NCBI GenBank assembly: GCA_002238865.1
Contig: MPNE01000008.1
Location: forward strand, 1 to 64,000
Source: Gemmatimonadetes bacterium bin94
GTDB lineage: Bacteria; Gemmatimonadota; Gemmatimonadetes; Longimicrobiales; Gaopeijiaceae
Direction of reading: 5' to 3'
DNA: 64,000 nucleotides
Part shown: in pieces, positions 1-64,000 of the stretch
Layout: the number at the start of each line of letters is the position of its first letter
How positions within the stretch are numbered: position 1 is the first letter of the stretch
Made by a program: the position numbers and the translations under genes
Notes under the pieces: model-generated
Seen by the model: only the letters and a program-made list of their open reading frames with translations
Database searches by the model: none
What the model was told of the DNA's origin: nothing

Positions 1-4
1 CCGC

Positions 5-2860
5 CTACCGTCCCCGACCGCGCCCCCCCCTGTCGCCACCACCGCGCCCGCCCCGCCTCGAGCCCAGCCGGTACATCACGCGCAGCATGAAGTACTGACC
101 CAGCGACTCGGTGCGCGACTCCTCGATGAAGCTGGCCGAATTGGAAATGCTCACGCCCTGGTTCTGGTTCAGCAGGTCGTAGGCGCGCAGTTCGATTTCG
201 GCGCGGTCGTCCATGACCAGGCGCGTTACCTGGGCATCCCACCGCGCCACATTGCGTCCCGTGCCACCCGTGCTGTTGTCGCGCCCGTCGTTCGTAGCCC
301 TCGAAGGCCCGGAGATATACAGCCCCTCGTCGTACACACGGAAGTTGAACGTCGATCCGAGCCGCCATGCACCGGTCATGTACCATGTCCCGTTCGCAAA
401 GTACCGGCTGTTCACATAACTGCGGTTCAGCGACTCGTTGAGCGAGTAGTCCACGTCATTGAAGTCGAACCGCGCTCCCGCACGCAACTCGAACCGGTCC
501 TTCACCCTGTTCTCCAGGCTGGCTTCCAGGCTGTTGCGCAGGATGCGACTCTCGTTCGCGGCCAGGTTGACCACTTCGGTTCCCCCGGAATAGGTGGCCC
601 GATACTCCAGGTCGAGGTCGACGCCCAACTTCCTGATCGGCCTCCCGAAGTTGATGCCGCCGTTGACCGACCAGGACGCGTCCGTATTGATCGGGGTGAA
701 GCTCTGGAATCCCCGCTCGTCGAAGTTGCGGGACCGGGCAATGTCGTTGCCCGTGTATGTGAAGCCCCCGAATGTGAACACGTTCACAAAGCTGAACTGG
801 TCGAAGAAACGGTAGTCGGCGTTCAACCGGTGCGTGTATTCGGGCTGCAACTCGGGGTTGCCGACGTAGACGTTCAGAGGATCCGTGTTGTCGGCGAAGG
901 GCTGCAACTCCCTCATGGACGGCTCGCGCGTGGATGTCCTGTAGCGGAAGTTCAGCGTCTGGCCATCCTTCACCTGCCACTTGGCGTTCAGGTTGGGCAG
1001 CAGGTGCGTGTACCCGTTGGTAATCGCGTCCGGCCGCTCCAGAACGACCCCGTCAAGCTGCGATCTCTGCGCTCGCAGGTCGAGCGTGATCCAAGAGGTT
1101 TCGGTGTTGCGGTTGAAACGGGCCCCGCCACGCAGATAGGTGTAGGTGCGCTCGAACCCCGAGCTGAGCCCGGAGTTGAACAGACGTTCGCCACCCGCGA
1201 GATCGTACACCGACTTTTTCTGATCCTCGTCCACCGCGTTGCGCTCGCCGAAGACTTCCACCACGTACCGGCTTCCCAGTGGCTGCGTCATGGAAACCCG
1301 CGCCGAATTGCTCCAGGTGCGACCCGCGCTGATCTGTTCCTGGAGGATGTCCTCCGGCCCGCCCCGGCCGCTCCTGTCGCTGTCCCGGCTGACCTGCCCC
1401 GTGATCGTCGACGTGAGGTCGGCGCGCTCATCCGAGTCGTCGAGCCCGCTACGGAGCTCCGCCACGAGACTCCGGCCTCCCTCTCCCAGGCGCTTGCGCC
1501 ACGTCAGCCGCGCGTCCCCTCGCCAATCGCTCCCGTCAACGAGGTAGTCCGTCGACGCGGTGTTCAACTGGTCGCCCAGCAGGGTCTGGGTCTCGCGGCG
1601 CGCGAACGATGTGAGAGACGATGAGCCCGCGTTGAAGTTCGCTCTGACCCTGAGATCGTGTCCCGGGGCGATCGTGTACTGCCCGTTCAGGTTGAGACGC
1701 TGGTTCAGGTTGCCCATTTCCCGGTTGCTGGTCTCGTCGACCAGGGACGCCACGTTCGAGCCGAAGACGGCCTGTTGCTGCAAGGTCTGGCTCCGAAGGT
1801 TGTCGAGTTCGCTGAGGAAGTAGCTCGATCGCAACCAGCTGTCTTCCCCGAAATCGTGACTCGCGTTGAGGCCAGCCCCAAACGTCTCGGTGAAGCCGTC
1901 GTCACCTCCACCCCGTCCTCCTTCGCCTCCGCGACCTCCGTCACCCCACGAAAACCCCGCCTGGTTCACGTTGTTCGTGTTGGCCGTCAGCGCAAGCTGG
2001 GAGGTCGGCGAAAAGCGGTTCAGGTTGAGCCTCCCGTCGTAGCGCACATCGTTTTCGAGCAGTGTGCCGATCCGGGCCTGAGTATTGGCGTCTCCCCCGA
2101 AGCCTCCCGTCATGCGACCGAAGTAGCCGCGCCTGGCGTCCTCCCGGAGCCTGAGGTCGATCGTGCGTTCGTCCTCCCCATCCGGGATGCCGGTGAACTC
2201 GGCCATGTCGGACTGTTTGTCGTACACGTCGACCTGCTGGATCGCGTCCGCGGGCAGGTTGCGCGTTGCAATGGTCGGATCCGTCCCGAAGAACTCCTTC
2301 CCGTCCACGAGAACGTTCTGAACCTCCTCCCCCTGAGCTGTAATCGCGCCGGTTTCGTCCACCTCGATCCCTGGAAGGCGGCGGAGCAAGTCCTCCACCA
2401 TCGAGTTCGGCGGCGTTTCGAAGGCGAGGACGTTGTAGCTGAGCGTGTCACGCCGGTTGATGAACGGGACCTGCTCGACGGAGACCACCAGCGAGTCCAT
2501 CTCCACAGCCATGACGGACAGATTGACGGTACCCGCGTCAATGTCGGAATCGGTCACCTCCAGGTCGCGGCGCAGGGTCTGAAAACCGATGAGCGTCACC
2601 TGAAGGACGTACTGCGCAGGCGGGAGATCGCGAAGCGTGAAACGCCCGTCGCCGTCGGTCAGGGCATACTTCGCGAGCACGGAATCGGGCACGGTCAGGG
2701 CCACGACCATGGCATTCCGCAGCGATACGCCGGCCGAGTCGACGACGACGCCCTGAACCTCGTACTGCCGACCTTCGTCCTGCGCGTACGCGGGCGTCGC
2801 GAAGGCAAGGAGAGCCACGACCGGGAGCGCCAGCCGCAGAAAACGCCGCGGCGCACTCAT
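5..2860 (-). CDS. TonB-dependent-receptor-like outer-membrane beta-barrel protein with carboxypeptidase regulatory-like domain
   Basis: A 951-residue outer-membrane protein. A signal peptide (about residues 1-26, ending AYA-QDEG) is followed by a carboxypeptidase regulatory-like (CarboxypepD_reg) domain at about 33-118, a plug-like region at about 130-240 with the motif VQNVLVDGKEFFG, and a long beta-barrel of the OMP_b-brl family to about 935. By family knowledge such proteins sit in the outer membrane and are related to TonB receptors; the substrate cannot be told from sequence. The start overlaps the stop of the upstream GLPGLI gene in an ATGA, so the two are translationally coupled. The last barrel strand (YFMLRVMYRL) is followed by an unusual Gly/Arg tail ending GGDRGGRGRGR, whereas barrels normally end near an aromatic residue. 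Confidence 0.93.
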   Translation of the reverse strand: MSAPRRFLRLALPVVALLAFATPAYAQDEGRQYEVQGVVVDSAGVSLRNAMVVALTVPDSVLAKYALTDGDGRFTLRDLPPAQYVLQVTLIGFQTLRRDLEVTDSDIDAGTVNLSVMAVEMDSLVVSVEQVPFINRRDTLSYNVLAFETPPNSMVEDLLRRLPGIEVDETGAITAQGEEVQNVLVDGKEFFGTDPTIATRNLPADAIQQVDVYDKQSDMAEFTGIPDGEDERTIDLRLREDARRGYFGRMTGGFGGDANTQARIGTLLENDVRYDGRLNLNRFSPTSQLALTANTNNVNQAGFSWGDGGRGGEGGRGGGDDGFTETFGAGLNASHDFGEDSWLRSSYFLSELDNLRSQTLQQQAVFGSNVASLVDETSNREMGNLNQRLNLNGQYTIAPGHDLRVRANFNAGSSSLTSFARRETQTLLGDQLNTASTDYLVDGSDWRGDARLTWRKRLGEGGRSLVAELRSGLDDSDERADLTSTITGQVSRDSDRSGRGGPEDILQEQISAGRTWSNSARVSMTQPLGSRYVVEVFGERNAVDEDQKKSVYDLAGGERLFNSGLSSGFERTYTYLRGGARFNRNTETSWITLDLRAQRSQLDGVVLERPDAITNGYTHLLPNLNAKWQVKDGQTLNFRYRTSTREPSMRELQPFADNTDPLNVYVGNPELQPEYTHRLNADYRFFDQFSFVNVFTFGGFTYTGNDIARSRNFDERGFQSFTPINTDASWSVNGGINFGRPIRKLGVDLDLEYRATYSGGTEVVNLAANESRILRNSLEASLENRVKDRFELRAGARFDFNDVDYSLNESLNRSYVNSRYFANGTWYMTGAWRLGSTFNFRVYDEGLYISGPSRATNDGRDNSTGGTGRNVARWDAQVTRLVMDDRAEIELRAYDLLNQNQGVSISNSASFIEESRTESLGQYFMLRVMYRLGSRRGGRGGGDRGGRGRGR

Positions 2861-3627
2861 TGTCCACCTCCGGGCCCGCGCCGCCTCAGCTTTTCGAGCT
2901 CCTCCAGCTTCTCCGCCACGATCAGCTCGTATTCGTCGCGCGAGACCTCGTCGCCGTCCTCGGGCATCCGGATCAGACCCTCTTCGCCGCCCTCCAGATC
3001 GATCTCCGTCGCGAAGTACTTGGTGTCCCCGCCGTCCACGGAGAGCACCAGAATCATCCCCGGCAGACCTCCGAACGACGCCGGGCCGCCCTGGACCGGG
3101 ATCTCGGGAGTGAACCAGGCCTCAATGGCCCTTTCCTCGTGCTCCGCGGTCGCCTTGATGACCAGGCGGCCCAAATGCTCGGCCTGCTCGCCGGTCAGCC
3201 TCCACTCGAAGGCGGGCCGGTGGCCGGTGAATCGGAACGTGCGTCCCATGAACTCGCGAGTCTCCACGATGGCACCCTCGTCATAGCTGACATAGGCTTC
3301 GCGGAGTTCCTCCTGATCGCTCCTCGACGTCGAGCCCATCTTCATCCTCATGGCCATTCCGATGGCGCGGTCGGATAGTATCGGGCGGTCGGTGACGACG
3401 GCCGGGGCCGCTTCCTTCCGGTCTTCCGGAGGCGGCGTCATGAGCGAACCCGACGGGCCGAAGTGGAGGAGCATCGTGCCGGAGCGGGAGGAAGGAATCC
3501 GATCGCTCCAGCGCTCCGGGATCTCGAATCCGTTCTTAACGGAGTAGGTGTAGGTAATGGTTCCCTGCTGCGCGGCAGCGGCCGCGGGAAGCATAAGCCA
3601 GAGTGGCAGGGCAAGTCGGTTCAGCAT
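2857..3627 (-). CDS. GLPGLI family protein
   Basis: A 256-residue exported protein with a signal peptide (about 1-19, ending AAAAAQQG). It contains FGGLPGMILVLSVDGG at about residues 180-195, which is the eponymous GLPGLI signature with one change. Family members are found next to barrel proteins with CarboxypepD_reg domains in Bacteroidota and relatives; no biochemical function is established. The ATGA overlap with the downstream barrel gene fits that pairing and argues that the two act together at the outer membrane. The C terminus is charged (many E, R, K) and ends RRRGPGGGQ. Confidence 0.88.
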   Translation of the reverse strand: MLNRLALPLWLMLPAAAAAQQGTITYTYSVKNGFEIPERWSDRIPSSRSGTMLLHFGPSGSLMTPPPEDRKEAAPAVVTDRPILSDRAIGMAMRMKMGSTSRSDQEELREAYVSYDEGAIVETREFMGRTFRFTGHRPAFEWRLTGEQAEHLGRLVIKATAEHEERAIEAWFTPEIPVQGGPASFGGLPGMILVLSVDGGDTKYFATEIDLEGGEEGLIRMPEDGDEVSRDEYELIVAEKLEELEKLRRRGPGGGQ

Positions 3628-3699
3628 CGGGTCCCTCTACTGCTCGGGTCTGGTCTCATCGAAACAAGGGCACCCGAGGTCGCACACATGTTGCGACCC

Positions 3700-3718
3700 C
3701 GTGTCTTCGTGAGACACC
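3700..3718 (-). terminator. hairpin between the M14 gene and the GLPGLI gene
   Basis: The arms GTGTCT (3701-3706) and AGACAC (3712-3717) form a 6-bp stem with a 5-base loop; a second pair, GTCGCA and TGCGAC, lies just before it at about 3679-3697. The pair sits in the 107-bp gap between two minus-strand genes, 5' of the GLPGLI gene and 3' of nothing else on that strand. There is no T-run, so it may be an operator or leader structure and not a terminator. Confidence 0.25.
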
Positions 3719-3734
3719 TCCCGGGCCGACTCCG

Positions 3735-6533
3735 TTAGCTTCCCACCCTCCCTTCCCCATCCTCGTCTGCCTCCGGCGCTTCCCAGAAGTCCGGGTTTTC
3801 GGGCGCGGAGGCGGCGACTTCAGCGGTGTACATCGCTGCGTTGAAGACGATCCGGAAGTTCCCGAAAGGCTGGCCTCGCCACTGCGGCTTCATCCCCAGG
3901 AGGACGACATGTCCCTCCCCGTGCTCGACATCCAGCGCGGCGGCGTAGCCCTGCAGGTGCTCCTCGCCGAGGAGGTAGCCGGACATCAGGGGCGAGCCGT
4001 CCTCGGGGTACCTGGCGAGAACCGCCCCTTCGAAGCCGTCTTCGGTGGTGAAGACCGGGCTGCGCTCAACGACGACCCCGGCGCGGGCGGGCATGCCGGA
4101 CATGACCGGATGGGACGGGTCCACCGCCATCTCGACGATCGAACCACTCATGAAGTAGTCGGCCGGATCCAGGTCCGCGACGACGTTCCGGACGGGCAGA
4201 TGAAGCTGTGAGATGGCGAACATGCTGGCATTGTTGAGGGTGACGAGGGTGCCGCCGCCACGCACGAAGGCGTCCAGCGCCCGTACACCCATGGCGCCGA
4301 TTCCCCCTTCGTAGCGCGGCGGAACCGATCCCCTGGCGAAACCGTTCAGGATCTGGTCGGCGCCCATATCGGCCACGATGATCACGTCGTACCGGTCCCC
4401 GAGGCCACCGGCCAGCACGTCCGCATTGTAGAGGCTGGTGAATTCGAAGTCGTACCGCTCCAGAAGCCAGCGCGTCCAACCCTCGTCCATGGAGGGATTC
4501 CAGGGGCGGTAGAGCGCGACACGGGGCCGCGACAGGCGAACCCCGCCCTCTCCTCGTGCCACCGCCGTGGTCCCCGTGGGCGACTGGATGTGCAGGCGGG
4601 ACACCAGCGCACTCCTGGCACTCCCCGACAGCCCGGTAATCGCATAGCTCCCGGACGTGCCGCCGGCGCCGTCCTCGCCCGCCGCACCCGGGACAAAGCG
4701 GACCTGGCCACCCTCGCCCCACGACTGATTGAGCGCCTTGAAGGCGTTGTTCTGCGCCGGATCGACGACGAGAGCGCCGCCGCCCGCGTCGCTTCCCTGC
4801 GGGGGCACGATCGCGGCGGCCACGGGGTGGCTGTTGAACCCGACTCCCCGGGGCGAATCGAAGGGGGCCGCGTCGTCAACCTCGGCGTCCCAGGCGAGCA
4901 TGGCGGCGCCCGCGCTCCGGGGAGAAGCTCCCCCACCGCCGGGATCAGCGCCCTCACCCGCCCCGCCCAGCTCGCGCATCGCGCCCCGGACCTCGTCACC
5001 CAGCGGCGACGCCGCCTCCACCACGTGCACGCCCATCAGGTACGGCAACGTCCAGCCCGACACATCGTACGGCTGGTCCGGCGGCCCCTCCGGGTACTGG
5101 CGCAGATCCGGGTAGTCCTGCACGGCGAAGAGCTGTCGCACGAAGTTCGCGAAGGGCTGGTCCATCAGGATCACCCAGGTCCCGGCCGGGTGGGAGATCC
5201 CTTCGAAGGTGACGGCCTCGTCGAGCTGGTGAACCTCGATCCCGTTGAAGGCCAGACGGCGCAGCATCTCCACAGCCGCCACCGGGTCGTCCTGTTCGGC
5301 CGGCACGAAGTACGCGTACGGCGGCCCGTCCGTGTACTGCGCGATCACGTCGCGTCCGGCCTGGTAGCGGTTGTAGAGGATGTCGCGCCGGTACTTCGCG
5401 GCGAAGTCCAACACGGATACGGACGCGGTCAGCATGTAGTCCACCGCGTCGCGCAGCCGCCACCAGCCGCCCTCCCACGGACTGCTGTACAGGGACAGCG
5501 GCCTCAGGTCGCGGGTGCGCGCGGGGAAGTCCTGAATGGTGTAGAAGTGGGGCGTGGCGTAGCGGTACAGCCCGGTCTCGGTCAGGAACGACGCCACGTT
5601 GTGGAAGTTGTTCGCGTGATCCATGAAGCCGGGATACCAGTTGTCGAACCCCGTGCCCATGTGCGTCGCGCCCTTCTGGCCGCGTTCCTCCAGCGCCTGC
5701 GACATCGCCATGCCGATCAGGTTCACGGTGCGCCACATGAGCGGGTGGACGTGCGGCGAAATCGGCTCGGCGAACGGCGGGATCCAGATCCGCGTCGGGA
5801 ACGGCGAGCTCTGGTGGTGGTTGTAGAGGATCTGCGGCTCCCAATCCCGCGCCACCCGGGTCACCATCCGCGACTCGATCTGGTTGATCATGTAGCCGTC
5901 GCGGTTGTTGTCGTGGCCGATGTACTTCTGGTACAGGAAGGGCGTCGAGGCGACTTCGTACGGCGTGCCCACGTTGGACCGGTACCACTCGGCGACCATC
6001 GTCTGTCCGTCGGGGTTGATCGACGGCCACAGCATGAGGATCACGTTGTCCAGGATGGCCTGGATCTCCGGGTCGTCGTCGCCCGTGACCAAGTCGTACG
6101 CCAGCTGGATGGTGTGCTGCGCGTGCGCGACCTCGGTGGCGTGCAGCCCGCCGTCGATGTGGACCAGTGCGCGGCCCTCGTCGGCCAGAGCGCGGGCATC
6201 GGCGTCGGTCAGGCCCTCCGGGTGGGCAAGCCGCATCGCGATTTCACGGTGCCGGTCCAGGTTGCGCAGGTTCTCGCCGCTGGAGATGAGCGCGATGTAG
6301 ACCGGCCGCCCGAACGAGCTGTGCCCGACTTCGCGCAGCTCAAGGCGGTCGGTCGCCGCGGCGAGGCGCTCGAAGTAGTCGATCGACTCCTCGAAGGTGG
6401 CCAGGTGGAAGTCGGCGCCGACCTGGTGGCCGAGCACGGACTCGGGGGTGGGGACCTGGGCCCCGAGGGGTGTGGGGGCGAGGGCGATGGCCGCCGCAAG
6501 GGCGAGGGCGGGCGTGGGCCGGGCGATGCTCAT
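3735..6533 (-). CDS. secreted M14 family zinc carboxypeptidase
   Basis: A 932-residue secreted metallopeptidase. I start it at 6533 because the Met there opens a clean signal peptide (about 1-25, ending PLGAQ); the frame remains open upstream but that part is Arg-rich and unlike an export signal. The M14 domain (about 45-330) shows the zinc motif HATE (H131, E134) after HIDGGL, NPDGQ in the substrate site and a His-rich NHHQSSPFPTR. A second half (about 590-900) looks like a Rossmann or amidotransferase-like domain common in large M14 proteins of this kind. It probably degrades peptides in the periplasm or outside the cell. The 240-bp upstream gap should contain its promoter; I see no clear -35/-10 pair. 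Confidence 0.92.
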   Translation of the reverse strand: MSIARPTPALALAAAIALAPTPLGAQVPTPESVLGHQVGADFHLATFEESIDYFERLAAATDRLELREVGHSSFGRPVYIALISSGENLRNLDRHREIAMRLAHPEGLTDADARALADEGRALVHIDGGLHATEVAHAQHTIQLAYDLVTGDDDPEIQAILDNVILMLWPSINPDGQTMVAEWYRSNVGTPYEVASTPFLYQKYIGHDNNRDGYMINQIESRMVTRVARDWEPQILYNHHQSSPFPTRIWIPPFAEPISPHVHPLMWRTVNLIGMAMSQALEERGQKGATHMGTGFDNWYPGFMDHANNFHNVASFLTETGLYRYATPHFYTIQDFPARTRDLRPLSLYSSPWEGGWWRLRDAVDYMLTASVSVLDFAAKYRRDILYNRYQAGRDVIAQYTDGPPYAYFVPAEQDDPVAAVEMLRRLAFNGIEVHQLDEAVTFEGISHPAGTWVILMDQPFANFVRQLFAVQDYPDLRQYPEGPPDQPYDVSGWTLPYLMGVHVVEAASPLGDEVRGAMRELGGAGEGADPGGGGASPRSAGAAMLAWDAEVDDAAPFDSPRGVGFNSHPVAAAIVPPQGSDAGGGALVVDPAQNNAFKALNQSWGEGGQVRFVPGAAGEDGAGGTSGSYAITGLSGSARSALVSRLHIQSPTGTTAVARGEGGVRLSRPRVALYRPWNPSMDEGWTRWLLERYDFEFTSLYNADVLAGGLGDRYDVIIVADMGADQILNGFARGSVPPRYEGGIGAMGVRALDAFVRGGGTLVTLNNASMFAISQLHLPVRNVVADLDPADYFMSGSIVEMAVDPSHPVMSGMPARAGVVVERSPVFTTEDGFEGAVLARYPEDGSPLMSGYLLGEEHLQGYAAALDVEHGEGHVVLLGMKPQWRGQPFGNFRIVFNAAMYTAEVAASAPENPDFWEAPEADEDGEGRVGS

Positions 6534-6773
6534 GCAGGTCACTCTTTCTCGCGCTGGCGAGGGTTGGCTCGCGAACGTGTGTCCGTCGCCGCGCCGCGCG
6601 CCTTTTGGTCGATGCCGTAGGGATCTGGACGATACCCGGAGCCGGCGAACGGGCGCAACGGGTCCCTCGCGCTCGGGCGCGACCGGACTTCGCGACCCGG
6701 GGCGACGACGCAGGGCGCCCGGCAATTAAGGCTCGGCCTGCGGGAGTGATGCGGGCGAACCCGGGCTCTGCGG

Positions 6774-8183
6774 CTACGCCCCCACCACCGGCCAGGGCGC
6801 CCAGTCCTTCCACTGTCCGCGCGTAAAGTCCGGGAACTCCACCGGCGCGCTCCCGTTCGCAACACTGATCTCCGACAGCTCGCACACCGCACTCAGAGCC
6901 GCTGCGTCGTATACGTTCATGTCGGTGGGCAGCCCTTCGCGCAGGCATTTGATCAGCCGGTAGTCTTCCATGAAGTCCATCCCGCCGTGGCCGGCCCCTA
7001 TCGAGGCTTCCTGGAGCGCCGTCCACAGCGGGTGCTCGAACTCCTCGTAGTAGGTCTCCGCTTCCTCCCACCGATGCGAAGGGCTGCGGCCCTCGATGTA
7101 CACCCGGTCCGGGTAGCCCTGGAAGATGCCCTTCGTCCCCTGTACCTGGTTGATGCGGCTGTAGGGACGCGGCAGGTTCGTGTCGTGGGACACGTAGATG
7201 GTCCCGCCGCGCGCCGTCTTGATGAGGCTGCCGTTCACGTCGCCCAGGGCGAAGGTCTCGGCACGCTTGGGGTGCCCTTCCGGGTAGTGTTCGGCGGCCC
7301 ACTCCTGCAGCCCGCGCGAAGGACTGCTCATCGAGACCAGGTAGTCGAACTTGTCGCCCCGGTTGATGTCCATGCAGTTGGCGACGGGGCCCAGTCCGTG
7401 CGTGGGATACAGGTTGCCGTCCCGGGTCCAGGCGTGGTCGCGTCGCCAGAGTCCCTCGCCGTCGTCGGCAAACTTGATCCCACGCAGGTCGTGCAGGTAC
7501 CCGCACTCGGCGTGAAGGATTTCGCCCAGCAGTCCCTGACGCACGAGGTTCAGGCAGAGAAGTTCGGCGCGCCCGTAGTTGACGTTCTCCATCATGAGGC
7601 AGTGCCGGTTCGTCCGCTCGGCGGTCTCGACGAGCCGCCAACAGTCTTCCAGGGTGTACGCGGCGGGGACTTCCGTGGCCGAATGCTTGCCGTTCTCCAT
7701 GGCCGCGACGCACACGGGCACGTGCCAGCGCCAGGGGGTGGCCGTGTAGACCAGGTCGACGTCGGCCTCGGCCGTGAGGCGCTCGAAGTCCGTCTCGCCC
7801 CCGGTATACAGGGCGGGCCGGGGGTGACCGGCCTCCTCGATGATGTCGGCTGCCCGCTCGGCATGCTCCTCGCGGATGTCGCAGACGGCGCTGACCACGC
7901 AGCCGTCGATGCGAACCAGGTTGCGCACGTGCGCCGTTCCCATCCCGCCCACGCCCACGAAGCCGATCCGCACCTGGTCGATGGGCGGAGCGGCGAAGGG
8001 CTGGGCCGGGGCGCTGCCGAGTCCGCCGGGAACGGACGCCGCGCCAGCCAGCGAGGCCTGGCCGGATCCCGGTTCACCGCAGCCGTAGATGGCCCCCGCC
8101 GCGACGCCCAGGGCGCCAGCCTTGAGGAAGTCCCGCCGGTCGAGTCCGCCGGAGTAACCGCCGCTCCCAGAGCCCTTGCTCAT
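6774..8183 (-). CDS. Tat-exported Gfo/Idh/MocA family oxidoreductase
   Basis: A 469-residue NAD(P)-dependent oxidoreductase-like protein. The start at 8183 is chosen because it gives a short basic N terminus leading into a Tat signal (DRRDFLKAGALGVAAGA) with a possible lipobox at AIYGC; the open frame reaches 8264. The Rossmann fold (about 75-200) has the nucleotide-binding run GFVGVGGMGTAHVRNL, and the C-terminal half matches the Gfo/Idh/MocA alpha/beta domain, including the stretch EVPAAYTLEDCW that replaces the usual EKP motif. Family members act on sugars or sugar derivatives; the substrate is unknown. Export suggests a periplasmic enzyme with a prebound cofactor, as in glucose-fructose oxidoreductase (inference). 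Confidence 0.9.
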   Translation of the reverse strand: MSKGSGSGGYSGGLDRRDFLKAGALGVAAGAIYGCGEPGSGQASLAGAASVPGGLGSAPAQPFAAPPIDQVRIGFVGVGGMGTAHVRNLVRIDGCVVSAVCDIREEHAERAADIIEEAGHPRPALYTGGETDFERLTAEADVDLVYTATPWRWHVPVCVAAMENGKHSATEVPAAYTLEDCWRLVETAERTNRHCLMMENVNYGRAELLCLNLVRQGLLGEILHAECGYLHDLRGIKFADDGEGLWRRDHAWTRDGNLYPTHGLGPVANCMDINRGDKFDYLVSMSSPSRGLQEWAAEHYPEGHPKRAETFALGDVNGSLIKTARGGTIYVSHDTNLPRPYSRINQVQGTKGIFQGYPDRVYIEGRSPSHRWEEAETYYEEFEHPLWTALQEASIGAGHGGMDFMEDYRLIKCLREGLPTDMNVYDAAALSAVCELSEISVANGSAPVEFPDFTRGQWKDWAPWPVVGA

Positions 8184-8291
8184 CGTCTTGCTCACTCTCG
8201 CCTGTCGTTGTCTGCCAGCTGTACGGAATTGCCAGCCATCCGCCCCGAATCCTGCCGCCGCCACCCCATGCGGGCAAGGGCGCTCATCGGA

Positions 8292-9500
8292 TCAGCGCGG
8301 CTTGCCCGTCTTCATCCATTTGAGCCCGGGATGGAGGGCAAGCAGCGCGGCGATCCCGGCAACCGGCATCGACAGCAAGGTGGCGACCTGTGGTCCGGTA
8401 GCGTCGGCCACGGCGCCGGTGCCCATCACTCCGACCGCCCCGACCGTCCATGCGAGCCCCATCACGATGCCGGAGCTGGCGCCCGGCGCCCGGGGCAGCA
8501 TCTCCTGCGCCATGACGACAATCGGGGGAAGCGTCGCCATCCCGAGAAACCCGGCCATGGCGATGGCCACAAAGCCGGGACCGCTCCACGGCCCGAGCCA
8601 GGTCGCCAGCAGGTGCGCGGGAAGCGACAGCGCGCACAGCATGAACAGCAACAGACGGCGGTCGATACGGTCCGAGAGGAAGCCGCCGGTCAGGGTCCCG
8701 AATGCCTGCGCCCCCAGGTAGACCGACAGCGCCGCCGCGCCCAATGTCTCGGAGCCGCCCATTTCGGCGACGATGATCGGCTCCATTGTGAGGAACGCGC
8801 GTTGGACGAAGGCCATCGCCGAGCTCACCCCGAAGATGATCCCCAGGGGGCCGGCAAGCTCCCGGATCACGGCGGTTGGCGGCGGTGCTGGCAGCACGTC
8901 TCCGGGCTCCCCCCGCCTCCGGGGAAGGCCGAGAAAAAACACGGGCGCGAACAGGACCGCCGGTATCATCGCCACCCAGAGTCCTTCCATGCCGCCCCAT
9001 GCGACCAGGCCCACCGCCACCAGCGGCCCCGCCGAGTACCCGATCGCGCCGCCGAAGGAGAAGATCGAATAGCGTCCGCCGCTCCCCCTTCCGCCGGTCA
9101 GTCGCACGGCGTACGACGCCCCGGGCGGGTGGAATGCTGCTCCGCCCAGGCCCCCCAGCACGAGCAGCAGCAGGAGCCCCCAGTAGGACGACGCGAAGCC
9201 CATGAGCGACACGAACACCGCGCTCACAACCATCCCGCCGACCGCGAGCGCCCTGCGCCCGAAACGGTCCGCGATGTAGCCGAAGAAGGGCTGCGGAAGG
9301 GCGGTCGCGATGGCGAAAGACACCCCCAGTGTCGCGGCCAGCGCGATCGAGATGCCCATCCCGTCCATGATCCGCGGCAGCAGGGGAGGAACGAACGAGG
9401 CGTATGCGTCGTTGATGCCGTGCGCCAGCGCGATAAAGACGGCGATGCGCACCGCGGGCGCGCCTGCGGCGCGGGCGTCGGGGGTTACCGTGCCGTGCAC
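8292..9500 (-). CDS. MFS transporter, fosmidomycin-resistance (Fsr)-like
   Basis: A 402-residue inner-membrane permease with about 12 hydrophobic segments. The N-terminal HGINDAYASFVPPLLPRI and the later GLGGAAFHPPGASYAVRL resemble the HxxND and FHPxG signatures of the Fsr branch of the major facilitator superfamily; the loop between helices 2 and 3 has the MFS motif DRFGRR. Fsr proteins export drugs such as fosmidomycin, but the natural substrate here is unknown. It lies just downstream of nothing on its own strand and is divergent from the LVIVD gene at 9753; the shared 252-bp gap carries two small palindromes. Confidence 0.88.
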   Translation of the reverse strand: MHGTVTPDARAAGAPAVRIAVFIALAHGINDAYASFVPPLLPRIMDGMGISIALAATLGVSFAIATALPQPFFGYIADRFGRRALAVGGMVVSAVFVSLMGFASSYWGLLLLLVLGGLGGAAFHPPGASYAVRLTGGRGSGGRYSIFSFGGAIGYSAGPLVAVGLVAWGGMEGLWVAMIPAVLFAPVFFLGLPRRRGEPGDVLPAPPPTAVIRELAGPLGIIFGVSSAMAFVQRAFLTMEPIIVAEMGGSETLGAAALSVYLGAQAFGTLTGGFLSDRIDRRLLLFMLCALSLPAHLLATWLGPWSGPGFVAIAMAGFLGMATLPPIVVMAQEMLPRAPGASSGIVMGLAWTVGAVGVMGTGAVADATGPQVATLLSMPVAGIAALLALHPGLKWMKTGKPR

Positions 9501-9554
9501 GGCGGCGCTCGGCGCGGGGGCGTCAAGGGTCTTCAGAGTCGGGGCAATCTTCTT

Positions 9555-9609
9555 CGATGTACGAACATCGAGTGAGCTTCCCGAAAACGTTCCATCGGGT
9601 CAAGACCCG
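9555..9609. promoter_or_regulatory. two short palindromes in the divergent promoter region
   Basis: CGATGT-acga-ACATCG (9555-9570) and CGGGTC-aa-GACCCG (9596-9609) lie in the gap between the divergently transcribed MFS gene and the first LVIVD-repeat gene. Loops of 4 and 2 bases make them poor RNA hairpins but plausible dimer-binding operators. No regulator is encoded next to them, so this is a sequence observation only. Confidence 0.3.
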
Positions 9610-9752
9610 GCCCGACGCCCTGCGCAACCCCGCCGACTGGAAACCAGCCGCCGCGACACCTAGTATGAATCAGGAAACGGCGGTCTCCCAACGAAGTGCG
9701 CCGCCGACTTGTCTATAGGTTTGCCCATACTCGCCACACACAGGACAACGCA

Positions 9753-11801
9753 ATGACCCCGACTCCATCCGCGGACGACCGTTCCCGGACCCTTCCGCGC
9801 CTCGTGGCGCTGCTCTCGCTCACGGCTGCGTCGGTCACTCTTTCGGGCTGTGCGTCGCAGCCGGGCAGCGCCGGCATGGCCGCCGACATGGCTCCAGAGC
9901 CGGCCGCCACCTTCTCGCAGCCCGCAGGGCTTCACGTCAACCCGCCCTCGCCCGATCCGCGGGTGGGCCTGGCGCCCGGACTGTTCGACGCGGGGGAGGC
10001 CATCTGGAACCTCCGCATGTTGTCGACCACACCTCCGGCCGGACCCTTCGTGGGCAAGACCAACTCGGACCTCGCCTTCACCGGCAACTACGCCATCCAG
10101 GGCAACTACGACGGCGTCCAGGTGTGGGACATCTCCGATCCGGCGAACCCGGTTTCGGTGGTAACACACAGATGCCCGGCGTCACAGAGTGATGTGTCGG
10201 TGTACGATAAGCTGCTGTTCGTGTCGGGCGAGGGTTTCGGCGGGCGGCTGGACTGCGGTGACGAGGGCATCGAGGAAGCGGTGAGCCATCATCGGCTGCG
10301 GGGCATTCGCATCTTCGACATCTCGGACATCGCCAACCCGGAGTACGTCGCCAACGTGCAAACGTGCCGCGGGTCGCACACGCATACCGTGCTCAAGCAC
10401 CCCGACGACGACGACAACGTCTACATCTACGTGTCCGGATCGGCCCCGGTGCGGCCCGCCGAGGAATTGGCCGGTTGCTCGAGCGCCATGCCGAGCGAGG
10501 ACCCGAACTCGTCGCTCTTCCGGATCGAGGTCATCCGGGTTCCGCTCGCCAACCCCCAGGCCGCCGTGGTCGTCAGCTCGCCAAGGATCTTCCAGGACCT
10601 GGTCGCACCGCCCACGCACGGCCCCTCGCCGGCGGATCTGGCGGAAATCGAAGCGGCCCGCGCGCGTGGGGAATTCGTGGTTGAAGTGCCGGGTCAAGCG
10701 ATCGTACTCCCGGACCAATTCGTGAACATGCAGCTTGACAGCATCGTCAGGGCACGGGGCGGCGAAGGCCCGCCCACCGCTGCCGACAGCACGGCCCTGC
10801 GTGAGTATTTCAGCGAGATGGTCGCTCAGATGATGGGCGGGGGAGCGGGTGACGGCGACGGTCCGGCCCCGGGGCCCACGCAGTGCCACGACATCACCGT
10901 CTACCCCGACATCGGCCTGGCCGGCGGCGCCTGCGGCGGCTACGGACTTCTGCTCGACATCAGCGATCCCGCCAACCCGACGCGCCTTGCTGCCGTTGCC
11001 GACTCCAACTTCGCGTACTGGCACTCGGCGACCTTCAACAACGACGGCACCACGATCATGTTCACCGACGAATGGGGCGGGGGCGGCGGTCCGAAGTGCC
11101 GCGCCGCCGACCCGATGGAGTGGGGCGCCAACGCCATCTTCACCATCGAAGACGGGGAGATGATCTTCCAGAGCTACTACAAGCTGCCCGCGGCGCAGAC
11201 GAGCCTGGAAAACTGCGTCGCGCACAACGGATCGCTCATTCCGATCCCGGGACGCGACATCATGATTCAGGGCTGGTACCAGGGCGGGATCTCGCTGATC
11301 GACTGGACCGACACCATGAACCCGGTAGAGATCGCGTTCCACGACCGCGGTCCGGTCAACCCCGACCAGATGCAGATGGGCGGAAGCTGGTCCGTGTACT
11401 GGTACAACGGCCTGATCGTCAATTCCGAGATCGCGCGCGGTCTGGACATCTTCGAACTCACGCCCAGCGACATCCTCACGCAGAACGAGATCGACGCGGC
11501 CAATTCGGTGCAGTTGACGCACCTGAACTCGCAGGGTCAGCCCGTCTACGAATGGCCCGCGACCTTCTCGCTGGCCAGGGCATACCTTGACCAGCTGGAG
11601 CGCTGGCACGGCATGACCGCTTCGCAGATCGCCTCGGCGCGCTCAGCTCTGGCGGCAGCCGAGGCCGCATCCGGTTCGGCCCGCCGGGACGCGTTGCGCT
11701 CGCTTGCCGACACGCTCGGCGACCAGGCTTCCGGCGCAGCGGATCCGGCGAAGGTCGGCAAGCTCGTCGACGCCGTTGAGCGCCTGACGGACGGGGGATA
11801 A
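9753..11801 (+). CDS. LVIVD-repeat lipoprotein (copy 1)
   Basis: A 682-residue exported lipoprotein: lipobox TLSGC with Cys33. The start at 9753 follows a purine-rich ACAGGACA and removes an unlikely upstream extension. The body is a beta-propeller of LVIVD repeats, seen as YAIQGNYDGVQVWDISDP, IRIFDISDIANPEYV and YGLLLDISDPANPTRL; Cys pairs such as QTCRGSHTHT and QCHDITVYP probably form disulfides. The final 80 residues are Ala-rich and helical. Function of the LVIVD family is unknown; they are surface or periplasmic propellers. It is followed after 13 bp by a DUF305 gene and then by a close paralogue, suggesting a three-gene operon. Confidence 0.87.
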   Translation: MTPTPSADDRSRTLPRLVALLSLTAASVTLSGCASQPGSAGMAADMAPEPAATFSQPAGLHVNPPSPDPRVGLAPGLFDAGEAIWNLRMLSTTPPAGPFVGKTNSDLAFTGNYAIQGNYDGVQVWDISDPANPVSVVTHRCPASQSDVSVYDKLLFVSGEGFGGRLDCGDEGIEEAVSHHRLRGIRIFDISDIANPEYVANVQTCRGSHTHTVLKHPDDDDNVYIYVSGSAPVRPAEELAGCSSAMPSEDPNSSLFRIEVIRVPLANPQAAVVVSSPRIFQDLVAPPTHGPSPADLAEIEAARARGEFVVEVPGQAIVLPDQFVNMQLDSIVRARGGEGPPTAADSTALREYFSEMVAQMMGGGAGDGDGPAPGPTQCHDITVYPDIGLAGGACGGYGLLLDISDPANPTRLAAVADSNFAYWHSATFNNDGTTIMFTDEWGGGGGPKCRAADPMEWGANAIFTIEDGEMIFQSYYKLPAAQTSLENCVAHNGSLIPIPGRDIMIQGWYQGGISLIDWTDTMNPVEIAFHDRGPVNPDQMQMGGSWSVYWYNGLIVNSEIARGLDIFELTPSDILTQNEIDAANSVQLTHLNSQGQPVYEWPATFSLARAYLDQLERWHGMTASQIASARSALAAAEAASGSARRDALRSLADTLGDQASGAADPAKVGKLVDAVERLTDGG

Positions 11802-11814
11802 GGAGGAACGCAGA

Positions 11815-12510
11815 ATGAAAACCCGGCACATCGCACTGCTCACGATCGTTACCGCGGCAGCCCATGGGTGTGCGGGCGGGCCAGGCGACTCGCCCGCAAC
11901 CGATCCCGCCCCGCCCCCGACCCGCCCCGATGCGGCAACGATCGCCGAGCTGGAAGCGATCTACGAGGCACGGCTCGAGGCTGAGCGCGAACGCTACCAC
12001 CCCGCCGACGTCCACTTCATGACCGGCATGATCGGGCACCACGCCCAGGCGCTGGTCATGTCGGGGTTCGCGCCCGAAAACGGCGCCAGCCCCACGATCC
12101 AGGTACTCTGCGCAAGGATCATCAACGCGCAGCAGGACGAGATCAACGTCATGCAGGCCTGGCTCCGCGACCGTGGTGAGGTGGTCCCCGAGGTCCACAT
12201 CGCCGACGGCCAGCTGATGATCCACGGGCCCGAGCACGCCATGCACATGCCCGGGATGCTGACCCCGGAGCAGCTCGCCGAGCTGGGCGAAACGCACGGG
12301 CAGGACTTCGACCGGCTCTTCCTGAAGTACATGATCATGCACCACAACGGCGCCGTTACCATGGTACACGAACTGTTCTCGACCGACGGAGCCGCCCAGG
12401 ACGACTTCGTCTTCAAGCTTGCTTCCGATATTCAGGCGGACCAGACCTCAGAGGTTACCCGCATGGAGCTGATGCTGGAGGCACTGACCTCCAACGACCC
12501 GCACAACTGA
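11815..12510 (+). CDS. DUF305 lipoprotein
   Basis: A 231-residue lipoprotein with a lipobox at AAHGC (Cys19). The DUF305 signature appears twice: HFMTGMIGHHAQALVMS near residue 63 and FLKYMIMHHNGAVTMV near residue 172, both rich in His and Met, with NAQQDEINVMQAWL between. DUF305 is a ferritin-like four-helix family often linked to metal (copper) handling; this is family knowledge and not shown here. A purine-rich AAGGAGGAACG lies right before the ATG and gives a strong ribosome site. It sits between two LVIVD propeller genes, 13 bp from each neighbour, so the three products probably work together at the cell envelope. Confidence 0.9.
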   Translation: MKTRHIALLTIVTAAAHGCAGGPGDSPATDPAPPPTRPDAATIAELEAIYEARLEAERERYHPADVHFMTGMIGHHAQALVMSGFAPENGASPTIQVLCARIINAQQDEINVMQAWLRDRGEVVPEVHIADGQLMIHGPEHAMHMPGMLTPEQLAELGETHGQDFDRLFLKYMIMHHNGAVTMVHELFSTDGAAQDDFVFKLASDIQADQTSEVTRMELMLEALTSNDPHN

Positions 12511-12523
12511 TTAGGACACCGAC

Positions 12524-14584
12524 ATGACCCCGATCGCCACCGCGAACTCCCGTTCCCGGACCCTCGTGCGCCTCGCGGCGCTGCTCTCGATCACAGCCCT
12601 TGCGGCCGGCCTGGCGGGCTGTGCCTCTCAACCGATGGCGGAAGATCCCATGACCGCCATGACCGTCGACATGCCGCCCCCACCGGCCGCAACCTTCGCC
12701 CACCCCCCCGGGCTCCGCGTCAACGCGCCCACACCCGACCCGCGGGTCGGGCTCGCGCCGGGGCTGTTCGACGCAGAGGAGGCCATCTGGAACCTCCGCA
12801 TGTTGTCGACCACGCCTCCGACGGAACTCTTCGTCGGACGGACGAATTCCGACCTCGCCTTCACCGGCAACTACGCGATCCAGGGCAACTACGACGGCGT
12901 ACAGGTCTGGGACATCTCCGACCCGGCGAATCCGACGTCGACCATCACCTATCGTTGCCCGGCCTCACAGAGCGACGTGTCGGTGTACGACAACCTGCTG
13001 TTCGTGTCCGGCGAGGGGCTCGGAGGGCGGCTGGATTGCGGCGACCAGGGCATCCAGGAAGCGGTCAGCCACGATCGTCTGCGCGGCATCCGCATCTTCG
13101 ACATCTCCGACATCTCCAACCCGGAGTACGTTGCGAACGTGCAGACCTGCCGCGGATCCCACACCCACACGGTCCTCAAGCACCCGGCCGACGACGAGAA
13201 CGTGTACATCTACGTCTCCGGCTCGTCGCGTGTACGGCCCCCCGAGGAGTTGCCCGGCTGTTCGGGGCTGTCTCCCGAGGAAGACCCCAACTCGGCCCTC
13301 TTCCGGATCGAGGTGATCCGCGTTCCGCTCGCCGACCCCGGGGCCGCCGCGATCGTGAGCTCGCCGCGGATCTTTCAGGATCTGGTCGCGCCCCCCACGC
13401 ACGGCCTGTCGCCGGCGGACATCGAGGAAATCGAAGCCGCCCGCGCCGCGGGAGCCATCATCGGCTACAGGGGTGGAACGCCGCGGGTCCTGCGCCCAGG
13501 CATGGTCGCTCCCATGCTGGACAGCGTTGTTGCCGCGCGCGGGGGCGAAGGAGAGCCCACCGCCGCCGACCGTGCGGCACTCCAGGCCGCTCTTGACGAG
13601 CAGGGCCGCATGCAGGCCGAGCGGGCCGCACAGGAGGCCGACGAACCCGGCCCGGGTCCCACGCAGTGCCACGACATCACCGTCTATCCGGCCATCGGCC
13701 TGGCGGGCGGCGCGTGTGGCGGCTACGGACTCCTGCTCGACATCAACGATCCCGCCAATCCAACGCGCCTGGCAGCGGTCGCGGACTCGAACTTCTCGTA
13801 CTGGCACTCCGCAACCTTCAACAACGACGGCACCACGATCATGTTCACCGACGAGTGGGGTGGCGGCGGCGCGCCCAAGTGCCGGGCATCGGACCCGATG
13901 GAATGGGGCGCAAACGCCATCTTCACGATCGAAGACGGCGAGATGGTCTTCCAGAGCTACTACAAGATGCCCGCGCCGCAGACGAGCCTGGAGAACTGCG
14001 TCGCGCACAACGGGTCGCTGATTCCGATCCCGGGCCGCGACATCATGATCCAGGGCTGGTACCAGGGCGGCATTTCGCTGATCGACTGGACCGACCCCGC
14101 GAACCCGGTCGAGATCGCCTTCCACGACCGCGGCCCGTCGGACGGGACCCGGCAGGGCAGTGGCGGCAGCTGGTCCGTGTACTGGTACAACGGCGTGATC
14201 GTCAACTCGGAGATCTCGCGCGGGCTCGACATCTTCGAACTCGTGCCCAGCGACGTCATCACGCAGAACGAGATCGACGCGGCCAACTCGGTCCATCTGA
14301 CGCAGCTCAACTCCCAGGGCCAGCCGATCTTCGAGTGGCCTGCCACCTTCGCGCTCGCGCGCGCCTACCTGGATCAGCTGGAACGCTGGCACGGGATGAC
14401 CGCGCCAGAGATCGCGGGCGCGCGAGATGCGCTGGCAGCGGCGGAAAGCGCACCATCGTCGGTGCGCCGGGACGGGCTGAATTCACTCGCCGACATGCTG
14501 AGTGAACAGGCCGCCGGCGCGGCGGATCCGGACAAGGCCGCGAAGCTTGTAGACGCGGTGCGTCGGCTGGCGGCGGAGGGGTAG
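12524..14584 (+). CDS. LVIVD-repeat lipoprotein (copy 2)
   Basis: A 686-residue lipoprotein (lipobox GLAGC, Cys33), strongly similar to the copy at 9753 along nearly its whole length, including the DNVYIYVSG/ENVYIYVSG, VQTCRGSHTHTVLKHP and DEWGGGG segments. The two proteins differ mainly in the N-terminal spacer and in a stretch of about 60 residues near 310-380, just before PGPTQCHDITVYP. By the family it should be a secreted beta-propeller of unknown ligand. It closes the apparent LVIVD-DUF305-LVIVD operon; its stop is one base from the 3' end of the convergent barrel gene at 14586. Confidence 0.87.
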   Translation: MTPIATANSRSRTLVRLAALLSITALAAGLAGCASQPMAEDPMTAMTVDMPPPPAATFAHPPGLRVNAPTPDPRVGLAPGLFDAEEAIWNLRMLSTTPPTELFVGRTNSDLAFTGNYAIQGNYDGVQVWDISDPANPTSTITYRCPASQSDVSVYDNLLFVSGEGLGGRLDCGDQGIQEAVSHDRLRGIRIFDISDISNPEYVANVQTCRGSHTHTVLKHPADDENVYIYVSGSSRVRPPEELPGCSGLSPEEDPNSALFRIEVIRVPLADPGAAAIVSSPRIFQDLVAPPTHGLSPADIEEIEAARAAGAIIGYRGGTPRVLRPGMVAPMLDSVVAARGGEGEPTAADRAALQAALDEQGRMQAERAAQEADEPGPGPTQCHDITVYPAIGLAGGACGGYGLLLDINDPANPTRLAAVADSNFSYWHSATFNNDGTTIMFTDEWGGGGAPKCRASDPMEWGANAIFTIEDGEMVFQSYYKMPAPQTSLENCVAHNGSLIPIPGRDIMIQGWYQGGISLIDWTDPANPVEIAFHDRGPSDGTRQGSGGSWSVYWYNGVIVNSEISRGLDIFELVPSDVITQNEIDAANSVHLTQLNSQGQPIFEWPATFALARAYLDQLERWHGMTAPEIAGARDALAAAESAPSSVRRDGLNSLADMLSEQAAGAADPDKAAKLVDAVRRLAAEG

Positions 14585-14585
14585 C

Positions 14586-15320
14586 CTAGCGCAGCGCGAT
14601 CGAAACCCCTGCCCGGTAGGTCATCAGGTTCGCGTCGCTCAGAATGGGGCTGGCCGACCAGCCCCCACGGGGCAGCCGCCGCAGGTTCTCGTTTCCGCCG
14701 GTCAGGTACTCGGTCAGCCCGTTGTGCTGGTACGACGCCGACAGGTCCATGGACACCGGATTCTCGCCCCCCCGCACTTCGACGGACAGGCCACCGCCGC
14801 CCGCGAGGGCCAGGTTGAAGTCGTCGAAGTTGGTCGTGGAGGCGAACTCCTCGTCATGGTTCGTGCCGCTGACTCCGGTCTCGGTGACGAAGTAGGAGAA
14901 GCCGACGGTGCCGAAGAAGTACGGCCTGAGCGATCCGCTCCCCAGGTAGACCTGGGGGCCCAGGCCGGCGGACAGGATGGAGTTGGTGGTTCGGACGTCG
15001 ACGTCGACGAAGGGGACGGTGGGGCTCAGAGGCGCCCTGTAGGAGTCAGAGCCGTAGATGACGAAGTTCCCTTCTGCTCTGAGCGCTGCGGTACGCTGGG
15101 CGTTCAGATAGAGCACTCCGCCGATTCCGCCGCCGCCGCCCAGGTTCACATGGTCGCTGAACTCGCCGACCGGGACCGCGACATCTGCGTACAGGAGGAA
15201 CTCGCCCCGGATGGGTCTGTGCTGGCCCATGGCGCTCGCCGGCAACACCAGCCCGGCCACGGCGATGGCACCCGCCAACATGATCGTCCTCGATACCGAC
15301 CCGGAAAGGTGTGTCTTCAT
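14586..15320 (-). CDS. small outer-membrane beta-barrel protein
   Basis: A 244-residue exported protein with a signal peptide (about 1-33, ending ASAMGQ). The mature part alternates polar and hydrophobic residues and is Gly-rich (VNLGGGGGIGGVLYLN), typical of an 8- to 10-stranded barrel such as OmpA-like or porin-family small barrels; the last strand LMTYRAGVSIALR ends in a terminal beta signal with Arg as the final residue. No ligand can be proposed. Its ATG overlaps the stop of the upstream amidohydrolase gene in an ATGA, so the two are coupled. Confidence 0.8.
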   Translation of the reverse strand: MKTHLSGSVSRTIMLAGAIAVAGLVLPASAMGQHRPIRGEFLLYADVAVPVGEFSDHVNLGGGGGIGGVLYLNAQRTAALRAEGNFVIYGSDSYRAPLSPTVPFVDVDVRTTNSILSAGLGPQVYLGSGSLRPYFFGTVGFSYFVTETGVSGTNHDEEFASTTNFDDFNLALAGGGGLSVEVRGGENPVSMDLSASYQHNGLTEYLTGGNENLRRLPRGGWSASPILSDANLMTYRAGVSIALR

Positions 15321-17077
15321 TCGCTGACTCCCCTCGTCCTTGCGTCTCGTTCCCGCCGGTCGAGAACCGCTCCGGGCAGAGCGCCGGTGAGCGCGCCCCC
15401 GTCCACGGTGAAGCGGCCGTTGACCATCACGTACTCAATACCGTCCGGGTAGAGGTCCGGTTCCATGATCGTCGCCGGAGAGGTGATGTCGTCGTAGTCG
15501 AAGACGACGATGTCCGCCTTGTACCCCTCGCGGAGATACCCCCGGTCCCTGAGGCCGACGATCTGGGCGGGGAGACCGGTGGAGGAGCGGATGGCGAAGG
15601 GGAGTGTGATGATGCCGCGCTCCTTCACGTAGTGAGCGATCTTGCGGGTGAAGGCGCCGTACGAGCGGGGGTGCTGTCCGGGGCGGGTCTGGAGAGAGAC
15701 GAAGCCGTCGGTCGACGTGGCCGTGTACTCCTGGCGCATGTAGTTCTCGACGTCGAAGCGGTGGCCGGCGACGGGCCGGAAGCGTACACCGGCAGGCTGT
15801 AGCCGTGTGGATTCCAGCGCGAAGACGACGAGTTGCTCGAACGGCGTCCGGCCGGCTTCGGCCGCGACCTCGGCCAGGTGGCGGCCCACGGTCTCCGGGT
15901 AGTCGGGCGCTTCGACGACGATGTGGCGGTCCGCGCCGCCCTGAAGCCGCAGGATGTATTCGGTGTCCCGCTCGAGTTCCGCGGCCGTGACCGGATCGGC
16001 CAGGTTGGCACGCAGGTTCCCCTTCGGGTCGCTCATGAGGTCGGCGTCCCGCCATATCGGCGCGTCGAGGCCACCGGAGCGGTCGGTTCCGGGGGGCGCG
16101 TAGCCCCAGTCGGGGATCACGTCGACGGGGCCGCCGCCGAAGGTCTCGTACGGGTACTGGTCGAGGTACACCTGCACGCCCTCGCGCCGCGCGGCCTCGA
16201 TGAGGAGCACGTCGGTCGCCGAGTGGCCCCAGGTGTCGGTGCCCTTGGCCTTGATGTGCGTGCCGACCACCCGTATCCCGGTGGCGCGGCCGATCTCGAT
16301 GGTCTCGCGCATCCCGTCGGTGCCGGTGAGGGGCTGTCCGTCGACGATCGACGGAACCTGCCACAGCGGAAGCGGCGACTGGCTGCGCTGGTGGGAGTAG
16401 TAGAACCCGTCGTACGGGGCGACTTCGCGAGCCAGCGCGATGAGCTCCCCGGTGGTGCTGAAGCGGCCGGGTCTGTACTCGGGGCCGGCGCCGAGTCCCC
16501 ACGCGCCGTCCTCCATGCCGCTACGCACCAATTCCGCCATCTCGGCGATCTCGGCCTCGGTGGCCGCGCGCTCGTAGTCGTCCCCCATGACCATGCCGCG
16601 CACGGTGGCGTGGCCGACCATGGGGACGACGTTCGTGGCGACGCCCGGCACGCGGTACGCGCCCATCTCGTCGGCGATCGGCCACACCGGGTTGCGTCCG
16701 TCCGGTCCGAAGACCGAGGTCGTGATCCCCTGCATGACGAGGTTGTGCGCACGCCGTCCCTCGACGTTGTCGGACGCGAAGATCCGGTCGGCGTGCGAGT
16801 GCATGTCGATGAAGCCTGGCACGACGTACTTCCCCGCCGCGTCGATCTCGCGGGTGGCGGTGGCGCCGGGAAGCCGGCCGATGGCGACGATCCGGTCGTC
16901 ATCGATGCCGATGTCGGCGGTGAATGCGGGGCTCCCCGAGCCGTCGAGCACCTGACCTCCCCGGATGAGGACGTCGAAGTGCTGGGCGGTGACGGGGTTG
17001 GGGAGGAGGGTGAGGGCGAGGGCGAGGAGGGCCGTGCGCATGGCGCGAACGGCGGAAGCATGCCGGCAGGTAGTCAT
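15317..17077 (-). CDS. D-aminoacylase / N-acyl-D-amino-acid deacylase-type amidohydrolase
   Basis: An exported amidohydrolase of 586 residues (574 if translation starts at 17041, where the Met directly precedes a signal peptide ending VTAQ; I prefer that inner start on signal grounds but keep the longer frame). Features of the N-acyl-D-amino-acid deacylase group: DVLIRGGQVLDGSG near the N terminus, the metal site FIDMHSHADR, VGTHIKAKG in the middle and GYKADIVVFDYDDI with VNGRFTVDGG at the end. The family hydrolyses N-acyl D-amino acids using zinc. It is followed, with a 4-bp overlap, by a small barrel gene, which might provide outer-membrane passage (inference). Confidence 0.9.
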   Translation of the reverse strand: MTTCRHASAVRAMRTALLALALTLLPNPVTAQHFDVLIRGGQVLDGSGSPAFTADIGIDDDRIVAIGRLPGATATREIDAAGKYVVPGFIDMHSHADRIFASDNVEGRRAHNLVMQGITTSVFGPDGRNPVWPIADEMGAYRVPGVATNVVPMVGHATVRGMVMGDDYERAATEAEIAEMAELVRSGMEDGAWGLGAGPEYRPGRFSTTGELIALAREVAPYDGFYYSHQRSQSPLPLWQVPSIVDGQPLTGTDGMRETIEIGRATGIRVVGTHIKAKGTDTWGHSATDVLLIEAARREGVQVYLDQYPYETFGGGPVDVIPDWGYAPPGTDRSGGLDAPIWRDADLMSDPKGNLRANLADPVTAAELERDTEYILRLQGGADRHIVVEAPDYPETVGRHLAEVAAEAGRTPFEQLVVFALESTRLQPAGVRFRPVAGHRFDVENYMRQEYTATSTDGFVSLQTRPGQHPRSYGAFTRKIAHYVKERGIITLPFAIRSSTGLPAQIVGLRDRGYLREGYKADIVVFDYDDITSPATIMEPDLYPDGIEYVMVNGRFTVDGGALTGALPGAVLDRRERDARTRGVSE

Positions 17078-17119
17078 GGTCCTCCGGGATCCTGGAGCGC
17101 GGTTGTCAACGGCAGTCGG

Positions 17120-17506
17120 CTACCACAGGACCGGAGCCGAATAGCGTGCGATCGCCTCGTCCGGCGTCACGATCGTCAATCCGTTCAGGATGGCCTGTGA
17201 GACCAATCCCCGGTCGAAGGGGTCGCTGTGAAATGCGGGTAGAAGGGCGTCGTGAGCCGCCGCACGTTCATCGAACGCGAGTGGCTCGAGTCCCAACCAA
17301 TGGCGGCGACTGCTCACATAGTTGATCGGCGGCTCCGGCAATGGCAACCTCCCGAGGCCGTGCTTGATGGCGATTTCCCACGCAGAGAGCGCGCTGAAAT
17401 AGACGACGTTGCCCGGGTCGCGACAGGCGGATCGGGCTTCCGCCGTGAGTTGCGGGTCCGCAGCGGCCAGCCACAGGAATGTGCAGGTATCCACCAGGAG
17501 CCTCAT
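17120..17506 (-). CDS. PIN-domain (VapC-type) toxin
   Basis: A 128-residue PIN-domain ribonuclease. MRLLVDTCTFLWLAA carries the first acidic residue, LSAWEIAIKHGLGRL is the conserved Glu helix, and HSDPFDRGLVSQAI gives the D-x-x-D pair (PFDR) typical of the type II toxin group with a DPFDR signature. Such toxins cleave RNA and are held inactive by the cognate antitoxin. The start at 17506 overlaps the antitoxin stop by 4 bp, the usual coupling. The frame continues upstream to 17689 but that part only shadows the antitoxin. Confidence 0.92.
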   Translation of the reverse strand: MRLLVDTCTFLWLAAADPQLTAEARSACRDPGNVVYFSALSAWEIAIKHGLGRLPLPEPPINYVSSRRHWLGLEPLAFDERAAAHDALLPAFHSDPFDRGLVSQAILNGLTIVTPDEAIARYSAPVLW

Positions 17507-17778
17507 TCTTCGTCGCCACCGAGCCGCTTGCCGCCCCGGGTTCTCCCGAAGCCCCGCAGCACCTCGTCGGGAAGCGGCTCGAAGAAGCTGCTCGGCAGGG
17601 TCATGCCCCGGTCGATCCCGATGGGCCGCTGCTTCATGGGTGCAGAGTCTATCGGCCGGATCTCGGCGATGGGCACATTGCGGCGGCACAGCGTGATCGT
17701 CTCCCCGGCTTCAACCCGTGCCAGGTACCGGGACAGACTCGCTCTCGCGTCGGCAATGTTGATCCTTGTCATGGACAT
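17503..17778 (-). CDS. Phd/YefM-family antitoxin
   Basis: A 91-residue antitoxin. MTRINIADARASLSRYLARV and the following AGETITLCRRNVPIAEI match the Phd/YefM DNA-binding fold, in which the first strand and helix bind the operator and the C-terminal tail wraps the toxin. The start could also be the third codon (MTRIN). Downstream, overlapping by 4 bp, is its PIN toxin. The sequence before the start (about 17775-17815) is AT-rich, with TAGCTAACTACTTGTACATGA on the plus strand, unlike the GC-rich surroundings, and is a likely autoregulated promoter. Confidence 0.9.
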   Translation of the reverse strand: MSMTRINIADARASLSRYLARVEAGETITLCRRNVPIAEIRPIDSAPMKQRPIGIDRGMTLPSSFFEPLPDEVLRGFGRTRGGKRLGGDEE

Positions 17779-17812
17779 GAAGATAGCTAACTACTTGTAC
17801 ATGATCAAACGG
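17775..17812 (-). promoter_or_regulatory. probable promoter/operator of the toxin-antitoxin pair
   Basis: The bases right before the antitoxin start are AT-rich in a very GC-rich context and contain the self-complementary TGTACA (about 17797-17802) near GCTAACTAC. Phd/YefM antitoxins repress their own promoter through such palindromes; the assignment here rests on position and base composition only. Confidence 0.4.
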
Positions 17813-17840
17813 CACCGACTCGCAACAAACCTGGTGGCGC

Positions 17841-18923
17841 TCAGCTCCGGCCGCCTGCCTCAATCCGCTCCAGCGCCCATCTCGCGTGCTCCCGCACCAG
17901 CTCCGAGCGGTCCCCGGACGCCCGCTCGAGCACCGGGACAGCTTCTTTCGCACCCCAGTTGCCCAACGCCACGCAGACGTTCCGCAGCAGCCCGTTCCGC
18001 CGCGCCCGGGAGACCGGCGAGTCGCGGAATTCCCGCAGGAAAGCCTTGCCCGACATGTCCAGAAGGCGAGTGGCGAGGTCGATCAGCGAGGGGTTGTCCA
18101 GCTCGGTGCGGGGCGAGTAGGCGATCTCGTCGGTGGGTGCCGAGAACTTCTCGTTCCAGGGGCAGACTTCCTGGCAGATGTCGCAGCCGTACACGCGGTT
18201 GCCGATTGCGGGGCGCAGTTCGCGCGGGATCGGCCCCTTCAGCTCGATGGTCAGATAGGAGATGCAACGTGTGGCGTCCATCACGGGTGCGCCGGACTCG
18301 TCCCGGCCGAGGAGCGCGCCGGTGGGGCACGCGTCGAGGCAGCGCCGGCAGCTGCCGCAATGGTCCTCCTGGAAGGGCGTGGATGGTTCCAGCGGCAGAT
18401 CGGTGAGCAGTGCGCCCAGGAAGAACCAGGAGCCCCGGCGCGGGTGGATGAGCATGGTGTTCTTGCCGAACCAGCCGAGGCCGGCGCGCATGGCCAGCTC
18501 CCGTTCCAGGATCGGACCCGTGTCGACGTAGGCTCGGTGCCGGAAAGGACGGCCCGCGATATCCTCCAGGCGGCTCGCGAGGAGGTCCAGCCTGTCGCTG
18601 ACGACGTGGTGGTAGTCGCGGCCCCGGGCGTAGCGGGCGATGATCGCGCGGGAGGAGTCGCCGGGTGAGGTGGCGGGATCGCTGTCCGCGTACGAATGGG
18701 CGACGACCAGTGCGCTGCGGAAGCCGGGCAGGGTGCGGTCGAGGTCGCCGCGGCGTTGCCGCGCGTCGGGGCGGGCGAGGTAGGCCATCGTGCCGTGCAG
18801 TCCGGAGTCGACCCATTCGCGAAAGTGGGCCATGTGCGCGCTGACGCCCCGTGTGACGACACCGGCCATATCGAAGCCGAGGGCGCGGGCTTCCGCGACG
18901 GCGCGGTCGGTGTTGATGGTCAT
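17841..18923 (-). CDS. queG: epoxyqueuosine reductase QueG
   Basis: A 360-residue cytosolic enzyme that reduces epoxyqueuosine to queuosine in tRNAs with a GUN anticodon, using cobalamin and two [4Fe-4S] clusters. The cluster motifs are plain: CGSCRRCLDACPTGAL (about 185-200) and CDICQEVCPWN (about 245-255). The N-terminal cobalamin-binding half includes LVVAHSY and ARYARGRDYHHV. The last 60 residues form HEAT-like helices (VPVLERASGDRSELVREHA), as in other QueG proteins. The length fits the family. It is one of the few housekeeping genes here; the window also encodes tRNA-Asn(GUU), one of the four queuosine targets. Confidence 0.96.
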   Translation of the reverse strand: MTINTDRAVAEARALGFDMAGVVTRGVSAHMAHFREWVDSGLHGTMAYLARPDARQRRGDLDRTLPGFRSALVVAHSYADSDPATSPGDSSRAIIARYARGRDYHHVVSDRLDLLASRLEDIAGRPFRHRAYVDTGPILERELAMRAGLGWFGKNTMLIHPRRGSWFFLGALLTDLPLEPSTPFQEDHCGSCRRCLDACPTGALLGRDESGAPVMDATRCISYLTIELKGPIPRELRPAIGNRVYGCDICQEVCPWNEKFSAPTDEIAYSPRTELDNPSLIDLATRLLDMSGKAFLREFRDSPVSRARRNGLLRNVCVALGNWGAKEAVPVLERASGDRSELVREHARWALERIEAGGRS

Positions 18924-18938
18924 GCCAGGACCCGGCTG

Positions 18939-19424
18939 TCAGTTGGCCAGGATGTCCTTCAGGTCGTCGAAGCGCGCCCCTATTCGTTGTTCGACGTCCC
19001 GGATGTTCTGCCCTATCTCCGCGTGGGCGTCTCGGCTCTCGGTGCGGACCAACCCGATCTCGGTGCGCACCAGCCCCAGCTCGGCCCGCACTTCACCGAA
19101 CCGCCGGTCCATGGAGCGCTGCATGTCGTCGAATCGCTTGTCGGTGGAATCGAACCGCGTGTCCATCGACTTGAACCGCTCGTCAATCGACTTGAACCGC
19201 TCGTCCATCGACTTGAACCGCTCGTCAACCGACTTGAACCGCTCGTCGACCAGTTCGAATCTCATCTCCATCCACGCCTTCATGTCGTCGAACCGCTTGC
19301 CCATCCAGATGCTGATGGCAGTCAAGCCGCCGATCAACACCACCATTTCGGCTGCGAATCCGATCCACTCGTTCGTGAGCACGGCCCACCACCCCCTTCC
19401 TCCCGGGTCTTTCGTCATTGTCAC
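18939..19424 (-). CDS. membrane-anchored coiled-coil heptad-repeat protein
   Basis: A 161-residue protein of unknown function. One transmembrane helix (about 20-40: GFAAEMVVLIGGLTAISIW) is followed by a long coiled coil made of exact seven-residue repeats of the type ERFKS(V/M/I)D, then RFDSTDKRFDDMQ and a second helical part with VRTEIGLVRTE. It resembles short DUF1640-like or hemolysin-XhlA-like coiled-coil proteins in layout, but I do not recognise a family with certainty. It ends 15 bp upstream of queG on the same strand. Confidence 0.72.
   Translation of the reverse strand: MTMTKDPGGRGWWAVLTNEWIGFAAEMVVLIGGLTAISIWMGKRFDDMKAWMEMRFELVDERFKSVDERFKSMDERFKSIDERFKSMDTRFDSTDKRFDDMQRSMDRRFGEVRAELGLVRTEIGLVRTESRDAHAEIGQNIRDVEQRIGARFDDLKDILAN
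19167..19250 (+). repeat. four tandem copies of a 21-bp unit
   Basis: The plus-strand unit CGACTTGAACCGCTCGTCAAT starts at 19167, 19188, 19209 and 19230 with only one to three base differences between copies. On the minus strand each unit encodes one heptad (ERFKSxD), so the array is coding and in frame. Such exact units can expand or contract by slippage without shifting the frame, lengthening the coiled coil by one heptad at a time. Confidence 0.9.
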
Positions 19425-19611
19425 TTGTAATCCCTGCTACCCTCGCGGGCAAGGAGAGAATGGAAGATCGCACCTGGGGAGGGAGACACCCATGGCCGAA
19501 TGGGACAGCAACATGCCGGAATGACGCAGGGTGCGCGTCCCACGCTCAAATCGGCTATGCTTGGACGAGCAAGAGCCGCCCCGGTACACGTCACTCCCAC
19601 ACCTCGCACGC

Positions 19612-20736
19612 ATGACCCTCCAACAGGTCCGCGACGCCTTCCCCATCCTTCAGCGCCGCAACTACCTCAACTCCTGCTCGCTGGGTGCCCTGTCCACGCC
19701 GGCAGTGGACCAGTTGCACGATTTTGTCGCCAAATGGCACGACTACGGCGCGTCGGCATGGTACGAGCACTGGTGGGGACGGCTGGCCGACCTTCGCGGG
19801 CGGGTGGAGCACCTTTTCGGCGCCCCGGCGGGCACGGTCGCGCTCATGCCGTCCACCTCGGCCTGCCTGGCCGCGATCACGACCAGCTTCGACTGGACGA
19901 AGCGCAACCGCATCGTCACGACCGAGCTGGACTTCCCCACCCTGCTCTACCAGTGGAAGGTGCGCCCCGAGGCGGAGATGGTCGTGCTGGAGAGCCCCGA
20001 CGGCGTCCACATCGACCCGCAGCAGTTCGCGGACGCGGTCGACGATCGAACCCTGGCGGTCGCCACCAGCCACGTCTTCTTCACGACCGGCACGATCCAG
20101 GACCTGGAAGCCATCGCCGACATCGCGCAGCGGGCGGGCGCGTACAGCCTGATCGACGGCTATCAGGGGGCCGGGCAGATCCCGGTCGACCTCCCCGCCA
20201 CCGGCGTCGACTTCTACACTTCCGGCCCGCTCAAGTGGCTATGCGGCGGCCCGGGCCTCGCGTACCTGTACGTCCGCGACGACCTGATCGCCAACCTGCG
20301 GCCCCGCATCACCAGCTGGTTCGCCACCGAGGATCAGTTCCTCTTCAACGCCGGCGACTTCCGCTACCACGACGACGCCCGACGCTTCGAGCTGGGCACC
20401 CCGGCACTCGCCGTGGTTCACACCGCTCTGGGCGGCCAGGAGATCGTGGACGAGGTCGGGATGGCGGAGATCCGGGCGCGCAACACGATGCTGACCGAGC
20501 GGTTGGTGGACGGCTGCACGGCAGCAGGGTTTTCGCTTCGGGTGAGCGACCATCCGGACACCCGCTCGGCGATCGTCCTGGTGCGCCACGACGAGCCCGG
20601 AGCGGCGGTGGGCCACCTGGCCGAACGTGGGATCATTGTGGACAATCGGCCGGGTGTGGTGCGGGCAAGTCCGCACTTCTACAACACGGCGGACGAGGTG
20701 GACGAGTTTGTGGAGGCACTCAGCGAGACGGTGTGA
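19612..20736 (+). CDS. class V aminotransferase / cysteine desulfurase-like PLP enzyme
   Basis: A 374-residue fold-type I PLP enzyme. The start at 19612 (MTLQQVRDAFPIL) begins the conserved part; an upstream open extension to 19531 looks non-coding. Motifs: STSACLAAITTSFDW (cofactor phosphate region), SLIDGYQGAGQIPVDL with the Asp that contacts the PLP nitrogen, and SGPLKWLCGGPG with the probable Schiff-base Lys208. The ending IIVDNRPGVVRASPHFYNT is typical of kynureninase-like and isopenicillin-epimerase-like members. Substrate unknown; the set of peptidases nearby hints at amino-acid catabolism (inference). Confidence 0.88.
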   Translation: MTLQQVRDAFPILQRRNYLNSCSLGALSTPAVDQLHDFVAKWHDYGASAWYEHWWGRLADLRGRVEHLFGAPAGTVALMPSTSACLAAITTSFDWTKRNRIVTTELDFPTLLYQWKVRPEAEMVVLESPDGVHIDPQQFADAVDDRTLAVATSHVFFTTGTIQDLEAIADIAQRAGAYSLIDGYQGAGQIPVDLPATGVDFYTSGPLKWLCGGPGLAYLYVRDDLIANLRPRITSWFATEDQFLFNAGDFRYHDDARRFELGTPALAVVHTALGGQEIVDEVGMAEIRARNTMLTERLVDGCTAAGFSLRVSDHPDTRSAIVLVRHDEPGAAVGHLAERGIIVDNRPGVVRASPHFYNTADEVDEFVEALSETV

Positions 20737-20774
20737 GGGCGACGCCGGTTGGTGGGGGCCGGGCTAAACCATCG

Positions 20775-20808
20775 TTGTCCGCCATTTCCGGGCACAAATG
20801 GCCGACAA
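20775..20808. repeat. 34-bp palindromic element, copy 1
   Basis: TTGTCCGCCATTT (20775-20787) and AAATGGCCGACAA (20796-20808) are 13-bp arms with one mismatched pair around an 8-bp spacer. The same element, with the same 13-8-13 architecture, recurs at 26670. This copy is in the 155-bp gap before the M14 gene at 20892. It could be an operator, a hairpin in the leader of that gene, or a dispersed palindromic repeat. Confidence 0.65.
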
Positions 20809-20891
20809 ACACCGCCGGATGGTGCAGAGTCGCGACGATCGTGCAATAGTTTTAGCGTTCCGCCTGATCCTCGAACCGGGAGACCCTCTCC

Positions 20892-23174
20892 GTGCTATCC
20901 ACGCTCGCGCTCGCCACGATGGTCCAGCTTTCCGCCCAGCCGCAGGAGCTGGTGCCGGGGACCCGCTACGACCCGGCCATCCCCACCCTCGAAGAGGTGG
21001 CGGGGCACGACTTCAGGGAGGCCGTCACGCCGCCGGACGATGTGATCCGCTACATGGAGGCGCTGTCCGACGCGGCTCCCGACCGGACGCACCTCATACG
21101 CTACGCGGAGAGCTGGGAGGGTCGACCGCTCGTCGTCCTCGTGATCGGGTCGCCCGAGCGCATTGCGCGCCTTGACGAGGTGAAGGCGGACATCGCGCGC
21201 CTCGCCGACCCGCGCGGGCTCTCCGAAGCCGATGCCGAAGCGTTGCTGGCCGAAGTGCCGGTCGTCACCGCGCTCATGCACGGGGTCCACGGCAACGAGA
21301 TCAGCTCGAGCGGCGCCGCCATGGCGGAAGCCTATCACCTGCTCGCGGCGACCGGAGACGCGGATGTCGATCTCATCCTGTCCGAGTCGCTGGTACTCAT
21401 CGATCCAATGGAGAATCCCGACGGGCGGAACCGCTTCGTGTACCAGAACGGGATCGCGCAGGCCCGTTGGCCGGACGAGGCGGCGATCTCCGCGGAGCAC
21501 GACGAGCCCTGGCCGGGGGGGCGCGGGAATCACTACCTCTTCGACCTGAACCGCGACCTCTTTATCCAGAGCCAGCCCGAGACGCGCGGCAAGGTGGACG
21601 TATTCCTCGAATACCGGCCCCAGATCGTGGCGGATCTGCACGAGATGGGAGGGGATGCCACCTACTTCTTCCCGCCCACCGCGCCACCCTCCAACCCGTG
21701 GTACGGGGAGCGCCAGATCGCGCTCATGGACGTGTTCGGGGAAGCGATCGCGGCGCGCTTCGACCAACGCGGCTTCGCGTACTTCAACCGGGACGTCTAC
21801 GACCTCTTCTATCCCGGCTACGTCGACATGTGGCCGATGGGACACGGCGCGCTCGGCATGACCTACGAGCAGGCGAGCGCCCGTGCGCTCATGCTGAGGC
21901 GGTCGGACGGGGACCTGCTGACGTACGGTGACGGCGTGTTGCACCACTTCACGGCGGCGCTGGAGACGGCCCTCACCGCGGCGCGTCACCGCGAGGGTAT
22001 CCTGCGCGACTATCTCGCGTTCCGGCGGGAGGGCGTCGCGCGGGGGAGAGATGGCCCGGCGGAAATCGTCCTCCACTCGGCGCACGACCCGGGGATGGCG
22101 GAGCGGCTCGCCGTGATGCTCGTCGAGAACGGGATCGAGGTGTTCCGCGCTTCAGGGCCGGTGGCGGTCGGCGATCGGACGCTTTCCGCCGGATCGAGCT
22201 TCATCGTGCCGCTGGACCAGCCGACGCACGGCTTCATCCACAACCTCCTCGACGCAAATGTTCCGATGGAGGAGGACTTCGTGAGGCGGCAGATCGAGCG
22301 CCGCGCGAACCGGCAACCGGACGAAATCTACGACCTGACGGCCTGGAGTCAGTCGCTGCTGTGGGACGTGGAGGCGATCGAGACGTCGGCGACAGGGGTA
22401 CGCGGCGAGGCCGTGACAGCGGATGGGAGCGTGTCTGGGGCGGAGCCGGTGGCGGCGCTGCCCGCGGCGGACGTGGCCCCGCTGCCCGAAGCGCTCGTCG
22501 GCTACCTGATCCCGTGGGGCACCAACGGGGCCGCAACGGTCGCCGAGGCGCTGCGCGAAGGCATTCGCGTCCGGGCGGCAGGCGCGGAGTTCACCCTGGG
22601 CGGCCGCCGCTACGGGGTCGGTACCGCGATCGTCCGCACGGCCGAGAACGGACAGGATCTTCGCCAGCGCCTGGCAGAGATCGCCGCCCGGCACCGCGCC
22701 GAGGTCGTCCCGATCGATGATTCGTACGTCCGCGAAGGCATGTCGCTGGGAAGCCGGGACGTACGGGCCCTGATCGAGCCCCGGGTGCTTCTCGTCTACG
22801 ATGCCCCCGGCCAGGGCTACTCCGTGGGCTGGGCCCGCTACGTCCTTGAACGGCGGTACGGCCAGCGCACGACCGCGGTGCGGGCATCCAGCCTCGGCCG
22901 CGCGCGGCTGGCCGACTACGACGTGGTCGTCTTTCCGAGCGGCAACTACGGCCAGACCGTCGGCGACGGGTTGCTCGATCGCCTGCGGGCGTGGATGCGC
23001 GACGGCGGCACCGTAATCACGATGGCCGAGTCCTCACGCTGGGCGGTGCGGGAAGGGCTGCTGGCAACCGAGACGGAGCGCCGGGGCGGACGGGCCGAAG
23101 GCGACGATCCGCCGGAGCCCGGCACGCCGGACCAGCCCATCGAATACCTTGCCGCGAGCTCGCCGGAGGAGTAA
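20892..23174 (+). CDS. secreted M14 family metallopeptidase, ended by a premature TAA
   Basis: A 760-residue M14-family metallopeptidase starting at a GTG with a short signal-like segment ending SAQ. An in-frame TGA at 20865 excludes a longer start. Zinc ligands are in MHGVHGNE (H133, E136) and ADLHEMGGD, and the catalytic Glu is probably in GMTYEQAS. The C-terminal part (about 590-760) is a Rossmann-like domain (LVYDAPGQGYSVGWARYV). The frame ends at TAA (23172-23174) after ASSPEE, yet the same frame continues without a further stop for 119 codons of family-like sequence. So the protein is either truncated by a recent nonsense change or the base call is wrong. Confidence 0.88.
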   Translation: MLSTLALATMVQLSAQPQELVPGTRYDPAIPTLEEVAGHDFREAVTPPDDVIRYMEALSDAAPDRTHLIRYAESWEGRPLVVLVIGSPERIARLDEVKADIARLADPRGLSEADAEALLAEVPVVTALMHGVHGNEISSSGAAMAEAYHLLAATGDADVDLILSESLVLIDPMENPDGRNRFVYQNGIAQARWPDEAAISAEHDEPWPGGRGNHYLFDLNRDLFIQSQPETRGKVDVFLEYRPQIVADLHEMGGDATYFFPPTAPPSNPWYGERQIALMDVFGEAIAARFDQRGFAYFNRDVYDLFYPGYVDMWPMGHGALGMTYEQASARALMLRRSDGDLLTYGDGVLHHFTAALETALTAARHREGILRDYLAFRREGVARGRDGPAEIVLHSAHDPGMAERLAVMLVENGIEVFRASGPVAVGDRTLSAGSSFIVPLDQPTHGFIHNLLDANVPMEEDFVRRQIERRANRQPDEIYDLTAWSQSLLWDVEAIETSATGVRGEAVTADGSVSGAEPVAALPAADVAPLPEALVGYLIPWGTNGAATVAEALREGIRVRAAGAEFTLGGRRYGVGTAIVRTAENGQDLRQRLAEIAARHRAEVVPIDDSYVREGMSLGSRDVRALIEPRVLLVYDAPGQGYSVGWARYVLERRYGQRTTAVRASSLGRARLADYDVVVFPSGNYGQTVGDGLLDRLRAWMRDGGTVITMAESSRWAVREGLLATETERRGGRAEGDDPPEPGTPDQPIEYLAASSPEE

Positions 23175-23531
23175 TCGCCCGAGGGCGTGCCGGGTGCGAT
23201 TCTGCGCACGCTGCTCGACACCGAGCACTGGCTCGCGGCCGGCACCGACGGCGAGATCGGCGTCCTCGTGCAAGGCTCGCGCGTCTTCCGGCCGATCACG
23301 CTCGACCAGGGCACGAACGTCGGCCGCTACGCCGACCTCGACAGTCTCATCCTCGGCGGGATCGTCTGGGAGGAATCACGGCCGCAGTTGGCCAGCAAGG
23401 CCTTCCTGATTCATCAGCCCGTCGGACGCGGACAGGTGGTGGCCTTCGCCGAAGACCCGAACTACCGGGCCTACACGGAGGCGACGCAGCTCCTGTTCAT
23501 GAACGCCGTGTTGCTGGGGCCGGGGCGGTAG
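23175..23531 (+). pseudogene. 3' remainder of the M14 peptidase gene after the in-frame stop
   Basis: Translation directly after the TAA reads [20 protein letters not shown] and continues to [11 protein letters not shown] before a [29 protein letters not shown] and [15 protein letters not shown] are the usual end of large M14 peptidases of this type (compare the homologous end of the gene at 3735: GHVVLLGMKPQWRGQPFGNF). It is in the same frame as the 20892 gene, with no frameshift, so it is that gene's C terminus. A GTG inside (23184) could allow separate translation but there is no good ribosome site. Confidence 0.75.
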
Positions 23532-23590
23532 GGGGGCGCAGGACATCGATAACCCCTGTTCGCCTTCTCAGATGGTGCAGTCACGGCCAC

Positions 23591-24265
23591 CTATCTCGCT
23601 CGTGGCAGAGCCGCCGCCACAGCGGAATCCAAGGTGACTGCATCCATGGCCCCCATGTACATCCGGCCATTGACGAAGAACGTGGGCACCATCCGCACAC
23701 CAAGATCCGCTCCCTCTCTGTACGCGCTTTCCACACGGTCAGCGTACTCGCCGGAAGTTACGCAGTGGTCAAAAGCCGGGCGGCTCAGGAGGCCACCTAC
23801 CGAATCTGCCACATCCTCCCAAAGGGGAGCCCGGCCTTGGCCTTCGCCAAGACGGAGAGCAGCCGTGTGAAACGCCCCGAAAACTCCCTGCTCGGCTGCG
23901 CATTCGGCACCCAGGAACAGCCTTGTTGACTCGTTCATCTCCAATGGTACGAAGGGCTTTACCGCTACCGCCAAATGCTGAGGGTAACGCCTCCTTACGA
24001 CACGTAGCGTCCGATCGAACTCTCGGCAAAAGCCACAGGCATAGTCCGAGTACAGCAGAAGCACGACGGGCGCGTCCTCGGGCCCCAACCGGTGGCCCGT
24101 ACTCGCAGCCCGCACGAATTCTGCTGGTAGGCCGAATTCTTCCTCTCCCAAGTTCACGAGCCCGACGCCTGGAACTCCGTCGGAAGCGAACCAAGCCTTA
24201 GCGAAGAAGAGAGCTGCGGCCGCCACGACCAGAACAGCAGCCACGTTCACGATTCGATCGATCAT
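23591..24265 (-). CDS. membrane-anchored DsbA-like thioredoxin (cassette 1)
   Basis: A 224-residue thiol-disulfide protein: one N-terminal membrane helix (about 5-23), then a DsbA/thioredoxin fold with active site CGFC (Cys77, Cys80) after VVLLLYSDYA, and the cis-Pro loop VRMVPTFFVNGRMYMG. The helical insert contains two further Cys (AECAAEQG and FDHCVTSGE). The active site faces the periplasm and would make or reshuffle disulfides. Its start overlaps the end of the propeller gene by 4 bp (ATGA). In this cassette the only obvious Cys-rich client is the small secreted peptide encoded upstream at 25342. Confidence 0.9.
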   Translation of the reverse strand: MIDRIVNVAAVLVVAAAALFFAKAWFASDGVPGVGLVNLGEEEFGLPAEFVRAASTGHRLGPEDAPVVLLLYSDYACGFCREFDRTLRVVRRRYPQHLAVAVKPFVPLEMNESTRLFLGAECAAEQGVFGAFHTAALRLGEGQGRAPLWEDVADSVGGLLSRPAFDHCVTSGEYADRVESAYREGADLGVRMVPTFFVNGRMYMGAMDAVTLDSAVAAALPRAR

Positions 24266-25317
24266 GGCATACCGGGTGTTGGAAGCCTAAAGCGGTAGAC
24301 ACCGGCGTCGAGAAGCGAGGTGCCGTACAGCCAGCCCGCCTGCTCATCCACGCTCAGGCCAAACATCGGCGTATCGAGGTGCAGTTTGCCTACGTATTGC
24401 CCTTCCCAGTCGAAGACGTGCACCTCTTGGCCGTGACTGACCTCATCCGCATCCGTCGTTTGGCCAAGGGATGTCTGCCCCGAGTAAAGTGCATACACGT
24501 AGTCGTTGGAGGCAGAGCATTCCGTGTAGTGGTGCCGTCCCATCCTGAAGCGCATCTCTCCCCTCACGCGAGTGAAGTCTGGTTCACTGGGATAAGGCAC
24601 ATCGGCCACCACTGGTCGGCCTGCCTTGTGATCGTACAATTCCACACGCCCAGCGTCCCAATAAGCCAGGGCAAATCCAGGCGCTTCCATCCGTGCGCAC
24701 AGCGCGAAGTTGATGCTTGCCCTCACCCGCTCGGTCATCGGGATCGTGTCACCGCCGAGGAGTGCGCCAGGCACCGTCGCTATGCGTTCGCCCGCGATGT
24801 CGAAGAACACGAAACGCTCCTCCAGTTCTCTCCGGACGCCCACAATCGTAAGCGAGTCCAGCCACGTCGCACGGGCAAGAAAAGGAGCTTCCTGCGGTGT
24901 GATGGTGGGAGTCTCCGCATTGAGAGTCCTGGACTCATCAACCCGCATGAACTTGAAGCCATCATAGACCCAGACGGCCATCGTGTCGGGCCGAACCACT
25001 GCGAGACCCACGATGGGTCCGGCAAACTCTCCAGGCCCCTCGCCTCGGCGCCCGAGAGACACGATCAAATCACCACCGTACGCGTCCAGAATGTGAAGAT
25101 CCGGGTCCCCTGCAGCATCCCCGACAAAAAGTCGGTTTCCGACAGCCTGAATCACGGCCGGACTTCCGATCGCGGGACCCCGGTTCAAGAGTTCCGCATA
25201 GAGCGATTCGACAGCTACATCGAGCTTTACGGTAGACGTATCGGGAGCACCGCACGCGGAACAGTGCATCACCAGGAAAGTGGCAATTCCACTCCAACCT
25301 GAGAATGACGTTCGCAC
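24262..25317 (-). CDS. 6-bladed beta-propeller lipoprotein (cassette 1)
   Basis: A 351-residue lipoprotein (signal segment ending MHCSAC, probable lipid Cys22). The body is a 6-bladed beta-propeller of the BF3164/NHL-like type; the hallmark is the run SLGRRGEGPGEFAGP at about 88-102, together with repeated PDTMAVWVYDGFKFMRVDE-like blades. Proteins of this type are common in Bacteroidota and Gemmatimonadota and often adjoin small secreted peptides and thioredoxins; their ligand is unknown. It lies 24 bp downstream of the Cys-rich peptide gene and overlaps the DsbA-like gene, so the order is peptide, propeller, thioredoxin. Confidence 0.87.
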   Translation of the reverse strand: MRTSFSGWSGIATFLVMHCSACGAPDTSTVKLDVAVESLYAELLNRGPAIGSPAVIQAVGNRLFVGDAAGDPDLHILDAYGGDLIVSLGRRGEGPGEFAGPIVGLAVVRPDTMAVWVYDGFKFMRVDESRTLNAETPTITPQEAPFLARATWLDSLTIVGVRRELEERFVFFDIAGERIATVPGALLGGDTIPMTERVRASINFALCARMEAPGFALAYWDAGRVELYDHKAGRPVVADVPYPSEPDFTRVRGEMRFRMGRHHYTECSASNDYVYALYSGQTSLGQTTDADEVSHGQEVHVFDWEGQYVGKLHLDTPMFGLSVDEQAGWLYGTSLLDAGVYRFRLPTPGMP

Positions 25318-25341
25318 CGTCGTCAGCAGTAGACGAGTGGC

Positions 25342-25617
25342 TCAGCTGGCGTCAACGTCGCGCCAACCACGATGCATTGGCCCACCACCATGGAAACAAA
25401 TGCTATTCGTCCTACGTCGGCAGGTCGTGCACTCGTCCTCTGTGGCGCACCTGTACCCCGACGCGTCCTGTGTTGCGGTAATGCACCGAGACCCCGCTTG
25501 CCGCTCGCAGCCCCCACCGTCGGCTCTCAACGGTTGCGGGTTCTCGAAAGCCAGGGCCGCTGCGAAGATGATGACAGCGGCGAGCAAGCGCGTGAGGGCC
25601 AAAAGTGTCTTGGTCAT
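25342..25617 (-). CDS. secreted six-Cys peptide (cassette 1)
   Basis: A 91-residue small protein. The start at 25617 has an AGGAG seven bases upstream and is better than the ATG at 25638. A hydrophobic segment (about 5-24: LLALTRLLAAVIIFAAALAF) leads into ENPQPLRADGGG (N26-A32 match the NPxPxxA motif shared with the peptide at 56970), then six Cys at 37, 45, 57, 63, 66 and 74 and a GGGP tail after the last Cys. No family is certain. The junction recalls the NVEALA motif of Bacteroidota secreted peptides (inference). The spacing suggests three disulfides formed by the cassette's CxxC protein. Confidence 0.72.
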   Translation of the reverse strand: MTKTLLALTRLLAAVIIFAAALAFENPQPLRADGGGCERQAGSRCITATQDASGYRCATEDECTTCRRRTNSICFHGGGPMHRGWRDVDAS

Positions 25618-25712
25618 GATGATTCTCCTCTGAGGCACCCATGTGGGACTTGACGATCCCTTGCACTAGCAAAATCGCCCCGTTCCGGCCAATCTCCTAT
25701 GTCGTTTCATGG

Positions 25713-26282
25713 CTATCCGTTGTCGCTTCGCATGTTTCCTACCGCCGCAGGCACCCCACGTGGTCCCCGAGCGGCGAGGAATGTCGCCCTGACGGCTTCC
25801 CGAATCCAGAAGGAAAGAGGGACCGCAGGAAGCTGTGCTGGTGTCTTGCCGACAAGGTTGAGAGTGAACCTATGCCATCCAGCACGGTCGTTGAATCCCA
25901 AGCGCCAAGCGGTCTCGTTGACCCCGACGCCCGCGTCCCGAAGCGCCATTCCGTGGCTGAATCGGATCCACCGCAGTGCGACGGACATCGAAAAACCGTG
26001 TCTTAGTGCCGTCTCCGAAAGGTACTCCGGACGGCAGTCGAGCACCCTTGCCGTGCTGGCCACGCTCCTCAGGTACTCACCGTTGCGGTTTGGGAGACCA
26101 TACCGGGGACTCGAGCGACCAGGGTGTCCCGTGCGAACCAAGGCCGAGGAAGTCAAACCGGAAACTCCCTCCACATCCTGGAGCGCGACAATGCGCAGGG
26201 CGGCCCCCAGCATCGGAGGCCCCGGGCACGCGTTCAGGAAGAAACGGATTGCCGTCGTGTAGTCCTGTTCTGATTGGTTCAT
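25713..26282 (-). CDS. AraC-like helix-turn-helix protein
   Basis: A 189-residue protein whose C-terminal part looks like an AraC/XylS DNA-binding domain: SMSVALRWIRFSHGMAL then VGVNETAWRLGFNDRAGW and HRFTLNLVGKTPAQLP, which is the characteristic second helix-turn-helix ending in GxTPxQ. The N-terminal 70 residues have no recognisable sensor domain. The gene lies 95 bp upstream of the secreted peptide gene and on the same strand, so it may control cassette 1 or be co-transcribed with it. Cassette 2 has no such neighbour. Overall length is short for the family. Confidence 0.7.
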   Translation of the reverse strand: MNQSEQDYTTAIRFFLNACPGPPMLGAALRIVALQDVEGVSGLTSSALVRTGHPGRSSPRYGLPNRNGEYLRSVASTARVLDCRPEYLSETALRHGFSMSVALRWIRFSHGMALRDAGVGVNETAWRLGFNDRAGWHRFTLNLVGKTPAQLPAVPLSFWIREAVRATFLAARGPRGVPAAVGNMRSDNG

Positions 26283-26958
26283 GGACGCCCTTCCCCCTTT
26301 GGTATGTCCCGTGCCCCGAGTGACGCTGATTCGAGAGGCGTGAAGACTACTGATTCCCCAGCCCTACCTACTTAAACGACGAGGGGACCCGGTTTTGTGG
26401 GGTCATTTTCCGACAAGACACCACTTGAAGCCCATTGGACAGGGTTTCCAGGAAGTCAGGGAGTCCGGTGGCACCTCCATCCCCACCCCCTCGCGTTCGG
26501 GCCCGTGAGCATCGCTCTTGCCCTTGTTAACAGCCGCCAACCCGGAAATGTGCAACTGTGCGCTCCACACGGTGCCTGATCACGAGCGATGTCAAGCGGT
26601 CGGGGAGACACTCCTCGATCGACTGCGCGCGCGGCCCAGGGCGGTAGCGACCACGCCATTCACCACAGTTTGTCCGCCATTTGGCGCCGGAAGTGGCCGA
26701 CAACGCGCTACTGCGCCAAGATCTCGGCCGCTCGCGGCGCCATGAGTGCGTTGCTGCGTCCTGCGCCGGGAACGGTGTCGAGCCGCCCAGGCGAACGGAA
26801 CCCCGAGAGCCTCCGCCGCAGATCCCGCCGCCGCATGGATGCGTGACTTCGGGTGAAGCGCTGCGGCCCCTGAAGCATCGCTTCGGGTGTCTGGCGAAGG
26901 TTGCTGGCGGTCGTGATGGTGTCCGGGTCGTCCTCCATCGTGTGCTCGTTTTCATCTC
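26283..26958. other. 676-bp gap without a supported gene
   Basis: Between the AraC-like gene and the amidohydrolase fusion, both on the minus strand, no open frame has credible protein character; the frames present are Arg/Ser/Pro-rich and match nothing I know. The gap holds the second copy of the 34-bp palindrome (26670-26703). The stretch right upstream of the AraC-like gene (26283-26420) is less GC-rich and may carry its promoter. I see no tRNA or terminator with a T-run. Confidence 0.55.
26670..26703. repeat. 34-bp palindromic element, copy 2
   Basis: TTGTCCGCCATTT (26670-26682), 8-bp spacer GGCGCCGG, then AAGTGGCCGACAA (26691-26703). The left arm is identical to copy 1 at 20775 and the right arm differs from it by one base, while the two spacers differ, so the arms are what is conserved. 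The spacer itself contains the palindrome GGCGCC. Confidence 0.65.
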
Positions 26959-29900
26959 CTACCGGTTCACCGGCCGCGGACCCGCCCTCCACACCTCCTC
27001 GTGCAGCCACGGGCGAGCGCCGTAGGGGCGCTCGTTGGGCCAGAGTTCGTCAAGGGTCATCCCGTCATACAGGATCCCGCCCTTCATGACGAGCATGATG
27101 TCCGTGGTACTCCGAATGTTGTCGAGCGGGTTCGAGTTGAGAATCATCAGGTCGGCCAGCTTGCCGACGGCCAGAGATCCCACGTCGTCCTCCGCGCCGA
27201 GGAAGTAGGCCCCCTCGTTGCTGGCGAGCTCGAGGGCGCCCATTGGTCCCATCGCCTCCGCCGCTATCCACACCTCCCAGTGCGACGCCAGACCATGCTG
27301 CTGGCCGTGCGCGCCAATGGCTCCGTGGGCGCCTTCCGCCATCCAGTCGGCCAGAACCTGTGCCAGCATGGGGAAGCTGTAGTCCGTGCGCGGCCGCTTG
27401 AAGACGCGACGCGAGTGCGGGACGAGCTGCTTCCACGGCATCCATAGCCGGAGCTTCGGATCCCGCCAGACTTCAGTCTCCTGGAAGAACCACTCGTCGT
27501 TCCAGGGACCGGGGCCGCCCACCACGAACGTCGGCGAGTAGACGGTTTCCGCGCGTCCGAAGAAACGCGCCGCGTCGGAGTACATCGGCACGTAGCTGAT
27601 CGGGTGCTCCCACGCCGTCTGGCCGTCCATGATCATGCCGAGGTTGTAGCCGAGATCGCTCCCCTCGGAGGTCACCATGAGTCCCCGCTTGCGCGCGATG
27701 TCCGACACCCACTGGCGCTGGTCGCGGCGGGGCTGCATGTACTGCTTGAGGGACACGGCGCCCCAGGACTGCAACCGCGCGATGTTGTCCTCGGTGACCT
27801 CGTAGCTGGTCAGCTCGTTCTGACGAACCGCATCGCCCCGGTAGAGCGGATCGCCCGTGGTGTATGTGCGCGGTCCGACCAGCACGCCGGCCTCGATCAT
27901 GTGCACCGCCGGGAAGATGTCCTGCGACCACTGCGAGTTGTCGAGGTTGGTGGTGACTCCGTACGCCAGCGCGACCGCCATCTCGAAGGCGTTGGGCGGG
28001 ATGATGCCCCTGTATTCGCGGAAGAAGTGCGAATGCATGTCGATGAAGCCGGGGATCACGGTCTTGCCGGTGCCGTCAATGGTGTGATCGGCCGCCGACG
28101 TGTCACAATCGGCCGCCGCGCCGAGGCAGGTGATGCGGCCGTCGGTCACGACCAGGGCGCCGTTCTCGATGACCTGCCGGTCCTCGAGGGTGACGATGCG
28201 CGCGCCGGTGACGGCGACGGTGCCCATGCCGAGCGAGCCGCGCGGGACCTCGAGTGCGACAGTGAAGGTGTCGGTGGTCTCGGCGGCGACGTCATGGGTG
28301 TAGTAGCTCGCCGCGCTGCCGAATTCGACCGTGTTGGCGTCGCGCCAGCCGGGGAAGATGCCGCCCCGCGTGCTCAACTGCCGCACGGGGAGCTTGCCGC
28401 TCTTCTTGTTGATCGGGACGGACTCGCCACCGGTCACCCGCGGCACCGGCACCAGGTACGCGTTGTCCCCTTCGTTGAAGGCCGCGTGGCGGCCATCGGG
28501 AGAGATCGTGATTTCGTCGGCGAAGGGGAGGACCAGGTGGGTGCGCGGATCGCTCCCGTCGCGGGCAACCGAGCGCAGGCGGGTGGAATCGCCCATCGTC
28601 CGGTAGTAGATGCGCCCTTCCGGGCCGAACGAGCCGCGCACGAACTGCGTCCGGGTGGACAGGGTGTTGCCGGAGACGCGCACGACCCGGTGGCCGGCAG
28701 CGCCGTCCCCGTCACCGGTCTCCGCGCCGCCTCCGGGCCCTGCAGCCGGGAAGAGGACGAGGTCGTACCACGGGTTGTGCGCCATCGTGCGGTAGCGCGC
28801 CGTGGCACCCGATCCCCGGCTGACCAGGATCTCCGAGCCGTCCGGGCTCCACTGGGTGTGAGCGTATTCCGCGGGCTCGGCGCTCACCTGGCGAGGACTG
28901 CCTCCATCGGCGTTGATCGCCATGACGTGCCCGGCCCCGTTCTCGTCCACCGTGGTATAGGCGATCGACCGGCTGTCGGGCGACCAGGAGGGGGAGTACT
29001 CGAAGACCTTGCCCATGTCGGAGGTGAGGCGGCGAGGCGTCCCGTCGGGCAGATCCATGACCCAGACCCGGCCAGCCGCGGTGAAGGCGAGCCGCGCCCC
29101 GTCGGGAGACCCCGTCTGCCAGCGGGTGTAGGTGATGGGAACCGCGCCGTCGTCGATCCGGAAGGCCTGGTATGCCTGCTCCGAGATCGTGCGCTGGACC
29201 CGTGCCGTGAACGGAATGGTCGCGACTGCCCCGCTGGCCACGTCGAGTCGCCTGAGCTTCCCTCCCTGCGCGATCACGATGGACCCGCCGTCGGGTGCCC
29301 ACGCGTACCCGGGGAGCATGCGAATCGTCTTCATCCCCTCGCTCATGTCCTGCGTGATCGGGTCCATTGCGATTCGCTCCGCGCCGGTGTCCAGATCGCG
29401 CAGCCAGAGCGCCGTGCTGGGCCCGAACTCGTGTCCCTTCCACTCGATGGTCGCGTCGGGAAGGCGACGCGCGAAGGCGATGTGCCGCCCGTCTGGAGAG
29501 ACCTCGGCGGCGAATCCGCCACCGCCCGAAAGGCGGTACTGCCGCGACGGAACTCCGCTCGTCACCTTCGTGACGTCTCCGGTCTTCAGCTCCATGCGGC
29601 GCACGTTCAATGTGCCCTGCAAGGCGTCCCGCACCAGCTCGCCCTCGATGTGATCCACCGCCCACGGCACGGTCTGCCCCGGGGTGCGCACATGGTAGAA
29701 GACGTAGCGGCCGTCTTCCGACACCGAAGGCCACGACGCCGAGCCCCCGTCGCTCGTCACGACCTCGATCCCCGTGCCGCCGTCCCGATGGTACATCCAG
29801 ATGCCCCCGCCCTGGGCGACCAGGATGTATTCGCCGTCGGCGGTCCATTCGGGCATCGTCACGCGTGTATCCAGGCTGGACTGCACCTGGCGCGGGTTCG

Positions 29901-30297
29901 ACCCGTCCGCGTCCATCACCCAGAGGTTGTTCTGGCCGCCGCGGTCGGAGACGAATGCGATCGTGCTGCCGTCCGGCGAGTAGCTGGGGTGGTAGTTGAT
30001 CGCGACACCGCTCTCCTGGGTCAGGCTTTCGGCGTTGCCGCCCTCCGCCGGGACGCGGTAGACGTGCGCAAGAAGGTCGAAGACGATCCACCGGCCGTCG
30101 GGCGAGATGTCGACGGACATCCACGTGCCCTCGTCGGTCTCGAAGTCGATCTCGCGGGTCTCGCCCCGCGCGAGGGTGACGTCCCAATCGGTGGCGTCGT
30201 CGTCCTGCTGCGCGAGGGCGGGCGAGGGAAGGGCGGCGGTGGCGGCGGCCGCAAGCAGGAGCGCGGCGAGGGGGCCAGGGGCGGACGGGCGCTGCAT
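26959..30297 (-). CDS. exported PD40 beta-propeller / amidohydrolase fusion protein
   Basis: A 1112-residue secreted enzyme with a signal peptide ending PALAQQ (about 1-30). The N-terminal 650 residues form TolB/tricorn-type PD40 propellers, seen in repeats such as SPDGRWIVFDLL, YSPDGSTIAFVSDRGG and WSPDSRSIAYTTVDE. The C-terminal amidohydrolase (about 700-1080) has the metal motif VIPGFIDMHSHFF, KQYMQPRRDQRQW, VTSEGSDLGYN and the late EGAYFLGAEDDVGSLAVGKLADLMIL. The fusion is common in this kind of organism; likely a periplasmic hydrolase of peptides or modified amino acids, substrate unknown. Confidence 0.93.
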   Translation of the reverse strand: MQRPSAPGPLAALLLAAAATAALPSPALAQQDDDATDWDVTLARGETREIDFETDEGTWMSVDISPDGRWIVFDLLAHVYRVPAEGGNAESLTQESGVAINYHPSYSPDGSTIAFVSDRGGQNNLWVMDADGSNPRQVQSSLDTRVTMPEWTADGEYILVAQGGGIWMYHRDGGTGIEVVTSDGGSASWPSVSEDGRYVFYHVRTPGQTVPWAVDHIEGELVRDALQGTLNVRRMELKTGDVTKVTSGVPSRQYRLSGGGGFAAEVSPDGRHIAFARRLPDATIEWKGHEFGPSTALWLRDLDTGAERIAMDPITQDMSEGMKTIRMLPGYAWAPDGGSIVIAQGGKLRRLDVASGAVATIPFTARVQRTISEQAYQAFRIDDGAVPITYTRWQTGSPDGARLAFTAAGRVWVMDLPDGTPRRLTSDMGKVFEYSPSWSPDSRSIAYTTVDENGAGHVMAINADGGSPRQVSAEPAEYAHTQWSPDGSEILVSRGSGATARYRTMAHNPWYDLVLFPAAGPGGGAETGDGDGAAGHRVVRVSGNTLSTRTQFVRGSFGPEGRIYYRTMGDSTRLRSVARDGSDPRTHLVLPFADEITISPDGRHAAFNEGDNAYLVPVPRVTGGESVPINKKSGKLPVRQLSTRGGIFPGWRDANTVEFGSAASYYTHDVAAETTDTFTVALEVPRGSLGMGTVAVTGARIVTLEDRQVIENGALVVTDGRITCLGAAADCDTSAADHTIDGTGKTVIPGFIDMHSHFFREYRGIIPPNAFEMAVALAYGVTTNLDNSQWSQDIFPAVHMIEAGVLVGPRTYTTGDPLYRGDAVRQNELTSYEVTEDNIARLQSWGAVSLKQYMQPRRDQRQWVSDIARKRGLMVTSEGSDLGYNLGMIMDGQTAWEHPISYVPMYSDAARFFGRAETVYSPTFVVGGPGPWNDEWFFQETEVWRDPKLRLWMPWKQLVPHSRRVFKRPRTDYSFPMLAQVLADWMAEGAHGAIGAHGQQHGLASHWEVWIAAEAMGPMGALELASNEGAYFLGAEDDVGSLAVGKLADLMILNSNPLDNIRSTTDIMLVMKGGILYDGMTLDELWPNERPYGARPWLHEEVWRAGPRPVNR

Positions 30298-30569
30298 GGG
30301 TGCCTCCGGGATTCGGGAGGAAGGGTGCGGTCCCGTCAGAATAGAGTGCGCGGCTCCCGCGGAATAGACCCCATGCCGTCGTCAGTCGGCACGGCCCTTC
30401 GGCGTGGCCCGGACGATCAACGCGCCGGACCGCCGGCCAGTCCACCCGAATCGAGGTCGGAGCTGCCCGGCACTTCGATGGCCGACGCCCCCAACTTGAC
30501 CGGGGTGCCCTTGTCGCTGCCGGGTGACGCACCGTCACGGGATGCAAGGAGCACCACCCCGGAGAACAG

Positions 30570-30642
30570 CTCCCGCGGCAGGACTCGAACCTGCGACAAG
30601 ACGGTTAACAGCCGTCTGCTCTACCAGCTGAGCTACGCGGGA
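30570..30642 (-). tRNA. tRNA-Asn (anticodon GTT)
   Basis: On the minus strand the sequence folds as a full cloverleaf: acceptor TCCCGCG paired with CGCGGGA, D arm GCTCAGCTGGTAGAGC, anticodon arm GACGG-CTGTTAA-CCGTC with GTT, and T arm GCAGG-TTCGAGT-CCTGC, discriminator G. No CCA is encoded. The gene stands alone between the amidohydrolase fusion and the cytochrome operon. tRNA-Asn(GUU) is a queuosine target, and queG lies 12 kb away. Confidence 0.95.
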
Positions 30643-30822
30643 ATGGATGGTTCAGCCACAAAATCTGGACTCGGCGGGTGCGGGAGTCAATGTGCAACGA
30701 CGGCTAGCTAGACATCCGTGTGTCGGGTACTGTACCCACGCTGGAAGACCTCGCAGCCGAAACGATGGTGGGGAGAGTGCTACAGGACGTCACGACACCG
30801 GGCGGACTCACGGGGGACCCTC

Positions 30823-33744
30823 GTGGTTGCTAGAGCCGGGAACGCCACGCGGCCGCGGCAGCTACCCACACTGCTGTCACCGGCCCTGAAGCGACTCCTG
30901 GTGCTCGCGCTCGTCCTGGCGGGCTTCATGCTCGCTGACACACTCTATCTTCTGCTGGTGCGCCTCGCGGACCGTGTCGGGCTCGATCCATTCGCGTTGG
31001 GGGCGGCAAGCCTGCCCCGTTTCTATCAGGCTCTACTCCTCGCCCACACAGCCGCGGGTCTGCTCCTGGCCGCGTTGATGACGGCTTTTCTGGTTTGGCA
31101 CCTTCCCGCGGTGTGGCGGCGATACCACAACGAAGCCGCCTGGACCGGCGTGCCCTACGCCGCCCTTGGAATGACACTTACCGTGACCGGACTTTTCATC
31201 CTTTCGGCGGCGGCAAGTGAGGAGAACAGGTGGGCCTGGTGGCTGCACACCGGAGCGGCAATGCTGACTGTCGCCGGTTACGCGGCACATCGCGCGGTGA
31301 GCCACACGCGGCCACCCGCAGTTCGCTTCGCCCGCTTTCTGGGGGCGGCCGCCGCGGCGAGCCTGGCGCTCTTTGTCGTTCACGGGGCCAACGCGATGGG
31401 CGGCGGGGGCGCATCCCGGGAGGTCCTGGGGAACCCGGGGGCAGAAGGCCCGGGTGGGGTCAACCGCGACGCGGAAGCGATGCTGCGCGGGGACTTCGGG
31501 CCGTCCGGGTGGGTGCCCACCGGAGCCGTGCCGCCCGAGAGTCCGTTCTTCCCCTCGCCGGCGACGACCACGACCGGGGGATTCTTCGACGCGCGCATCC
31601 TCACGCAGGAGGAGCCGGGCATGAGGCCGGAGGCGATCCGAGCCGAGGCCGAAGCCCGGGGTTTCGTCGTGAACGCGCGCATCGGCGCCGAAAACTGCGA
31701 GAGGTGCCACGCGGATGTCGTCGACCAATGGGCCACGTCGGCGCACCGGTTCGCATCGTTCAACAATCCGTTCTACGAAGCGACGATCGTTGCGATGCGC
31801 TCGGAAGCGCTGGAGCCCAATCGCTGGATCGAACGCCACCTGGCGTCTCCCGGCACTGCCACTGATGGCGTTGGACGCGCCAAAAGCAAGTGGTGCAGCG
31901 GCTGCCACGACCCTGTGCTCCTGTTTGCCGGGTCGATGGGACGGGAGATCGACCGGAGTTCGGTCGAGGCACAGGCGGGACTCACGTGCCTGGCATGCCA
32001 CGCGATCAACAGCATCCACGACCGGACCGGAAACGGCAACTACAACATCGAGGACGACTCAACGGACCCCTACGTCTTTGCGTCATCGCCTCCAGGATCG
32101 GTCGGCCGTTTCCTGCACGATGCCGCGCTCAAGGCGCGGCCCGGAGTGCATGCCGCCCGCATGCTCAAGCCGTTTTTTCGCGAAAGTACGTATTGCGCGA
32201 CCTGCCACAAGGTCGGCCTGACCGAGCCGGTGAACGGCTACCGCTGGCTGCGCGGCCAGAACGACTTCGACGGCTGGGACGACAGCGGCGTGTCGTTGAA
32301 CGCGGCGCGGACCTTCTACCTGCCCGCGGCGAGGCGAGTCTGCCAGGACTGCCACATGCCACTGGAGCCAGCCCCCCAGGGGGACCTCGCGGCGGAAAAC
32401 GGGATGGTGCGCTCGCATCGGTTCCTCGCGGCCAACACCGCGCTTCCCTTCCTGAGAGGCGACACCGCGACCCAGCGGCGCATCGAGGATTTCCTGCAGG
32501 CCGAGAGGCTGCGCATCGACATCTTCGCGGTTCGAGTTCCGGATCCGCGCTCGCTGCTGCTACTCGCGGCCCGAGGGTCGTCGGTTCCGGCGGGCATACC
32601 GGTCACCTTCGATATCGTGGTCAGGAACCTGGGGGTCGGACACGCCTTCCCGGGAGGCACAAACGACTCCAACGAGGGCTGGATCGAGTTCACTGTCACC
32701 GACTCACTGGGGCGGCGCGTCCTAGCGAGCGGTCTCGTGGGAGCTGACGGGCACCTGGACCCGCTCGCACACGCCTTCAAGGCCGTTCTGATCGACCGGG
32801 ACGGGAACGCGATTCACAAGCGCAACGCCCAGGACATCCGCACTACGGTCTACGCGAACGTCATCGGACCCGGAACCGCCGATCTCGCGCACTACGAGTT
32901 CACCTTGCCGGCTGCGTTGGCCGGGGCGACGCTAACGGTGAGCGCGCGCCTGCTGTGGCGGAAGTTTGATCGAGCGTACAGTGACTTCGCGTTCGAGACG
33001 AACCCCGCTGGCTTTCGCAACTTCGATTCGCCGCCCGAGTTGCCGGTCACCGAAATCGCCGCCGACTCCGTGCGGATCCTGGTGACCGCGCCAGGCACTC
33101 GTGGTGCGGGTGCGCCGGCGGAGGACGCGTCCGACTGGATCCACAACAACGACTACGGGATCGCGCTTCTGATGGAGGGTGACCTGCGGCGCGCCGCTCA
33201 GGCCTTCGCCCGCGTGGAGGCGCTGGCACCCGGCCGCATCGACGGTCCGCTGAACCTCGCGCGCACCGCCTTCGCGGAAGGGAACCTCGTGCTGGCCCTT
33301 GCGGCGCTCGAACGCTCTGAAGCGATCGATGTCGGAAACCCGAGGGCTGCCTGGGTTTGGGGACAGGTGCTTCAGGAAGATGGCCGCTACGAGGACGCCG
33401 CGCTCGCGTACCGCCGCGTCCTGGAAGTCTTCCCGGGCGACCGCGCCGCCTGGCGCGCGCTTGGCAGAACGCTCTTCCTGGGCGACCGCTACCAGGATGC
33501 ACTCGAGGCGCTGGCCCAAGTCCTCGAAATCGATCCCGAGGACCGTGTCGCCCACTATCATCGCATGCTGTCGCTACGTGCGTTGGGGCGTGACGAGGAG
33601 GCTGCGAGGGCCGAGGCGGCATACCTCTTCCATGGGATTGATGAGGCTGCGCAAGAGATGACCAGGACGTATCGATCCCGCGACCCGGGCGCCAACATCA
33701 TGGCGCAACAGATCCCGGTCCACCGGCTGGAGGTCATCAGGTGA
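30823..33744 (+). CDS. membrane multihaem cytochrome c with TPR domain
   Basis: About 973 residues from the GTG at 30823, which follows GGGGGAC by a suitable distance; the frame is open from 30718. Five hydrophobic segments (about residues 25-210) carry His in LLLAHTAAGLLLA and WWLHTGAAM, positions that could bind haem b. Then come five CxxCH sites: NCERCH, WCSGCH, TCLACH, YCATCH and VCQDCH. A beta-rich stretch follows (about 560-750), and the last 200 residues contain TPR repeats (ALAALERSEAIDVGN, AYRRVLEVFPGDRAAWRAL). It probably passes electrons across or at the inner membrane. Its stop overlaps the GTG start of the next gene, so the three genes to 39006 look like one operon. Confidence 0.88.
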   Translation: MVARAGNATRPRQLPTLLSPALKRLLVLALVLAGFMLADTLYLLLVRLADRVGLDPFALGAASLPRFYQALLLAHTAAGLLLAALMTAFLVWHLPAVWRRYHNEAAWTGVPYAALGMTLTVTGLFILSAAASEENRWAWWLHTGAAMLTVAGYAAHRAVSHTRPPAVRFARFLGAAAAASLALFVVHGANAMGGGGASREVLGNPGAEGPGGVNRDAEAMLRGDFGPSGWVPTGAVPPESPFFPSPATTTTGGFFDARILTQEEPGMRPEAIRAEAEARGFVVNARIGAENCERCHADVVDQWATSAHRFASFNNPFYEATIVAMRSEALEPNRWIERHLASPGTATDGVGRAKSKWCSGCHDPVLLFAGSMGREIDRSSVEAQAGLTCLACHAINSIHDRTGNGNYNIEDDSTDPYVFASSPPGSVGRFLHDAALKARPGVHAARMLKPFFRESTYCATCHKVGLTEPVNGYRWLRGQNDFDGWDDSGVSLNAARTFYLPAARRVCQDCHMPLEPAPQGDLAAENGMVRSHRFLAANTALPFLRGDTATQRRIEDFLQAERLRIDIFAVRVPDPRSLLLLAARGSSVPAGIPVTFDIVVRNLGVGHAFPGGTNDSNEGWIEFTVTDSLGRRVLASGLVGADGHLDPLAHAFKAVLIDRDGNAIHKRNAQDIRTTVYANVIGPGTADLAHYEFTLPAALAGATLTVSARLLWRKFDRAYSDFAFETNPAGFRNFDSPPELPVTEIAADSVRILVTAPGTRGAGAPAEDASDWIHNNDYGIALLMEGDLRRAAQAFARVEALAPGRIDGPLNLARTAFAEGNLVLALAALERSEAIDVGNPRAAWVWGQVLQEDGRYEDAALAYRRVLEVFPGDRAAWRALGRTLFLGDRYQDALEALAQVLEIDPEDRVAHYHRMLSLRALGRDEEAARAEAAYLFHGIDEAAQEMTRTYRSRDPGANIMAQQIPVHRLEVIR

Positions 33745-35513
33745 GGTTGGACGGGGTTCGGCCCTGCCGGCGCAGCCTCGCCCCGTTGCTGTCGAGCATG
33801 CTCATGTTGGCGTGCGCCGCGTGTGCCCGCGAGGAGCCACCGGCGGAGAGCGCGCCGACCTATTCGGAGCCGTCCTATGCGACGAGCCCCGGTGGCACGG
33901 TCGCTACCCGAGTGCGCTTCACCGAGATCGCCGCCGAGGCCGGCATCGACTTCGAGCACGCGACGGGCGCCTTCGGTGAGAAGTGGATGCCCGAGACGCT
34001 CGGCAGCGGGGCAGCGTTTCTCGACTACGACGGCGACGGCTCGCCGGACCTGCTCCTGGTCAATTCGGACTGGTGGCCCCGCCATGAGGGCTCCGGCGAG
34101 CGCCCTACCCAGCGCCTCTACCGCAACCTCGGGGATGGGCGGTTCGAGGACAGGACGGCTGCGGCGGGCCTCGCACTGTCGTTCTACGGGATGGGCGCGG
34201 CCGTGGCGGACTACGACGGTGACGGCGACCCTGACATCTACCTGACCGCGGTGGGGCCGAACCGACTGTTGCGAAACGACGGGGGCACCTTCACCGACGT
34301 CACCGCCATCACCGGAGTGGACGGCGATCTGCCGGAGGGGCCTCCGGCGTGGTCGACAGGGGCAGCCTGGGTCGATGTCGATCTCGACGGCTGGCTCGAC
34401 CTCTACGTGTGCAACTATGTGCGCTGGACGCCTGAGACCGATCTCTTCACCACCCTCGACGGAATGACGAAGTCGTACGCGACGCCGCAGCACTACGAGG
34501 GAGAGTCGTGTCGGCTGTACCGGAACGCGGGCAGCGGGGGTCGCTTCGCCGACATTTCCGAGGCCGCGGGAGTCCTCAACCCGAACGGGAAGTCGCTGGG
34601 CGTCGCGGTAACCGACTTCAACAGCGATGGTTGGCCCGATCTCGTGGTCGCCAACGACACGCAGCGCAACTTCCTCTACCGCAACGAAGGGGATGGCACC
34701 TTCGTCGACATCGCGGTGCGCGCCGGAGTGGCCTTCGACGAGGCCGGGCGCGCCCGTGCGGGGATGGGCATCGACGTCGCCGACCTCGACGGCGAGGGAA
34801 AGTGGTCGATCGTGATCGGCAACTTCGCGCACGAACCGCTGGCCCTTTTCACCCGGATCGGGGACGATCTCTTCCAGGACCGGGCGGGTGCCGCGGGCCT
34901 CTCTCGTCCTACCTTGATCCCGCTCACCTTCGGCGTCGCCTTCGCCGACTTCGACCTCGACGGCGCGCTCGACATCGTGGCTGCCAACGGCCACATCGAG
35001 CCCGCCATCAACGCGGTCCGAGGGGAGCAGACCTTCCCGCAGCGCCCGCAACTTTTTCTGGGGGACGGCTCGGGCGGGTTCATCGATGCGAGCGATCTGG
35101 TGGGTGCTGGCTTCAGAGAGGCCCTGGTCGGGCGCGGTGTCGCTACAGCCGACATCGACGGCGATGGCGACCTCGACTTGCTCGTCACGGAGAACGGGGG
35201 GACGCCAAGGCTGTTTCGCAACGAACTGCCTGTGGCGACCGGGATTGGCATCCGCCTCGCGGGAGCGGCACCCAACCGGGATGCGCTGGGGGCGCTGGTA
35301 ACCGTTTACGCTGACGGGCGTGCACAACGGCGTTTTGTCGCGACGGGTTCGTCGTATCTTTCCCAGTCGGCGCTTGCGCCGCTGCTATTCGGGCTCGGAG
35401 ACGCATCCGTCGCCGACAGCCTGATGGTGCGCTGGCCACGTGGTGGGAGGATCACGCATATGGGGCCGGTGGTGGCGGGCGCGATCGTGACTGTCCAGGA
35501 AACGTCGAGATAG
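33741..35513 (+). CDS. CRTAC1-type FG-GAP/UnbV lipoprotein
   Basis: A 590-residue lipoprotein (lipobox LACAAC, Cys28) starting with GTG that overlaps the previous stop (GTGA). Repeated FG-GAP/VCBS blades have calcium-binding DxDxDGxxD loops: AAFLDYDGDGSPDLLLV, AVADYDGDGDPDIYLT, WVDVDLDGWLDLYV, DFNSDGWPDLVV and ATADIDGDGDLDLLV, forming a beta-propeller. The C-terminal ASPIC/UnbV domain (about 510-585) includes GALVTVYADG and VRWPRGGR. Function unknown; such proteins are periplasmic or surface-exposed and often adjoin TPR and cytochrome proteins. Confidence 0.92.
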   Translation: MRLDGVRPCRRSLAPLLSSMLMLACAACAREEPPAESAPTYSEPSYATSPGGTVATRVRFTEIAAEAGIDFEHATGAFGEKWMPETLGSGAAFLDYDGDGSPDLLLVNSDWWPRHEGSGERPTQRLYRNLGDGRFEDRTAAAGLALSFYGMGAAVADYDGDGDPDIYLTAVGPNRLLRNDGGTFTDVTAITGVDGDLPEGPPAWSTGAAWVDVDLDGWLDLYVCNYVRWTPETDLFTTLDGMTKSYATPQHYEGESCRLYRNAGSGGRFADISEAAGVLNPNGKSLGVAVTDFNSDGWPDLVVANDTQRNFLYRNEGDGTFVDIAVRAGVAFDEAGRARAGMGIDVADLDGEGKWSIVIGNFAHEPLALFTRIGDDLFQDRAGAAGLSRPTLIPLTFGVAFADFDLDGALDIVAANGHIEPAINAVRGEQTFPQRPQLFLGDGSGGFIDASDLVGAGFREALVGRGVATADIDGDGDLDLLVTENGGTPRLFRNELPVATGIGIRLAGAAPNRDALGALVTVYADGRAQRRFVATGSSYLSQSALAPLLFGLGDASVADSLMVRWPRGGRITHMGPVVAGAIVTVQETSR

Positions 35514-35532
35514 TCGCTATGAGGAAGCTTGC

Positions 35533-38500
35533 ATGACGCTGTTGAAATCCACTGCCATTGCGCTCGCAGCTGCCGGATTGACGGCGTGCCAGGACGTGCC
35601 GCCCGACGCCGCAGAGCTCCTGACGATCCGGACGGTCGGGCTCGCCCACCTGGAGGAAAACCGACTCGACGAGGCCGCCGCCGAGTTTGGGCGACTCGTG
35701 CAAATGGCCCCGCGTGAGTCGGCTGGTTTCGCCAATCTGGGGCTGACGTATCTGCGGATGGGACGCCTGGGCGACGCAGAGACAGCGGTGCGCCAAGCCC
35801 TCGATCTCGACCCGGACGATCCGGATGTGCGCTTGATCCTGGCGAACATTCTGCTTGCCGCCGAACGCGTGGGCGACGCCCGCACGGAACTGGAGCGATC
35901 ACTTTCGGCGGACGCAGGGCATGCCCGGACGCTGTATGCGCTCGCGTCTCTCGACGCCGATTCGACTGGTACCGCGGCCATCGCCCGGCGTGTCTCCACG
36001 CTGGGCATCCTGGCCGGGCTGCAACCCGGCAACGTTGCCGCGCGCGTCGAGCACGTACAGTCGCTGTTGGTGGCCGGCAGCACCGACCCCGCTGCCGCCG
36101 GCCTCGAAGCGCTCCGCCAGCTTGTGCCGACGTTCCCCGTCGAGGGCCAGGACCTCTTCGCCGCAGCCCTGCAGGCGGCCAGGGGCGGCGATGCCGCGCA
36201 GTCGCTCGCGGCGGTGCTGCCCTTTCACAACGTCATGCGCACCACACCGGGCTACCAGCGAGGCTTGCGCGAGCTGCGCGGACCCGGTGGCGTCCTTACT
36301 GGCTTCCCGGTGGTCACCTTCAGCGAAATGATCGGGGCCGGCGAGCGCGATGCCGAAACCGTGCTTGCGGCGCTCCGCTTCACCGACGTGACCGAGGACG
36401 CCGGTATCCCGCCCGCCGGAGCGTTGGCCAGTGGAGACGGGTTTGCGGTGGCCGACTTCGACGGTGACGGCGATCACGACATCTACGCGGGCGGCCGACT
36501 GCTGCGCAACGATTTGGCCGGCTTCGCCGACGTGACGGAGGATGCCGGTCTCGCCGGGCCGGTGTCCGACGCCGCAGCCTTCGCCGACTACGACAACGAC
36601 GGAGCGCTCGACCTCTACCTGGCCCGCGGCGCGGACGGCGCGCTCTTTCGCGGCCGGGGTGACGGCTCCTTCACCGAGGTGACGGCATCCCTCGGAGTCG
36701 CACTTCCGGCCGGAGTGCCGCTCTTCCTGGATTATGACCACGACGGCGACCTCGACCTGGCACTTGCGGCACCGACCTCCGGCGGGATGCTCCGCAACAA
36801 CCTCGACGGCACCTTCGTCGACGTGACCGAGTTGGCGGGCACCGGGTCTCCGGCGGCCTTCGGGGGATCGGCTGCCTTCGGCGACTTCGACGACGACGAC
36901 GACCTCGATTTCGTGGTCGCGGATCCCGGCGGTGCGCTCAGACTTTACGACAACGAGCGCGGCGGCCGTCTCGCGGAGCGCGCCACCGAGCGCGGCCTGG
37001 CGGCCCGGGGCCAGGGCGTCGTCTCGGTCGGCGACTACAACAACGATGGCCTGCTCGACCTCCTGACCGCGCCGAGCGGCGGCACCGGAGTCACCCTGTG
37101 GCTGAACCAGGGGGGCGGCAGCTTCGCGGCCGACGAACGGCCGGACGCTCTCCTCGCGGGCGCGGCCCGCTTCGCCGTCCATGACGGCATCTTCCTCGAC
37201 TTCGACAACGACGGCTGGCTCGACATCGCGCTCGCCGGCGAGTCCTCGCCGGGTGAAGGGACCGTCAGGCTCTACCACAACGCCGCTGCCGGGCGCTTCG
37301 ACGATGTCTCGCACATGCTGCCGCCGGTTCCCCCCTTGCGCCGCATCGCGGCCGCCGACTTCGGCGCCGACGGCGACCTCGACCTCTTCGCCTCGACCAG
37401 CGACGGATCGGTGAGGCTGCTGCGCAACGACGGCGGCAACGGAAACCGCTACCTCAAGATGCAGCTCGTAGGGCTTTCCATCGGCAGCGGCAAGAACAAC
37501 CACTTCGGCCTTGGAGCGAAGGTCGAAGTCCGGGCGGGAGCCCTCCATCGGACGCTGGTCGTCACCGGGCCGGAAGTCCACATCGGCCTCGGCCAACGTC
37601 CGGGCGCCGATGTCGTGCGGGTGCGATGGCCCAACGGGGTGCCCCAGAACATCCTCTACAGCGGCGCCAACCAGTCGATCGTCGAAGAACAGATCCTCAA
37701 GGGCTCGTGCCCAACGCTCTTCGCCTGGAATGGAGAGCGCTTCGAATTCGTGACCGACGTCATGTGGAAGAGCGCCCTGGGGATGCCCGTCGGGCTCATG
37801 GCGAGGGGAGACGCCAGCTACGCGCCGCCGGCCGCTTCCCGGGAGTACCTCCGCATTCCGGGCGACGCGCTCCGCGAGCGGGACGGGAGCTACGAGCTGC
37901 GCATCACCGATGAGCTCTGGGAGATCTTCTACGTCGACGAAGTCGATCTGGTCGTGGTCGACCATCCCGATTCCGTGGATGTCTTCGTCGACGAGCGCTT
38001 CGTCCCCCCCGGGCCGGATTTCCGGCTCGAACTCCATCAGGTCTCGGACCACCGACGGCCGCGCTCAGCCATCGACCACGCCGGCCGCGACGCGCTTCCG
38101 GCCCTCTCGGCATTGGACGACGTGTACGTCGGCGGCTTCGAGCCACTCCGCTACCAAGGCATGAGCGAAATGCACGATCTGGTGCTCGATCTCGGTGACT
38201 TCGCGCCCGACCAGCCGGTCCGGCTGTTCCTGCGCGGGTGGATCTTTCCTACCGACGCGAGCATCAACGTCGCCCTCTCGCAGTCCCGGGCGCTCGCAAC
38301 CGTGGCGCCCTCTCTGCAGGTGATCGGAGAAGGCGGCGAGTGGGAGACGGTGGTTCCGCAGCTCAGTTTTCCGTCGGGAAAGAACAAGACGATCGTGCAG
38401 GAACTGACCGGGCTCTTTCCGACCGCCGACCACCGCGTGCGGATCCGGACCAACATGAACATCTACTGGGACGAGGCGTTCTTCTCCGTGGGTGCGGCCG

Positions 38501-39006
38501 AGGCACCGGTGCGTCTCACCGTGCTGGAGCCCGCCGCCGCCGATCTGCGCTACCGGGGCTTTTCCAGGGAATTCCTCAAGGGCGGGCGCTACGGCCCCCC
38601 CTGGTTCGACTATGGATCGGTGTCGGACCAGCCGCGATGGCGTCCTCTTGCAGGGAGCTTCACCCGGTATGGCGACGTGCTCGCACTTGTCGAAGAGGCC
38701 GACGACCTCTACCCGATCATGGCCCCCGGCGACGAACTCGCGCTCCGTTTCGACGCCACCCGGCTCCCCCGGCCCCCCGAGGGATGGACGCGCGACTTCC
38801 TGATTTATACGGAGGGTTGGTTGAAGGACGCCGATCTCAATACCGCGACCGGGTGGAAGGTCGATCCCCTCCCCTTCCACGCAATGACCCGATACCCGTA
38901 CGACTCCGCCGAAGCGTACCCCCATGCTGAAGTCGTGGATGCCTGGCACACCCGCGAGCCCCTGCCGGCCCCGAAACTCGGCGGGGAGGGTGCGACGAAG
39001 AGGTAG
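35533..39006 (+). CDS. TPR plus CRTAC1-type FG-GAP/UnbV lipoprotein
   Basis: A 1157-residue lipoprotein (lipobox GLTAC, Cys19). N-terminal TPRs (about 30-260) include AGFANLGLTYLRMGRLGDAE. The middle is a FG-GAP/VCBS propeller (about 280-640) with many acidic loops (VADFDGDGDHDIYAGG, FADYDNDGALDLYLA, FLDFDNDGWLDIALA), followed by an ASPIC/UnbV domain (about 640-710: LGAKVEVRAG, VRVRWPNG). The remaining 440 residues form an extra domain with many Trp/Tyr that I do not recognise. It begins 19 bp after the previous gene. With the cytochrome and the shorter CRTAC1 protein it forms a likely envelope complex (inference). Confidence 0.9.
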   Translation: MTLLKSTAIALAAAGLTACQDVPPDAAELLTIRTVGLAHLEENRLDEAAAEFGRLVQMAPRESAGFANLGLTYLRMGRLGDAETAVRQALDLDPDDPDVRLILANILLAAERVGDARTELERSLSADAGHARTLYALASLDADSTGTAAIARRVSTLGILAGLQPGNVAARVEHVQSLLVAGSTDPAAAGLEALRQLVPTFPVEGQDLFAAALQAARGGDAAQSLAAVLPFHNVMRTTPGYQRGLRELRGPGGVLTGFPVVTFSEMIGAGERDAETVLAALRFTDVTEDAGIPPAGALASGDGFAVADFDGDGDHDIYAGGRLLRNDLAGFADVTEDAGLAGPVSDAAAFADYDNDGALDLYLARGADGALFRGRGDGSFTEVTASLGVALPAGVPLFLDYDHDGDLDLALAAPTSGGMLRNNLDGTFVDVTELAGTGSPAAFGGSAAFGDFDDDDDLDFVVADPGGALRLYDNERGGRLAERATERGLAARGQGVVSVGDYNNDGLLDLLTAPSGGTGVTLWLNQGGGSFAADERPDALLAGAARFAVHDGIFLDFDNDGWLDIALAGESSPGEGTVRLYHNAAAGRFDDVSHMLPPVPPLRRIAAADFGADGDLDLFASTSDGSVRLLRNDGGNGNRYLKMQLVGLSIGSGKNNHFGLGAKVEVRAGALHRTLVVTGPEVHIGLGQRPGADVVRVRWPNGVPQNILYSGANQSIVEEQILKGSCPTLFAWNGERFEFVTDVMWKSALGMPVGLMARGDASYAPPAASREYLRIPGDALRERDGSYELRITDELWEIFYVDEVDLVVVDHPDSVDVFVDERFVPPGPDFRLELHQVSDHRRPRSAIDHAGRDALPALSALDDVYVGGFEPLRYQGMSEMHDLVLDLGDFAPDQPVRLFLRGWIFPTDASINVALSQSRALATVAPSLQVIGEGGEWETVVPQLSFPSGKNKTIVQELTGLFPTADHRVRIRTNMNIYWDEAFFSVGAAEAPVRLTVLEPAAADLRYRGFSREFLKGGRYGPPWFDYGSVSDQPRWRPLAGSFTRYGDVLALVEEADDLYPIMAPGDELALRFDATRLPRPPEGWTRDFLIYTEGWLKDADLNTATGWKVDPLPFHAMTRYPYDSAEAYPHAEVVDAWHTREPLPAPKLGGEGATKR

Positions 39007-39203
39007 CCTCGTCGGGACGGCGTCGGCACCTGCGTACTTCGGCGTCGTCCCCCGAATCGTCACGCACTGACCGGCCTTGCCGGGAAACTGCGCCGGCCCC
39101 ATGCTAACCGTGCCCGCCGCAGGCACATCTCGAGCGAGCTCAGCGAAGTCGGAGAACCGCCGTGTACGGGATAGCCTACGCGATCCGGCCGAAGGAGTTC
39201 GAC

Positions 39204-42200
39204 ATGCGAAGGAAATATAGGCCCGAAGTGCTTCTGGCGGCGGCCTTGGCCCTTGCGACCGCGCACTGCCAACCCGCCCCCGATGCACCCGCCGGCACCG
39301 CCGGGAACACCTCGGCCCCGAGCCCGCTCGTCGTCGACGGAGCGCTCCTTTCCGGCCTGTCCTGGCGTGAAATCGGCCCCGCCATGTTCGCGGGACGGGT
39401 CGCGGACGTCGCGGGCGTGCCCGGGAACCGGAACATTCTGTACGTCGGCGCCGCGACATCGGGGCTGTTCAAGTCCACAAACGGCGGAATCACATTCGAT
39501 CCGGTCTTCGAGGACGGCGGCACCCTGTCCATCGGTGCGATCGCACTACACCCGGAGAATCCGGAAGTGGTCTACGCGGGGACCGGGGAGGGCGCCGTCC
39601 GCAACAGCATCTCCATCGGCGACGGCATCTACAGGACCAGCGACGGCGGCGAGACGTGGACCCATCTCGGCCTGAGCGACACCGAGCGCTTCTCCCGCAT
39701 CGTCATCGATCCCGGGAACCCCGAGATCGTCTTCGCGGCGGCGATGGGCCACGCATGGGGACCTAACGAGGAGCGCGGCCTCTTTCGCAGCACCGACAGG
39801 GGCGATAGCTGGACGCGTGTCCTCTACATCAACGAAACGACGGGCGCCAGCGACGTGGCGGTCGATCCGTTCGATCCGGACATCGTCTACGCCGGGATGT
39901 ACGACTACCTGCGCCGGCCATGGCACTTTCGCAGCGGGGGCCCGGGCAGCGGCCTCTTCAGGTCGACCGACGGCGGTGACAGCTGGACGCGCCTCACGGA
40001 TCCCGCTCTGGGCAACGGGCTCCCCGGTGCCGGGCTGGTGGGCCGGGTGGGGGTCAGCGTGCACGCCGCGGATCCGAATCGCGTCTACGCGCTGATCGAG
40101 TCCCAGGAGGACGGGCAACTGTGGCGCTCGGACGACAGGGGGCTGACGTGGCAGATGGTCAACGCCGACCGCCGCCTCAACAACCGGCCCTTCTACTACA
40201 CGCAGGTGCGCGCCGACCCGGTGGACCCCGACCGCGTCTACACGCTGGCGGGCTCGTTCAGCGTCTCGACCGACGGGGGAATTACCTTCGGCGGCCACGG
40301 CGGCAGCATGTTCGGCGATCACCACGCGCTGTGGATCGATCCCACGGACCCGGCGCGGCTCCTCTCGGGCACGGACGGCGGTTTCTGGATCTCCAACGAC
40401 TACGGGTCGAACTGGGACTTCCTGAACAACATGTCCATGGGCCAGGCGTACCATGTGGGACTGGACATGGCCGAGCCGTACAACGTTCTGGGAGGCTTTC
40501 AGGACCACGAGATCTGGCGCGGACCGAACGAGAAGTGGAACCGTGTGGGCGTGCGCGAGGGCGACTGGGTACGGCTGCGCTACATGGCCGACGGCATGTA
40601 CACGATCGCCGATCCGCGCGATCCGGAGATCATCTACTACAACGGTCACTTCGGAGACATCACGCGCATCGACATGCGCACCCGGGAGGAGCGTTACATC
40701 CAGCCCCATCCTCCTGGCCCGGCGGGCGGAGGCGCCGAACTGGAGGACTACCGCTTCAACTGGAACGCGCCGGTCCACATGTCGCCCACCGACCCCGACG
40801 TCGTGTACTTCGGAGGCAATGTCCTCTTCCGCACGCGGGACGGCGGCGAGACGTGGGACATCATCAGCCCCGACCTCACGACCGACGACCCGGAGAAGCA
40901 GCGGCTTTCCGGGGGCCCGATCACCCCCGACAACACCAGGGCGGAGTACCACAGCACGATCCTGTCCGTCTCCGAGAGCGCTCTCGACGCCGAGGTGATC
41001 TGGGTGGGGACCGACGACGGCAACGTCCAGGTCACCCGGGACGGAGGCGCCACCTGGACCAACGTGGCGCCGAACATCGAGGGTGCTCCGCCGCACTCGT
41101 GGGTGAGCGGTGTCCAGGCGTCCAGAGTCGAACCGGGAAGGGCGTACGTCGCGATCGACCAGCACCGGATGAACGACTTCGATTCGTACATCTTCACGAC
41201 CGATGATTTCGGCGTCACCTGGCGGCGCATCAGCGAGGGGCTCCACGGCTACGTGCACGTCGTCGACGAGGACCTCCGCTCGCCGAACCTTCTCTACGCG
41301 GGCACCGAGCTCGGTATCTTCGCCTCCTTCGACCGGGGCGATCACTGGATCGACCTGCGTCTGGGTCTACCGCCCGTGGCGGTGCGCGACCTGGAGCTGC
41401 ATCCCCGCGACAACGACCTCGTCCTCGGCACCCATTCCCGGGGATTTTACATTCTGGACGACGTGACCGCCCTTCAGCGACTCGCACAGGCCGAAGCAGA
41501 CGGCAACGGACTCGGCCCGCTCGAGCTCTTCGATCCGATGCCGGCCGTGCGCTACACGCGGGCCTCCGATGTGAGCTCACTCGGCAACCGGGTCTGGGTG
41601 GCTCCGAACCAGCCGTACGGAGCCCTGCTGACGTACTGGGTCGAGCCCGGTCCGGGTGCGGGGCAGCGGGTGCAGGTCGACATCGCCGATTCGGGCGGGC
41701 GGGCGGTGCGATCGCTGACGGGCCCGGCAGAGGCCGGGATCAACCGGGTCGTGTGGAACCTGGCGGAGCGCTCGTCGTGCGAGGCTGAGGGAGACGCTGG
41801 TGGCGCGGCCGCAGTTGTTCGACGTGGACCCGGGGGTCGGGGAGGCGGAGGCACCTGGGTGCGCGCGATCCCCGGGACGTATACGGCGCGCCTCACCCTG
41901 GGCGACGAGACCAGCCAGCGACCGGTCGTTGTGCGCATGGACCCGCGCGTGCACGCGTCGGCGGGCGACATGGAGACGTGGTACCGCGCGGCCAGCACCA
42001 TCGAGCATGCCGAGTGCACGGTCCGCGTCGCGCTTGCCCGTCTGCGACCTCTGGACACCCGCCTGGAGCAGCTGGAGCAGACTTCCGAAGACCCATCGCT
42101 GCGAGCCGAGGCCGCCGCAGTGCGCCGCGAATTGCGGCCGGTGCTGTTGGGGTTCGCGGGCGACGTGCGGGATCCCGGGCACGTGAACCTCGGGGGGCGG

Positions 42201-42374
42201 CTGAACTGGTTCACGATTCAGGTCGGCAACTACAGCGGCCCTCCTACGGCCGCCCAGTCCGAGTGGATCGAGCGTTACGCCCACCAGGTCGAGGAGTACG
42301 CGGCGATGCTCGAGCCGATCCTGGAGGGGCCGGTGGCCGAGCTGCTGCGGAAGATCGGACCCGCCGGGCCGTGA
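39204..42374 (+). CDS. Sortilin/VPS10-like BNR propeller lipoprotein (large)
   Basis: A 1056-residue lipoprotein (lipobox ATAHC, Cys22). The start at 39204 has GAAGGAG seven bases upstream. The body consists of BNR/Asp-box repeats (SDGGETWTHLG, STDRGDSWTRVLY, STDGGDSWTRLTD, RDGGATWTNVAPN) of the VPS10/YCF48-like propeller type, with two propellers expected at this length. The C-terminal 250 residues are a beta-sandwich and a helical part. Such proteins are often annotated as glycosyl hydrolases on the Asp boxes alone, which is not evidence of catalysis. It has a paralogue at 60511 and may bind ligands at the surface. Confidence 0.87.
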   Translation: MRRKYRPEVLLAAALALATAHCQPAPDAPAGTAGNTSAPSPLVVDGALLSGLSWREIGPAMFAGRVADVAGVPGNRNILYVGAATSGLFKSTNGGITFDPVFEDGGTLSIGAIALHPENPEVVYAGTGEGAVRNSISIGDGIYRTSDGGETWTHLGLSDTERFSRIVIDPGNPEIVFAAAMGHAWGPNEERGLFRSTDRGDSWTRVLYINETTGASDVAVDPFDPDIVYAGMYDYLRRPWHFRSGGPGSGLFRSTDGGDSWTRLTDPALGNGLPGAGLVGRVGVSVHAADPNRVYALIESQEDGQLWRSDDRGLTWQMVNADRRLNNRPFYYTQVRADPVDPDRVYTLAGSFSVSTDGGITFGGHGGSMFGDHHALWIDPTDPARLLSGTDGGFWISNDYGSNWDFLNNMSMGQAYHVGLDMAEPYNVLGGFQDHEIWRGPNEKWNRVGVREGDWVRLRYMADGMYTIADPRDPEIIYYNGHFGDITRIDMRTREERYIQPHPPGPAGGGAELEDYRFNWNAPVHMSPTDPDVVYFGGNVLFRTRDGGETWDIISPDLTTDDPEKQRLSGGPITPDNTRAEYHSTILSVSESALDAEVIWVGTDDGNVQVTRDGGATWTNVAPNIEGAPPHSWVSGVQASRVEPGRAYVAIDQHRMNDFDSYIFTTDDFGVTWRRISEGLHGYVHVVDEDLRSPNLLYAGTELGIFASFDRGDHWIDLRLGLPPVAVRDLELHPRDNDLVLGTHSRGFYILDDVTALQRLAQAEADGNGLGPLELFDPMPAVRYTRASDVSSLGNRVWVAPNQPYGALLTYWVEPGPGAGQRVQVDIADSGGRAVRSLTGPAEAGINRVVWNLAERSSCEAEGDAGGAAAVVRRGPGGRGGGGTWVRAIPGTYTARLTLGDETSQRPVVVRMDPRVHASAGDMETWYRAASTIEHAECTVRVALARLRPLDTRLEQLEQTSEDPSLRAEAAAVRRELRPVLLGFAGDVRDPGHVNLGGRLNWFTIQVGNYSGPPTAAQSEWIERYAHQVEEYAAMLEPILEGPVAELLRKIGPAGP

Positions 42375-42425
42375 GGCGGGGTCCGGACGTGAGGCGCCGC
42401 ACAGGCGCGACGAGGGAGGACCAGG

Positions 42426-44870
42426 ATGTGCTCGATAGACCGGCGTGACTTCCTGAGGGCGGCGACCGGCGCGGGCCTGATCCCGCTCCCCTCCGTCCTC
42501 GAACGCCTTGCGGGAACGTCGGGCTCCACCCCCGGCGTGCCCACCGGGTTCGACGCTCCCCCGCTCCCGCCCTCCGACGACGACTACCCTCTCCAGGCGG
42601 TCCGCTTCGACCGGGTCAACATCCAGGACACGTTCTGGCGGCCCCGCATGGACGCCAACCGCGACGTCTCGCTGCGCTACTGCTTCGACAGGTTCGGGGA
42701 TGGCGGCTTCAGCCTCTCGAAGCTGATCGAGGCGGCGGCCTACATGCTCGAGGAGCGGCCGGACCCCGAACTCGAGGCGTACGTCGACCAGCGCATCGAC
42801 GGGTTGCTGGCGGGCCTGGAGGAGCGCATCGCGACACCGGAGCAGTCGGTCCGCGTCTCGGGCCACGTGCTGGAGGCGGCGACGGCATACGCCGCCGTAA
42901 CCGGCAAGTCGAGGCTCCTCGACGCCGTGGTGCGGGTGGCCGACCAGATGGACTCGGTCTACGGGCCCGGCAAGGCGACGTACATCTCGGGCCACGAGGG
43001 GCTGAAGATCGGTCTGGTCGCGCTCTACCGGGCCACCGGCGACGACCGCTACTGGAAGCTGGCCAGGTTTTTCGCCGACGAGCGGGGCAAGGACGACTAC
43101 CCTCGCGCCGGAGAGTACGCGCTGGACCGGACCTACGCCCAGGACCACAAGCCGGTCGTTGAGCAATTCGAGGCCGTCGGACACGCAGTGCGCGCGACCT
43201 TCCTCTACATCGCAATGACCGACGTGGCGGCGCTCTCCGGGGACGCGGCGTATGTGGAGGCGGTGCACCGCATCTGGGAGGACCAGACCCACCTCAAGAC
43301 GTACCTGACCGGAGGGATCGGCTCGACGCGGTTCCATGAGAAGTACGGCGACCCATCCGAGCTGCCGAATCTGAGCGCCTGGAACGAGACGTGCGCGGCG
43401 TACGGCAGCGCGGTCTGGTGCCATCGGCTGGCCCTTCTCGACCGGGACGCGCGCTACGTGGACGTGATGGAGCGCGTGCTCTACAATGCCCTGCTCGTGG
43501 GCGTATCTCTCCGGGGGGACCGGTTTTTCTACCAGAACCCGCTCAAGTCTTTCGGGGACTACTCCCGCTTCGAATGGATCAACGTGCCGTGTTGTCCGCC
43601 GAATGTGGTTCGCATGGTCGCGTCCATCGGCAGCTACCTGTACGCGACCGATCCGTCGGGTGCCCTGTATGTGAATCTTTTCACAAGCAGTGACGCCCGC
43701 GTCGAGGTCGCCGGCGTCCCCGCACGTCTGCGCCAGGAGACGCGCTACCCCTGGGAGGGGCGTGTCCGTCTCGTGGTCGAGCCGGAGCGCGAGGTCGCGT
43801 TCCCGTTGTACGTGCGGATTCCGGGGTGGGCGCGCGGCGAGGTCATGCCGGGAGGGCTGTACCGCTTCGCGGACGAGGACCCGGAGCCACCGACCCTGCA
43901 GGTGGGCGGCCGCGCAGTACCACTTGACATGGTGCGTGGGTACGCTCGGATCGAGCGCACGTGGCGCCCCGGGGACGTGGTCGAGTTGGACCTCCCGATG
44001 CCGGTCCAGAGAGTGCTGGCCCACCGGGCGGTGGAGGACGACCGCGGGCGGGTCGCGCTCCAGCGAGGGCCGCTGGTCTACTGCGCCGAGTGGCCGGACA
44101 ACGGCGGGCGCGCGCTCAACATCGTCGTGCCGGACGGCGCGTCCTTCGAGTCCGGGTTCCGGCCCGACCTGCTGGAGGGAGTGCAGGTGATCCGGGGTGA
44201 TGTGGAGGCAATCCGGGAAGACAGCCGCGGCGAGAGCGCCCCCACCGCCCCACACCGGCTCACCGCGATTCCGTACTTCGCCTGGGCCAATCGCGGCATG
44301 GGCGAGATGGCGGTGTGGATGGCGCGGGAGCCCGGCAAGGCATGGCTCCCGCCCGAGCCACCGCCCCCGATCACCGCCGTGCGCACATCGGGCGGCGTCG
44401 AGAAGAGCTGGACGGGATACAACGACCAGAACGACGACCTCGCCGCGATCCACGACGGACGCGAGCCGCTCAACTCCGCCGACCAGTCGCACCGCTTCTT
44501 CCGCATGAGGCCGCCGGTGGGCGAACGGGCATGGCTGGAGTACGAGTTCGAAGGCCCCACACGAGTGTCTTCCTCGCGCGTCTACTTCTTCGCCGACAAG
44601 CGCTTCTGCAACCTGCCCGAGTCGGGGCGGCTGCTCTACCGCGACGGTGAGGAGTGGAGACCCGTGGACACCGGCGGGGCTTTCACCGTCGAGCAGGACG
44701 CCTGGAGCACCGTGGAATTCGAGCCGGTCGTCACCCGCGCGCTCAGGCTCGAGGTCGAACCCCGGACCGTCTTGTACGAGGCCGGACAGATCGGGCCTCC
44801 GGCGGCCATGTTCATCGACGAAGACGTCCAGTGGCGGGAGTTCGGAGTCATCGAGTGGCAGACAGGCTGA
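42426..44870 (+). CDS. Tat-exported glycoside hydrolase family 127 enzyme with C-terminal accessory domain
   Basis: An 814-residue GH127 (DUF1680) enzyme, probably a beta-L-arabinofuranosidase. A Tat signal (DRRDFLRAATGAG) opens it. Catalytic and zinc residues of the HypBA1 type are visible: NETC near 319-322 and the Cys pair of CCPPN at about 389-390, one Cys being the nucleophile. The (alpha/alpha)6 barrel spans about 60-450, with two beta-sandwiches after it. The last 150 residues (about 665-814) look like an extra F5/8-type carbohydrate-binding domain (WLEYEFEGPTRVSSSRVYFF). A paralogue follows after 11 bp. Confidence 0.92.
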   Translation: MCSIDRRDFLRAATGAGLIPLPSVLERLAGTSGSTPGVPTGFDAPPLPPSDDDYPLQAVRFDRVNIQDTFWRPRMDANRDVSLRYCFDRFGDGGFSLSKLIEAAAYMLEERPDPELEAYVDQRIDGLLAGLEERIATPEQSVRVSGHVLEAATAYAAVTGKSRLLDAVVRVADQMDSVYGPGKATYISGHEGLKIGLVALYRATGDDRYWKLARFFADERGKDDYPRAGEYALDRTYAQDHKPVVEQFEAVGHAVRATFLYIAMTDVAALSGDAAYVEAVHRIWEDQTHLKTYLTGGIGSTRFHEKYGDPSELPNLSAWNETCAAYGSAVWCHRLALLDRDARYVDVMERVLYNALLVGVSLRGDRFFYQNPLKSFGDYSRFEWINVPCCPPNVVRMVASIGSYLYATDPSGALYVNLFTSSDARVEVAGVPARLRQETRYPWEGRVRLVVEPEREVAFPLYVRIPGWARGEVMPGGLYRFADEDPEPPTLQVGGRAVPLDMVRGYARIERTWRPGDVVELDLPMPVQRVLAHRAVEDDRGRVALQRGPLVYCAEWPDNGGRALNIVVPDGASFESGFRPDLLEGVQVIRGDVEAIREDSRGESAPTAPHRLTAIPYFAWANRGMGEMAVWMAREPGKAWLPPEPPPPITAVRTSGGVEKSWTGYNDQNDDLAAIHDGREPLNSADQSHRFFRMRPPVGERAWLEYEFEGPTRVSSSRVYFFADKRFCNLPESGRLLYRDGEEWRPVDTGGAFTVEQDAWSTVEFEPVVTRALRLEVEPRTVLYEAGQIGPPAAMFIDEDVQWREFGVIEWQTG

Positions 44871-44881
44871 AAGGAACGGAC

Positions 44882-47236
44882 ATGAGCGGGCACATCCCTC
44901 GCCGACAGTTCCTCCGGACCGCTCCCGCGGCGGGTGCGTTGGCGTACGTCGCGCCGGGTCGCGCCCGTGCACCCGAGAGGGCCGCCGCGTTCAACGATCC
45001 CCCGCCGGATGTCGAACTGTGGAGGTCGAAGCGCCCGCCCGCGGAGGACTATCCGATACGCCCCAAGCGCCATTCCGAGGTCACGCTGGCCGACGATTTC
45101 TGGTGGCCCCGGGTCCAAATGAACGCGGAGGTCACGATTCCCTTCGAGGTCCAGAAGCTGGAGGGTTCGGCGCGGCGCACGCGGGGCGGCGTCCTCGAGG
45201 CTGCGATGTTGTCGCTCGAGATCCGTCCCGATCCGCGGCTGCAAGGATGGGTGGAGCGGAGGGTCGGGGAGATGGCCAGCGGGGAGGCGCCGGCCAGCAA
45301 CCGCGATTTCGGAATCGCGGCCACATGGTACCGCACGACGGGCCGGCGGGATCTCCTGGACAGGGCGATTCGATCGGCGGAATTGCTCTACGACGACTTC
45401 GAGGCCAACGATCCCCCGTTTTCCGGCGGAGAGCGGGACTCCCTCAACTGCTCCCGGCTCTACCGGGTCACCGGGGACCCGAGGCACCTCGATCTGGCCA
45501 GGCACTATCTGGACATCCGGGGCCGGGAAGATTCCGTGGGCCGGAGCCGCCACAACCAGTCCTACCGGCACGTCCTGGAGCAGACCGAGGCCGTGGGCCA
45601 CGCGGTCAACTGCGTGACTCTCATGGTCTCGATGGCCGACGTGGGCATCCTGACGGGCATGGACGAATACCTACAGGCTGCACAGCGCATGTGGCACGAC
45701 GCCGTGAGCCGAAAGATGTACATCACGGGCGGTGTCGGGACGACCGGCAACGAAGGCTTCGGCGAGCCCCATTCCCTGCCGAACATCGACGCCTACTCGG
45801 AGACCTGTGCGGTGCTGATGCTGATGACCCTGAGCCACAATCTCTTCATGGCGACGGGAGATGGCCGCTACCTCGACGTCATGGAACGCGGCATGTACAA
45901 CAATGCCACCTGCGGCGTCTCGGTCTCGGGGGACCACTACTTCTACGTGAATCGGCTGGCCAGCGCCGGAGACGGCCGCGATCTCCGTTGGCAACATGCG
46001 TCGCTTGAGTGCTGCCCGCCCAACATCGTGCGCTTCATGGCGCGCATGCCGGGCTACGTCTACGCACAGGACACCGACGGGGTGGTCTTCGTGAATCTCT
46101 ACGTTTCCAGCGAGGCCGGGTTCGAGGTGGACGGGGGCACTCTCGGCCTTTCGGTGGAGAGCGAGGTGCCGTGGGGAGGAAGGTCGGCGATCACTGTGTC
46201 GGCAGAAGGGGGCGTGGAGGGCACCATCAAGCTGCGTATCCCCGGGTGGGCCCGGAACATGCCGACCCCGGAAGGGCTGTATACGTACATGGACCGGCTT
46301 GAGAGCCGGGCGACGGTCTCCGTGAACGGCGATGCCGTGGACGCTGAGCCCGACCGCATGGGCTATGTGTCCCTTCCCCGGCTGTGGCAGGACGGAGACG
46401 TGATCGAGGTGGCGCTGCCCATGGCCGTCCGCAGGGTAGCCGCCGACCCGCGCGTCAGGGAAAACCAGAGCCGCTTCGCGGTCGAGCGCGGTCCGATCGT
46501 GTACTGCTGCGAGTGGCCGGAGGTCCAGGACGGAAATGTCCTGGAGTTGCTCTTCGACGATGACGAGGCAATGCAGCTTCGCTCCGACCCCGACCTTCTC
46601 GGCGGCCACCCGGTCATCGACACGCGGGCCCGGAGCCTCACGGACCCGTCGTCCCCGGCGATGCCCGTGACGCTGGTCCCATACCACCTGTGGGCCAACC
46701 GCGGGGCCGGAGAGATGTCCGTCTGGCTTGCCCGGGAGGAGCTCGCCGCAGGCGACACGGGTCCCGCTGGCGGTTTCGTATTCCATGTGAACCCGAACTA
46801 CGCGACCGACGGGTGGCGCTACCTCGAGGCTGCCCCGTTCGATCAGAGCGGGGGAGCGAAGTGGGGGTGCTTCCGGCGAGAGGTTCCGGGCGCACGCGGC
46901 ACCGCCGTTGGGACGGGCAGGCAGAATACGGCCGACATCCTGGCAGCGTGCGACGATCCCGGCTCGGCTGCGTATCTGTGCGCCAACTTCGTGCTCAACG
47001 GCATCGGGGGCTGGTTCCTGCCGTCGACGGACGAGTTGGTTCTCATGTACGAGAACCTCAGGGCGCACGACATCGGCAACTTCAGGGATACGGGCATCCC
47101 CGACAATTTCACCTACTGGGCCTCTTCCCAGCTGAGCGCCGACATGGCCGCCCACGTCGACCTCCCCGACTTGGGCCGGGTGCACGGCGACGACAAGGAC
47201 TTCCCCCGCAGGGTCAGGGCGATCAGGGCCTTCTGA
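44882..47236 (+). CDS. Tat-exported GH127 enzyme fused to a DUF1566 (Lcl-like) domain
   Basis: A 784-residue GH127 enzyme. The start at 44882 begins MSGHIPRRQFLRTAPAAG, a Tat signal; an upstream open part only shadows the preceding gene. SETC (about 306-309) and ESCCPPN (Cys377-378) are the GH127 catalytic/zinc residues. From GDTGPAGGFVFHV (about residue 624) to the end, the sequence is a DUF1566 domain: GWRYLEAAP, AKWGCF, GTGRQNTADILAAC, FVLNGIGGWFLPSTDEL and the final VRAIRAF. That domain is normally found in surface adhesin-like proteins, and I do not know of it on GH127. It may help surface attachment or glycan binding (inference). Confidence 0.9.
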   Translation: MSGHIPRRQFLRTAPAAGALAYVAPGRARAPERAAAFNDPPPDVELWRSKRPPAEDYPIRPKRHSEVTLADDFWWPRVQMNAEVTIPFEVQKLEGSARRTRGGVLEAAMLSLEIRPDPRLQGWVERRVGEMASGEAPASNRDFGIAATWYRTTGRRDLLDRAIRSAELLYDDFEANDPPFSGGERDSLNCSRLYRVTGDPRHLDLARHYLDIRGREDSVGRSRHNQSYRHVLEQTEAVGHAVNCVTLMVSMADVGILTGMDEYLQAAQRMWHDAVSRKMYITGGVGTTGNEGFGEPHSLPNIDAYSETCAVLMLMTLSHNLFMATGDGRYLDVMERGMYNNATCGVSVSGDHYFYVNRLASAGDGRDLRWQHASLECCPPNIVRFMARMPGYVYAQDTDGVVFVNLYVSSEAGFEVDGGTLGLSVESEVPWGGRSAITVSAEGGVEGTIKLRIPGWARNMPTPEGLYTYMDRLESRATVSVNGDAVDAEPDRMGYVSLPRLWQDGDVIEVALPMAVRRVAADPRVRENQSRFAVERGPIVYCCEWPEVQDGNVLELLFDDDEAMQLRSDPDLLGGHPVIDTRARSLTDPSSPAMPVTLVPYHLWANRGAGEMSVWLAREELAAGDTGPAGGFVFHVNPNYATDGWRYLEAAPFDQSGGAKWGCFRREVPGARGTAVGTGRQNTADILAACDDPGSAAYLCANFVLNGIGGWFLPSTDELVLMYENLRAHDIGNFRDTGIPDNFTYWASSQLSADMAAHVDLPDLGRVHGDDKDFPRRVRAIRAF

Positions 47237-47284
47237 GCAACCGCCGAGAGCGCCTCGGCGGCCAACTGGCGGCGCGCGACACAC

Positions 47285-49000
47285 TCATCGCGAGTCCGGG
47301 CTGGTCAGGAAGTCGAAGTCGCAGCCGCGGTCGGCCTGCGTCACGTGCCTTGCGAAGAGCTGGGCATAGCCCCGCTCGGGTGCTGGTGGCGGATGGTATG
47401 ACTCGTGGCGCGCCGCCATCTCCTCGTCCGAAACCAGGACATCGAGCCGCCGGCCCGTGAAGTCGAGGCGGATGCGATCTCCGTCACGGACCGACGCCAG
47501 CGCGCCACCCGCCGCGGCCTCGGGGGACACGTGGACGACCACGGTGCCGTACGCCGTACCGCTCATTCGGGCATCGGAGATGCGCACCATGTCCGTCACG
47601 CCCGAGCGCGCGAGCTTCCGCGGGATCGGAAGGGACCCCGCTTCGGGCATGCCCGGGCCACCGATCGGGCCGGCCCCGCGCAGGACGAGGACGTGCTCCG
47701 GCGTTACCGGCAGGTCGGGGTCGTCAATGCGGGCCGCGAGGTCGTCGAGCCCCTTGAAGACGAGCGCCGGCCCCTCGTGCTGCAGAAGTCCGGAGCCTGC
47801 CGCCGCGCGCTTCAGGACAGCCCCGTCGGGGGCCAGCGAACCACGGAGCACGGCAAGCGCCTCGCCCGGGGCCACGGGTTCGTCCAAGGGGCGAATGACC
47901 GTCTCGTCCGTCCAATCGGGCCACGAATCGACGACCTCAGCGAGCGTGCGGCCATCGGCGGCCAGCGCCGAGAGGTCGAGACGCGAGCCCAGGCGCCGCA
48001 TGAGGGCGGGAAGTCCACCGGCGCGATGAAAATCCTCCATGAAGCCTCGGCCGACCGGTTTCAGGTCCGCGAGCACCGGCGTCTCGCGACCGATGCGGTC
48101 CACCTCGTCCAGATCGAGGGGCAAACCGGCCCGCCCGGCGATCGCGGCGAGGTGGATCAGCGCATTGGTCGACCCGCCGAGCGCCTGCAGCACCGTAACC
48201 GCGTTCCGCAGCGACGCCGGTGTGATCCGGGACTCCGGGGCCGGCATCCCCGCTCGCGCCACCTCGACCGCTTGCCGACCGGTCCTCTCCCCGAAGCGGA
48301 GCCGCTCGGCGAGCACGGCGGGGATCGAGCTCCCACCGGGAAGGACGAACCCGAAAGTCTCCGCGAGACAGGCCATCGTGCTGGCGGTGCCCATCACCAT
48401 GCAGGTGCCATGTGACGGCATAAGGTGCTCGTGGGCCTCTTCAAGCCGCGTCTCGTCGATCTCCCCGGCCCGCCACGCCGCCCATAGCCTGCGGCAATCC
48501 GTCGACGCGCCGAGCCGCTCTCCCTCATGATTCCCTGCGAGCATCGGCCCCACCGGGGCGACGAAGGCGGGCACTCCGGCGCTCACCGCACCCATGATCT
48601 GCGCGGGCAGCGTCTTGTCACACCCTCCCACCAGGACGGCCGCGTCCAGCGGCAAGGCGCGGAGCATCTCCTCCGTGTCCATCGCCATCAGGTTCCGGAG
48701 CAGCATGCTGCTCGGGAAGGCGAACGACTCGTGCAGCGAGATGGTCGGGAAGGTGAAGGGGAGCCCGCCGGCCATGGTCACGCCCCGCTTGATCGCGGAG
48801 ACCAGCCTGGGAGCGGAAGCGTGGCACGGATTGAAGTCGCTGGCCGTTTGGGCGATACCCACGACGGGACGGTCGATCGCCTCACCGGTGAGGCCCTGAG
48901 CCTGGAGGAAGGCCTTTCGCAGGAAGAGCGCGAACTCTGCGTCGCCGTATCGGGTCAGCCGCCGGGCCAGTCCGCGCGGTCCTTCGCGCTCCCCGCTCAT
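47285..49000 (-). CDS. IlvD/Edd-family sugar-acid dehydratase
   Basis: A 571-residue cytosolic dehydratase (591 if it begins at 49060; the inner Met fits the family length better). IlvD/Edd Fe-S and Mg-binding motifs: DFNPCHA, VGGCDKTLPAQIMGA and SHGTCMVMGTASTMA give three conserved Cys; ALGGSTNALIHLAAIAGRAG follows. The C-terminal VLRGAGPIGGPGMPEAG and SDARMSGTAYGTVVVHVSPE are also typical. The branch containing L-arabonate, xylonate and galactonate dehydratases fits better than dihydroxy-acid dehydratase, because the gene adjoins two GH127 arabinofuranosidase-like enzymes. Exact substrate not proved. Confidence 0.9.
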   Translation of the reverse strand: MSGEREGPRGLARRLTRYGDAEFALFLRKAFLQAQGLTGEAIDRPVVGIAQTASDFNPCHASAPRLVSAIKRGVTMAGGLPFTFPTISLHESFAFPSSMLLRNLMAMDTEEMLRALPLDAAVLVGGCDKTLPAQIMGAVSAGVPAFVAPVGPMLAGNHEGERLGASTDCRRLWAAWRAGEIDETRLEEAHEHLMPSHGTCMVMGTASTMACLAETFGFVLPGGSSIPAVLAERLRFGERTGRQAVEVARAGMPAPESRITPASLRNAVTVLQALGGSTNALIHLAAIAGRAGLPLDLDEVDRIGRETPVLADLKPVGRGFMEDFHRAGGLPALMRRLGSRLDLSALAADGRTLAEVVDSWPDWTDETVIRPLDEPVAPGEALAVLRGSLAPDGAVLKRAAAGSGLLQHEGPALVFKGLDDLAARIDDPDLPVTPEHVLVLRGAGPIGGPGMPEAGSLPIPRKLARSGVTDMVRISDARMSGTAYGTVVVHVSPEAAAGGALASVRDGDRIRLDFTGRRLDVLVSDEEMAARHESYHPPPAPERGYAQLFARHVTQADRGCDFDFLTSPDSR

Positions 49001-49252
49001 GTCGCTGTCCAGGCCGACCGGGTCGGGCAGCCCGTCATTCGATCGTGTACGGCGTCGCATCCCGCCCGACGGCTGCGATCCGCCTCCAGAAGTCGGCGTT
49101 CATCCGGCGCACGATAGGTCTCCTGGCGTGGCTCGACAAGTGTGGGCCGGGACACCCCGGGCGCTTGAGGTCCCCGCGGCAGCAACCGGTTCTTTGACAC
49201 CCGCGTTGTCGGCAATCATTGTGGGAACACGTTTTCCAGATCGGAGCATCTG

Positions 49253-50242
49253 ATGAGTTCTGACCCTTTCCGGGTGTGGGTCCTGGTCGTCGCGTTGGCG
49301 ATGTCCGCGTGTGCCGGTGAGGGTGCCGAGCACGTTCTGCGCCTGGGCCACGACCAGACCGTCGGGCATCCCTATCATCTGGCCGCCGAGCGGTTCGCCA
49401 ACCGGACCGCCGAAGCCACCGGCGGCGCGGTGCGAATCCAGGTCTTCCCCGCAGCCCAGTTGGGGGACTCGCCCGAGCAGATCGAAGGTCTGCGGCTCGG
49501 CACTCTCGATGTCGCGCTGGCGGCCTTCAGCCACGTCAGCCAATTCTGCCCCGAATTCGGCCTGTTCGGCGCCCCCTTCCTCTTTGAGGACGAGGCGCAC
49601 TTCGCCACCGTGTTCGACGAAGAGATCGGCGAGCTCCTGGACGAGGCCTGCCGCGAACGGTACTCCGTGCGGCTGTTGGCGACGCTGACATCCGGATACC
49701 GTGTGCTCTTCAACGGCAGGCGCCCCGTCACGGAGGCGTCCGACCTCGAGGGCCTGACCATACGTGTGATGGGCGGTGAGGCGGACGCTCTGACCTGGCA
49801 GGTCTTCGGCGCGCTTCCGGTGCCGATGCCCTATTCGGAGGTGTACTCGGCGCTGCAGGCCGGGGTCATAGACGGAGCGGAGAACGAACCGATCTCGATC
49901 CTGTCCAACAAGTTCTATGAGGCGGCGCCGTACTTCGCGCCTACGAACCACCTCGTGCTGCCCATGGGGCTGTTCATCTCCCAGCAGGGCCTGGAGGGGC
50001 TGCCGGAGGAGTACCGTCCCATCCTGCGCGAGGAGGCCCGGGAGGCGGCGGTGTGGCAAAGGGATTTCATGCGCGAGCAGAACGCCCGGGCGCTCGCCGA
50101 GATGCAGGAGCGACACGGCGTCCAGGTGTCGAGTATTGGTCAGGGGGAACTGCTCGAGCGGAGCACCGCAATCCAGGACGAGGTCGCCGAGAACCTCGAC
50201 CTTCGGGACCTTCTGGAAATGGTCCGCACCGCGGCGCACTGA
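49253..50242 (+). CDS. TRAP transporter solute-binding protein (DctP family)
   Basis: A 329-residue lipidated DctP protein (lipobox AMSAC, Cys20). The mature part opens VLRLGHDQTVGHPYHLAAERF, and the conserved Arg that binds carboxylates lies in the region EGLTIRVMGGEA. FNGRRPVTEASDLEGL and YSEVYSALQAGVIDGAENE are hallmark DctP segments. It captures an organic acid, often a sugar acid such as a uronate or aldonate, in the periplasm for the two membrane subunits encoded next. The partner dehydratase for sugar acids is divergently encoded upstream, which points to such a ligand (inference). Confidence 0.93.
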   Translation: MSSDPFRVWVLVVALAMSACAGEGAEHVLRLGHDQTVGHPYHLAAERFANRTAEATGGAVRIQVFPAAQLGDSPEQIEGLRLGTLDVALAAFSHVSQFCPEFGLFGAPFLFEDEAHFATVFDEEIGELLDEACRERYSVRLLATLTSGYRVLFNGRRPVTEASDLEGLTIRVMGGEADALTWQVFGALPVPMPYSEVYSALQAGVIDGAENEPISILSNKFYEAAPYFAPTNHLVLPMGLFISQQGLEGLPEEYRPILREEAREAAVWQRDFMREQNARALAEMQERHGVQVSSIGQGELLERSTAIQDEVAENLDLRDLLEMVRTAAH

Positions 50243-50247
50243 CGCCG

Positions 50248-50787
50248 GTGGAGACCCGAGCGAGCGAGACGCGCACCTTCCCGGACCGCCTGGCCGCCGT
50301 GAACAGCATCGTGGCTACCGTGCTGTTCGGGGGACTCACGGTGGTGGTCCTCCTCCAGGTGATCACGCGCTTCGTCCTCCACGCACCGCTGATCTGGTCC
50401 GAGGAGGTCGCGCGCTTCCTCTTCTTCTGGGTCGTGCTGCTGGGAGCCGCCATGAGCGTGAGGAGCCGCCGCCACTTCGTCATCGACGTCACGATGGGGC
50501 GCCGGCGCCGATTCGGTCCGACGGGGCGGTTCCTGTTCGATGTCGTCCCGGACCTTTGCGTGCTCGCCTTCTCCGGGTTTCTCCTCGTGCAGGGGATCGC
50601 CTACGCCGAGGTCGGGCTCCTCCGCGTCGCCACGAACTCCGGGATCAACATGGTCTACGTGTATGCGGCGATTCCGGCATTCGCTGCCCTTTCGGTCGTC
50701 TATTCCGTCTCGAACCTCCTGCTCGACTACGCCGCATTCTCGAGTGGAGAGGCCCCCGAACCGCGACCGCCGCCGGGCGCCGAATGA
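50248..50787 (+). CDS. TRAP transporter small permease (DctQ family)
   Basis: A 179-residue membrane protein with four helices, beginning at GTG 50248 five bases after the DctP stop; a longer open frame upstream only shadows that gene. The DctQ pattern is visible: LLQVITRFVLHAPLIWSEEVARFLFFWVVLLG and RSRRHFVIDV. It links the binding protein to the large permease. The stop overlaps the start of the DctM gene in an ATGA. Confidence 0.92.
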   Translation: METRASETRTFPDRLAAVNSIVATVLFGGLTVVVLLQVITRFVLHAPLIWSEEVARFLFFWVVLLGAAMSVRSRRHFVIDVTMGRRRRFGPTGRFLFDVVPDLCVLAFSGFLLVQGIAYAEVGLLRVATNSGINMVYVYAAIPAFAALSVVYSVSNLLLDYAAFSSGEAPEPRPPPGAE

Positions 50788-52091
50788 TCCTCTGGCTCCT
50801 GTTCGGGTCGTTCGCGGCGCTGTGCCTGCTACGCGTCCCGATCGCGTTCGCGATGCTGATCTCATCGACGCTCGCCATCGGGGTGCAGGGCGACGTGCCG
50901 CTTTCCATCGTGCCCCAGCGCATCTGGGTGGGTCTCAACAACTTTCCCCTCCTGGCGGTGCCGTTCTTCCTCTTCGTCGGCCAGGCCATGAACGATACCG
51001 GCACATCGGCCCGGCTCATCGACTTCACCCGCTCGCTGGTCGGTCACCTGCGCGGGGGTCTGGCCCACGTGAACGTGGGGGTCTCGATGATCTTCGCCGG
51101 CATCTCGGGCGTCTCCTCCGCGGACACGATGGGTGTCGGCTCGGTCATGATCCCCGCGATGAAGCGCGAGGGATACCCGGGCGGCTTCGCGGTGGGCGTG
51201 ACGGCTGCCTCCTCGACGCTGGGCAACATCATCCCGCCCAGCCTCATGATGATCATCTACTCCGCCACCGCCGGCGTCTCCGTCGGGGCCATGTTCCTCG
51301 CGGGCATCGTCCCCGGCATCCTGATCGGCATGAGCCAGATGACCTGGTCGTGGCGGGTCGCCCGCCGTCACGGAATCGGCGAGACCGCTGTCTTCTCCGC
51401 GCGCCGGATGCTCTCCACCAGCCGGTCCGCCTGGCTCGCACTCCTGATCCCGGTCATCGTCATCGGCGGCATCATGGGCGGCGTCTTCACGGCCACGGAG
51501 GCCTCGGTCGTGGCCGTGGTCTACCTGCTGATCCTCGCCATCCCCGATCGGCGGTTCGGCCTCCGGCGCCTCTTCCGGCTCTCGGAGGACAGCATCGGTC
51601 TCTTCTCGCTCTCGCTGCTGTGCGTAGCCGCCGCTTCCCTGTGGGGATGGATACTCGCCTTCTACTCCGTGCCGCAGGGCGTCGTGAATTGGCTCGACGG
51701 CGCCGGCCTGCTGGTCTCGCGCTACTCCATCTTCGTCTTCGTCATCCTCATCTTCCTCGTCGTCGGCGCGTTCATGGACGCGATCCCCGCGATCATCATC
51801 CTGCAGCCGATCATCGGCGAGATCGGAGCCGCCGGCGGCATCGATCCCTACCACATGGGGATCGTCGTCGTCCTCACCCTGGCGATCGGCCTCATCACGC
51901 CGCCGTACGGTCTCTGCCTGCTGATCGCCTCGGACCTGGGCCGGATCTCGGTCGCTTCCGCCATGCGCGCGCTCGTGCCCTTCTACCTGATCTCGCTGGG
52001 CGTTCTCGCGGTGGCGGTGCTGCTCCCCGAGCTGATCCTCTGGATCCCGAGGGAGGCCATGCCGGGCGTCGTCGGGGGAATGGCCCCGTGA
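50784..52091 (+). CDS. TRAP transporter large permease (DctM family)
   Basis: A 435-residue inner-membrane protein with about 12 helices and the family signatures NFPLLAVPFFLFVGQAMNDTG, FAGISGVSSADTMGVGSVMIP, AASSTLGNIIPPSLMMIIY and GAFMDAIPAIIILQPI. It imports the substrate with Na+ or H+. The start at 50784 overlaps the DctQ stop by 4 bp and its own end overlaps the next gene's GTG, so the genes from 49253 to 54828 form one tight operon. Confidence 0.94.
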   Translation: MILWLLFGSFAALCLLRVPIAFAMLISSTLAIGVQGDVPLSIVPQRIWVGLNNFPLLAVPFFLFVGQAMNDTGTSARLIDFTRSLVGHLRGGLAHVNVGVSMIFAGISGVSSADTMGVGSVMIPAMKREGYPGGFAVGVTAASSTLGNIIPPSLMMIIYSATAGVSVGAMFLAGIVPGILIGMSQMTWSWRVARRHGIGETAVFSARRMLSTSRSAWLALLIPVIVIGGIMGGVFTATEASVVAVVYLLILAIPDRRFGLRRLFRLSEDSIGLFSLSLLCVAAASLWGWILAFYSVPQGVVNWLDGAGLLVSRYSIFVFVILIFLVVGAFMDAIPAIIILQPIIGEIGAAGGIDPYHMGIVVVLTLAIGLITPPYGLCLLIASDLGRISVASAMRALVPFYLISLGVLAVAVLLPELILWIPREAMPGVVGGMAP

Positions 52092-53095
52092 GCGACGAGC
52101 CGATCCGCGTCGGGTTGGCCGGGGCCGGATGGGTCGCCGAGCACCACATGGACGCGTGGAAGACGCTGAAGGATCGCGCCACCGTTGTCGCCGTGGCCGA
52201 TCCGCGCGGCCAGGCGGCCGAGGAACGGGCGGCGAGGTACGGCATTTCGGCCGTCTACACATCGGTTGAGCGGATGTTCGACGAGACCGGGCTCGATGTG
52301 GTGGACGTCGCGGCGCCCCGGGAGCAACACGTTCCCATCTGTCGCAAGGCGGCCGCCCGCGGGCTCGCCGTCCTCTGCCAGAAGCCGTTGGCACCCACCT
52401 TCGAGGAGGCGCGCGACCTGGTGGACGAGATCGGTGGGCGCATTCGCCTGATGGTGCACGAGAACTGGCGGTTCAGGCCGCACTACAGGCGGATCCGCTC
52501 CTGGATCGACGATGGGCGCGTCGGCGCAGTGCACACGGCCAGGCTCGAGGTCCTGACCTCCGGGCTGCTGCCCGATGAGCACGGCGCCCTGCCGGCCCTG
52601 GTGCGCCAGCCCATGTTGGCCGGTCTGGAGCGGATGCTGCTGATGGAGGTGATGATCCACCATGTGGATGTGCTCCGCTTCCTCCTCGGTCCGCTGGTTC
52701 TCGAGGGTGCGCGTCTCGGCAAGCGGTGCACGAAGATCCGCGGCGAGGACCAGGCCACACTCCTTCTCCGTGGCCCCGGCGGAGCCATCGTGTCGCTGAT
52801 TGGGGACTTCATGGCGCACGGCCGTCCCCCAGCGCTGTCGGATCGGCTGGAGATCCGGGGAACGGATGGCGCCGTGACCCTGCGCGGCACGGAGTTGCAG
52901 CTTTCGGGACCCTGCCAGGAGTTGCTGACCCTCGACCTCGCGGCCGACTACAAGGCGTCCTACCTTGGAGCGATCTCCCACTTCCTCGACCGGCTGGCGG
53001 ATGGTGACATGTTCGAGACCTCACCCACGGACAACCTCGAGACCCTCGCGATCGTCGAGGCGGCCTACCGCATGAGCGGTGAGACCGGCGGCTGA
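52088..53095 (+). CDS. Gfo/Idh/MocA family oxidoreductase
   Basis: A 335-residue cytosolic NAD(P)-dependent oxidoreductase beginning at a GTG that overlaps the DctM stop. RVGLAGAGWVAEHHMDAW is the Rossmann nucleotide loop, VLCQKPLAPTFEEA carries the conserved catalytic-site Lys in CQKP, and MVHENWRFRPHYR and MIHHVDVLRFLLG form the C-terminal domain with the HxxD His. No signal peptide. Its tight link to the TRAP genes suggests it oxidises or reduces the imported sugar-derived compound. The stop lies in the first copy of a 46-bp tandem duplication. Confidence 0.92.
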   Translation: MSDEPIRVGLAGAGWVAEHHMDAWKTLKDRATVVAVADPRGQAAEERAARYGISAVYTSVERMFDETGLDVVDVAAPREQHVPICRKAAARGLAVLCQKPLAPTFEEARDLVDEIGGRIRLMVHENWRFRPHYRRIRSWIDDGRVGAVHTARLEVLTSGLLPDEHGALPALVRQPMLAGLERMLLMEVMIHHVDVLRFLLGPLVLEGARLGKRCTKIRGEDQATLLLRGPGGAIVSLIGDFMAHGRPPALSDRLEIRGTDGAVTLRGTELQLSGPCQELLTLDLAADYKASYLGAISHFLDRLADGDMFETSPTDNLETLAIVEAAYRMSGETGG

Positions 53096-53185
53096 GGCCA
53101 TGGACCGCCGGGAGTTCGTCCGCCGGGTCTCCGCCGGCTGAGGCCATGGACCGCCGGGAGTTCGTCCGCCGGGTCTCCGCCGGCT
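53089..53185. repeat. 46-bp tandem duplication at the oxidoreductase-sulfatase junction
   Basis: Two exact copies of a 46-bp unit start at 53089 and 53135, with five more matching bases after the second. Each unit contains TGA-GGCC-ATG, a stop and a start four bases apart. Copy 1 ends the oxidoreductase gene and starts a 13-codon mini frame (53100-53141, encoding MDRREFVRRVSAG then TGA); the stop of that frame lies four bases before the true sulfatase start. Confidence 0.95.
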
Positions 53186-54828
53186 CGGCCGCGCTCGCGG
53201 GCCCCTCCGTGCTTGGAAGCCTGGCCGGTTGCGGACAACCTTCCCTTCAAGACATCCAGAGGCCCAACGTCGTCCTGATCTACGCAGACGACCTGGGCTA
53301 TTCCGACATCGGCTGCTACGGCGGAGAGCTGCGCACCCCCAACATCGACTTCCTGGGGCTGGGCGGGCTGCGCTTCACCAACTTCATCAACGCGGCCCGC
53401 TGCTGCCCCTCCAGGGCGTGCATTCTCACCGGTCTCTACCCGCACCAGGCCGGGGTCGGCGGGATGATGAACGACCGCGGCGTGCCAGGCTACCGGGGAG
53501 ATCTCAGCCGCGACAGCGTCACGCTGGCAGAGGTGTTGAAGGATGCCGGCTACGGGACGTACGCCACCGGCAAGTGGCACGTCACGCGCTTCATCGAGGC
53601 TGACGGGCCGAAGCACAACTGGCCGCTTCAGCGCGGGTTCGACCGCTACTTCGGAACGATCACGGGTGCGGGCAGCTACTTCGAACCCCAGACGCTGACC
53701 CTGGACAACGACCCCGTCGAGGAGCTGGGCGAAGGGTTCTACTACACCGACGCCATCGGTGACCGTTCGGTGCGGTTCCTCGAAGACCACCTGGACCGGA
53801 CCCCCGGCGCACCGTTCTTCCTGTACCAGTCGTTCACGGCGCCCCACTGGCCGCTCCACGCTCCCGAGGAGGACATCGCCCTGGCAAGGGGGCGTTTCGA
53901 CGCCGGCTGGGACCGTCTGCGGCAGGAGCGTCACGAGCGGATGCTGGCGTCGTCGATCGTCGACCCCCGCTGGGCGCTGCCGGAGCGGGAGGCCGGGGCG
54001 CCCCCCTGGGAGGAGGCGGAGAACCGGGCCTGGCATCTCCGCCGCATGGAGGTCTACGCGGCACAGGTCGAGTCGATGGACCGGGCGATCGGGCGGCTGC
54101 TCGAGATGCTGCGGCGGCGGGGTGTGCTGGACGACACGCTGATCCTGTTCCTCTCCGACAACGGCGGGTGCGCGGAGGAGATCAACACGCCGGGCTGGTA
54201 CGACTACATCCTCCGCGGAGGCGAGCGCGTGAGCCGGGAGTTCACGCTGGACGGCAGGCCGATCCAGGTGGGCAACGACCCGGCCGCAATGCCCGGCCCC
54301 GACGACACGTACCAGAGCTACGGCCTGCCGTGGGCCAACGTCTCGAACACACCCTTCCGGCTCTACAAGGCCCTGACTCACACCGGCGGCGTCGCGACGC
54401 CGCTGATCGCCCACTGGCCGGCGGGCATTCCCGCCGCGGGCGAACGGAGGGACCAGCCGGGCCATCTCATCGACATCATGCCAACGCTCGTGGAGCTCGC
54501 CGGGACCGACTATCCCACCGACAACGCCGGCGAAGAGATCCAACCCATGGAAGGCGTGAGCCTGGTGCCGGTGTTTGCGGACGACCGGCCCCTGGACCGG
54601 GGCGCGATCTACGTCGAGCACGAAGGGAGCCGGGCCGCAATGGAAGGCAGCTGGAAGGCGGTGGCGCGGGGGAGCGCCGGCCCGTGGGAACTGTACGACA
54701 CGCAGCTCGACCGGACCGAGACGCGGGATCTGGCTGCGAGCCAACCCGGTGAGTTGGCTCGGCTGACGGCGATGTGGGAGGACTGGGCGAATCGGGTGCG
54801 GGTGTTTCCGCGGCCGGGCGCCGGTTAG
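53146..54828 (+). CDS. sulfatase (arylsulfatase A-like)
   Basis: A 560-residue exported sulfatase. A Tat-like start (MDRREFVRRVSAGSAALAG) with a possible lipobox at LAGC leads to RPNVVLIYADDLGYSDIG, the N-terminal metal-binding Asp pair. The formylglycine site is C-C-P-S-R (Cys86 to Arg90), followed by ACILTG. FLYQSFTAPHWPLHAPEED and LFLSDNGGCAEEI are further conserved segments. It would remove sulfate esters from a glycan or similar compound in the periplasm, using a Cys-derived formylglycine. It closes the TRAP operon. A truncated relic of its last 100 codons lies at 57719. Confidence 0.93.
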   Translation: MDRREFVRRVSAGSAALAGPSVLGSLAGCGQPSLQDIQRPNVVLIYADDLGYSDIGCYGGELRTPNIDFLGLGGLRFTNFINAARCCPSRACILTGLYPHQAGVGGMMNDRGVPGYRGDLSRDSVTLAEVLKDAGYGTYATGKWHVTRFIEADGPKHNWPLQRGFDRYFGTITGAGSYFEPQTLTLDNDPVEELGEGFYYTDAIGDRSVRFLEDHLDRTPGAPFFLYQSFTAPHWPLHAPEEDIALARGRFDAGWDRLRQERHERMLASSIVDPRWALPEREAGAPPWEEAENRAWHLRRMEVYAAQVESMDRAIGRLLEMLRRRGVLDDTLILFLSDNGGCAEEINTPGWYDYILRGGERVSREFTLDGRPIQVGNDPAAMPGPDDTYQSYGLPWANVSNTPFRLYKALTHTGGVATPLIAHWPAGIPAAGERRDQPGHLIDIMPTLVELAGTDYPTDNAGEEIQPMEGVSLVPVFADDRPLDRGAIYVEHEGSRAAMEGSWKAVARGSAGPWELYDTQLDRTETRDLAASQPGELARLTAMWEDWANRVRVFPRPGAG

Positions 54829-54934
54829 GCCGCGCGGGACGGCGGGCTGGACCTCCTCTGCCTTACGCCGCGCGCTTCCATGCGTCCCCAAGCCACGACT
54901 ACGTCAGACAAAGTGTTGATCCCCAGGGGGCAGG

Positions 54935-56233
54935 CTACCTAACGATATCCAGCCGGACCACATAATCTACGCCCAAGCGGTCGGTATCGATCCCGTAGAT
55001 GGAATGGTCCGTAATCGATTCTATCTCCATGGTAGCCGCCCGTAGGCCGACAGGCATTTCCGGCTGTCCCACGTAGCGCCCATCCGGTCCAAAAACATCA
55101 AATCCGCTTACGCCATCGGCAAGAGTCCGGCGGACCCACAAATAGCCATCCGTCGATACATGGAAATCGACGAAGGGCGGATACTGGCGCGGGATTATCC
55201 CGAGTCCAATACTCGCGGGCAAGACATCTCCTGTCATGTACTGTTGCCGAAACGACTCCAGTGCGGCGATCCGAATCGAGTCGGGAATGTCGGTCGCACG
55301 ATATCGACGGCGAATCGTGAGAGTTGCGCGGCCCATGTCAAGCCCGATTCGGCGAATGTCATAGTGCCCATCCTCACCGCTGCTGTCGCCAAGCCAGAGA
55401 TCGAGGTCTGAGCCGAGAACCATCCAGGGAAGGGCTACAAACGGAGGCGGCACCTGCATGGTGCCGCTCCCCTCGCCGGACTCAATGGAAACCATTTGTG
55501 GCATCCGCGGTTGTGGTAGCGGGAAACTTCGGTCTTTGGCGCGCAGCCTGCCATCAATGCGCTCGTAGAACTTGATGACATCCTCGTCCAGAACTGCGAG
55601 AAGCCCTTGCCGAGTCCACGCACGTGGCGAGTTGCCGACGGTGGAGACGACCGCATGGCCTTCGATTCTCGTTCCCGCAGTGTCGAAAACCTCCCACCTC
55701 CGAAGTGCAAGATCCTCCACCCAGATCTGACCTCCGGGACCGCGGAAAGCATCGCCGATTCGTCGGAATTCCGATGGACCCTCACCCCGGCGTCCAATGG
55801 CGCGAACAAACGTGCCGTCTCCTTCGAACACCCTCAACTCGCTCGCCAACGCGTCAACCACCCACATCCGGTTCAAGTCGTCCACCACGACGGATCTGAC
55901 GTCTCCAAACTGCTGAGGTCCGTCTCCCTCAACCATCCCAATCCGTACGCTCTCAACGACCTTCCACCTGGACCCTGCATCAGGACTCCACGCCCCAGAC
56001 GATGAGTTGATCACAAGGATCGAGCCGTCCGAGAGAGTGTCCGCCAGTGTCGCTTCGGAGTGAAGTGGCGGATCCGCGGCACAAGCAGCAGATGCAATGC
56101 AGATACCGAAGAGCCTGATAGCCAATCTGTCCCGGCGGCAACGGAAACGGGCGGAGGCAACGCGGAGGCGGCTGGAGGCGCCGTTGTGCAAACAAACCCT
56201 ACCGTACTCAAATAACACCCGCCCAGGATTCAC
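54935..56233 (-). CDS. 6-bladed beta-propeller lipoprotein (cassette 2)
   Basis: A 432-residue lipoprotein with an unusually long, Arg-rich N terminus before the hydrophobic segment and lipobox (LFGICIASAAC, about Cys51). The propeller has the hallmark run AIGRRGEGPSEFRRIG at about 140-155, nearly the same as SLGRRGEGPGEF in the cassette 1 protein at 24262, and later blades such as VFGPDGRYVGQPEMPV. Its start overlaps the end of the DsbA-like gene in an ATGA. Here the order is peptide, thioredoxin, propeller, the reverse of cassette 1 for the last two genes. Function unknown. Confidence 0.86.
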   Translation of the reverse strand: MNPGRVLFEYGRVCLHNGASSRLRVASARFRCRRDRLAIRLFGICIASAACAADPPLHSEATLADTLSDGSILVINSSSGAWSPDAGSRWKVVESVRIGMVEGDGPQQFGDVRSVVVDDLNRMWVVDALASELRVFEGDGTFVRAIGRRGEGPSEFRRIGDAFRGPGGQIWVEDLALRRWEVFDTAGTRIEGHAVVSTVGNSPRAWTRQGLLAVLDEDVIKFYERIDGRLRAKDRSFPLPQPRMPQMVSIESGEGSGTMQVPPPFVALPWMVLGSDLDLWLGDSSGEDGHYDIRRIGLDMGRATLTIRRRYRATDIPDSIRIAALESFRQQYMTGDVLPASIGLGIIPRQYPPFVDFHVSTDGYLWVRRTLADGVSGFDVFGPDGRYVGQPEMPVGLRAATMEIESITDHSIYGIDTDRLGVDYVVRLDIVR

Positions 56234-56907
56234 TTTGCGGTTGAACGCGATTGGTCGAGAGCGACTAGGATCAGCTCCTCGAACTCGTCGACAGTGGGTA
56301 CCCCCGCCAGACGAAGACCATTGACGATTATTGTGGGAGTACCTTGGGCCCGCGCACTTTCGGCTGCCTTGATATCCGAGGTAATCTGAGCTTCGACCTC
56401 ATTCGATGACATACACTGCCGAAAGGTACCTAAGTCTGTGACGTCACTCTCCACCGCATAGCTCGCAAGATCTTTTATTCCCAATGAATCTTGCTTAGAG
56501 AACAGTGTCCAGTACATTGCATGAAAACGATCTTGTTGCGCGGCACATTCGGACGCCTTGGCTGCGTGAAACGCAAGTCTGTGGTAAGAGAGCGGAAGGT
56601 GCCGGACAATGAAGCGCACTTCCTTCGGGTACAACGCACGTATCTCATGTTCTGGCCCCAGAGCAAAGTCACGGCACGCAGGGCACTCGAAGTCAATGAA
56701 CGTGATGACGGTTACGGGAGCTGCTGAATCACCCCACTGGTGACCGCGGGTCCCGAGAGCTTCCCAACCTTCTACCTGTTCTGGGGACTCGACAAGATTC
56801 CCCACCGGACGGCCGTGTTCGCTGGTCAACTCACGTGCTACCAGAATCATAAGGCAGACTACAGCGATCAAGGCGGCGCCATCCATTATCCTGTCGCGTG
56901 CTGCCAT
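56230..56907 (-). CDS. membrane-anchored DsbA-like thioredoxin (cassette 2)
   Basis: A 225-residue protein, started at 56907 where MAARDRIMDGAALIAV gives a membrane anchor; the open frame extends to 57048 but there overlaps the peptide gene. The thioredoxin domain has FIDFECPACRDFA with active-site Cys75 and Cys78, the helical insert KASECAAQQDRFHAMYW, and the cis-Pro loop AQGTPTIIVNG. ECPAC is close to the CPHC/CPxC motif of Dsb-type oxidases and isomerases. Base composition is markedly lower in GC than the neighbours (25 of 60 in row 56461-56520). Its partner peptide, with eight Cys, is encoded immediately upstream. Confidence 0.9.
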   Translation of the reverse strand: MAARDRIMDGAALIAVVCLMILVARELTSEHGRPVGNLVESPEQVEGWEALGTRGHQWGDSAAPVTVITFIDFECPACRDFALGPEHEIRALYPKEVRFIVRHLPLSYHRLAFHAAKASECAAQQDRFHAMYWTLFSKQDSLGIKDLASYAVESDVTDLGTFRQCMSSNEVEAQITSDIKAAESARAQGTPTIIVNGLRLAGVPTVDEFEELILVALDQSRSTAK

Positions 56908-56969
56908 GTCGGAACCGCTCCGTGAGAGAGAGTTGAACTTGGAGAATGGGCAAGGTCGGCTCGAAGCCT

Positions 56970-57338
56970 TTAGATTGGCGGCGGTGGTGGGCCACCACCC
57001 TCTTCGTAGACACAAGTTATCTTTGAATTCCCCCAGCCACAACCCCACCGTCCGCAGCTACCACTGCCGGGTATACAAGGCCCCAAATGCTCCAGACAGA
57101 TCCTGTTGATTGCATCTTGTGTTGGACAGTTGCTCACGCATTCCGTGTACCTGCCGCACCCCCAGGCCTTTGCCGGCTCAGGGTTGCTCGCAATAAGGAG
57201 GATACTCGCGGACGCAGCGAGGAGGAAGAGCCATCCCGATGGGATAATCCGCGTCCTGGGGGTGCGTGGAGAGGCAGGCGCGGCGACCATGAAGAAGCTC
57301 CGCGTGCGGGAGAGGAGAGAGTCGAAAATGCTGGCCAT
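56970..57338 (-). CDS. secreted eight-Cys peptide (cassette 2)
   Basis: A 122-residue small protein from the ATG at 57338, preceded by AGGGG; the ATG at 57290, preceded by GGAG, would give 106 residues and is equally good. A basic stretch (PRTPRTRIIPSG) and a hydrophobic helix (WLFLLAASASILLIAS) end in NPEPAKA (residues 52-58), followed by eight Cys at 61, 67, 71, 81, 88, 95, 100 and 109 and a tail GGGPPPPPI. The NPxPxxA junction and the GGGP after the last Cys are shared with the peptide at 25342. No family known to me. The Cys pattern suggests four disulfides. Confidence 0.7.
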   Translation of the reverse strand: MASIFDSLLSRTRSFFMVAAPASPRTPRTRIIPSGWLFLLAASASILLIASNPEPAKAWGCGRYTECVSNCPTQDAINRICLEHLGPCIPGSGSCGRWGCGWGNSKITCVYEEGGGPPPPPI

Positions 57339-57429
57339 TCGTGTTCCCCTTTCAGTGGAAGGCACTGTGATCCCGGGTGATTCGATTGAAGCGGTGAACA
57401 GGGTTACAGACATAGTTGAACGCTCTTCC

Positions 57430-57443
57430 TTGTCACGTGTCAA
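57430..57443 (-). promoter_or_regulatory. CACGTG-centred palindrome and -35-like box before the peptide gene
   Basis: Read on the minus strand the site is TTGACACGTGACAA: an imperfect 14-bp palindrome around CACGTG whose left half is a perfect TTGACA. The start codon at 57338 is about 90 bases downstream. A -10 box is not clear, the best being TTCAAC at 17-bp spacing, so promoter status is tentative. Confidence 0.35.
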
Positions 57444-57462
57444 GGGGCTTGATTTCTAGCAA

Positions 57463-57500
57463 ATAATCTGTCCGGTCCCTAAACACATAATCTGTCCGGT
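57463..57500. repeat. two direct copies of ATAATCTGTCCGGT
   Basis: Identical 14-mers at 57463-57476 and 57487-57500, with 10 bases between them. Such short direct copies are seen at the ends of mobile elements and at repeated protein-binding sites; no transposase is near. Confidence 0.6.
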
Positions 57501-57581
57501 TCTGCGCGGGCCAAGGTCGCGGTCTATGGAGTATGAGGACCGCGGCGCCGCGGTCTCCTTCCGTGTGTACACGTAAACGGC

Positions 57582-57681
57582 AATCACCTGACACCCGGCC
57601 TCGCCAAGGTGGCGCCGTGGGTCTCCACCGCTTGGGACGGTCTGGCCACCGTCCTTTCTTCAGGCCTGCTGTCAGGTGATT
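57582..57681. repeat. 100-bp imperfect inverted repeat with inner hairpins
   Basis: Outer arms 57582-57601 and 57662-57681 pair over 20 bp with two mismatches (AATCACCTGACA against TGTCAGGTGATT are exact). The 60 bases between contain CCAAGGTGG against CCACCGCTTGG and the hairpin GGACGGT-ctggcc-ACCGTCC. It may be a relic of a palindromic mobile repeat or a structured RNA. Confidence 0.6.
57635..57660 (+). terminator. terminator-like hairpin with a T-rich tail
   Basis: GGACGGT (57635-57641) pairs with ACCGTCC (57648-57654) over a 6-base loop and is followed by TTTCTT. It reads on the plus strand, but no plus-strand gene ends close by, so it may be part of the larger inverted repeat only. Confidence 0.35.
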
Positions 57682-57718
57682 ACTGTGGCAACGCATGCCG
57701 TGCCCGGAAGCTGGGGTG

Positions 57719-58022
57719 GCCGGCGAAGAGATCCAACCCATGGAAGGCGTGAGCCTGGTAACCGGCGTTCGCGGACGACCGGCCCCTGGACCGGGGCGCG
57801 ATCTACGTCGAGCACGAATGGAGCCGGGCCGTGATGGACGGCAGTTGGAAGGCGGTGGCGCGAGGGAGCACCGGCCCGTGGGAACTGTACGACACGCAGC
57901 TCGACCGGACCGAGACACGGGATCTGGCTACGCGCCAACCCGTTGAGTTGGATCGGCTGACGGCGATGTGGGAGGACTGGGCGAACCGGGTGCGGGTGTT
58001 TCCGCGGCCGGGCGCCGGGTAG
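57719..58022 (+). pseudogene. truncated duplicate of the sulfatase 3' end
   Basis: The 304 bp from GCCGGCGAAGAG to TAG align end to end with 54526-54828 of the intact sulfatase gene, about 94 percent identical by my hand alignment, with a one-base insertion near 57760 (GGTAACCGGCG against GGTGCCGGTG) that breaks the frame. The piece encodes only the last 100 residues or so and has lost the active site and start. It separates cassette 2 from the GH31 gene. Confidence 0.9.
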
Positions 58023-58092
58023 GGGTCCACGAATTGTAAAGACAACATGACATTTTGTAAACTTGTCGTTACATATTGCTTGTCTTTGCATA
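58023..58092. other. AT-rich palindromic patch between convergent genes
   Basis: A low-GC stretch with AAAGACAA (58038-58045) and its inverse TTGTCTTT (58080-58087), enclosing TGTAA (58056-58060) and TTACA (58069-58073). It lies 3' of the sulfatase relic and 3' of the GH31 gene. It could act as a bidirectional terminator or be an abandoned operator; there is no gene for it to control. Confidence 0.4.
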
Positions 58093-58129
58093 TTGCCAGC
58101 GGTGTGAGGCGGCGGGGCTGGAGTTGTGC

Positions 58130-60478
58130 TCAGAACACCACCTCAACCCGCGACCCCGCATAGCGCACCGTCCTCGTCTCCCCACCCGGAAGCAGCTCGA
58201 CTACAAAGGTGCGTCCCTCCGGCAGGAGGTTGACGGCCCCGGGCGGCGCGCCGGGCTCGATCGTCAGGCGCCGCTGGTCGTCGTCCCAGCTCATGCGCGT
58301 CCAGGTGCCGCGTCCCTGGAGGTAGTCGAGGCTCTTGCCATCGTCTTCGTACATCGTGAACTCGCCGTCGGCGCCCCCGAACACCTTGATCGTGGTCGGC
58401 TCGTCAACCTCCTGCTCCATGTACTGCCGCACGGGGTCGAACGGGATGATGGCTCCGGCCCGCGCGTAGATCGGCATGATCGAGAGATCCACTTCGCGCG
58501 TGACGGTCTGTCCGCCCGCATGCCGCTCGTTGCTCCACCAGTCGTACCAGTCGCCCGCCGGCAGGTAGACCTCCCGGGTCTCGAGGCCCTGTTGGAAGAC
58601 CGGAGCGACAAGCAGATCGCGGCCCCATAGGTATTCGCTGCCGATCCCCCGGGCTCGCTCGTCCTCCGGGTAGTGGAGCCAGAGCGCGCGCATTAGCGGC
58701 ATGCCGGTGTCGCGAGCTTCGCGGGCCAGCGTGTAGGTGTAGGGGATCAGCTGGTAGCGCAGCTCGGCGTACCTCCTCGTGATCGGCTCGATCGCCTGGT
58801 TGTTCATCTCCGACTGGGGAGGACGCTCCGTCTGTCCCTCCGGGAATCCCATGTCGCTGAGCCCCCAGCCCCACGGCAGGCGCAACCGCCAGATGCGGCC
58901 GTGGGAGCGGAACGACGGCGTGAACGCGGAGAACTGGAACCATCGGGCGTAGAGCTCGCCGGTGAGCTCCGAGGTCGTATAGAAGCCACCCGTGTCGGAG
59001 CCCCAGTACGGGCTCAGGCTCAGAGAGTGGTTGATACCCACCGAGACCTGGGCCTCGAGCGTCTTCCAGGTGGCCTGTGGATCTCCCGACCAGACCCAGC
59101 CACCCCACTGGGCGACACCGAGGTGCCCGTTGCGATGCAGGCTCCAGGGCCGGACGTTCGGTGTCGACCAGAGAGGACCCTGGTAGTAGAGCTGATGGCG
59201 CTTGACGCGCTCGAAGAGGTCGAGCCAGTCGCCTTCGTCGGGCCACCAGGCGTCCACCCCCGCGTGCACCAGCGGGATGTGCTCCTGCCAGTAGGAGAAG
59301 ACGTGGGAGCGGTCGAGAGCCTCGCCCATCGCCGGCGGAACCGTCCCGTGGAGCGTGGCGAGCCGGTCGCGGCGCCACGGCACGATGTGGGTGATGATCT
59401 TGACGTTGCGCGCGTGCAGGTCCGCGAGGACCTCCGGCGGCTCCCGCTGGAAGACCCGTGGATTGAAGTCGAACGAGGGCTGCGGTGTGTTCCACCCCGT
59501 CGGCGTGAAACCGGTACCCAGGTAGATGACCGCGTCGACCGGCATCCGTTTCTCGCGGAAGGTGTCGACCACCCACGTGAGCAGCGCCTCCGAATCGCGC
59601 TCGTCGTCCCGGAGCTCCCGGTGTGACTGCATGTAGCCGAGCGCCCACTTCGGAGGCATGACCGCGGCCCCGGAGATGTAGGAGACATCCCGCATGAAGG
59701 CGGCGGGGTCGCGGGCATCGAAAACGAATGCGTCGAAGACGTCGGTCGGCTGGGACGGGGGCGGGCGGCCCTGCACCTGCCGTTCGTACGACTCGCCCTC
59801 CCGTTCCTCGCCCTCGGCGGGAGGCGACGGACGCTCCCATGCGGTGAAGGTTCCCCTGCCCGGCTCCCGGAGATCGACCTGGACCCATGGCGTGGCGACG
59901 TACAGCCCCCAGCCCTCGGTGCCCACGAGGAGCGCGACCGGGTTGCGCGAGCCGTAGGCGTTGGATTGCCAGCGCGGGCGCATCTGGTGGAAGCGGCCGC
60001 GCCGGTCGAACTCCACCACATGGTCGGTGCGCCAGTCGTCGCCCGGTTCCGGGCCCCCCTCGCCCATGCCGAGCACGGGGTGCGGCCCGACGTCGAAGGA
60101 GACCGTCCCGTCGTCCGCAAACACCAGCGTCTGGACCGGCTCGCCGGCGGCGGTGCGCACCTCGACCGAAAGAGGCTGTGCGCTGACGGTCACCTGGAGG
60201 TTGCCGACGTGCCGCGTGACGGGGTCGCCGATCTCGCGCACGGAGATGATCGGTGGCGGATAGGCTCGCCCAGCGGCGAGCGACGGCGAGAAGGGCAGCT
60301 CCGCCTGGAAGCTGACCGGCTTGAGCGTGACGCGGACGCTGTGCTCGCCGGCTACGCGGATATCGAGCTGCGACGGCTCGCCGCGGACCAAAAGCGACTC
60401 CTGGGCCGTGGCAGCCTGTGCCACGAAGGCGAAGACCGCGATAAGCTTGCCGGATGCACGGAAGATCTCTCGAATCAT
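58130..60478 (-). CDS. glycoside hydrolase family 31 enzyme
   Basis: A 782-residue exported GH31 alpha-glycosidase. The start at 60478 precedes a signal peptide ending ATAQ; frames further upstream only shadow the next gene. The catalytic domain (about 240-600) has KWALGYMQSHRELRDD, DAVIYLGTGFT, the nucleophile region VDAWWPDEGDW (Asp414), the acid/base WVWSGDPQATW (Asp466) and YWGSDTGGF. N- and C-terminal beta-sandwiches flank it (TMYEDDGKSLDY is typical of the C-terminal one). Substrate may be an alpha-glucoside or alpha-xyloside. Its 3' end faces the sulfatase relic. Confidence 0.93.
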   Translation of the reverse strand: MIREIFRASGKLIAVFAFVAQAATAQESLLVRGEPSQLDIRVAGEHSVRVTLKPVSFQAELPFSPSLAAGRAYPPPIISVREIGDPVTRHVGNLQVTVSAQPLSVEVRTAAGEPVQTLVFADDGTVSFDVGPHPVLGMGEGGPEPGDDWRTDHVVEFDRRGRFHQMRPRWQSNAYGSRNPVALLVGTEGWGLYVATPWVQVDLREPGRGTFTAWERPSPPAEGEEREGESYERQVQGRPPPSQPTDVFDAFVFDARDPAAFMRDVSYISGAAVMPPKWALGYMQSHRELRDDERDSEALLTWVVDTFREKRMPVDAVIYLGTGFTPTGWNTPQPSFDFNPRVFQREPPEVLADLHARNVKIITHIVPWRRDRLATLHGTVPPAMGEALDRSHVFSYWQEHIPLVHAGVDAWWPDEGDWLDLFERVKRHQLYYQGPLWSTPNVRPWSLHRNGHLGVAQWGGWVWSGDPQATWKTLEAQVSVGINHSLSLSPYWGSDTGGFYTTSELTGELYARWFQFSAFTPSFRSHGRIWRLRLPWGWGLSDMGFPEGQTERPPQSEMNNQAIEPITRRYAELRYQLIPYTYTLAREARDTGMPLMRALWLHYPEDERARGIGSEYLWGRDLLVAPVFQQGLETREVYLPAGDWYDWWSNERHAGGQTVTREVDLSIMPIYARAGAIIPFDPVRQYMEQEVDEPTTIKVFGGADGEFTMYEDDGKSLDYLQGRGTWTRMSWDDDQRRLTIEPGAPPGAVNLLPEGRTFVVELLPGGETRTVRYAGSRVEVVF

Positions 60479-60510
60479 GGACCTTTCTCCACTTCTGTGC
60501 CGAGCGCGGC

Positions 60511-63264
60511 TCACCGGATGACCACCGGCGTCGGGCCCAGAGTCCAGCCCTGGGTTCTGGCTATGGTTGCACGCTGCGTCAGGCGTTCGCCCGCGACCTC
60601 CAGCGTGACCTCGTAGTCGCCCAGTGGCATCCACTGATCGAGCGGACCAACCACGATGCCTCCTCCGCCGCGGGCCTCCTCCTGCCCCCTGGGTGCGCGC
60701 ATGTCCCAGTAGACCGTGTTGATGCCGGCCGAAGCCTGGCCCCTGAGCCGGGCAACCTCCGCTCCCCCGGAGTCCGTGATGGAGATGTTGGCCGAGTCGC
60801 TCGCCGCGCGCATGAGATAGTAGCGGATGGCCATCCCGCTCGGCTCGTTGGGCGTGACGATGTGCTCGCTCCCGAACAGGTAGTCGTTCCCCATCTGCCA
60901 TGTGATCCTCTGGGTTGCCGGCCTGATCCGCAAGAAGTGAACGTCCCTGGCCAGAACCCCCTCGTCGATCTCCTGAAGCGGAGACACGTTCGTGATGAAG
61001 ATGCCCCGGCCGTAGGTGCCGACCACCAGGTCCCCTTCCCGCGGATGCACGAGCAGATCGTGCACGGGGACGTTGGGGATGTTGTTGTTCATCTTCACCC
61101 AGCTGTTGCCGCCGTCGATCGAGACGAACACCCCCGTGTCGTTCCCGACGAAGAGAAGGTCCGGATTCACCCCGTCCTCGAAGACGACATTGATCGGCTC
61201 CTGGGGGAGGCCCCCGACGATCGACGTCCATGTCGCGCCGTAATCGTCCGTGCGGTACAGGAACGGCCGGAAGTCGTCGAACTTGTAGCCGCGCTTGGAC
61301 ACGTAGGCCCGCCCGGGTGCGTGCCGGGACGCTCGAACCCGGCTGACGTACGCGTCCTCCCGCCCACCCGCCTCCGCGATCGCGGACGTGAGGTCCGTCC
61401 AGCTCCCGCCTCCGTCCCTCGTGACGTGGACCTTCCCGTCGCTGAGCCCCGTCCAGATCACACCCGGCGTGATCGGTGACTCCGCGATGGACGACATCGC
61501 GAACCAGGTGATTCCTCCAGGAACCCCACCCTCCGACAGCGGCATGATCCTGTCGCTCGGGTTTGTGCTCAGGTCCGGGCTGATCTCCGTCCAGGTGTCC
61601 CCACGATCCGTCGACTTGAGGAGGTACTGGCCACCCGTGTAGATGACGTCGCTGTCGTGGGGGGAGAGGTGGATCGGGGTCGCCCAGATGTACCGGTAGG
61701 GCGGAAGGCCCTCTTCCCTGCGGGGCTGGATGTTCGTGCGATATCCGAGCTTCATATCGAACCGCGAATGCCCCCCGTAGTGCCGCGTTGCGTACGCCCA
61801 TCGACCCTCTTCGGGATCGACCAGCGTGTACATGCCGTCTCCACCGGCCACCTCCCTCCAGTCCAGCATCGAGACCTCACCGGTCGGGCCGGCCGAGGGC
61901 CCCTTCCAGTTGTCGTGGTCCTGCAGGCCCGCGTAGACGTTGTAGGGGTCCTGCATGTCCACGCCGACGAAGTAGACCTCTCCCACCGGTATGTGGTCGA
62001 TGTGGTCGACGGTCCTGCCTCCGTCGTAGGAGACGTGGAAGCTCGCGTCGCTTCCCATGATCACGCGCTGTGAGTCCTCGGGGTCGATCCACAGGGTCCT
62101 CGTGTCTCCGAAGATCCCGGCGAAGAGTCTCCTGGGGGGCCAGTCGAGGTCATGCCAGGTCCTCCCCCCGTCCGTCGAGTTGGCCACCGCCACACCCGTC
62201 ACGAAGAGCTTCCGGTCGTCGTTGGGGTCGACCCGGATCTGGCTGAAGTAGTAGGGACCCTTGCCGCTGACGTTGTCCTCGTCGGAGTTCATCCTGGTCC
62301 ACGCGCGGCCGCCGTCGTCGGTGCGGTAGACCTCGCCGCCGATCGTCGGTACGCGCGCTCCCGGCTCCGCTCCTTCGTCCGGCGTCCAGTCCGGTGGCGG
62401 GTTGGCGTTCTCGACAACCGCGTACACGATCTCGGGATCACGCAGGAAGATGTCGAGCCCGATCCGGCCGATCCGGTGCTCGGGAAGCCCACCCCTCAGC
62501 CGCGCCCACGTCGACCCGCCGTCGGACGTCTTGTAGATGCCGCTCCCGGGCCCGCCGTTCACATACTGCCACGGCAACCTGACCTTGTCGTACGTGGCGG
62601 CGTAGAGGATCTCGGGGTCCTGCGGATTGAGGACCAGGTCGATCACGCCGATCCGCTCGTCGATGTAGAGGACCTTCTCCCAGCTCTCTCCTCCGTCGGT
62701 GGTCTTGAAGACACCTCTCTCCTCGTTCTCAGAGTAGAGGTGGCCCATCGACGCCACGTAGACGACTTCGGGATCGGTGGGATGGATGACGATCCTGGGG
62801 ATGTGATGCGAGTCGGTCAGACCCATGTTGGTCCACGTCTCGCCGGCGTCGGTGGACCTGTAGACGCCGTCTCCCGCGTACGAGCTGCGCGACGTGAAGC
62901 CGTCTCCGGTTCCCACCCACACGATGTCCGGGTTCGACCGGGCGATCGCGACGTCGCCGATCGAGAGCTTGCTCTGGTCGTCGAAGACGGGCCGGAACGT
63001 CGTACCGTTGTCGGTCGTCTTCCACAGCCCACCGTTCCAGAAACCCAGGTAGAATGTGTAGAGGTGTTCCCGCGCCGGAGACGCGGGAACCGCCAGGTCG
63101 GAGGTCCTCGCACCCATCCTGAACGGGCCGATGTTCCTGTACGCGAACGCGCGAACGAACTCCTCGTCGAAGCGGCTCCGGCTCTGCGCGTCGGCCCCGG
63201 GGGATCCGCTCAGGCCCGCCAGGACGGTCAACCCCATCAACAACGTGCGCTCGAATCTCATCAC
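60511..63264 (-). CDS. Sortilin/VPS10-like BNR propeller protein (second copy)
   Basis: A 917-residue exported protein, signal peptide about 1-27 (ending PGADAQ). BNR/Asp-box repeats such as TTDNGTTFRPVF, STDAGETWTNMG, TTDGGESWEKVLY, TSDGGSTWARLRG and TDDGGRAWTRMNS form the VPS10-type propeller; AYRNIGPFRMGARTSDLAV opens it in the way GP-x-x-x-GR does in the paralogue at 39204. A short beta-sandwich with SDSANISITDSGGAEVARL ends it. Its start overlaps the stop of the upstream M16 gene in an ATGA, and it is 32 bp from the GH31 gene, so the three are one operon. Confidence 0.87.
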   Translation of the reverse strand: MMRFERTLLMGLTVLAGLSGSPGADAQSRSRFDEEFVRAFAYRNIGPFRMGARTSDLAVPASPAREHLYTFYLGFWNGGLWKTTDNGTTFRPVFDDQSKLSIGDVAIARSNPDIVWVGTGDGFTSRSSYAGDGVYRSTDAGETWTNMGLTDSHHIPRIVIHPTDPEVVYVASMGHLYSENEERGVFKTTDGGESWEKVLYIDERIGVIDLVLNPQDPEILYAATYDKVRLPWQYVNGGPGSGIYKTSDGGSTWARLRGGLPEHRIGRIGLDIFLRDPEIVYAVVENANPPPDWTPDEGAEPGARVPTIGGEVYRTDDGGRAWTRMNSDEDNVSGKGPYYFSQIRVDPNDDRKLFVTGVAVANSTDGGRTWHDLDWPPRRLFAGIFGDTRTLWIDPEDSQRVIMGSDASFHVSYDGGRTVDHIDHIPVGEVYFVGVDMQDPYNVYAGLQDHDNWKGPSAGPTGEVSMLDWREVAGGDGMYTLVDPEEGRWAYATRHYGGHSRFDMKLGYRTNIQPRREEGLPPYRYIWATPIHLSPHDSDVIYTGGQYLLKSTDRGDTWTEISPDLSTNPSDRIMPLSEGGVPGGITWFAMSSIAESPITPGVIWTGLSDGKVHVTRDGGGSWTDLTSAIAEAGGREDAYVSRVRASRHAPGRAYVSKRGYKFDDFRPFLYRTDDYGATWTSIVGGLPQEPINVVFEDGVNPDLLFVGNDTGVFVSIDGGNSWVKMNNNIPNVPVHDLLVHPREGDLVVGTYGRGIFITNVSPLQEIDEGVLARDVHFLRIRPATQRITWQMGNDYLFGSEHIVTPNEPSGMAIRYYLMRAASDSANISITDSGGAEVARLRGQASAGINTVYWDMRAPRGQEEARGGGGIVVGPLDQWMPLGDYEVTLEVAGERLTQRATIARTQGWTLGPTPVVIR

Positions 63265-64000
63265 TCCTCCTCATACTGTTGTCCGGATACGCGCCCCATC
63301 GGCCGCAGCTGGGACGGCACCTCGTCCAACGCCACGGGCCAGCGCGGGTGCCGCGCCGCCCGCACGTCGTCGATCTGTCCCACGACCACCGCGGTCATGG
63401 CGCCCGGATCGATGTACTCCACCGCCGCCGCGGTCACCTCTTCCGCCGTCACGGCGAGGACGGCGGCTGGCCATGCAATGAGGTAATCCAGCGATCCGCG
63501 CCGCACGGTCTCAACCGCGTACGTCGCCGCCGTGCGGCGGGCCCCGTCGAGCGACTCCTGCCACCGCCCCAACGCGAGGCCGCCTTTGGCCTGATCGAGC
63601 TCCTCACGGCTGGGCGCGCCGGCGGCCGTGCGGATTCGCGTCAACTCCGCGACCGAGTAGCGGATCAGCGGGCCCACGGACTCCGCACGGCTGCCGGTCC
63701 ATACATGCAGCACTCCGGCTCCGTCCGTGGCTTTCGGAAGGACGAGCATGGCCCGGTTGGTCAGCCCCCGGATTTCGCGCGTGGCGATGTTGAGGCGGAT
63801 GTTGACGACCTCTTCCAGCACCGCCACCGCCGCTTCGTCCTCCGGGGAGATCGCGGGCATGGCGTGCCCCAGCGCGGTCCACGACATGAACCCCGGCCGA
63901 TCGATCGTGTGAAGAGGCTGCGGCTGCGTCCGCGCCGCAGCGGCCGTTGGAGGGCGTGCGGCTGCCACGGGCCCGGTGCCCGGATCTGCCGCCCACCCCG
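63261..64000 (-). CDS. M16 (insulinase-type) peptidase, C-terminal part, cut by the window edge
   Basis: The open frame continues to the last base, so the N-terminal part lies outside. The visible 246 residues are an inactive-type M16C domain: HTIDRPGFMSWTALGHAMP, the Arg-containing NRAMLVLPKATDGAGVLHVWTG segment, GAPSREELDQAKGGLALG and DPGAMTAVVVGQIDDV. The zinc motif HxxEH would be in the missing half or in a partner protein; M16 pairs with an active and an inactive subunit are common in this group. Overlaps the start of the next gene by 4 bp. Confidence 0.88.
   Translation of the reverse strand, partial: GWAADPGTGPVAAARPPTAAAARTQPQPLHTIDRPGFMSWTALGHAMPAISPEDEAAVAVLEEVVNIRLNIATREIRGLTNRAMLVLPKATDGAGVLHVWTGSRAESVGPLIRYSVAELTRIRTAAGAPSREELDQAKGGLALGRWQESLDGARRTAATYAVETVRRGSLDYLIAWPAAVLAVTAEEVTAAAVEYIDPGAMTAVVVGQIDDVRAARHPRWPVALDEVPSQLRPMGRVSGQQYEEE

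Follow-up and report, generated by a model that had tools for sequence, protein, structure and literature searches.

Organization of the locus

Three consecutive genes were found on the forward strand of the window, the 64,000-nucleotide stretch of contig MPNE01000008.1 of Gemmatimonadetes bacterium bin94 that was analysed here. Gene 1 (30823..33744, +; 973 aa from GTG 30823) encodes a predicted membrane b-type/penta-haem c-type cytochrome with a TPR tail, and its start is putative, the locus survey having chosen GTG 30901 as an alternative. The gene 1 stop codon (TGA, 33742-33744) is overlapped by the GTG at 33741 that starts gene 2 (33741..35513, +), which encodes a lipoprotein with an FG-GAP propeller and a UnbV domain, referred to here as the partner CRTAC1. 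Nineteen bases separate the gene 2 stop (35513) from the start (35533) of gene 3 (35533..39006, +), whose 1157-aa product is a TPR and CRTAC1 lipoprotein. FG-GAP repeats and a UnbV_ASPIC domain above the Pfam cut-off (47.2 bits for gene 2 and 29.7 bits for gene 3; cut-off 23.4) identify both as CRTAC1 proteins, and lipobox-like N-termini (...LACAAC and ...LTAC, respectively) were recognized by eye. These coordinates and scores confirm a sequence-only reading of the same DNA, which had described two FG-GAP/UnbV lipoproteins, one with an overlapping start and the other 19 bases away, one of them carrying TPRs.

Seven of eight loci from the same genus have the cytochrome followed by CRTAC1 and then TPR-CRTAC1, and the eighth, L041, agrees with this order as far as its contig end, indicating that the arrangement is not due to chance. 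Gene 3, the second CRTAC1, is a lineage-limited add-on and not a constant component; its C-terminal part (37708..39003, +; 430 aa) belongs to no known family, with no Pfam match and no PDB sequence match. A BNR/sortilin gene (39162) comes next after gene 3 in those same-genus loci that have room for it. It was rejected as part of the system, being lineage-specific: of the 80 loci retrieved by the cytochrome alone, just 5 contain it.

Domains of the gene 1 cytochrome

The five membrane helices with His, five CxxCH sites and C-terminal TPRs that had been read from the gene 1 sequence were all recovered by structural modelling, motif searches and Pfam. In the AlphaFold2 model (mean pLDDT 89.6, pTM 0.85) the N-terminus forms five long helices (residues 20-52, 66-99, 103-129, 133-158 and 166-193), whose topology in the membrane would follow from a positive-inside reading. 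This membrane domain (30880..31401, +) is proposed to be a di-haem b domain with the His pairs H75/H142 and H93/H156, which are near-invariant in the rows with a residue at the respective position (H75 in 74/74, H93 in 71/74, H142 in 75/75, H156 in 72/75). This arrangement, two His pairs on two helices, is that of di-haem b561-like membrane cytochromes, suggesting that two b haems may be loaded here. Comparison of the b domain with E. coli superoxide oxidase, hydrogenase-1 cytochrome b, cytochrome b6 and FDH-N gamma gave VIA Z scores of 10.7-11.0, and a Z of about 11 is under the caution level for helical bundles. Foldseek returned no match at E < 0.2 for this domain and the window protein had no Pfam b-type match; among relatives, b-type matches fell below the cut-off (PF01292 at 0.0033 in L108, PF14358 at 0.0065 in L046).

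The membrane domain is followed by a penta-haem domain (31660..33108, +) with CxxCH motifs at 31696, 31894, 31987, 32194 and 32341 (residues 292, 358, 389, 458 and 507). The Cys and His of all five motifs are conserved in 77 of 77 rows, comprising the window, L046-L048 and those cytochromes from the 80 loci with at least 700 aa and at least four CxxCH. The best structural match was cytochrome c552 of Thermochromatium tepidum (5ze8; Foldseek E 1.2e-10, TM 0.66 by target length) and a profile search against c552 gave an E value of 3.7e-12; judged from profile and predicted fold, the domain is a relative of this penta-haem cytochrome. With c552 and the ExtKL/pentahaem (PHC) family it shares five CxxCH motifs, the same fold and a beta domain ending in an H-x-x-P-x-G stretch; the C-terminal beta domain of gene 1 contains GHxFPGG (H607). 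Gene 1 differs from them in the five-helix membrane domain in front, the TPRs behind and the tied CRTAC1 gene. The searched portions of the literature assign no function to c552. Identity with ExtKL was rejected, since gene 1 scored only 21.7 bits against NCBIfam NF040886 (cut-off 250).

The TPR superhelix of gene 1 (33127..33705, +) spans residues of about 769-961 in the AlphaFold2 model, and the TPRs score above Pfam cut-offs. A match to MamA was discarded (NF040959, 55.9 bits against a cut-off of 200, with the TPR part alone matching). The VIA list for the whole gene 1 model was filled by TPRs, and it is therefore uninformative for the other parts of the protein. Most relatives, including L126 and L128, have the TPR block on the cytochrome, whereas a divergent branch (for example L046) has it on CRTAC1. 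The sequence-only reading had proposed a complex built on TPR contacts; this switch of the block between the two proteins makes such contacts plausible, the contact itself being putative.

CbcL of Geobacter sulfurreducens, named as a quinone oxidoreductase, likewise joins a di-haem b domain in the inner membrane to a multihaem c domain in the periplasm; it has six helices, its nine c haems are all bis-His, and the available part of its description mentions no TPR or CRTAC1 partner (PMC9129911). Gene 1 is distinguished from CbcL by its five helices, five c haems and four invariant extra His, H308, H443, H532 and H607, which are the only non-motif His present in 77 of 77 rows. The combination of a membrane b domain, a penta-haem c domain and a TPR tail, which occurs in loci assigned to about ten phyla, is not described in the literature searched.

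Pairing of the cytochrome with a CRTAC1 clade

The pairing of the cytochrome with CRTAC1 is real and widespread. Of the 80 loci, 57 have a CRTAC1 gene immediately downstream on the same strand, and 10 others end too soon for the downstream neighbour to be judged; the 57 include L064, whose adjoining CRTAC1 lies outside the partner clade. No gene family other than these two occurs in more than 9 of the 80 loci. A good CRTAC1 match, 45-58% identical, is present elsewhere in the genome in four of five exceptions (L074, L092, L110 and L124, where the pair is split). Counting against the pairing are L131, which has a c domain without a b domain and no CRTAC1 match, and L126, L128 and L132, in which the CRTAC1 lies upstream and does not belong to the partner clade. 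In a 200-genome sample of the phylum the cytochrome was found in 27 genomes and the partner CRTAC1 in the same 27 plus one (G158), where a divergent cytochrome, 27% identical, lies directly upstream of it; another genome (G229) retains a deletion remnant of both genes. Separate genes without co-occurrence, which the sequence-only reading had named as the outcome contrary to its proposal, were not seen, since co-occurrence is nearly perfect.

A tree built from CRTAC1 rows with a length of 400 aa or more places 55 of the 56 partner rows on one side of a single branch. Residues were compared among rows of at least 500 aa, with gene-3-like rows left out, between 32 other CRTAC1s and 61 partners, among them five near-downstream copies and the displaced copy of L064; W229 (1.00 versus 0.00 in the others), K244, Y252, K284 and E365 were found in partners only. 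The partner CRTAC1 resembles human CRTAC1 (9etn; phmmer E 6.2e-21) in its FG-GAP propeller and UnbV domain, and is unlike it in being a lipoprotein with its own conserved residues that is tied to one cytochrome family. Set A2 comprised 51 of the 63 prepared window-plus-locus sequences. Readthrough at the "1 TAG" in UnbV1 matches was discounted, as four related loci have an ordinary stop codon and no readthrough; Fisher values from the same check take no account of relatedness and carry no weight here. For a possible parallel with enediyne UnbV/UnbU, a literature search returned no paper.

An association of CRTAC1 with cytochromes in general is countered by two of the four UnbV genes in the genome of the window (C4:100919 and C54:72726), which have no adjoining cytochrome, and by the penta-haem paralogues of L049 and L050, neither of which has a CRTAC1 within the 20 kb covered. 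A large CRTAC1 at G000:C4:99455 tracks the presence of the cytochrome within the genus, where the two occur together in 9 of 23 genomes. In the phylum sample, used as a control, this type was found in 42 of 200 genomes, including 13 of the 27 with the cytochrome; this mismatch, together with adjoining SusC/SusD-like genes (named by eye), led to its rejection as part of the system. Since an unrelated CRTAC1 can thus share the genus-level distribution of the cytochrome, co-occurrence at the genus level alone is weak evidence.

A putative envelope redox complex

The pairing and near-perfect co-occurrence support the earlier suggestion that CRTAC1 belongs to an electron-transfer unit of the envelope. 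Based on sequence comparison and structural models, we propose, with a probability of about 0.6, that the products of genes 1 and 2 form one envelope complex, in which a quinone-linked b/c cytochrome needs CRTAC1 as a non-redox subunit. Two b haems held by the His pairs would carry electrons across the inner membrane, linking the quinone pool with the five periplasmic c haems; quinone as the partner is suggested rather than observed, and quinol-driven reduction as the direction of flow is a guess. The TPR tail of gene 1 may dock the CRTAC1 lipoprotein, which would act as a docking or substrate-presenting subunit and not as an electron carrier, its conserved Trp/Lys/Tyr/Glu set perhaps touching the cytochrome or the substrate.

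The four invariant non-motif His are too few for five haems, consistent with a catalytic cytochrome in which one c haem without a His ligand is the active site where a small periplasmic substrate would be reduced or oxidized, with CRTAC1 and the TPRs only organizing the complex. H650, H399 and H432 are all missing in L122-L125, L047 and L048, and the profile search also picked up cytochrome c554, an octahaem nitrite reductase and the selenoprotein MccSep; however, H650, present in 67 of 77 rows, could fill the site in most relatives, the fifth haem may have a ligand other than His and these profile matches, at E 0.0024 to 0.27, are weak, leaving this explanation credible but on the doubtful side. 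The top structural match, c552, is linked in the available text of PMC11976967 to ExtKL-type cytochromes and the archaeal AvECN nanowire, and an electron path to the outside, with the lipoprotein CRTAC1 tethering this penta-haem fold, compared with ExtKL and archaeal cytochrome nanowires, to the outer membrane, might be envisaged. Here, however, the penta-haem domain is anchored to the inner membrane, and the 80 loci have neither a porin gene nor another multihaem gene in common, making such a path unlikely.

The pairing might instead reflect shared regulation only, both proteins serving the same condition without ever touching, which would accommodate genes that are unlinked or differently ordered; one-to-one presence across the phylum and a dedicated CRTAC1 clade render this more unlikely still. 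Least probable is that CRTAC1 itself is a redox or metal cofactor protein accepting electrons. The sequence-only reading had suggested that it binds a redox or metal partner, and that suggestion finds partial support in the partner CRTAC1s, which retain an invariant H418 and FG-GAP loops rich in Asp, as is typical of propellers that bind cations. H418 is, however, also present in 57% of other CRTAC1s, and among the 61 partners CxxCH is absent (0/61) and the lipobox Cys is the only conserved Cys, so the partner CRTAC1 is unlikely to be an electron carrier itself. That the proposed complex of genes 1 and 2 represents a widespread, undescribed respiratory or periplasmic redox complex, with an obligatory non-redox CRTAC1, a quinone-linked b/penta-haem c cytochrome and an open fifth haem as its active site, is put forward tentatively, at somewhat less than even odds.

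Bacterial CRTAC1 proteins are common and, to our knowledge, no role has been assigned to them. A CRTAC1 subfamily whose members match one cytochrome family almost one for one provides a concrete hypothesis, that of a redox-complex subunit, and because the cytochrome so rarely occurs without this dedicated CRTAC1, the role of a bacterial CRTAC1 becomes testable. HZS-like gene clusters, found in Planctomycetota and other groups, have a CRTAC1-family gene next to the HZS-alpha and beta-gamma homologues or between them; the likeness is by description only, and the available part of that description includes no b domain or TPR fusion (PMC12758564). If the proposed complex is real, it would suggest, together with these clusters, a general rule whereby some bacterial CRTAC1s are partner subunits of multihaem enzymes.

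Gene order and pairing of the cytochrome with CRTAC1

Three co-directional genes occupy positions 30823-39006. Gene 1 (30823..33744, plus strand; GTG 30823 as putative start, 973 aa) encodes a cytochrome with a five-helix membrane region, five CxxCH motifs and TPRs at its C-terminal end. Gene 2 (33741..35513, plus) encodes a CRTAC1 lipoprotein (FG-GAP propeller and UnbV domain), its start codon overlapping the gene 1 stop (GTGA), and gene 3 (35533..39006, plus), 19 bases after gene 2, encodes a longer CRTAC1 lipoprotein whose TPRs are N-terminal. The C-terminal ∼430 aa of gene 3 (37708-39003) had no Pfam or PDB sequence match. A sortilin/BNR gene (39162) lies downstream of gene 3, followed by a gene at 42426 that is presumably GH127-like, and a tRNA-Asn (30569-30642, opposite strand) lies just upstream of the operon. 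Upstream neighbours differ between genomes of the same genus, suggesting that the operon has often been moved or lost.

A search of genome contigs with a profile of nine cytochrome sequences (A1) gave 514 confirmed loci, of which the best 80 were analysed; a Longimicrobiales MAG is the closest named relative among them. A CRTAC1 gene came immediately after the cytochrome, in the same orientation, in 57/80 loci, with gaps of -31 to 644 bases except at L129 (2153), whose cytochrome gene is fragmented. Of the other 23 loci, 10 run out of sequence ≤900 bases past the cytochrome; L068 and L117, both among the 10, have another CRTAC1 upstream. CRTAC1 was next but one downstream in L061 and L102, 3-7 kb downstream in L122, L123 and L125, directly upstream in L126, and 1.5 kb upstream with one gene in between in L128 and L132. 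No partner-type CRTAC1 (the gene 2 type) was found near the cytochrome in the remaining five loci (L074, L092, L110, L124, L131); for four of them a good partner match (45-58% identity) lay elsewhere in the genome, the exception being L131, whose cytochrome also lacks the membrane domain. When every gene predicted in these loci was clustered, all 80 loci contained the cytochrome, 68 a CRTAC1 and 9 the next most frequent family, against an UnbV background of 4 matches per 4.42 Mb in the window's genome.

Nearly all 80 loci come from MAGs, and some phylum labels may reflect contamination; by label, direct pairing was seen in Gemmatimonadota (26/31), Planctomycetota (14/18), Latescibacterota (6/8), Pseudomonadota (4/4), Fidelibacterota (1/3), Calditrichota (1/2), Bacteroidota (1/2), Rhodothermota (1/1) and unassigned loci (3/5), and in none of the Acidobacteriota (0/5) or Myxococcota (0/1) loci. 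At the Acidobacteriota loci L122, L124 and L125 the partner is relocated or was not seen, and the gene after the cytochrome (at 12764, 5377 and 12220, respectively) encodes a protein of 670-706 aa, which had no Pfam match in L122. L059 (3964-21739) has one cytochrome flanked by five CRTAC1 genes, two of them double-propeller (∼1217 aa). In L047 (1-13303), two CRTAC1s and the cytochrome surround a Trp-halogenase-like flavoprotein and an Asn-synthase-like gene, a possible link to a biosynthetic cluster.

Co-occurrence and the dedicated CRTAC1 branch

Among 59 relatives, the cytochrome (E ≤1e-40) was present in 14 and CRTAC1 (E ≤1e-60) in the identical 14. In a phylum-wide set of 200 genomes, 27 had the cytochrome, and CRTAC1 was found in those 27 and in G158, where a 27%-identical cytochrome lies directly upstream of it. 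In one of the 27, G229, only the membrane domain remains, its frame running into the C-terminal end of a partner-like CRTAC1 (L133, G229:C1:4106000-4122000, about 9725-8915, minus strand) with gene 3 behind. A deletion seems to have taken out the c domain, the TPR and the greater part of gene 2 together while sparing gene 3; the CRTAC1 match that entered the count sits elsewhere in that genome. Both proteins are thus present, as far as seen, in 26/27 genomes and G158, some at contig ends. As a control, a different, double-propeller CRTAC1 adjoining SusC/SusD-like genes (G000:C4:99455-102655 in the window's genome; L051 7456-10659) was found in 42/200 genomes and in 13 of the 27 with the cytochrome. 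Within the genus this control occurs in the identical nine genomes, so agreement at that level may reflect inheritance within a subclade. Gene 3, found in 13/59 relatives (12 of the 14 cytochrome genomes and G054), looks like an accessory TPR-CRTAC1. The genome of L092 (G232, Latescibacteria, 6 Mb) holds 33 partner CRTAC1 matches at E ≤1e-40.

In a FastTree phylogeny of 113 CRTAC1s, one branch sets apart 55/56 partner rows together with five near-downstream copies and the displaced copy of L064. W229 is confined to partners (1.00 versus 0.00 in other CRTAC1s), as are K244, Y246, Y252, K284, G360, E365 and L395-T396-F397, and the lipobox C28 is present in 92% of partners versus 32% of the others. 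No partner in the alignment contains CxxCH, and no Cys besides C28 reaches ≥90%. Together these features suggest a specific interface or site, probably without a haem of its own.

Domains of the cytochrome

The models of whole gene 1 (pLDDT 89.6, pTM 0.85, 51 sequences) and of the membrane part alone (pLDDT 91.3, pTM 0.85, 50 sequences) were confident. Helix 2 holds H75 and H93 and helix 4 holds H142 and H156, conserved in 74/74, 71/74, 75/75 and 72/75 cytochrome rows, respectively. With H75/H142 on the periplasmic and H93/H156 on the cytoplasmic side by the positive-inside rule, this arrangement is read as a putative di-haem cytochrome b layout. VIA-align Z scores for the membrane part were 11.0 with E. 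coli superoxide oxidase, 10.9 with hydrogenase-1 cytochrome b and with cytochrome b6, 10.7 with FDH-N gamma and 9.1 with cytochrome b561, although a Z of ∼11 may reflect an arrangement common in helical bundles. Since de novo bundles score equally and Foldseek alone gave no match to the membrane part below E 0.2, the four conserved His outweigh these alignments as evidence for a di-haem b domain.

The periplasmic part is related to c552, the penta-haem cytochrome of Thermochromatium tepidum. This protein was the top profile match (E 3.7e-12), and its structure, 5ze8, ranked first when the whole model was searched with Foldseek (E 1.2e-10; TM 0.66, normalised to target length). The only invariant non-motif His are H308, H443, H532 and H607, each in 77/77 rows. 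H650 is found in 67/77, and H650, H399 and H432 are all absent from L122-L125, L047 and L048; with four invariant His, this loss suggests that one haem has a variable distal ligand, or is open. H607 sits within GHxFPGG, for which a weak alignment with MccSep gives GHSIPDGX, the X being selenocysteine on our reading of the entry title.

TPRs are on the cytochrome in most relatives. The cytochromes of one divergent branch, L046-L048, stop short of them, and in L046 the adjoining CRTAC1 carries TPRs at its C-terminus. In L128 a separate TPR gene lies between CRTAC1 and a cytochrome that retains its own. Since the TPR switches partner within one gene pair, it may be the domain that joins the two proteins.

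Proposed function and relation to known systems

From the domain families, electrons would pass from quinol (or quinone) through two b haems and five c haems to a substrate or acceptor, which the TPR-docked CRTAC1 would help to hold. A precedent is CbcL of Geobacter sulfurreducens, described in the available text of PMC9129911, in which a di-haem b domain is fused with nine c haems, whereas gene 1 has five CxxCH motifs. Excerpts of PMC11976967 place c552 near a family of pentahaem cytochromes with ExtKL and archaeal nanowires, and give it no known role. No description of cytochrome-CRTAC1 pairing was found in the literature searched, including excerpts of PMC3174227, PMC12758564, PMC9129911, PMC11976967 and PMC13188914; the closest case, in PMC12758564, is a CRTAC1-family gene alongside HZS-like genes. 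Taken together, these findings indicate that the cytochrome and CRTAC1 are a real, conserved pair made of known families, apparently undescribed so far. The pair represents a putative new variant of the quinone-linked multihaem cytochromes, and one CRTAC1 subfamily thereby gains a testable role.
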